IMG/VR virus record: IMGVR_UViG_3300017788_000193
Location: 1-22,447 of that record
DNA: 22,447 nucleotides
Reading direction: 5' to 3' (one strand)
DNA from: a virus
Below are positions 1-22,447 of this stretch, in pieces (position 1 is the first letter of the stretch; each line of letters starts with the position of its first letter). The notes beneath the pieces were generated by a model. The model was not told the origin of the DNA and did no database searches. It saw only the letters and a program-made list of their open reading frames with translations. A program made the position numbers and the translations under genes.

Positions 1-1
1 A

Positions 2-394
2 AAGAACCACCCAGACTTAGTTGACCGCATTAAGTACACATCAAGCCAAACAATTACAGAGGATATGCTTGCTCGTATGTTTGACTTAGATCGTGTTCTT
101 GTTGCTCGTGCAGTAAAGGCAACTAACAATGAAGGTGCAGCCGAAGCATATGGATTTGCTTATGGTAAAGCAGCAGCACTTTATTATGTAGCACCAAGTC
201 CGGGATTACTAACTCCATCAGCAGGTTATACTTTCTCATGGACTGGTGTATCAGGCGGAATTGGTTCAACAATTGGTGTAAGTTCATTCCGTATGGAATC
301 ACTAAAGGCAGAGCGTGTTGAGGCTGAAATGGCTTTTGACAACAAAGTTATTGGCGCTGACCTTGGTTATTTCTGGAATACAATCGTCGCTTAA
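2..394 (+). CDS. Major capsid protein, C-terminal part (5' end outside window)
   Basis: The frame is open from the first bases of the window, so this is the last 130 residues of a longer gene. The fragment begins KNHPDLVDRIKYTSS and contains a helical stretch (ITEDMLARMFDLDRVLVARA), then a beta-rich tail with MESLKAERVEAEMAFDNKVIGADLGYFW just before the stop. This pattern, a surface helix followed by an RxE-type strand and a hydrophobic C-terminus, is what I associate with HK97-fold coat proteins of actinophages. Such proteins form the icosahedral shell. A hairpin terminator follows directly, and two small genes and then a fibre island come next. The internal ATG at 65 is only the first Met in the visible part and is not the true start. 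The call rests on family resemblance and on position upstream of the connector genes. Confidence 0.75.
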   Translation, partial: KNHPDLVDRIKYTSSQTITEDMLARMFDLDRVLVARAVKATNNEGAAEAYGFAYGKAAALYYVAPSPGLLTPSAGYTFSWTGVSGGIGSTIGVSSFRMESLKAERVEAEMAFDNKVIGADLGYFWNTIVA

Positions 395-407
395 TTCAGT
401 AACAAAT

Positions 408-441
408 GAAAGGAGAGTCTTCATTGGCTCTCCTTTCTTTA
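408..441 (+). terminator. Hairpin terminator or attenuator after the capsid gene
   Basis: A perfect 10-bp stem is formed by GAAAGGAGAG (408-417) and CTCTCCTTTC (428-437), with a 10-nt loop and a short TTTA tail. It lies 14 bases after the capsid stop. The T-tract is short, so partial termination is likely. That would lower expression of the downstream island relative to the capsid gene. Confidence 0.7.
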
Positions 442-457
442 TTAGAAAAGGAAAAAT

Positions 458-802
458 ATGCCACAAGTAAATAGAATTACAAGAGGCGAAGCAGCAGTCG
501 GCGCATTACAAATTGGCGACAACGATACTGTTTATGGTATCGAGTTCGGCACTGTAGCAATCGATCCTGCTTCAATCAATGCCACAACTCGTGGGGGAAC
601 TACATTTACTTTGACTGGTGCTGCTACCACAGACATCATCATCGTAAATCCACCTGCAACCTTGAACGATGATTTAATCTTCGCTGGAGCAGCCGTAACA
701 GCAGCAGATACAGTAACTATCTACCTTTACAACCCAACAGGAGATGCAATCAACCAAGCCGAAGTAACATTCTCATACTGCTGGATCGATACAACTGCAT
801 AA
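458..802 (+). CDS. Small beta-rich head protein (putative decoration protein)
   Basis: This 114-residue protein has an AAGGA ribosome binding site about 6 nt before the ATG. The sequence alternates hydrophobic and Thr/Ala/Asp residues (for example IIIVNPPATLNDDLIFAGA and DTVTIYLYNPTGDAINQAEV). This predicts an all-beta sandwich with no signal peptide or membrane segment. It sits immediately after the capsid gene, where many siphoviruses carry a capsid decoration or stabilising protein. That role is inferred from position and predicted fold only; I do not recognise the family. The ending FSYCWIDTTA has two bulky aromatic residues that could pack against a partner. Confidence 0.6.
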   Translation: MPQVNRITRGEAAVGALQIGDNDTVYGIEFGTVAIDPASINATTRGGTTFTLTGAATTDIIIVNPPATLNDDLIFAGAAVTAADTVTIYLYNPTGDAINQAEVTFSYCWIDTTA

Positions 803-803
803 G

Positions 804-1004
804 ATGAAAGCAAAGATTCTAAAAAGAATGACTGTTGACGGCAAGATTATCGAGCCGGGAACTGTCTTAGATGTAACGAGTTGGCGAACCGCTGCTTCAT
901 TGAAAAACAATAGATATATTGAATTCATCGAAGAAAAGGTAGAGATTAAAGAAGTAGAAAAAAAGACTAAGTCAAAGCAAGAAAAAGACTTAGAGGTTAA
1001 GTAA
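804..1004 (+). CDS. Small head-module protein, 66 aa
   Basis: The start is one base after the preceding stop, so translation is probably coupled. Residues 1-45 resemble a compact beta fold that reads as 'modify a residue, give a value' (KRMTVDGKIIEPGTVLDVTSWRT), followed by a highly charged Lys/Glu tail (residues 46-66). The same architecture, a short beta domain with an acidic/basic tail, recurs in the protein at 10692-10952, which has the comparable motif NKRVEAGELVSDL. Small proteins of this kind are common next to phage capsid and tail-tube genes, but their function is not known to me. The gene ends just before a strong hairpin. Confidence 0.6.
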   Translation: MKAKILKRMTVDGKIIEPGTVLDVTSWRTAASLKNNRYIEFIEEKVEIKEVEKKTKSKQEKDLEVK

Positions 1005-1009
1005 ACTAG

Positions 1010-1040
1010 AGGGGTGGTTAGCAATAGCCACCCCTTTATC
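1010..1040 (+). terminator. Strong hairpin terminator closing the head gene block
   Basis: AGGGGTGGTTA (1010-1020) pairs with TAGCCACCCCT (1025-1035) over 11 bp, with one G-U wobble and a GCAA (GNRA) tetraloop, followed by TTATCT. The next gene's ribosome binding site follows within 10 bases and leaves no room for a full promoter. Genes of the island are therefore probably reached by read-through. Confidence 0.75.
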
Positions 1041-1051
1041 TAAGGAGTTTT

Positions 1052-1324
1052 ATGGCACTAAACCATGCGCAAGTTACAGTAGGAACTACTGCGACTTTAT
1101 TATCAGCAGCAACAGCAGGTCGAGATGGCCAAACAGTTTTAGTACAAAACCCAACAACTGGTGTCAATGTTTATATTGGCGGAGAAGGCGTTACTACTGC
1201 TTCTTATGGATTTTTACTTTTAGCAGGAACTGCTTTTGCTATTGATTTACAAGCAGGAGAAGGAATTTACGGAGTAGTTGCTTCAAGCACTCAAGTCGTT
1301 GGCGTTATTCGACAAGGAGTTTAA
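1052..1324 (+). CDS. Small beta-rich virion protein, 90 aa
   Basis: An AAGGAG ribosome binding site lies a few bases before the ATG, immediately after the terminator hairpin. The protein reads as repeated short beta strands (QVTVGTTATLLS, GQTVLVQNPTTGVNVYIGG, VVGVIRQGV) with many small residues. I associate the pattern 'TVxVxNPxTGxxVYIGGxGVTTxxYGF' with small phage head or fibre proteins that have a jelly-roll-like fold; this is from general memory, not a search. It is the first gene of the island between the capsid and connector genes and probably encodes a surface-exposed structural protein. Confidence 0.6.
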   Translation: MALNHAQVTVGTTATLLSAATAGRDGQTVLVQNPTTGVNVYIGGEGVTTASYGFLLLAGTAFAIDLQAGEGIYGVVASSTQVVGVIRQGV

Positions 1325-1326
1325 TA

Positions 1327-1536
1327 ATGGCTATTTCAATTATTCAATACCCAGTTCCTCAGGTTCTTGTAGATAGCAAAGGTGATATGTTTGTTGCTAC
1401 TGCTGATAACACAGTAGGTAAGTTATCAGTAGGCGCTAACGGAACCGTCCTCACAGCCGACTCAAATGAAGCGGGCGGAGTAAAATGGGCAGCAGCAGCA
1501 AGCGGAGGATTTGATTCTTTTTTGTTAATGGGTTAG
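1327..1536 (+). CDS. Mini fibre-like protein with trimerisation-type motif, 69 aa
   Basis: The ATG follows the previous stop by two bases, with GGAGT upstream. The centre (residues 31-55) carries the pattern KLSVGANGTVLTADSNEAGG followed by VKWA. This is very widespread in phage tail fibres and knob-like structures, where 'G.nGtvLtadS...GvkWa' repeats form intertwined trimers. Here the motif occurs once in a tiny protein, so it may be the trimerising base of a short fibre. The C-terminus is GFDSFLLMG. A closely similar hydrophobic ending is found on the next three proteins, which suggests a shared docking tail. Receptor-binding or head-fibre functions are both possible. Confidence 0.65.
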   Translation: MAISIIQYPVPQVLVDSKGDMFVATADNTVGKLSVGANGTVLTADSNEAGGVKWAAAASGGFDSFLLMG

Positions 1537-1545
1537 GAGTTTATT

Positions 1546-2085
1546 ATGGCATTAAGCCCTGATATAAGTACAGCAATTCTAACTGGCACCTATGTAGATA
1601 TAAATGGAAACCCACAAGTAGGTTTAGTCCGCTTTACTGCAATTTGTAATGTTATTGATACTGACCAAAATCAAATAGTAGTGAGTCAGCCAGTTACAGA
1701 TATTTTAGATGGTAGTGGGGCTTTTAGCGTTACTCTGCCAGTAACTAATGATGCTGACTATACGCCTAATCCTATTGCGTACAGAGTTGAAGAGATATTT
1801 GGAGGCGGTAGAGATTTTTTCATTACTTTACCAGCAGGTCAAGCAAGTTATGATTTAGCAGACTTATCAGAAGCAGTAGATAGTGCCACCGCAGGTAGTT
1901 TTGTTACTACTACTCAATATAATACTTTATTAGGTACTTACAATACCGCTGACGGAAGTTTTACAACTTTAGATAATGCGGAAGATATAGCCGATGCCGC
2001 TACCGCAAATGCTGTGTTATGTTCTGACGAAGTTGCAAACATTCAAAAAGTATCTTTACAACCTTTTATGCTGATGGGACTATAA
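1546..2085 (+). CDS. Beta-sandwich virion protein (paralogue of 2278-2958)
   Basis: This 179-residue protein has a GGAGT ribosome binding site. Residues 8-112 form a domain with strands TAILTGTYVDINGNPQVGLVRF, GSGAFSVTLPVTND and IAYRVEEIFGGGRDFFITLPA. The pattern 'tGtyvD.nGnP..G.V.Ftp...sG.fs..LP..d......pY.v.E.f.....f.i.lP' is common in minor tail and fibre proteins of actinophages. The same domain recurs in the gene at 2278-2958, so the two are paralogues separated by a 63-residue gene. The C-terminal 65 residues are unlike the paralogue until the final QPFMLMGL, which matches the endings of the neighbouring proteins. It is probably a surface fibre or decoration component. Confidence 0.65.
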   Translation: MALSPDISTAILTGTYVDINGNPQVGLVRFTAICNVIDTDQNQIVVSQPVTDILDGSGAFSVTLPVTNDADYTPNPIAYRVEEIFGGGRDFFITLPAGQASYDLADLSEAVDSATAGSFVTTTQYNTLLGTYNTADGSFTTLDNAEDIADAATANAVLCSDEVANIQKVSLQPFMLMGL

Positions 2086-2086
2086 A

Positions 2087-2278
2087 ATGGCTTACGTCCC
2101 TGCGTCGTCCTATACCACTTACACAAATATCATGGCGGGTATTACTCCTGTTACAGATATTGGTAATGCAATTTCATCTGCTATTGATACAGCAAGTGCT
2201 GACGTAACAGCAGATTTGGCAACTATTCAAGCATTAGTTCCTTTAGTTGCTAATCCATTTTTAGGCGGTATTGGCTAA
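2087..2278 (+). CDS. Mini-protein of the fibre island, 63 aa
   Basis: The ATG is one base after the preceding stop, and the stop overlaps the next start as TAATG. The protein is Ala/Thr/Ile-rich with a helical central part (ISSAIDTASADVTADLATIQALV) and ends VANPFLGGIG. It has no membrane segment or recognised domain. Its central helix could be a short coiled-coil multimerisation element. Its C-terminus (P-F-L-G-G) is a loose version of the FLLMG-type ending of its neighbours. The gene is supported by tight spacing, coupling on both sides and composition rather than by homology. Confidence 0.55.
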   Translation: MAYVPASSYTTYTNIMAGITPVTDIGNAISSAIDTASADVTADLATIQALVPLVANPFLGGIG

Positions 2279-2958
2279 TGACAATAGGTGCAGCAGTAAC
2301 TACTGTCACAGTAGCAGGAAATTTTGTTGATTACACAGGAACGGCTATTAGTGGTCAAGTCAAATTTACTTTGAGTACTGTTCTTCAAAATACTACTGAT
2401 AATAAAATTATTGTGCCTTCAACAAAGTCGGTGACTTTAGATTCTAATGGTTCTTTCAGCACTACTCTTCCAGCCACAGACGATACTGACTTAACTCCTA
2501 TTCCTTATACAATCACAGTTGAAGAAGCCTTTCCTAAAGGTAGAACATATACAATTAGCCTTCCTGCTGCTACAGCAGGAACACTTAATTTAGCCGATAT
2601 AAGTCCCGCTATTACTGCTCCTGATACCTATGTCAGTTTGATCGCCGATACTATATGGAATGTATTGACTGCCGATATAGATACCCTTGACGCCCAAATC
2701 GACCAAGGCACTTCTAGTTATGTATTTAGTGGTAAATATAGATACTTTGAATACGGTAATGCTACCTATACGGCCTTAAACGCAAGGGCAGCGACCTATA
2801 CGGCTTTAACTAACATTACTTGGACTACAGTTCCGAGTTTTTTTGACACTTATGAAACTCAAACTGAAAACGCTTCAGTTTCATCATCAGCGAGCGTGTC
2901 GACAGCACAATCTTTGACCACTGGAGTGCTAAACTCGTTCTTATTCTTAGGAGGCTAA
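2278..2958 (+). CDS. Beta-sandwich virion protein, 226 aa (paralogue of 1546-2085)
   Basis: The start overlaps the previous stop (TAATG). Residues 8-115 repeat the domain of the 1546-2085 product: VTVAGNFVDYTGTAISGQVKF, SNGSFSTTLPATDDTD and IPYTITVEEAF...YTISLPA are aligned strand for strand. The C-terminal half is longer than in the paralogue. It contains a tandem YTALNARAATYTALT pair and a Ser-rich stretch (ASVSSSASVSTAQSL) before the ending VLNSFLFLGG. The shared domain and shared ending, with divergent middles, suggest tandem duplication followed by exchange of the central part. That is typical of proteins presented on the virion surface. Function in host contact is inferred. Confidence 0.65.
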   Translation: MTIGAAVTTVTVAGNFVDYTGTAISGQVKFTLSTVLQNTTDNKIIVPSTKSVTLDSNGSFSTTLPATDDTDLTPIPYTITVEEAFPKGRTYTISLPAATAGTLNLADISPAITAPDTYVSLIADTIWNVLTADIDTLDAQIDQGTSSYVFSGKYRYFEYGNATYTALNARAATYTALTNITWTTVPSFFDTYETQTENASVSSSASVSTAQSLTTGVLNSFLFLGG

Positions 2959-3288
2959 ATGGCAACATCATATAAGGTCCTTGGGCAAGTAAATCCTTCC
3001 GCAACGACCGCAACAACAGTTTACACAGTTCCTTCAGCAACAGAAGCGGTAGTTAGTACTATCGTAGTTACTAATCAGGCAGGAACGGCTGGTACTTATC
3101 GTTTAGCGATTAGACCTGATGGTGAGTCCTTAGCGGCGAAACATTATATTGCTTATGATGTAGCCTTACCCGCGAACTCCACCCATACTTACACTATTGG
3201 AGTAACACTCAATGCAGCCGATGTAATAACAGGTTTTGCTTCTTCTGCTAACCAATCATTTAATGTTTTCGGAAGTGAGATTGCGTAA
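2959..3288 (+). CDS. Small beta-rich virion protein, paralogue A of three
   Basis: A very strong GGAGG ribosome binding site sits inside the end of the preceding gene. The 109-residue protein carries the pattern TTATTVYTVPSATEAVVSTI, then VVTNQAGTAGTYRLAI, and ends ITGFASSANQSFNVFGSEIA. The same order (LYTxPAxTxTIVxxxxVxN, TYTLSL, ITGxASxADxxFHxxGxEIA) is found in the two adjacent genes at 6771-7073 and 7073-7381, so the window holds three paralogues. Proteins with this 'TlYTVPa.t..iVStI.v.N' signature are frequent in marine and freshwater phages as small structural proteins. The exact virion position is unknown to me. Confidence 0.65.
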   Translation: MATSYKVLGQVNPSATTATTVYTVPSATEAVVSTIVVTNQAGTAGTYRLAIRPDGESLAAKHYIAYDVALPANSTHTYTIGVTLNAADVITGFASSANQSFNVFGSEIA

Positions 3289-4202
3289 TGGCATTTCTAG
3301 AAAATGGTAGTCCAGTAGCAACTAAGATAGGACCAATTGCTACTCTAAATACCGCTATCAATGGTAAAGCGGCAGTAACTTCAATTTTTACTATTGCAGA
3401 TACAACTCGAGTTTGGCTACTTATGCCACAATTAATTGCTGGAACTTACAATTGTGTAACCAGTACAGGAACAGCACGACTTTTTGTATTTAATACCAGC
3501 AATGCGTTAATTCAAGAAATCGCTGTTACTACTACTTCTGCAAGCACTGCCATTGCTTCAGACTTTAACCGCATTGAGTGTGAAGCGAGCACCGCGCTAG
3601 ACTTAAGTATTACGCCTGCTAATGACAAAATTACAACTCAAGGCGGAACTATGGTTTTACAACGATTAGATTCTGGTAATTACGCAGGCGATGGTACAGG
3701 CAACGCAGGAAATTATACTCCCGGTCAATATGCACATGTCGTCGTTGTTGGTGGCGGCGGAGGAGGCGGGGGCTTTGGAGGTTGGGCAGGAGTTGGTGGA
3801 GGCGGAACTGGCGGTGAGGGCGGAGTCGCTTTTAACAACACGGCTTTTGAACTAACTGGTAATTATTCTTTAACCGCTGGCGCTGGCGGTACTGTTGGCA
3901 ATAATGGTTCATCACCTAGTGCAGGAAACCCAGGGAATACTGGTGGCCAATCTACTGGCTTTACATTAAGTGCGGACGGCGGTTTGGGAGGAACGGGCGG
4001 AAGTGATAATTTAGGTGGTTTCGCACCAACAGGCGCAGGAGGAAGTCCAACAGGAGACCTTAATACAAACATCTATCGTCCAGCAACTAGAGCGAAACTG
4101 CAATGCGGAGCAGGGGGACAAGGTGCTAAAAACAATCCATTTTGGCAAGGTGGCGCCTCAGGTCAAGCAGGAAAGATATTGGTACTTAAATGGACTCCAT
4201 AG
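3288..4202 (+). CDS. Glycine-rich tail or head fibre adhesin, 304 aa
   Basis: The start overlaps the previous stop (TAATG). Residues 1-125 form a beta domain (SIFTIADTTRVWLLMPQ, ARLFVFNTSNALIQEIAV). Residues 150-300 are extremely glycine-rich, with a VVVVGGGGGGGGFGGW run and further runs around residues 165-180 and 230-275, and end GKILVLKWTP. Such glycine-rich distal domains are known from T4-like gp38 adhesins, where they fold as polyglycine-II bundles whose loops bind the receptor, and from many environmental phage fibres with a VVVGGGG...G..G.ivv.w ending. The protein is not collagen-like because no G-X-Y periodicity is visible. It is the best candidate for a receptor-binding tip in the window. 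Whether it sits on the tail or, given the gene position, on the capsid is open. Confidence 0.7.
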   Translation: MAFLENGSPVATKIGPIATLNTAINGKAAVTSIFTIADTTRVWLLMPQLIAGTYNCVTSTGTARLFVFNTSNALIQEIAVTTTSASTAIASDFNRIECEASTALDLSITPANDKITTQGGTMVLQRLDSGNYAGDGTGNAGNYTPGQYAHVVVVGGGGGGGGFGGWAGVGGGGTGGEGGVAFNNTAFELTGNYSLTAGAGGTVGNNGSSPSAGNPGNTGGQSTGFTLSADGGLGGTGGSDNLGGFAPTGAGGSPTGDLNTNIYRPATRAKLQCGAGGQGAKNNPFWQGGASGQAGKILVLKWTP

Positions 4203-4516
4203 TCGCAATCTTAAATAACAATAAAGTAATTGCTTCGCTTTATTTTAATCGCGAACCTTCGCAAGAAGAAATCAATCAATTTATTGGGGAGCATAATGGT
4301 ACTTCAGGTCGTAAGTTAACTGAATATGAAATAATCAATAACGACCAAGAAATAGAAGAACGAGTCCAACCTTATCCTTCATGGACTTGGAACAGCCAAA
4401 ATCGACAATGGTACTGTCCAGTTCTGCCTCCACCACCTGACGAAGAGGCTGGGATTTCTTACACTATTTGGGACGAAGATACTCAAACTTGGCAAGCAGG
4501 TCCACCTCGCTCTTAG
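4190..4516 (+). CDS. Small fibre-associated protein with PYPSW...W motifs, 108 aa
   Basis: The start lies inside the end of the adhesin gene in another frame (13-nt overlap), which implies translational coupling. Residues 1-60 are mixed alpha/beta. Residues 60-108 carry the pattern QPYPSWTWN...WYCPVLPPPPDEE, then YTIWDEDTQTWQ. From memory this pattern (PYPSW.l....W.aP...P.d...Y.WDE....W) is very common in cyanophage and pelagiphage genomes beside tail-fibre genes. Its role there is not established; a chaperone or attachment factor of the adhesin would fit the coupling. The proline/tryptophan-rich tail suggests an extended peptide that binds another protein. Confidence 0.7.
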   Translation: MDSIVAILNNNKVIASLYFNREPSQEEINQFIGEHNGTSGRKLTEYEIINNDQEIEERVQPYPSWTWNSQNRQWYCPVLPPPPDEEAGISYTIWDEDTQTWQAGPPRS

Positions 4517-4530
4517 TATAGTATTTAGGT

Positions 4531-5232
4531 ATGCAAAGAATTACCTTTACGAAATTAGGCGATTTTTTTATAGACCCTCAATACTATCCAACGCCGAGTA
4601 AAAAAGTTTTGCCTGAGTGGTATAAGAATACAAAATCTTATTTAACTGATAAACCAAAAGAAATTATTGCAGGTCAAACAACTGCGACTATTAAAAAATG
4701 CATGCCAGTTTTTGATGCTTTAACTAGCGGTTACATTATCTTTACATTTCAAGATATTTCTGTTGAACGCGACGGTGAAAATATCGTATTAAAAACTGTA
4801 ACGAATAACCCTCCTTTAGAATATCATGCCAAATGGCAGTTTAATGAACACCCGCATGCGGGAAAGTTATTTGGGGCTCCGAAATGGTTGAATCCTTGGT
4901 CTATTAGAACGCCAAAAGGATACTCTTGTCTTTTTATGAACCCTGTTCACGGCGCTAATTCTTTCACAATAGTCTTTGAAGGAATTGTAGATACTGACCA
5001 ATACGTCAACCCTGTAAACTTTCCTTTTGTTTTCAAAGACCCACATTTCGAAGGAATAATTCCCGCTGGCACTCCTTTAGTTCAAGTTATTCCTTTCAAA
5101 CGAGATAAGTGGCAATTAGAACTAGGAAGTGATAAAGATTATCAAAATGTAATTAAAAGTGTAGGCAAACTAAAAACTGTTTTTTATGAAGGTTACAAAA
5201 AATTTTTTTGGAGTTCGAAATCTTTTGATTAA
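4531..5232 (+). CDS. Phage protein of unknown function, marine-phage family, 233 aa
   Basis: The protein begins with the pattern KLGDFFIDPQYYPTPSKKVLPEWYK and continues through TIKKCMPVFDALTSGYII, PWSIRTPKGYSCLFMNP, VDTDQYVNPVNFPFVFKDP and FEGIIPAGTPLVQVIPFKRD. I recognise this string of conserved blocks from many marine and freshwater phage genomes, where it is annotated as hypothetical and often lies next to 2-oxoglutarate oxygenase genes, as here. No catalytic motif is evident. The wide, soluble, mostly beta architecture could be a carbohydrate or small-molecule binding fold. The ribosome binding site is weak (TAGGT). The gene converges with the minus-strand oxygenase, and the two stop codons share the bases TTAA. 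Confidence 0.65.
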   Translation: MQRITFTKLGDFFIDPQYYPTPSKKVLPEWYKNTKSYLTDKPKEIIAGQTTATIKKCMPVFDALTSGYIIFTFQDISVERDGENIVLKTVTNNPPLEYHAKWQFNEHPHAGKLFGAPKWLNPWSIRTPKGYSCLFMNPVHGANSFTIVFEGIVDTDQYVNPVNFPFVFKDPHFEGIIPAGTPLVQVIPFKRDKWQLELGSDKDYQNVIKSVGKLKTVFYEGYKKFFWSSKSFD

Positions 5233-5837
5233 CTTCCATTTATCCAAGTTACTAAGGCATATTTAGTTCCGCTAGTTACTGGATGGGCTACGTGAGTATA
5301 AGCATAATTTGAAGGAAAAATAACTAAAGTTCCTGCTTTCGGTTTATATGTTTGTCCAAAGGCTACAAATTCTAATTCACCGCCCTCATAATCATCGTTC
5401 AAATAAAGTATGGCTGATATCCACCTACCATTGTTTGGTCCGCCATCATAATGCGCGTCATAGTGGTCAGAGGTAGTTCCTTCATACTTCAAAAGTCCAT
5501 ACCCTTCATGCTCGCCATAACTACATTCAAAGTCTGTCGTATAAGACTTCAAATGTTCTTCTAGCAACAACCCGAAATCATTATGTATTTGTCTGCAAGT
5601 TTCATTACCTTGGTGCCCTAAAGTAGTGACACGCATTATTTTATTTCTGCGTTTGCCTGCCCATTCACCATTCAGCGTAACTGCCAATTCATAATTTACG
5701 CCTGAATCTTTGATTGCGACTTCTTTTTCTACATTTTCAATTATATTTCGCCAATTTTTGCTAGCACCTTCATAAATATAAACCGCCCCTGCGATTATTT
5801 TAGTTGGCTGTATCTTTGGACCATATATGTATTGCAT
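5229..5837 (-). CDS. Fe(II)/2-oxoglutarate-dependent oxygenase (prolyl 4-hydroxylase type)
   Basis: This 202-residue protein has the P4H catalytic core at residues 120-200. H129-x-D131 (HYDAHYDGG context) and distal H182 (YTHVAHPVTSG) would bind iron, and K192 (GTKYALVTW) is placed to hold the 2-oxoglutarate carboxylate. The strands WISAILYLNDDYEGGELEF and KAGTLVIFPS are typical of the double-stranded beta-helix. All key residues are present, so it is probably active as a hydroxylase; the substrate is unknown. Residues 1-100 are less conserved. The start is fixed by AAGGAG directly upstream, overlapping the end of the second oxygenase gene at 5840-6508. The two form a minus-strand pair inside a plus-strand structural region. 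Confidence 0.85.
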   Translation of the reverse strand: MQYIYGPKIQPTKIIAGAVYIYEGASKNWRNIIENVEKEVAIKDSGVNYELAVTLNGEWAGKRRNKIMRVTTLGHQGNETCRQIHNDFGLLLEEHLKSYTTDFECSYGEHEGYGLLKYEGTTSDHYDAHYDGGPNNGRWISAILYLNDDYEGGELEFVAFGQTYKPKAGTLVIFPSNYAYTHVAHPVTSGTKYALVTWINGS

Positions 5838-5839
5838 TT

Positions 5840-6508
5840 TTACTCCTTAACTAGATTAAAAAAAGAAGGTATTGAATAATTTTTTACATAGATAGCATCT
5901 GCTGCATCTCTTAAATCATAATTTATGTATTTTTCTGGCAATCCTAAATAAGGGCGGGCATCATATTTCAAAGGCCAATATAAGCCTTCAGCATTTACGT
6001 AATGCAGAAAAACTTGAACTTGCCAAGTGCCTTGCTCCCCTTCTAACGGTTCGCGCCAATGCTCTATTTCAGGACCTTTATACAAGACCATGTCCCCTAC
6101 ACCCATAAAAAATTCTTGATCTCCAACCTTCAATCCCCACTGATAATTAGGGTCAGTATGTTCATAGTTGTATCCTAAACATAAAGAAACGCTAATTTCA
6201 CAACTTGGTCTATCTGTATGGCGGTCAAGTTTATCTCCGGGACGATATGTCCTGTACACGGAATAGGTAGGAAAAAGTTTGAGACCTGTATTGGCTTCTA
6301 CTATTGGCAATGCATAAATCAATAGTGATTCCATTAAAGGGTCGCCATATTTCCTATGTGCCCCGACAACTTGGTCAGCATCAGGATTGTAATTCACAAA
6401 AGAATCAAAAACTCCATACTGGGCGGCAATGCCGCATATATCAGCAGAAATAGCGTTTTTTATATGCACGTATTTTCGTGTATTAAAAAGTTCGATATTG
6501 GCTTTCAC
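5840..6508 (-). CDS. Fe(II)/2-oxoglutarate-dependent oxygenase-like protein
   Basis: This is a second, distinct oxygenase. I place the start at the GTG (6506-6508, minus strand) because AAAGGAGA lies 3 nt upstream; a longer reading frame to 6577 has no comparable site. In the resulting 222-residue protein H97-T-D99 (YRPGDKLDRHTDRPS) and H150 (PEIEHWREPL) are the likely iron ligands, followed by the strand QVQVFLHYV. The motif GVGDMVLYKGPEIEHWR is typical of oxygenases found in cyanophages and pelagiphages. The usual Arg/Lys after the distal His is plausible in EHWRE. The gene is the first of a two-gene minus-strand operon. The substrate is unknown; phage fibre proteins, host proteins or DNA bases are all conceivable. 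Confidence 0.8.
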   Translation of the reverse strand: MKANIELFNTRKYVHIKNAISADICGIAAQYGVFDSFVNYNPDADQVVGAHRKYGDPLMESLLIYALPIVEANTGLKLFPTYSVYRTYRPGDKLDRHTDRPSCEISVSLCLGYNYEHTDPNYQWGLKVGDQEFFMGVGDMVLYKGPEIEHWREPLEGEQGTWQVQVFLHYVNAEGLYWPLKYDARPYLGLPEKYINYDLRDAADAIYVKNYSIPSFFNLVKE

Positions 6509-6598
6509 GTTTCTCCTTTGACTTAAAAATAGTCTATCACTGCCCTTAAGGCGATTAACGGCTTTTCTTGAGTACAACTCTTTTTATTTGAGCCCTTC

Positions 6599-6607
6599 TG
6601 CTATCAT
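6599..6607 (+). promoter_or_regulatory. Possible extended -10 promoter in the divergent gap
   Basis: TGCTATCAT fits an extended -10 element (TG-N-TATCAT, 5 of 6 matches to TATAAT). It lies 23 nt before a good ribosome binding site (AAAGGGGG) and the small gene at 6631. No convincing -35 hexamer is present. A new start here would be needed because the minus-strand oxygenase pair interrupts the plus-strand operon. Confidence 0.4.
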
Positions 6608-6630
6608 AAGAAGAGTCTAAAGGGGGCGCA

Positions 6631-6771
6631 ATGGCAACAACAGCACGAGGACTTAGATACCCTCTAGCGGCAGATACCCCTGCCGTGCATACTGATATTA
6701 AAAACCTAGCAGACGATTCAACTGCTGAGTTTGATGATTTTCAATATATGGAACTTATGAAGGCTAACTAA
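6631..6771 (+). CDS. Mini virion protein, N-terminal fibre-type motif, 46 aa
   Basis: This short gene starts at an ATG with AAAGGGGG 4 nt upstream and ends in a TAATG overlap with the next gene, so it is well supported despite its size. The protein begins MATTARGLRYPLAADTPAVH and continues TDIKNLADD. The pattern 'RGLRYPl..DtPaVh.Di.NLA.d' is one I know from the N-termini of tail-fibre and minor structural proteins of actinophages, where it is thought to be an attachment segment. Here it stands alone and is followed only by a short acidic/hydrophobic tail (FDDFQYMELMKAN). It could be a detached anchor domain that recruits the following beta-rich proteins. Confidence 0.65.
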   Translation: MATTARGLRYPLAADTPAVHTDIKNLADDSTAEFDDFQYMELMKAN

Positions 6772-7073
6772 TGGCTGTAACTCCTAAAATCTTAGCGAGA
6801 ACTGCTGCCGCAACCTCGCCTACTACTTTATATACAACTCCAGCCGCAACGACTACTATCGTTACACAAGTAACTGTCGCAAATACCTCGGGGGGTAGTG
6901 AAACTTTTACTTTATCTTTTGATGGTTTTGCCGCCTTCACTACTAAGTCAATAGCCGCAAATACAACTACGACTTTTAGTATGAAGCAAGTGTTAGTAGC
7001 AACCGATGTAATTACTGGCTCGGCTTCTTCAGCAGATATCAATTTTCATATTAGCGGAGTGGAGATAGCGTAA
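6771..7073 (+). CDS. Small beta-rich virion protein, paralogue B of three
   Basis: The start is in a TAATG overlap with the mini gene upstream, and the stop overlaps the next start in the same way. The 100-residue protein is built of TTLYTTPAATTTIVTQVTVAN, TFTLSFDG, AANTTTTFSMKQVL and ITGSASSADINFHISGVEIA. It aligns along its whole length with the products at 2959-3288 and 7073-7381. Composition is over one quarter threonine, typical of small all-beta capsid or fibre proteins. It is placed immediately before the connector genes. I infer that it is a structural component, possibly exposed; no catalytic residues are visible. Confidence 0.65.
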   Translation: MAVTPKILARTAAATSPTTLYTTPAATTTIVTQVTVANTSGGSETFTLSFDGFAAFTTKSIAANTTTTFSMKQVLVATDVITGSASSADINFHISGVEIA

Positions 7074-7381
7074 TGGCGACCTTTACTAACAAAGTCCTTC
7101 ATAGAGCAGCCGCACAAACTGGTTCCTCAACTCTTTATACTGTTCCTGCTTCAACTACCACTATCGTGAATAGCATCATTGTTCATAACGAAGGAGGCAC
7201 AACTCGTACTTACACACTCTCATTAAATAGCGTTCAGTTATTTGGTACTGTAAGCATTACTGCTAACGATACCCACCAGTACGAAATTGCCCAACCATTA
7301 CTAACTACGCAAACTATTACAGGTAATGCTTCTCATGCTGATGTTAAGTTTCATATTTGTGGCATAGAGATTGCGTCTTAA
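7073..7381 (+). CDS. Small beta-rich virion protein, paralogue C of three
   Basis: The gene is fused to the preceding one by TAATG. The 102-residue protein repeats the signature STLYTVPASTTTIVNSIIVHN, TYTLSLNS, SITANDTHQYEIAQPL and ITGNASHADVKFHICGIEIAS. It is closer to paralogue B than to A by eye, particularly in the C-terminal ADxxFHxxGxEIA block, so B and C probably arose by the most recent duplication. Its C-terminal Cys and paired His residues differ from paralogue A. Three copies of one fold in a single genome could form different positions of one ring or spike. Confidence 0.65.
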   Translation: MATFTNKVLHRAAAQTGSSTLYTVPASTTTIVNSIIVHNEGGTTRTYTLSLNSVQLFGTVSITANDTHQYEIAQPLLTTQTITGNASHADVKFHICGIEIAS

Positions 7382-7383
7382 TT

Positions 7384-7794
7384 ATGGCATTTACTTACAT
7401 TGACCCAACTTCAGGGAACAGGGATAAAATTAGATTTTTAATAGGAGATACTGATTCAACTGATTTTCATTTACATGATGCAGAAGTAACTTACCTATTT
7501 GATACTTGGGGTAATGTCTATAAAGCAGCAGCCTACGCAGCAGAAATTATTGCAGCCAAATATGCTCATAAAACAAATTATTCAAGAAGTATAGGCGATC
7601 TATCAATATCTGAATCCTATGCTACTTCTGCCCAAGAATTCCGGGAACTTGCTAAAAATCTAAGAGCACAAGAATTAGAGAAGTTTCCGCCTACTGTTAA
7701 AATAAACGCACAGGCAATTATGTCTACTGCTGATAAGACAGTAACAACCTATAATACCGATTTCTATACAGGAATGCACGACTACACAGTATAA
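7384..7794 (+). CDS. Head-tail connector protein (adaptor, HK97 gp6-like)
   Basis: I start at the ATG two bases after the preceding stop, giving 136 residues. The N-terminus reads YIDPTSGNRDKIRFLIGDTDSTDF, then DAEVTYLFDTWGNVYKAAAYAAEIIAAKYA. This is the classical beginning of HK97 gp6-like adaptor proteins, whose helical bundle docks as a ring below the portal ('RD.vR.liGDtd.......l.D.Ei...l.......a...a.e.la.kya'). The C-terminal half (EFRELAKNLRAQELEKFPP) is the third helix plus an extended tail. The gene begins the connector block and precedes the stopper and terminator genes in the standard order. Confidence 0.8.
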   Translation: MAFTYIDPTSGNRDKIRFLIGDTDSTDFHLHDAEVTYLFDTWGNVYKAAAYAAEIIAAKYAHKTNYSRSIGDLSISESYATSAQEFRELAKNLRAQELEKFPPTVKINAQAIMSTADKTVTTYNTDFYTGMHDYTV

Positions 7795-7806
7795 ACTGGG
7801 GGCATT

Positions 7807-8169
7807 ATGACCTATATTGCAGGACAGCCCAATCATTGGCTAGACGACATGACCGATACTATTACGGTCTATAAAGCAACTACTCTTAATAACTATGGCT
7901 CGAAATCAATAAGTGGCGTAGGCACCAACTTTTCTTGTCGTGTAATTTCAGATGTTGCAACTACTCGTGACGAACAAGGCAATCAAGTTGTTGAAGGAGG
8001 AACTCTTTACATACTTTCGGACGCTAATATTGAAGTTGGTGACAGATTAGATTTGCCGGGAAATAACGCAGACCCTAGAATACTTAGCGTAGATAAGGTA
8101 AGTTATAGCGCAAATGGAACTCCAGCAGTTCATCATACTAAAGTAAGGTTTGGTTCTATCGGTGGCTAA
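7807..8169 (+). CDS. Head closure / head-tail stopper protein
   Basis: The gene has a GGGGG-type ribosome binding site 4 nt before the ATG. The 120-residue protein begins with a tryptophan-containing stretch (HWLDDMTDTITVYKAT), followed by beta strands (FSCRVISDV, GTLYILSDANIEVGDRLDLPG) and ending with RILSVDKVSY...HHTKVRFG. Small beta-barrel proteins reading 'D..ti....V..G....Y.....i...D.l...g....I..V......g..hh..V..g' are head-tail stopper proteins of the SPP1 gp16 / HK97 gp7 kind. They plug the connector after DNA packaging. The position between adaptor and HK97 gp10-like gene agrees. The end overlaps the next gene by 8 nt. Confidence 0.75.
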   Translation: MTYIAGQPNHWLDDMTDTITVYKATTLNNYGSKSISGVGTNFSCRVISDVATTRDEQGNQVVEGGTLYILSDANIEVGDRLDLPGNNADPRILSVDKVSYSANGTPAVHHTKVRFGSIGG

Positions 8170-8551
8170 ATATGAAGTATCTTTAGATTCAAAAAAACTT
8201 ATGGAACTACTCGCTATTGGTGGGCCAAAGACTATTGCCACACTTGGGCAAGCACTTTACCGCGAAGGCGCAATAATATTTGAGGAAAGCCAAGATGAGG
8301 TTCCTCTTGATACAGGTAACTTGCGGGCTTCTGGAAAATTGGGACTTCCGAAGGTAGAAGGAAAAGATGTTGTTGTTGAGATTTCTTACGGAGGGGCAGC
8401 AGCAGATTACGCTGTCATTGTTCACGAAGATTTAGAGATGAACTTCCGTAATGGCAAGAAAGCGAAGTACCTAGAAGACCCACTTAAAAGGCGTATAAAG
8501 GGCATGGATGGGCGATTACTGCTTGCGGTTAGAAAGGCTATGGGTCTCTAA
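8162..8551 (+). CDS. HK97 gp10-like neck/tail protein
   Basis: I choose the GTG at 8162, which overlaps the end of the stopper gene, over the TTG at 8150, because AAGTAAGG ends only one base before the TTG. Residues 45-53 contain VPLDTGNLRAS, the hallmark of HK97 gp10-like (minor capsid/neck) proteins, preceded by a helix (ATLGQALYREGAIIFEESQDE). After it come a strand (VVVEISYGG) and the block YAVIVHEDLEMNF...KAKYLEDPL, which is also conserved ('YA..vHe......G..Kyle.pl'). The protein connects head completion with the tail. No unusual residues were noticed. Confidence 0.85.
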   Translation: MAKYEVSLDSKKLMELLAIGGPKTIATLGQALYREGAIIFEESQDEVPLDTGNLRASGKLGLPKVEGKDVVVEISYGGAAADYAVIVHEDLEMNFRNGKKAKYLEDPLKRRIKGMDGRLLLAVRKAMGL

Positions 8552-8956
8552 GTGGCAAGCGTATTAGAGGCTCTAGGGACCTATATCGACACAAATAGAG
8601 GTGACCTGACCATAGGAACTAATCTATTCCTTTCAAAGATGCCAGACACTCCAGATGTTTGCGTATGCGTATATGAATTACAAGGAACTGTTCCGCTTAT
8701 GACTTTTGGTGCTACCGCTATACAGGTAGATAGACCAAGTGTCCAAATATCTGTCAGGGCTGCGAGAGATGATTATGCGACAGCAAGAGACCTTGCCCAA
8801 GCACTAAGAACACTAGTTTCGGGCATAGTAAATGTAACCTCTTCCGGTGTGACCATACTGAGAGTTGAGCCAACAGGAAGTTTTTATCCCCTTTCTGTGG
8901 ATCAACTTGAAAGACCTCGTGTCGTGTTTAACTTGGATTGCCATGTTGGGGTATAG
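8552..8956 (+). CDS. Tail terminator protein
   Basis: The start is a GTG that follows the previous stop with no gap. The 134-residue protein has an N-terminal helix (VLEALGTYIDTNR), a strand DVCVCVYELQGTVP, and then the pattern DRPSVQISVRAARDDYATARDLAQALRTLVSG. This last pattern ('rPsvqi.vR...yd.a..la..i...L') is typical of tail terminators / minor capsid proteins that cap the tail tube at the neck. The C-terminus (RVEPTGSFYPLSVDQLERPRVVFNLDCHV) fits the final beta sheet that ends 'RP.v..nf.v.v'. Position as the last connector gene supports the call. Confidence 0.8.
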   Translation: MASVLEALGTYIDTNRGDLTIGTNLFLSKMPDTPDVCVCVYELQGTVPLMTFGATAIQVDRPSVQISVRAARDDYATARDLAQALRTLVSGIVNVTSSGVTILRVEPTGSFYPLSVDQLERPRVVFNLDCHVGV

Positions 8957-8958
8957 AC

Positions 8959-9120
8959 TTGGAGCCGTCAGAGAGTAAGAAAGACATTTACGGAAGGGGT
9001 AACAACCGTGACGAAGTCCCAAGATGTTGGAGATGTAATCGAATTCTCGCGGAATATCTCACAAGACCGTGGAAACTCAACTGCGGAAGATGTAAAGCCA
9101 CAAATCAGCAACTCGCTTAG
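8959..9120 (+). CDS. Com-like zinc-ribbon protein, 53 aa
   Basis: The start is probably the TTG at 8959, with GGGG about 7 nt upstream, just after the tail terminator stop. Residues C23-W-R-C26 and C42-G-R-C45 form two CxxC knuckles around a short loop (NRILAEYLTRPWKL). This is the pattern of the phage Mu Com zinc ribbon (RCxxCNKLL...IxCPRCK), a protein that activates translation of the Mu mom mRNA by binding it. Small Com-like ribbons with the TRPW insertion occur near structural genes of actinophages, though their job there is not established. The gene overlaps the upstream region of the next gene in another frame. RNA binding is inferred from the family. Confidence 0.7.
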   Translation: MEPSESKKDIYGRGNNRDEVPRCWRCNRILAEYLTRPWKLNCGRCKATNQQLA

Positions 9121-9169
9121 TTTAGATGCAGCAATAGATAATTTCATACCAGCCAAAAAAGGTAATGGT

Positions 9170-9370
9170 ATGACTTGTTCAGTTAAAAAAACTTTAGAAA
9201 GTTTAGAAGAACCGACAAGAAATAAGTTAATTGCTTTAATGGAAAATCCAGAAGTTCTATCTTTAGACTTAGTGAATTTATTAAAAGCACATGGATACTT
9301 CGTTAGCGCAGAAGTAATGCGACGCCATAGAAGAAGAGCAAAAGGCGGTGGTTGTTCTTGTCCAATCTAG
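9170..9370 (+). CDS. Small helix-turn-helix protein with C-terminal RRHRRR-CxC, 66 aa
   Basis: I start at the ATG at 9170, where the conserved part begins. A longer frame from a GTG at 9008 would run antiparallel in meaning to the zinc ribbon and looks non-conserved. The protein reads MTCSVKKTLESLEEPTRNKL, a helical domain (LSLDLVNLLKAHGYFVSAEVM) and RRHRRRAKGGGCSCP. This form, a helix-turn-helix in which the last helix is followed by R-R-H-R-R and CxC, is frequent in actinophages. There it is annotated as an HTH DNA-binding protein and sometimes suggested as a small terminase-like factor. Its stop overlaps the start of the metallophosphoesterase gene, so the two are probably co-translated and work together. 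Confidence 0.7.
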   Translation: MTCSVKKTLESLEEPTRNKLIALMENPEVLSLDLVNLLKAHGYFVSAEVMRRHRRRAKGGGCSCPI

Positions 9371-10566
9371 ATGAAGAAATGGACAGACTACTTAAAACTT
9401 CTAATAATCCAACCAACGAACCTAGATTAAATAAAATAGGAGCAGAGTGGCAAGCAGGAGTTATTTGGAATGGCGATGAAGGAACAATAACTACTACAGC
9501 ATTACCTTTAGAAGAAGCACCAAACTGGGACGCGATACTTAGAATATGGGGACTTGACCCAGAAAACTTCAGAGTAGTTGAACCTGTTTTATTTAATGTT
9601 TGGGGTAATCCAGATGGTGCACTTAATCGCCAATGGAAAGGTAAAGTAGTTCAAATAAAAGACGATAATAAAAAAGAAGATTTAACAAAGTTAGAAAATG
9701 AAATAAAAAAATATAAACCAAATCTTAAAACTTCTTTCACTGGTGAAGGTGCTTTAATCGTAGTTTTATCTGACTGGCAAATAGGTAAAGCAGACGGAGA
9801 TGGATTAAAAGGAACTATTGAAAGAATATTGAATGCGATAGACAAAGTAGAAGTTAGAATTAAAGAATTAGAAAAACTGAAAAGACCTATTGGCAAATTA
9901 ATCGTATTGTGGACAGGAGATTCTATAGAGGGTTGCGTAGGTCATTACGCCCAACAAACCTTTTCAGTTGAATTAGATAGGCGCGACCAAGTAAAAATTG
10001 CTAGAAGACTGTTAAGAGATGCTTTAATGAGATGGAGTAAATACTTCAATGAAGTTCAGGTATTAGCAGTAGGTGGCAATCATGGAGAAAATAGAAACAA
10101 TACAGGCAAGTCTTATACAACCCTTAATGATAATGATGATGTAGCCATAGTTGAACAGGTGGCAGAAATCCTTGAAACTAATCAAGAGGCTTTTGGGCAT
10201 ATCCAGTTTGCTATACCGAAAGATAGATTAAGTATTACAGTAGAAGTTGCTGGTTGGGTACTCGGAATTACGCATGGTCATGCAGCAAGAAGAGGTGGTC
10301 AGGGAGTAGAGCAAAAGTTAAGAAGATGGCTAGAAGGGCAGGCATTAGGTCGTCAACATGTAGGTGGAGCAGATGTATTAGTTTCAGGTCATTTTCATCA
10401 TTTTAGAATTGCCGACTGGGGTGGTTGTGTTTGGCTACAAGCACCAGCAATGGATGGCGGAAGTGATTGGTGGAAAGAAATAACTGGTGAAAAATCTGAA
10501 TCAGGTGTTTTAACATTTTGTATGTACCCTGAAATTAGAGTTACGGATATTGCATTACTTAAGTAA
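9352..10566 (+). CDS. Calcineurin-like metallophosphoesterase (putative DNA nuclease)
   Basis: This 404-residue protein starts at a TTG (9352 or 9358) within the end of the HTH gene. Metal-binding motifs appear in order: SDWQIG (D141, where D-x-H is usual and here Q replaces H), GDSIEG (D190), GGNHGE (N243-H244), THGH (307-310) and SGHFHH (347-350). This is the Mre11/calcineurin phosphoesterase order, so all main ligands are present except the first His. Residues 30-105 are a separate N-terminal region (EWQAGVIWNGDEGTITTTAL, NWDAILRIWGLDP) that I know from actinophage proteins next to RRHRR HTH genes. Together the pair could process or repair phage DNA; nuclease activity is inferred, not shown. 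Confidence 0.75.
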   Translation: MFLSNLDEEMDRLLKTSNNPTNEPRLNKIGAEWQAGVIWNGDEGTITTTALPLEEAPNWDAILRIWGLDPENFRVVEPVLFNVWGNPDGALNRQWKGKVVQIKDDNKKEDLTKLENEIKKYKPNLKTSFTGEGALIVVLSDWQIGKADGDGLKGTIERILNAIDKVEVRIKELEKLKRPIGKLIVLWTGDSIEGCVGHYAQQTFSVELDRRDQVKIARRLLRDALMRWSKYFNEVQVLAVGGNHGENRNNTGKSYTTLNDNDDVAIVEQVAEILETNQEAFGHIQFAIPKDRLSITVEVAGWVLGITHGHAARRGGQGVEQKLRRWLEGQALGRQHVGGADVLVSGHFHHFRIADWGGCVWLQAPAMDGGSDWWKEITGEKSESGVLTFCMYPEIRVTDIALLK

Positions 10567-10691
10567 GTCTAACCACAATCTTGTAGTAGTTAGTGGTAAT
10601 CTAATAATAACGAGTCCACCGAGACCCCACTACATATAGTACCCATTGAGGTCCAAGGTAGTTGGGTTGGTGTTGCCCTAAGGAGGCTTAC
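10567..10691 (+). promoter_or_regulatory. 125-bp intergenic control region with hairpin
   Basis: This is one of the longest gaps in the structural operon. TAGTGG (10591-10596) can pair with CCACTA (10627-10632), enclosing a 30-nt loop that contains the repeat element at 10611-10626. A TATAGT box at 10635-10640 could be a -10, but no -35 is evident. The gap ends with a perfect AGGAGG ribosome binding site (10681-10686). A new transcription start or an mRNA processing element for the tail genes is possible. Confidence 0.4.
10611..10626 (+). repeat. Intergenic repeat copy 1, CGAGTCCACCGAGACC
   Basis: This 16-nt element matches the copy at 12161-12176 in 15 of 16 positions. Each copy is itself two CGAGWCC units spaced 9 bases apart. 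Both copies are intergenic and upstream of tail genes. A GTAGTAG lies about 20-30 nt upstream of each. Confidence 0.6.
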
Positions 10692-10952
10692 ATGACCCAA
10701 TACCGCGCAGTAGTGGGAATTGATTACCCGCCAAATAAGCGAGTTGAAGCAGGAGAATTAGTAAGCGACCTGCCCGAAAAATCTGCTGTTTGGCTTCTTG
10801 CAAACAATATGATTGAAGAAGTAGATGGCAAAAAATCATCTAAAAAATCCGCACCAGTTGAAGTTGTAGATGAAATTAAAATCAGTGATGGCGTTGATCC
10901 AGCCGAAGCCAAAACAATAATTGAAGTGGCTGAAGAATTGAAAGGTGAATAA
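10692..10952 (+). CDS. Small tail-module protein with acidic tail, 86 aa
   Basis: The start is the ATG that follows AGGAGG by 5 nt; ten codons of upstream open frame lack a site. Residues 1-47 form a small domain (QYRAVVGIDYPPNKRVEAGE, VSDLPEKSAVWLLANNMIEEV), followed by a Lys/Ser patch and a long acidic tail. The motif 'G.dYp.nkrvEaGe.vsDlP..sa.wLl..g.i' is common in phage proteins encoded next to tail-tube genes. It resembles the 66-residue head protein at 804-1004. The function is unknown to me. It precedes the tail-tube genes and is probably made in similar amounts. Confidence 0.65.
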   Translation: MTQYRAVVGIDYPPNKRVEAGELVSDLPEKSAVWLLANNMIEEVDGKKSSKKSAPVEVVDEIKISDGVDPAEAKTIIEVAEELKGE

Positions 10953-10954
10953 CT

Positions 10955-11710
10955 ATGCCTACTTTCAGACATGGTAAAGGGGCTGTTGTCCTAAGTAATC
11001 AATTTGATTTGTCTGGGTATCTAAACAGTGTTACCACATCTAATGCTATAGAAATACCTGAAACAACTACATTTGGTTCAACTGATCGGTCATACATTAC
11101 AGGACACACAGATGGTTCTATAAGTTTTGAAGGTTTATTTGATGGAACAACTAATGGAGTAACTGTCGGCGCAACCGCCGATGGTATAGATAAAATTCTT
11201 TCCGATGCGTTAGGTTCAGACACAGCCCGAGTCATGTCGGTTACTGGAGATGGAGCAACGATTGGAAGGAGAGCGGTATTGGTTAATGCTAAAAGTACTT
11301 CTTATGAAGTTGCTTCACCATTGACTGATGTCGTAGCAATTTCAGGCGAAGCAGTTGCCGACTCTGGTTTAGATTATGGTGTTTGGTTAGCAGGAAATGC
11401 TTCTGTATCAACCACCTTAAACGCAACCTCGGTAGACAATGCTGCTAGTTCAGCAAATGGTGGGGTGGCACATTTACATGTAACTGCGAACACTCGCAAT
11501 GGGACTACCGTAGCGAAGATCCAAAGTTCAGCCGATAACTCAACATTTGCAGACCTTGTCACCTTCACAACAATTTCAACCACCACAGTTACTTCAGAAA
11601 GAGTAGTTGTTGCGGCTGGAACTTCTGTACCTCGTTATTTAAGAGCGCAAGTAACTCCAGCAGGAAGTACTGGCGCCTTAACTGTATCTATCGCATTCTC
11701 AAGGAGATAA
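10955..11710 (+). CDS. Major tail tube protein, long form (251 aa)
   Basis: The gene follows the small gene by 2 nt. The N-terminus MPTFRHGKGAV and residues 20-70 (LNSVTTSNAIEIPETTTFGSTDRSYITGHTDGSISFEGLFDG) match the paralogue at 11714-12130. Both fit the tail-tube / gpV-like fold, in which this region forms the ring interface. Residues 130-251 are an extra beta domain (VAHLHVTANTRNGTTVAKIQ, ADLVTFTTISTTTVTSERVV, VPRYLRAQV...LTVSIAFSR) like those attached to tail-tube proteins of many actinophages, which project from the tail surface. I assign it as a tube subunit, possibly the decorated form. Which of the two paralogues is the main tube protein cannot be decided here. Confidence 0.75.
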   Translation: MPTFRHGKGAVVLSNQFDLSGYLNSVTTSNAIEIPETTTFGSTDRSYITGHTDGSISFEGLFDGTTNGVTVGATADGIDKILSDALGSDTARVMSVTGDGATIGRRAVLVNAKSTSYEVASPLTDVVAISGEAVADSGLDYGVWLAGNASVSTTLNATSVDNAASSANGGVAHLHVTANTRNGTTVAKIQSSADNSTFADLVTFTTISTTTVTSERVVVAAGTSVPRYLRAQVTPAGSTGALTVSIAFSRR

Positions 11711-11713
11711 AAA

Positions 11714-12130
11714 ATGCCAACATTTAGACATGGTAAATCTGCTGTATTCAAAGTAGACAATTCAGCAGGTACTCTTACCGATATCAGTAATACACTTAAT
11801 TCAGTTTCATTTCCACGAGAGGCAGAAGTTTTAGAAACTACCTCTTTTGGCTCATCAGATAGAACCTATATTGTCGGATTCAAAAACGGCACATTCAGTA
11901 TTGAAGGTTCATTTGATGCGACTGTTGATGCTCACTTATCAGGAATCCTTGGTCAAGACGCTACTGTGTCTTTTGAACATGGACCTGAAGGTTCTACATC
12001 AACTTTCACTAAGTACACAGGTGAGTGCATTATGACCGCATATGAAACATCTGTCGGAGTAGATGACGTAGTTTCTTACTCAGCAGAGTTTCAAATCAGT
12101 GGCGCTGTAACTCGCGGTACTTACGCATAA
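11714..12130 (+). CDS. Major tail tube protein, short paralogue (138 aa)
   Basis: The gene lies 3 nt after its paralogue. It shares the exact start MPTFRHGK and the blocks LNSVSFPREAEVLETTSFGSSDRTYIVGF, then GTFSIEGSFDATVD. It lacks the C-terminal extra domain and ends with a full tube-like beta sheet (STFTKYTGECIMTAYETSVG, VVSYSAEFQISGAVTRG). 'EC.v..ye....vddvv.ysaefq.sG.v.r' is the usual ending of siphoviral tube proteins. This copy is complete and compact, so it is the more likely main tube subunit. It is immediately upstream of the chaperone genes, the classical position. Confidence 0.8.
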   Translation: MPTFRHGKSAVFKVDNSAGTLTDISNTLNSVSFPREAEVLETTSFGSSDRTYIVGFKNGTFSIEGSFDATVDAHLSGILGQDATVSFEHGPEGSTSTFTKYTGECIMTAYETSVGVDDVVSYSAEFQISGAVTRGTYA

Positions 12131-12160
12131 CAATCAAAATAGTAGTAGAATCCCGCTGAC

Positions 12161-12176
12161 CGAGTCCAACGAGACC
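12161..12176 (+). repeat. Intergenic repeat copy 2, CGAGTCCAACGAGACC
   Basis: This is the second copy of the 16-nt element at 10611-10626, differing in one base. It ends 4 nt before AAGGAG of the tail assembly chaperone gene. It could therefore influence translation or transcript processing there. Confidence 0.6.
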
Positions 12177-12189
12177 AAAAGGAGAAATC

Positions 12190-12573
12190 GTGTCCATTAG
12201 AGACCAAATCTTATCCGCTCAGGATATTCCATCAGAAATGGTGGACGTACCAGAGTGGGGTGTTAAAGTAGAAGTTCGTGGTATGACTGGAGCAGAGCGC
12301 ACTCGTATCATGGATTTAGCAATAGATAACAAAGGTGGAGTTAATCTACAATTTGTTTATCCTGAAATAGTAATTGCGACCTCTTTTGATATTGAAAAAG
12401 GGGAACAAATCTTTAAGCCAGCAGACCGAGATGCTTTATTAGCCAAAGCCGCAACAGCATTAGACCGCTTAGCAGCAGTTGGTATGAGGTTATCGGGATT
12501 CACCCAAGAAAGCGCCGATGAGGTGGGAAAAGATTCCTCCGTAACGGCTATAGAAGATTCGTCTTCGAACTAG
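12190..12573 (+). CDS. Tail assembly chaperone, unshifted product (gpG-like)
   Basis: The GTG start has AAGGAGAAATC immediately before it. The 127-residue protein begins MSIRDQILSAQDIPSEMVDV, followed by PEWGVKVEVRGMTGAERTRI, which is a typical opening of chaperones that coat the tape measure ('D....e.v.vPeWG..v.vr.ltg.eR'). It also has FEIAT-like and 'D...L..a...ld.l...i..lSG' features. It ends in an acidic Ser-rich tail after the slip site. Most ribosomes are expected to make this form. Position between tube protein and tape measure is invariant among siphoviruses and supports the call strongly. Confidence 0.85.
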   Translation: MSIRDQILSAQDIPSEMVDVPEWGVKVEVRGMTGAERTRIMDLAIDNKGGVNLQFVYPEIVIATSFDIEKGEQIFKPADRDALLAKAATALDRLAAVGMRLSGFTQESADEVGKDSSVTAIEDSSSN

Positions 12574-12719
12574 CAGAACGCCTTGGTCGAACTGTCGAAG
12601 AACTTCTATACGGCAGTTCAACCTATAAGGCTATTTCCGCTTATGAATTATCAGAGTGGGAAGCGTTAGAGCGGTTGCGGATATGGGAGCAAGAACAAGC
12701 AGCTAAAAAAAGAAGGTGA
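12190..12719 (+). CDS. Tail assembly chaperone, -1 frameshift product (gpGT-like)
   Basis: A -1 shift at 12525-12531 joins 114 codons of the first frame to 62 codons of the second (from base 12531 to the TGA at 12717-12719), giving about 176 residues. The second part reads FVFELAERLGRTVEELLYGS, then YELSEWEALERLRIWEQEQA. This is the standard C-terminal gpT-like helix motif ('ELaerLg.tv.eLl..mt..El.eW.Ayyr'). No start codon or ribosome binding site of its own is needed. The fused form is thought to recruit the tube protein to the tape measure. The frame ends 6 nt before the tape measure start. Confidence 0.85.
12525..12531 (+). promoter_or_regulatory. Programmed -1 ribosomal frameshift site, G GGA AAA
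   Basis: In the zero frame the codons read GTG GGA AAA GAT, which gives the X XXY YYZ heptamer G GGA AAA. Slipping by -1 opens the gpT-like frame, and the zero frame stops 42 nt downstream of the heptamer. It is of the same type as the lambda G/GT slip site (G GGA AAG). Confidence 0.85.
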
Positions 12720-12725
12720 ATATAA

Positions 12726-15700
12726 ATGGCAGTGATTGATTTACTCGCTCGCCTCAAGGCGGACACTAGTCAATTCATTGCCGGTATGGAGAAGGCTGCT
12801 CGCGCAACGGATAACTTAAACAAATCTGCGGATAAGTCTCGAATTGGTGTAGATAATTTAGGTAAAGTATTCAAAAGGGTAGCAGCCACTTCACTTGCAC
12901 TTTATGCAGTCAAACTAGGTCGTGATTCAGTTCAAGCAGCGACAATAGCAGGTCAAGCGCAGTATAGATTAAGAAAATTACTATTAAATACAAACGGCGC
13001 CTCTGAAGAACAGATACAGATATTAAATGGACAAGGTAAAGCCCTTGAGTCATTAACAGGTATTTCAAAAGAAAATATCACAGTAATTCAATCTCAGTTA
13101 GCCACATTTGATTTACATGGAAGTACTATTGGTAGATTGACTCCTGCTATTTTAGATTATGTAGTAGCAGAAAAAGGAGCAGCAGCAAGTGCTGATGAGT
13201 TTAGAACGCTCACTAATGGTCTTGCTCAGGCGTTACAAGGTAATTTTGGTTCATTAACTAAAACTGGTTTCATAATTGATGCTAATACTAAAAAGATGAT
13301 TAGTTCTGGAAATGAAACTCAAAGGTCAGAAGCCATCGTTAAAGTCCTTAGTTCTACTTACCGAGGTTTTGCTGAAAATGCTTTAACACCAGCACAGAAG
13401 GCTCAAAGAGAATTTACTAGAAGTGTTAATGAAACAAAGGAGGCTCTTGGTAGAGCATTACAGCCAGTAATAGGTGCGGTTGCCACAACAATTAGTAGTA
13501 CATTCACCCCAATTTTGACTCAGTTGCAAGCAAAACTTGCTGACGGAAAAGCCATTGAAAGATTTATCACTTTAATCAAAGGCTTAGCAGTAGATATTAC
13601 AGATTTTGCGAAAACAATGGGAGCAGTATTTGTACCAATATTTACTTCGGCAATTAAAATAGCAATCGGCGCGTTAATAGGATTCATCAAAGTATTAGGT
13701 TCTATAGGAAGATTTATTAAAGATAATTCAACCTTCTTTACTATCGCTGCAACAGCAATCATATCTTTTGTACTTGCTACTAAGGCTGCAAAAATAGCAG
13801 GAATGCAATTAGGTAAAGTTTTATTTAATATTAAAAAAGCCCAACAAGCGTACGCGTTCTTTACTTATGCATCAACTGGTGCTACAACAAAGTTTGCTTT
13901 TGCCATGAAAACATTGGGTAATGCTTTCCGTGCAAACCCAATAGGAATAATTATCACGGCTCTTTCAGTAGTAGCGATGGGTTTCAAACTCGCTTGGGAG
14001 AAATCAACGACATTTAGAAAGGTAGTAGTCGGCGCAATACAAATGGTGGTCAAAGTAGTTGCTAAAGCATTTGAAATATTAGGTAAACTTCCTGGAGGGC
14101 TGGGTGACTTCTTTGATGAGGCAGCCGTTAAAGCACAAGACTTCGCAAAGGGATTAGAAAAATATAAAACCATTACTAAAAAAACTGTTGATAGTATAAA
14201 TAAAGATGTTTCTAACAAGATTAATCCAGACGGACTTGGCACAACAGACAGAAATATAATCAATGACAAAGTGAGAAAAGCAGCAGAAGTAGCAGCCAAA
14301 AAATTAGCGGAAGCGAAACAAAACTTAAAAGAAGCCACAGCGTCTTACAACGACTTCATTAAATATGAATTTTCAGATAAGTTTACAGAAAGTGCAGAAT
14401 CAGCCAGAGGAGCAATACTTGATTCATTAGATAAAGTAGCAGCAGTATTTGAAGCCAAGGGCAAAATGTTAACTGGCTCTGCTTTGGCTAAATTGAGAAA
14501 ATCTTTCGATAAATTAAATGATGTTATTAGGGGATTTATTCCACAAGCAGAAGCCAATGCTGTTGCTTTAGAAGCAGTTACTAAAAAATTAGAAGATGCG
14601 CAAAGTGCTTACCAAGACGCACTTAAGAGTAGGGCAGAAGGTGCTTCCCAACTTGCTGATATTTTACGCAGACCTTTCGGTGAGCCAAGTGAGTTAACAA
14701 GAGCATTATCAAGCGCAGAAGCAGATGTAGGTTCTATTATCAGTATGTACGATAAATTAGCCGAGTCGATAAATGAACGATACGCTGGTATTGATCCTGC
14801 AGCAAGTCAGAGAATGATAAAGTTTTTAGAGTTGCAAACTAAACAACTGATAGTACTTGCTAAACGCCGAGAAGTTGCAGTAAAAGTATTAGAGCAAGCC
14901 CAAAAGAACCTTGAAGATGTACTAAGTGAACAAGCAGACTTTAATAAAACAATAGCAGGTAATTTGCGTTCTTACGCAACCGCTTTAGTTGATTTATCCA
15001 AGGCTGATAGTGCAGCAGTTTACAACGTAGCAAGGACAGCAACTGGTTTCGTGATTTCCCAAATTAAGGCTTCTTCTTCTGGCATTGAGTCTATAACAAA
15101 ACAATTACAAGACAGATTGAAGATGATAACTTCCTTCTCGGCAAACATTAAGAAATTACTTTCAGCAGGACTGAACCAAGATTATGTTCGACAATTATTA
15201 GAAGCCGGACCTGAAACTGCTTCATTAACTGCTCAAACCTTAACCGAAGCGAGCGCAGAGCAAATTGCTTCTATCAATTCTCTGTATAGTCAAATCAACT
15301 CTGCTTCAACTACTTTCGGTACAGAAATGGCTACTGTCTTTTATGGTAATGCGGTAAGTATGGCTCAGGCTTTTGTTACTGGCGCACAAGCCGAAGTTGA
15401 CTCAATAAATGCTCAAATGACTTTTATTAAAGATTCTATTGCCACTATTTTGGCTCCACTAAGAGATGAAGGATATTCATTAGGTACTGACTTAGCATTG
15501 AACATGGTAAATGCCCTTGAAAACCAAAGAGCATCTCTAGTTGCGACTGCTCAAAGTATTGCTGAACAAATAGTGGCTGTTATTGCTGCTGCGTTTGCTC
15601 AAATTGGTGGTTTTACTAGAACAACTGGTGCTGGCGGTGGTGGTGGTGTGTCAAATAAAACTGCTACACCTAATCCCGGAAAAGTCAATTCAAGTACATT

Positions 15701-15887
15701 TACCTATGGTTCAGGGAACCCAATGTTTGGTGCACTATCAAGTAGGAAGGGGTCTAACTTTACTTATGGGTCAGGAAACCCTAATGTAACAGTTAATATC
15801 CAAACTCAAAAAGTAACTCCAACTGTAACTCCTAATACAGTTTCTTCTGCTGTTTCTAAATACTACAATTACAGGCGAGGTAGATAA
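12726..15887 (+). CDS. Tape measure protein, 1053 aa
   Basis: By far the longest gene, it has a GAAGG site and begins LLARLKADTSQFIAGMEKAA, the standard tape measure opening. Residues 290-365 contain hydrophobic helices (VPIFTSAIKIAIGALIGFIK, FFTIAATAIISFVLA) and residues 400-425 the motif NPIGIIITALSVVAMGFKLAW. Coiled-coil-like Ala/Lys/Glu-rich stretches fill residues 480-640 and 690-800. The C-terminus has a GGGGG linker and two FTYGSGNP repeats. The protein fixes tail length and passes into the host envelope with the DNA. At the usual 1.5 Angstrom per residue the tail would be about 160 nm. No peptidase or lysozyme domain was seen. Confidence 0.9.
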   Translation: MAVIDLLARLKADTSQFIAGMEKAARATDNLNKSADKSRIGVDNLGKVFKRVAATSLALYAVKLGRDSVQAATIAGQAQYRLRKLLLNTNGASEEQIQILNGQGKALESLTGISKENITVIQSQLATFDLHGSTIGRLTPAILDYVVAEKGAAASADEFRTLTNGLAQALQGNFGSLTKTGFIIDANTKKMISSGNETQRSEAIVKVLSSTYRGFAENALTPAQKAQREFTRSVNETKEALGRALQPVIGAVATTISSTFTPILTQLQAKLADGKAIERFITLIKGLAVDITDFAKTMGAVFVPIFTSAIKIAIGALIGFIKVLGSIGRFIKDNSTFFTIAATAIISFVLATKAAKIAGMQLGKVLFNIKKAQQAYAFFTYASTGATTKFAFAMKTLGNAFRANPIGIIITALSVVAMGFKLAWEKSTTFRKVVVGAIQMVVKVVAKAFEILGKLPGGLGDFFDEAAVKAQDFAKGLEKYKTITKKTVDSINKDVSNKINPDGLGTTDRNIINDKVRKAAEVAAKKLAEAKQNLKEATASYNDFIKYEFSDKFTESAESARGAILDSLDKVAAVFEAKGKMLTGSALAKLRKSFDKLNDVIRGFIPQAEANAVALEAVTKKLEDAQSAYQDALKSRAEGASQLADILRRPFGEPSELTRALSSAEADVGSIISMYDKLAESINERYAGIDPAASQRMIKFLELQTKQLIVLAKRREVAVKVLEQAQKNLEDVLSEQADFNKTIAGNLRSYATALVDLSKADSAAVYNVARTATGFVISQIKASSSGIESITKQLQDRLKMITSFSANIKKLLSAGLNQDYVRQLLEAGPETASLTAQTLTEASAEQIASINSLYSQINSASTTFGTEMATVFYGNAVSMAQAFVTGAQAEVDSINAQMTFIKDSIATILAPLRDEGYSLGTDLALNMVNALENQRASLVATAQSIAEQIVAVIAAAFAQIGGFTRTTGAGGGGGVSNKTATPNPGKVNSSTFTYGSGNPMFGALSSRKGSNFTYGSGNPNVTVNIQTQKVTPTVTPNTVSSAVSKYYNYRRGR
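15699..15782 (+). repeat. FTYGSGNP coding repeat at the tape measure C-terminus
   Basis: The peptide FTYGSGNP is encoded at 15699-15722 and again at 15759-15782. The third-base differences show that the peptide is conserved rather than the DNA. It follows a GGGGG linker and may bind the tail-tip or hub proteins. Confidence 0.7.
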
Positions 15888-17410
15888 TGGCGGTAACAAC
15901 AGTAAGACCTAATGCTGTAGTCACAGGTGCAGGCAATTTTGACAATACTGGTGGTGCTGCTTCAATTTTCGAAGCACTAAATGATAATAGCGATTCTACT
16001 TTTATTACTAAAAAATCCGCTGTAGTTGGAGAAGGTTCTATTATTATTGATTTTGGAACGACGACTTTGACTGCTAGCGAAAAAGTAAAAAGAATACGAG
16101 CAAGGGCTAGAATAAAAACCGATGCTGCTGGCACTGGAAAGTTGAATGTTTATCTTGGAGCAAATATAAATAATCAAAATTACTATCATAGCCCTTTACA
16201 ACTTAGAGGAAATTATGGTTCTATCACAACTTTAGAAGGTGCTTATCAAGTTGCTGCACCAGATGGCTCCGCGTGGACACAGACTACTGTTAACAACCTG
16301 AGAACTAAAGTTACCGAATATCAGGATTCTACAAATAGAAGTAATGTTTATGAATTGTATATCGATGTTGATATCGCGACTAAACCTACTGTAACTGTTG
16401 TTACTCCCAATGGAACAGTGACTACAACAGCCAGCCCTGCCGTTTCATGGGATTACACCGATACTGATGGTGATAGCCAAAGTTATTATCAAATAAAAGT
16501 ATTTACTGCGGCTCAATATACAGCAGGAGGTTTCGATCCTGAAACTTCCACTTCGACTTATGACTCAGGTGAAATTGCAGGTTCAGATACAGATGCAGTA
16601 GTAAATGATTTATTAGCAAATGGAACTTATAGGGCATATGTAAAAGTCGCAAAAAATATCAACAACGAACCTTTTTATAGTGATTGGGGTCAAAGTGGAT
16701 TCACAATGAATTACACAGGACCTACCGCACCGACTCTTGCTGCTGTATTTAATACTGATGACAACGATGTAGATTTAACGGCAACTGGCGCAGCGCCTAC
16801 AGGTTTCGTCAGTCAAGTATTTGATATTCAAAGGTCTGACGACTCTGGTGTTACTTACAACAGCGTTCGTAATGGCGGAGAATTAACTCCTAATGGAAGT
16901 TATGTAGCCACAGTCGCGGATTATGAAGCGCCTAGGGGTGTTAGTGCTTATTACAGAGTTAGGTCAGTAGCGACAGATGCAAACGGAGTAGAATTCCCTT
17001 CGGCTTATAGTTCGGTGGTACAAGTATTCGTCACAAATGATGAGACTTGGTGGTTCAAAGCAATAACCAATACCGCAATAAATATAGGTGGAGTGCGAGT
17101 ATTGGCGCAGTTGGATACAAATATAGATGAGCCAAATACAGTTTTTAGACCTTTAGGTGAAACTAGACCTATAGTCGTTGCGGGACCATTACAAGGTGAA
17201 GACGGTATTTATTCAATTAAGACATTAACTGAAGATGAGTGGGACGACCTGTATCCTATAATTGAACACCAAGGAACTTTATTAGTTCAAGACCCATTAC
17301 TTAATCAAAAGTTAATTAGAGTTATAGGCAGAACTTGGTCTGCTGAGTCCACTCAAAATGGAGTTATTTTTAGAGATGTAGAATTGGCTTATGTTGAGGT
17401 GGAAGAATAA
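15887..17410 (+). CDS. Minor tail protein with Ig/fibronectin-III-like domains
   Basis: The start overlaps the tape measure stop (TAATG). The 507-residue protein has an N-terminal beta domain of about 160 residues (SIIIDFGTTTLTASEKVKRI, GKLNVYLGA, VYELYIDVDIATKP). Two Ig/FN3-like domains follow, at about residues 162-280 (VTVVTPNGTVTTTASPAVSW, DGDSQSYYQIKVF) and 282-385. The C-terminal 120 residues (WWFKAITN...VFRPLGETRPIVVAGPLQGE) resemble the end domain of actinophage tail proteins that sit at the distal tail. I place it as a distal tail or tail-side protein. The C-terminal part resembles a lambda gpM/Dit-like unit, but that is uncertain. Confidence 0.75.
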   Translation: MAVTTVRPNAVVTGAGNFDNTGGAASIFEALNDNSDSTFITKKSAVVGEGSIIIDFGTTTLTASEKVKRIRARARIKTDAAGTGKLNVYLGANINNQNYYHSPLQLRGNYGSITTLEGAYQVAAPDGSAWTQTTVNNLRTKVTEYQDSTNRSNVYELYIDVDIATKPTVTVVTPNGTVTTTASPAVSWDYTDTDGDSQSYYQIKVFTAAQYTAGGFDPETSTSTYDSGEIAGSDTDAVVNDLLANGTYRAYVKVAKNINNEPFYSDWGQSGFTMNYTGPTAPTLAAVFNTDDNDVDLTATGAAPTGFVSQVFDIQRSDDSGVTYNSVRNGGELTPNGSYVATVADYEAPRGVSAYYRVRSVATDANGVEFPSAYSSVVQVFVTNDETWWFKAITNTAINIGGVRVLAQLDTNIDEPNTVFRPLGETRPIVVAGPLQGEDGIYSIKTLTEDEWDDLYPIIEHQGTLLVQDPLLNQKLIRVIGRTWSAESTQNGVIFRDVELAYVEVEE

Positions 17411-18549
17411 TGTATCCAACCTCGGACGAGTTTCGAGAAGCAATCGCTACAAGCCATATAGCAGTAAGTAAGGCGGAAGTATGGTCAGGCGAAAATCGCT
17501 TATATGAAGAATTGTATATTGAAAGCGGAACAGTTGAAGTGAACACTTCTAGTGCCGTGCGCCGCACATGCCAAGTAACTTTAATTACAGACAGAACGGA
17601 CGAAAACTTAGTGCCTGATAATCAATTTGATTTACTTACTCCCTTCGGAAACGAGTTAAGGCTTTATAGAGGTGTCGAATTTAACGATGGAACTAGGGAG
17701 TATGTACCTCTAGGGGTTTTCGTAATCACAGATGTGAATATAAGTGATAAAAATGAAGGGGTAATTATTGAACTGACAGGTGAAGACAGAGCCTTAATTA
17801 TTTCAAGGAATAAATGGACTTCACCTTTTCAAGTAACTTCAGGCGCTTTAGAAACTGCCATTGAAAATCTTTTAGAAAATAGATACCCCGGAGTTATTGT
17901 TGCCTTACCTACCACTAATGTTACTGTGAATCAAATTATTTTAGGCACCGAAAAAGATAACGACCCTTGGCAAGACGCGGTTGAACTTTGCCAATTAGTC
18001 GGTTTTGATTTATTCTTTGACCCGACAGGCACAGTAGTTATGAAACAGTTCCCAACTTTAGACGGAACTAGTCCTATCGCGACTTTCGTAGAAGGCTCAG
18101 GAACTACTGTTACCGCTTTGAATAGGAACCTTAGTACCAAAGAAACCTTCAATGGTGTTATTTATTATGTAGAAGGAACTAATGTATCTAGCCCAATTAG
18201 AGTAGAAGTGTGGGACGAAGACCCAAGTAGCCCGACATATAGATACGGCAAATTTGGTCAAGTTCCTACTTTTGTTGATTCTAACGTTTTGAGCAGTTCG
18301 GCTGCTGCTATTACTGCTGCAACTTTACTATTGAATACTTATATTGGCGCTCAAGAAAAAATAAATTGGGAAGGTATTGTTAATCCAGCCCTAGATGTAC
18401 AAGATATAGTTTATGTCAAGACTGAAGGCGCGAAAGTAGACAGAATAGTTATTTTAGATAGTTTGAGTATTCCCTTATCTTCAACCGAACCCATGACAGC
18501 AACAGCCAGAACTGTTAGACTAGTTTCTAGTGGCGAGATTTACACATAA
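17410..18549 (+). CDS. Minor tail protein, DUF5047-like (tail hub candidate)
   Basis: The start overlaps the previous stop (TAATG). The 379-residue protein begins YPTSDEFREAIATSHIAVSK, then IESGTVEVNTSSAVRRTCQV and LLTPFGNELRLYRGVEF...VPLGVFVITDV. This run of blocks is what I recall as the DUF5047 family of actinophage tail proteins, thought to be hub or baseplate proteins. The second half (AVELCQLVGFDLFFDPTGTV, TKETFNGVIYYVEGT, NPALDVQDIVYVKTEG) fits the tail hub fold that surrounds the tail tip channel. It is placed after the distal tail protein, as expected for a hub. Confidence 0.75.
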   Translation: MYPTSDEFREAIATSHIAVSKAEVWSGENRLYEELYIESGTVEVNTSSAVRRTCQVTLITDRTDENLVPDNQFDLLTPFGNELRLYRGVEFNDGTREYVPLGVFVITDVNISDKNEGVIIELTGEDRALIISRNKWTSPFQVTSGALETAIENLLENRYPGVIVALPTTNVTVNQIILGTEKDNDPWQDAVELCQLVGFDLFFDPTGTVVMKQFPTLDGTSPIATFVEGSGTTVTALNRNLSTKETFNGVIYYVEGTNVSSPIRVEVWDEDPSSPTYRYGKFGQVPTFVDSNVLSSSAAAITAATLLLNTYIGAQEKINWEGIVNPALDVQDIVYVKTEGAKVDRIVILDSLSIPLSSTEPMTATARTVRLVSSGEIYT

Positions 18550-18557
18550 AGGAAACT

Positions 18558-18797
18558 ATGGAATTTAATAATATAGTCGCGAAAATAGTAGCCCAAAATG
18601 CTAGATTAGATATTGCGCAAGCCGAAGTCACAGTGGTAACAGCAGGTCCACCTGCGACTGTTACTATTAAAATTAGTGGTGATATCAACCCTATTAGCGA
18701 TATTAGATATTTATCTAGTTATACCCCCACAGTGACAGATGTAGTTTTCTGTTTAGTGAACAAAGGGGATATATTAGTTTTAGGCAAACTAGCATAA
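18558..18797 (+). CDS. Small tail-tip protein, OB-fold-like, 79 aa
   Basis: The ATG has AAAGGA upstream and lies 8 nt after the hub gene. The protein is an antiparallel beta structure (QAEVTVVTAGPPATVTIKIS) followed by SYTPTVTDVVFCLVNKGDIL and VLGKLA. The ending 'Y.P.vgD.V.cl...gd.lVlG.La' is found at the end of actinophage minor tail proteins and in OB-fold plugs of tail tips. I infer that it closes or decorates the tail tip. The Ala/Val-rich N-terminal helix (NIVAKIVAQNARLDIA) may insert into the hub. It is the last structural gene before the lysis region. Confidence 0.65.
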   Translation: MEFNNIVAKIVAQNARLDIAQAEVTVVTAGPPATVTIKISGDINPISDIRYLSSYTPTVTDVVFCLVNKGDILVLGKLA

Positions 18798-18849
18798 TTT
18801 ATTTATGTCTATACTTAAATAGTCTTGCTTATTAGGTATTCTTTACCTT

Positions 18850-19146
18850 ATGACTACTCATCAATATGTCGAAATTGTCGCAGCAACCACCGCTTCACTT
18901 TTAGGTGTATTGACTATACTCAGTAAGTTCATATGGAGACCTATGAAAAAAAATATCAGCAGAGATATAATAGAAATGCTTGACGAAAGACTTAAACCAA
19001 TGGAAGTCCAATTGAGTCAGTTATCTCCCAATGGGGGTAGTAGTCTTGCTGATAGAGTGATAAGATTAGAAGAACGCCAAGCAGGTGTTGTAAGTCGTAT
19101 AGACGATATTTATGACATAGTCAAACAGTTGGCTGTTAAGGAGTAG
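18850..19146 (+). CDS. Membrane-anchored lysis-region protein (holin accessory candidate)
   Basis: This 98-residue protein has one N-terminal transmembrane helix (about residues 9-30, IVAATTASLLGVLTILSKFIW). A basic stretch follows, and then a long amphipathic, probably coiled-coil region (MLDERLKPMEVQLSQL, ADRVIRLEERQAGVVSRIDD). This arrangement is like the DUF2746-type and similar proteins beside mycobacteriophage holins. It lies 2 nt before the holin-like gene. The ATG at 18850 has only a weak site (TTACCTT), and a 52-nt gap precedes it in which I see no gene. Confidence 0.6.
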   Translation: MTTHQYVEIVAATTASLLGVLTILSKFIWRPMKKNISRDIIEMLDERLKPMEVQLSQLSPNGGSSLADRVIRLEERQAGVVSRIDDIYDIVKQLAVKE

Positions 19147-19148
19147 TT

Positions 19149-19427
19149 ATGAAGTTAAATAAAACAGCACTTGAAAGTTATGCAAGACATTTATTAGGGG
19201 CAGTAGTTTCTGCCATTGCTGCCATAGGAGCATTGACCGGACAATCGCCAGTAGATTTTTCAAGCGGTGACTGGTGGGCAGTCGCCAATTCAGTATGGGT
19301 GGCTGTAGTGCCAGTAGCGATAAGATACATAAATAAACAAGATCCCGCATTTGGTCGTATCGCAGAAGCGGTAGCGAAAGAGGCAGGAAAGAAGATAAAG
19401 TCCAAGTCAAGACCAAGTAAAAAATAA
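19149..19427 (+). CDS. Holin-like membrane protein, 92 aa
   Basis: The protein has two hydrophobic helices (about residues 14-31, HLLGAVVSAIAAIGALTG, and 43-61, WAVANSVWVAVVPVAIRYI) and a Lys-rich C-terminus (KKIKSKSRPSKK). The pattern 'aR.lLgavvsaiaa.....p.dfs..dW.avanavwvAvvPv..R..N..DpafGR.a' is one I know from small holin-like proteins of marine and actinobacterial phages. A holin forms membrane lesions at the end of the cycle and lets the endolysin reach the wall. The gene is followed by a strong terminator, so this is the end of the late structural transcript. Confidence 0.7.
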   Translation: MKLNKTALESYARHLLGAVVSAIAAIGALTGQSPVDFSSGDWWAVANSVWVAVVPVAIRYINKQDPAFGRIAEAVAKEAGKKIKSKSRPSKK

Positions 19428-19450
19428 CAAAAAAGTAATATAAGAAACTT

Positions 19451-19490
19451 CGGCTAGGTAGCCCGATTAGGGTCGCCTAGTCGATTTTTT
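19451..19490 (+). terminator. Strong intrinsic terminator
   Basis: CGGCTAGG (19451-19458) pairs with CCTAGTCG (19476-19483), with an inner CCC/GGG stem (loop GATTA), followed by A and six T. It lies just after the holin-like gene and separates the structural operon from the peptidase and lysis unit. Confidence 0.85.
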
Positions 19491-19514
19491 ATTTATAGCC
19501 TTTACCATTGGAGT

Positions 19515-20072
19515 ATGACCACAATCATTGCAGTCCAGCAAAAAGATAAAGTTCTTTTTGGGGCTGATAGCCAAGTAACATCTAACAATGGTCGCGTACA
19601 ACGCCATAAAGAAATGATTAAAATAAGTCAACGCGGACCATTTATTATTGCTGGTAGTGGTGAATGTGCACCTTGCGATATTGCTCAACATATCTGGAAT
19701 CCACCGCGACCAACTGGAAATGAGTGGAAAGACTTATATCATTTCATGATAGCCAAAGTAGTGCCTTCACTCAAAGCCTGTTTCAAAGAAAATGAATACA
19801 AGTGGGACGTAGATGAAGATGAAGCAAAGTTCTGTTTTTTGATAGCCATAGCGGGGCAGGTTTTTGAACTGTCAGACGATATGAGTATTTCATTAAATGA
19901 TACAGGGTTCTATGGAGTAGGTTCTGGTTCTAGTTATGCGATAGGTGCTCTCGAAGCAGGGGCTTCTCTGTCAGAATCCTTAGAAATTGCCGCAAGAAAT
20001 GATGCGTATACTAGTTCTCCCTTTATATACTACGAACAGCCCCAACATAAGAAAACTGCTAAAAGGAGGTAA
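19515..20072 (+). CDS. HslV / proteasome beta-like Ntn-hydrolase peptidase
   Basis: This 185-residue protein begins MTTIIAVQQKDKVLFGADSQ. After removal of Met, Thr1 would be the nucleophile. Asp17 (GADSQ) and a Lys at 35 (EMIKIS) match HslV Asp17 and Lys33 in position, and GVGSGSSYAIGALEAG (around residue 136) matches the HslV GSGG-YA block with its Ser. Residues 46-60 (GSGECAPCDIAQHIW) include two Cys not found in HslV. It has the length of a one-domain protease subunit (HslV is about 175). No AAA+ partner (HslU-like) is present in the window. Related phage genes are known to me from freshwater actinophages. Substrate and assembly are unknown. Confidence 0.8.
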   Translation: MTTIIAVQQKDKVLFGADSQVTSNNGRVQRHKEMIKISQRGPFIIAGSGECAPCDIAQHIWNPPRPTGNEWKDLYHFMIAKVVPSLKACFKENEYKWDVDEDEAKFCFLIAIAGQVFELSDDMSISLNDTGFYGVGSGSSYAIGALEAGASLSESLEIAARNDAYTSSPFIYYEQPQHKKTAKRR

Positions 20073-20074
20073 AA

Positions 20075-20371
20075 TTGGTTGCTTCAGGTAAAAATCAAAT
20101 TATAGGTAGGTCATTTATGCAAAAGATGATTAGCATAACTAAACGAATCATAGCCGTTTTTTTAGCAAGCGGTTTATCGGTAATTGGTGCTGGTGCTCTT
20201 ATAGGTATTGATACGATTAAAGCCGTAGTATTGGCTGGCACACTTGGTGTGGTTACAGTAGTAGAACAGTTGGCTAGGTCTTTCCTAGTTGATGGTAAAT
20301 TAACTAATGCTGAAATAAACGAAGCCTTTGCAGATGTAGATAATAAAACAGCCAACCGCAAAGGAAAGTAA
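20075..20371 (+). CDS. Second holin-like membrane protein, 98 aa
   Basis: The TTG start at 20075 is favoured by AAGGAGG 5 nt upstream; an internal ATG at 20117 is the alternative. Two hydrophobic helices lie at about residues 24-45 (RIIAVFLASGLSVIGAGALI) and 47-64 (TIKAVVLAGTLGVVTVVEQL). A short acidic/helical C-terminus follows (GKLTNAEINEAFADV). Such two-helix proteins with 'fl.DGkLt..Ein.aF' are common beside endolysins in environmental phages and are probably holins or antiholins. It differs from the 92-residue holin candidate upstream, so the phage may encode a holin pair. The stop overlaps the next start (TAATG). Confidence 0.65.
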   Translation: MVASGKNQIIGRSFMQKMISITKRIIAVFLASGLSVIGAGALIGIDTIKAVVLAGTLGVVTVVEQLARSFLVDGKLTNAEINEAFADVDNKTANRKGK

Positions 20372-20535
20372 TGGAAAAAGTATTCATAATTTATAGCGCT
20401 ATGGCTATCGTAATCTCTTTTATAGCCTTCAAAGCGGATAAGTTTGATAAAGGTTTCAAACCTAATGCTAAAGATGGCGATGGTGATGGGTATATTCAAG
20501 ACGGAACTCGCTGGCAACGTAAGGCGAAAAGGTAA
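20371..20535 (+). CDS. Mini membrane protein with EF-hand-like DxDxDG loop, 54 aa
   Basis: This 54-residue protein is shown by TAATG junctions on both sides. It has an N-terminal hydrophobic helix (residues 4-20, VFIIYSAMAIVISFIAF), a basic linker and the motif DGDGDGYIQDGTRWQR. D-G-D-G-D-G-x-I is a calcium-binding loop as in dockerin and EF-hand proteins. The following 'DGTrw.R' is a recurring phage ending that I know from small virion and lysis-region proteins. The orientation with the loop outside the membrane is inferred. It lies between the holin-like and endolysin genes and is probably co-expressed with them. Confidence 0.65.
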   Translation: MEKVFIIYSAMAIVISFIAFKADKFDKGFKPNAKDGDGDGYIQDGTRWQRKAKR

Positions 20536-20672
20536 TGACATCAAAAGTTCCTCGGCATGATGGTTTTAATAAGTGGCAAATAAAAGACGGTTATATTGTG
20601 TTAATGCTTAAAGATGGTAGAGTAGCGAAAAGGGTAGAAAAATATCAACCGAAATTAAAGAAAGGTAAATAA
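20535..20672 (+). CDS. Mini-protein in lysis cassette, 45 aa
   Basis: The gene overlaps both neighbours by TAATG. The highly basic 45-residue protein has a beta-hairpin-like core (KWQIKDGYIVLMLKDGRVAK) and a Lys-rich tail (KYQPKLKKGK). I do not recognise the family. Its size and charge would suit a nucleic acid or envelope binding accessory factor. It is retained here because the spacing is perfect and the codon pattern is like that of its neighbours. Confidence 0.5.
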   Translation: MTSKVPRHDGFNKWQIKDGYIVLMLKDGRVAKRVEKYQPKLKKGK

Positions 20673-21187
20673 TGGCGGAGTTGGGTACAGCAGAAAAGTT
20701 AATTGAAATAGCAAAAGCAGAAATTGGAACTATTGAAGGTCCAAAAGAAAATGAAACTAAATACGGTAAATTTGCTAAAGCAAACTTTCTGCCTTGGTGT
20801 GGTTCTTTTGTTATGTGGTGTGCTGATCAAGCAGGAGTTAAAGTTCCAAATTGCGTTTCAACACTGGCTGGAGCAAAAGCATTTCAGAAAAATAAAACTT
20901 GGTTTGAGGGTGAAGATGTAAGACCTTTTCCCGGAGATATTGTTTTCTTCGATTTTCCCGGAGATGGAGTAGATAGAATATCCCACGTCGGTATCGTAGT
21001 TAAAAATAATGGAGACGGAACAGTAACTTGCGTAGAAGGTAATACTGCTTCAGACAAGAAGGGCGACCAAAGAAATGGTGGCGAAGTATGTTTGAAAATC
21101 AGAGCATATCAAAAGAAAAATAGAAGCAAGTTGAAACCAAATCTACCTGTTGCTATTGTTGGCTTTGGAAGACCCAAGTTCAAATAA
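20672..21187 (+). CDS. CHAP-domain endolysin (peptidoglycan hydrolase)
   Basis: This 171-residue protein reads as one CHAP / NlpC-P60-type domain. An N-terminal helix (EKLIEIAKAEIGTIEGP) is followed by C43 in LPWCGSFVMWC, H105 in RISHVGIV and E122-x-N124 in CVEGNTA. These are the Cys-His-Glu/Asn set of a cysteine amidase or endopeptidase. The signature 'G..Eg..n.tkYg.....n..pWCg.Fv.Wc...aG..vP' is typical of phage and bacterial CHAP enzymes. No signal peptide or separate wall-binding domain is present, so export relies on a holin. The enzyme cleaves the peptide part of the wall. It ends 8 nt into the convergent minus-strand gene. Confidence 0.85.
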   Translation: MAELGTAEKLIEIAKAEIGTIEGPKENETKYGKFAKANFLPWCGSFVMWCADQAGVKVPNCVSTLAGAKAFQKNKTWFEGEDVRPFPGDIVFFDFPGDGVDRISHVGIVVKNNGDGTVTCVEGNTASDKKGDQRNGGEVCLKIRAYQKKNRSKLKPNLPVAIVGFGRPKFK

Positions 21188-21362
21188 TTGAAGCGCGTTT
21201 AGAAAATATGTCTGCCCTCAACTGTATTTTAAGTGACTCTTCTCTAAGATAAGCAATTCTTTCTTTATCTCGAACAGGGTCAAGTAAGTCTATTTGTTGG
21301 TCGATATCAGCCAACTCGTTCAGACAGGTGCGAACAAAGCCACCGTAATAGGTCGCATGCAT
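21180..21362 (-). CDS. Small minus-strand protein, 60 aa
   Basis: The ATG at 21362 (minus strand) is preceded by AAGGAGG at a spacing of 4 nt, which decides the start over an upstream Met. The protein begins MHATYYGGFVRTCLNELADI. A charged helical stretch follows (DQQIDLLDPVRDKERIAYLR, EESLKIQLRADIFSKRA) that could form a coiled coil. I do not recognise the family. It converges with the endolysin and diverges from the HTH gene, so it is probably an early or regulatory-region gene rather than a structural one. Confidence 0.6.
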   Translation of the reverse strand: MHATYYGGFVRTCLNELADIDQQIDLLDPVRDKERIAYLREESLKIQLRADIFSKRASII

Positions 21363-21382
21363 TTTGCCTCCTTCTGGAATAT

Positions 21383-21400
21383 AATTGTGACAGGTCAATT
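21383..21400. promoter_or_regulatory. Imperfect 18-bp dyad, possible repressor operator
   Basis: AATTG (21383-21387) and CAATT (21396-21400) are inverted arms around 8 bases; inside, TGAC and GTCA (21388-21391 and 21394-21397) form an overlapping second dyad. The length suits a lambda-like HTH operator. The site is upstream of the minus-strand gene and about 120 bp from the HTH gene start. Confidence 0.35.
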
Positions 21401-21475
21401 CGATGTAATCAAGGTGTAAAGACCATGTCTATCAAAAAGATATTATTGAAAAACTGGATTCGGCTGTCGTTTGTG

Positions 21476-21484
21476 TGATATAAA
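21476..21484 (+). promoter_or_regulatory. Extended -10 promoter of the HTH gene
   Basis: TGATATAAA is an extended -10 element (TG-N-TATAAA), 35 nt before the HTH start. The -35 region is weak (TGGATT at about 18 nt spacing). The transcript would carry a short leader with a modest GAATGGA site. Confidence 0.5.
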
Positions 21485-21518
21485 TGCTACTACAATTACA
21501 ACTAAAGAATGGAATATT

Positions 21519-21725
21519 ATGTCTGCTACCGCTATTGTCAATGGGGAAAGAATAAAAGCACTACGCAAGGCTAAGTTTATTACCCAGTCTGCGTTGGCAG
21601 ATATGGTTGGAATACGACCTGAAAGCCTGTGTAGGCTAGAGAAGAGTAAGCCAGCCAAATTCTCTACAATACTTAAATTAGCGGAAGTATTAGGCGTAGA
21701 GCCTTCTCATTTAATTTCTAAGTAG
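21519..21725 (+). CDS. XRE-family helix-turn-helix regulator, 68 aa
   Basis: I start at the ATG at 21519, giving MSATAIVNGERIKALRKAKF. The helix-turn-helix reads ITQSALADMVGIRPESLCRL, followed by EKSKPAKFSTILKLAEVLGV and EPSHLISK, a complete compact lambda Cro/CI-type DNA-binding domain ('G.rIk.lR.....tq..lA..vgi....l.rlE.g.......l.kla..l.v....l'). There is no oligomerisation domain beyond this, so it probably acts as a dimer. The gene lies after the lysis unit and before the non-coding region, with its own promoter candidate. Whether it controls lysogeny, early genes or the adjacent RNA cannot be told. Confidence 0.8.
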   Translation: MSATAIVNGERIKALRKAKFITQSALADMVGIRPESLCRLEKSKPAKFSTILKLAEVLGVEPSHLISK

Positions 21726-21865
21726 ATTATTACGCCCTATCACCGAAAGCCCGCCAAAACCGCCTCCAAGCCCTTTTAACCCCTATCCCAGTTGGGGGGG
21801 CGAGGGGGCTTAAAACCAAAGCCAGTCAAGCGTTTTTGGGGGTAGCGCAGGGCAGGGTGAGCCTG
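21726..21865 (+). other. GC-rich, strand-asymmetric non-coding segment
   Basis: This 140-bp stretch has runs of C in the first half and of G in the second, including seven G at 21794-21800, in an otherwise AT-rich genome. AAGCCC (21768-21773) and GGGCTT (21806-21811) bracket a C-run/G-run hairpin. There is no open frame. It could be a terminator, a packaging or replication signal, or the promoter-proximal part of the following RNA. Confidence 0.5.
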
Positions 21866-21871
21866 TATAAT
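21866..21871 (+). promoter_or_regulatory. TATAAT -10 box ahead of the non-coding RNA
   Basis: A perfect TATAAT stands here with TG just before it. No -35 match was found at the normal spacing. A start at about 21877-21880 would begin the transcript at GGGGTAGG. It is the only perfect TATAAT noticed in this non-coding part. Confidence 0.45.
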
Positions 21872-21876
21872 GAAGG

Positions 21877-22447
21877 GGTAGGCACGGCTGGATTTTTAGA
21901 ATCCCCAAGGGGCAAAATCCAAAAGTGAAAAAACTACAGTCAGGGATAAAACTCTGGTGAACTTAGGAAGTCATTAAATCCCTAGGGAACTTCTTAAGGT
22001 GACAGAAAAGATTATTACCTGATAATTACATAGTGAAGGGATAGTCAAAGGAAACTCTTTGAGAAGTCTCAGCATCCTAAATCGTTACAATAATTTGGGT
22101 GCTCGTAAAAGCGAACTTAACAAGACTGATTCATTTCAAAGATTACTACTTGGTCAATCAAGATAATACGACGACTTAGCCAGTTCTAGGTGAGGATATT
22201 ACTTTCGCGATAACTGTGTTAGTTCCACTAACAAAAGAGCGAGTGATAAAAGTGATTCCGGTCGCAACGGTAAAGAGATTAGACCTACGGCGAATGACTT
22301 CAAACTGTAAATTCAAATATATCAACAAACTATCTTGCGGTAGTAAGTTGTGCAACTAATTATATAAGACGAAACACGCAGCATCCTGTTGCGTGTCTTG
22401 CGGTATGTGCCGCAACTGAAGAGTCTATTCAGAAAACGAAAGGGTAA
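21877..22447 (+). ncRNA. Candidate large structured RNA (GOLLD/ROOL-like or new), 3' end outside
   Basis: At least 570 nt have no usable open frame in a genome where genes otherwise overlap. I see hairpins: 21890-21920 (GGATTTT/AAAATCC with an inner CCC/GGG), 21962-21998 (CTTAGGAAGT/ACTTCTTAAG), 22011-22026, 22045-22062 (TCAAAG/CTTTGA), 22076-22099 (CCTAAAT/ATTTGGG), 22149-22162, 22174-22191 inside TAATA/TATTA (22164-22201), and 22217-22233 (TGTTAG/CTAACA). Three abutting ones follow: 22374-22396 (ACACGCA/TGCGTGT), 22398-22415 (TTGCGG/CCGCAA) and 22416-22432 (CTGAA/TTCAG). A loop-to-upstream pairing (AGGGAT 21942-21947 with ATCCCT 21978-21983) could be a pseudoknot. Giant phage RNAs GOLLD and ROOL have similar size and density of stems; assignment needs a covariance search. 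The terminal stem may lie beyond the window. Confidence 0.6.

Follow-up and report, generated by a model that had tools for sequence, protein, structure and literature searches.

Four consecutive short genes near the start of the window, the whole 22,447-nucleotide stretch of viral DNA analysed here, encode proteins that all end in variants of one hydrophobic peptide. The genes, which we call A to D, lie behind the capsid gene and ahead of connector genes found at 7807 and 8552. Their common ending, hereafter the tag, is conserved among related phages and, judging from the aligned sequences, is replaced as a set across A, B and D. We tentatively propose, with somewhat less than even confidence, that A to D are subunits of a multi-protein, neck-type fibre, in which the tag would serve as a shared distal joint or stalk cap. 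The four open reading frames and their endings proved to be exactly those given in the original prediction when we compared the coordinates and translations. The features discussed below are as follows.

65..394, + strand: HK97-type major capsid protein, C-terminal part (phrog_1005 major head protein, E 2e-25)
1327..1536, + strand: gene A, 69 aa, with a short N-terminus, one fibre repeat (residues 12-56) and the tag (phrog_33513, E 2.8e-12; phrog_38058 tail fiber, E 3e-8)
1513..1533, + strand: tag of A, DSFLLMG (..GGFDSFLLMG); EIA(G/S)LFFFS instead in the related contigs L137-L141, L168, L170 and L172
1546..2085, + strand: gene B, 179 aa, with a predicted transthyretin-like N-terminal domain of anchor type, a predicted helical stalk and the tag (phrog_14726; AF2 model; fold match)
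1546..1881, + strand: predicted N-terminal beta domain of B, about residues 1-112 (structure matches of the AF2 model)
1909..2082, + strand: predicted helical stalk of B, helices 122-143 and 145-178, continuing into the tag (AF2 model)
2059..2082, + strand: tag of B, QPFMLMGL (..SLQPFMLMGL); the Met-Gly pair is present in every one of 32 non-redundant B homologues
2087..2278, + strand: gene C, 63 aa, without an N-terminal domain, ending in the tag (reading frame read directly)
2252..2275, + strand: tag of C, NPFLGGIG (..VANPFLGGIG); homologues end LMLGGA, NPLMLGGG or FLVGA
2278..2958, + strand: gene D, 226 aa, a B paralogue whose stalk is longer, ending in the tag (hhalign against B; phrog_14726)
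2278..2613, + strand: predicted N-terminal beta domain of D, about residues 1-112 (AF2 model; homology to B)
2932..2955, + strand: tag of D, NSFLFLGG (..VLNSFLFLGG); the codon scan used the NP..IGG form of this tag
2949..2954, + strand: AGGAGG ribosome-binding site of the gene at 2959, within the Gly-Gly codons of the D tag (read directly)
6631..6771, + strand: GxRYP protein, 46 aa, shorter and without a tag in the window; homologues elsewhere carry type-1 or type-2 (..EIAVIMSAF) tags

The window shows a siphovirus-type gene order (capsid, small structural genes, connectors, two major tail proteins, tape measure and tail proteins) and also encodes an endolysin-like CHAP protein. The capsid gene starts before the window, position 65 being an internal ATG, and related loci hold full-length capsid homologues of 325 aa. 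The closest relatives of the window are metagenome contigs, and the phages form a freshwater family. One relative has a capsid protein that shares 50-56% identity with its counterparts in cultured Arthrobacter phages and 54% with that of a Microbacterium phage, and a WhiB protein is encoded in seven of the eleven long relatives; given this capsid similarity and these WhiB genes, the host of the group is probably an actinobacterium. Homology searches of cultured phages and of bacterial genomes returned no match to gene D. Elsewhere in the window, two reverse-strand genes lie within the structural block. The one at 5229-5837 encodes a 2OG-Fe(II) oxygenase (PF13640, E 1.7e-16), and its neighbour at 5840-6577 resembles it by eye and has no Pfam match; in related phages this slot is filled by other genes (7956-8663 in L004, 8729-9421 in L009). 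A calcineurin-like phosphoesterase (9352-10566) lies between the head-tail connector and the tail genes. Two related major tail proteins in tandem (10955-11710 and 11714-12130; phrog_9522 and phrog_10528) both start with MPTFRHGK, the first having an additional C-terminal part, and a proteasome-like (Ntn hydrolase) protein at 19515-20072 matches PF00227 with an E of 1.9e-4, just under the curated cut-off.

We gathered relatives of A to D by homology scans and by a scan for the tag codons; most of the contigs are related to one another, so the counts that follow are not independent. Bacterial genomes, which were searched too, yielded no relatives. At the sequence level, the endings of A to D share the pattern (N/H/S)(P/S/Q)(F/L)(L/M)L(M/I)G(G/L/V), and it is kept in relatives whose bodies have diverged down to about 35-50% identity. 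Proteins of the B family end in QPFMLMGL, SPYLLMGL, KPFLLMGL, HQFVLMGM, NQFLLMGV, KSLLFMGV or NQMMLMGV, those of the D family in NSFLFLGG, NPLLLIGG, HPFLLIGG or SPLLLIGG, those of the A family in DSFLLMG, NAFLLMG or NPFLLIG, and those of the C family in NPFLGGIG, FNLMLGGA, NPLMLGGG or FEILFLVGA. Pairwise identity in D is 0.83 for the tag, 0.64 for the N-terminal domain and 0.49 for the stalk, and the tag ranks second of 107 eight-residue windows, behind the N-terminal domain. In B the tag reaches 0.55 against 0.40 for the stalk and ranks eighth of 60 windows. By strict identity the C tag is not more conserved than the rest of the protein (0.46 versus 0.45), being conserved as a pattern only; the C protein of the window is also the weakest tag match, and the membership of C depends on relatives ending LMLGGA or NPLMLGGG. 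We then used a leave-one-family-out test, in which a profile from three families scores the fourth and 18,073 internal fake C-termini serve as the control. Not one of the 18,073 scored as high as the median for A, B or D; for C, 14 did so. The shared endings are thus beyond chance.

Among 1,181 distinct open reading frames in the related contigs, 165 fit the type-1 (FLLMG-type) pattern, 163 of them in five families: B and D, which form one homology cluster, C, A and the GxRYP protein, which is 70-140 aa long in related phages and in its tagged members ends LGGM (..FMLGGM). Scanning viral contigs with the tag alone, as the codons for NP(L/F)3 I GG-stop, retrieved 40 contigs, compared with 0 for permuted codons; 37 of these are clear D homologues, and the remaining three are a D fragment, a gene truncated where its contig ends and a match that lacks an open frame and is due to chance. 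The original prediction had named a lack of enrichment in related phages, or endings that vary freely between close homologues, as grounds for refuting it, and neither was seen: endings are retained in diverged homologues and the codon scan separates cleanly from its control. There is one limit. Across viruses no enrichment was seen for the exact string NxF(L/F)(L/F)MG-stop, which with TAA occurs 49 times in viral contigs versus 38 for the permuted control, and 3 versus 4 times as the in-frame end of reading frames of at least 40 aa. The tag is particular to a single group of phages rather than a signal used by phages in general. In the literature that we searched, mostly outside subscription journals, we found no description of a conserved C-terminal motif in phage fibre proteins; a prior description is possible.

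A second type of tag, EIA followed by hydrophobic residues, ends other A proteins (IEIASLFFFS) and other GxRYP proteins (LEIAVIMSAF), and similar ends occur on single other fibre-like reading frames (FIEILMSAF in L167, DEILIVMGAI in L112). Since type-1 and type-2 ends are found in both families, the A and GxRYP bodies each occur with either tag. The A protein of L139 has a body 91-93% identical to window-type A proteins (81% to that of L011), yet ends EIAGLFFFS, whereas the more distant A protein of L142 (60-70% identical to the others) keeps the type-1 end. Aligned as DNA, A genes with the one and the other end diverge after the codons for KW. Next to a type-2 A gene, the B protein terminates in SLLFPAK or SLLFPVK followed by two more residues, and the D protein in NRLLLIGAKK or NRLMLIGAKP/Q; the readable contigs of this kind (L139-L141, L168, L170 and L172) have no C. 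The N-terminal domains of B and D in these sets are 38-50% identical to the others (in L139, 42% for B and 44% for D to the window), and the B and D ends in this lineage are not one clean second tag. Because a near-identical A body carries the other tail where the B and D ends also differ, the A tail follows the neighbouring module and not the body of A. Since the contigs of type 2 are related to each other, the tag switch may reflect only one or two evolutionary events. Together, the conservation, the enrichment over the permuted control and the two alternative tags on the same bodies bear out the original proposal of a shared functional peptide at the C-terminus of several fibre-like proteins. 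More speculatively, the endings could constitute a modular C-terminal connector code, in which at least five fibre-subunit families would use one peptide in two switchable versions, FLLMG-type and EIAxLFFF-type, that decide co-assembly.

The bodies of the four proteins had been described as different, which is correct for A and C, since profile comparisons detected no relation of either to B or D outside the end, but not for B against D. Homology between the latter two extends through roughly the first 137 residues (hhalign 100%, E 2e-39, 137 columns), and by this match they are paralogues. The profile comparison of A with B aligns the last ten residues only, and that of B with C is weak. C nearly equals the B stalk (61-62 residues) in length, and its stop codon overlaps the start of D; the end-anchored, ungapped similarity between C and the B stalk (mean z 2.6, computed over related sets) is suggestive of a common origin. 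Pfam gave nothing useful for A to D. The PHROG 14726 tail fiber profile covers the N-terminal part only, matching B with an E of 2.3e-13 (residues 2-110) and D with an E of 6.7e-17 (residues 2-129), while the fibre repeat of A is also found in actinophage minor tail and fibre proteins.

We next turned to structure models of B and D. The AF2 model of B (mean pLDDT 73) predicts a beta N-terminal domain and a C-terminal helix running through the tag, with a pLDDT of 64-79 for most of the stalk and 53 for the last nine residues. The model of D (pLDDT 57) is reliable in the N-terminal domain only, the stalk scoring about 31-39. In structure comparison the modelled B domain matched the A-1(L) neck fibre (8keg_a; Z 10.5, rmsd 2.9, 99 residues aligned), the Bxb1 tail tip (9d93_La; Z 9.3), the Ur-lambda tail tip (9e7m_Ta; Z 8.6), the A-1(L) tail fibre (Z 7.9) and the XM1 collar spike (7kjk_A3; Z 7.8, rmsd 5.2). 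As cellular transthyretin-like domains score similarly, at 8.8 and less, between and just below the phage matches, the fold is a common one and only the first match or two stand out. With the B domain as query, phmmer found no PDB chain up to an E of 10, and profile A5 gave no fibre match. The model of B therefore indicates a fold resemblance to neck and collar anchor proteins, not membership among them, and the same would apply to D by its homology to B. The fold occurs at tail tips too (9d93, 9e7m), and a neck location is not certain. Since it is the fold of fibre domains that attach N-terminally to the neck or the tail tip, the tag of B and D, if the models are right, is probably found at the distal tip of a short helical stalk and not at a virion dock.

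On this basis, A to D would encode short subunits of one multi-protein fibre assembly beside the capsid gene. B and D would attach to the virion, most likely at the neck or collar, through the transthyretin-like domain, which a short, probably trimeric, helical stalk would follow. The tag would act as a hydrophobic plug capping the distal stalk ends, and as a common joint where B, C, D and A, the protein with the fibre repeat, contact one another or the next part of the fibre, encoded by a gene of its own. C, having no N-terminal domain, may consist of a stalk alone. A conserved tag at this probable distal end, on subunits of different build, fits a joint or cap shared within a split fibre. 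Counting against a joint are the missing N-terminal domain of A and C, the stalk and tag being the least certain parts of the models, and the loss of C and the mixed B and D ends in the type-2 lineage.

Known fibres provide partial parallels to this arrangement. The neck fibre of A-1(L) consists of three separately encoded proteins, gp82-gp81-gp80, arranged head-to-tail, and the N-terminal domain of gp82 (gp82N) binds the neck (PMC10966104; PDB 8KEG). A to D would likewise be several separately encoded short proteins placed end to end, and gp82 resembles B in its N-terminal fold and B and D in length (241 versus 179 and 226 aa). However, gp82 has no detectable sequence similarity to the B domain and carries a further C-terminal domain where B and D have a helical stalk and tag, and A-1(L) is a myophage of cyanobacteria. 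Its neck-fibre proteins were considered as tag carriers and rejected, the sequences of gp82, gp81 and gp80, picked from the deposited genome by length and order, being without the tag. The A-1(L) fibre genes also lie elsewhere in the genome, and a position near head and connector genes is thus not diagnostic of neck fibres. In the collar spike protein gp40 of Vibrio phage XM1, an Ig-like N-terminal domain of ~100 residues binds the neck (PMC10457771; PDB 7KJK). This domain aligns with that of B at the scores given above, but gp40 is a single chain of 839 residues, and a shared tag is not described for it. In Arthrobacter phage Laroye (KU160654), long fibre proteins of 580 and 279 residues occupy the slot of A to D. 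Laroye gp28 has the same position behind a homologous capsid protein (about 50% identity) and what reads as an N-terminal domain followed by an Ala/Ser-rich stalk, a resemblance to B judged by eye, but differs in being one long chain with collagen and distal domains and without the tag. A peptide that joins fibre to virion is familiar from adenovirus, where FNPVYPY binds the penton base. It is the short conserved tail by which the trimeric fibre is joined to another virion part (PMC8156859). Unlike the C-terminal tag, it is N-terminal, belongs to one protein of an animal virus and has a different motif, and the comparison is an analogy only.

The original prediction took the tag for a docking signal that fixes several proteins to one site on the virion. 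On this doubtful alternative, each tag would occupy the same capsid or connector pocket with the N-terminal parts displayed outward, much as the cargo tags of encapsulins. Encapsulin targeting peptides are short and conserved, and direct different proteins to an HK97-fold shell. The likeness lies in a short C-terminal peptide common to unrelated proteins whose genes are beside an HK97-fold shell gene; encapsulin peptides differ in loading cargo inside a compartment, and we draw an analogy without claiming membership. A dock would account for different N-terminal modules sharing one C-terminus, for genes placed directly behind the capsid gene, for a conservation unlike that of a typical receptor-binding tip, and for A and C having no N-terminal anchor. 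In contrast, B and D have the fold of an N-terminal anchor domain, and either set of tags can accompany capsid proteins that are 77-79% identical (L003 or L009 versus L139 or L168), such that a capsid dock must accept both, which makes it less likely. The docking role is less probable for B and D, and could still apply to A and C.

It is unlikely, too, that the tag is a self-contained oligomerisation cap, spread by shuffling, in which three peptides would form a foldon-like hydrophobic plug that fixes the stalk register with no outside partner. Such a cap would be well placed directly after the predicted helix in B and D, and could follow stalks as different as the helical one of B and D and the fibre repeat of A. 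Yet a pure cap need not change with its neighbours, while sets with other B and D ends also have another A tail. A cap and the joint that we favour are not mutually exclusive.

Phage fibres often need dedicated chaperones, and a short shared C-terminal signal would fit one; it is nevertheless very improbable that the tag serves as a signal read by a chaperone or another assembly factor while the fibre folds, with no role in the finished virion, as no candidate chaperone gene is found among the conserved neighbours. Some of the glycines have a second possible reason, because the Gly-Gly codons of D double as the AGGAGG site of the next gene, an arrangement also seen in most D homologues among those listed. 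We rejected the ribosome-binding site as the sole explanation of the tag glycines: it is at most a partial reason, in D only, the site in A lying behind the stop codon, and the hydrophobic block of the D tag is under no such constraint. The leucine and proline codons of the tags vary while the residues stay, and therefore selection acts on the protein. That the endings have no shared function, with common descent of the paralogues B and D, the overlap of the D glycines with AGGAGG, and chance in A and in the weak C tag of the window accounting for them, is hardly credible given the leave-one-family-out result, hydrophobic residues conserved across changing codons, a scan of 40 versus 0 (though nearly all 40 are one family), and tags on A, C and GxRYP proteins that, their ends excepted, show no detectable relationship with B or D (tested for A and C).

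Multi-chain phage fibres need rules for which chain joins which. If our proposal is true, a terminal peptide of seven or eight residues, shared by non-homologous subunits and existing in two versions, would be a simple and portable connector. It would aid the annotation of the many unnamed small genes that follow capsid genes in viral metagenomes from aquatic habitats, and the tag codons, which alone retrieve this fibre family, offer a search handle.

Two further observations concern the genes around A to D. In L112-L129 and L155-L167, the second gene after D encodes fibre-like proteins with conserved, group-specific ends (QTKFA, FAVQVFA) on bodies that differ in length. The window also encodes three similar proteins of ~100 aa that end G(S/V/I)EIA, at 2959-3288, 6771-7073 and 7073-7381; phrog_1276 matches the first two, and the third was likened to them by eye. 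The gene at 2959-3288 immediately follows D in nearly all relatives that were read; its product is a candidate for the tag's partner.
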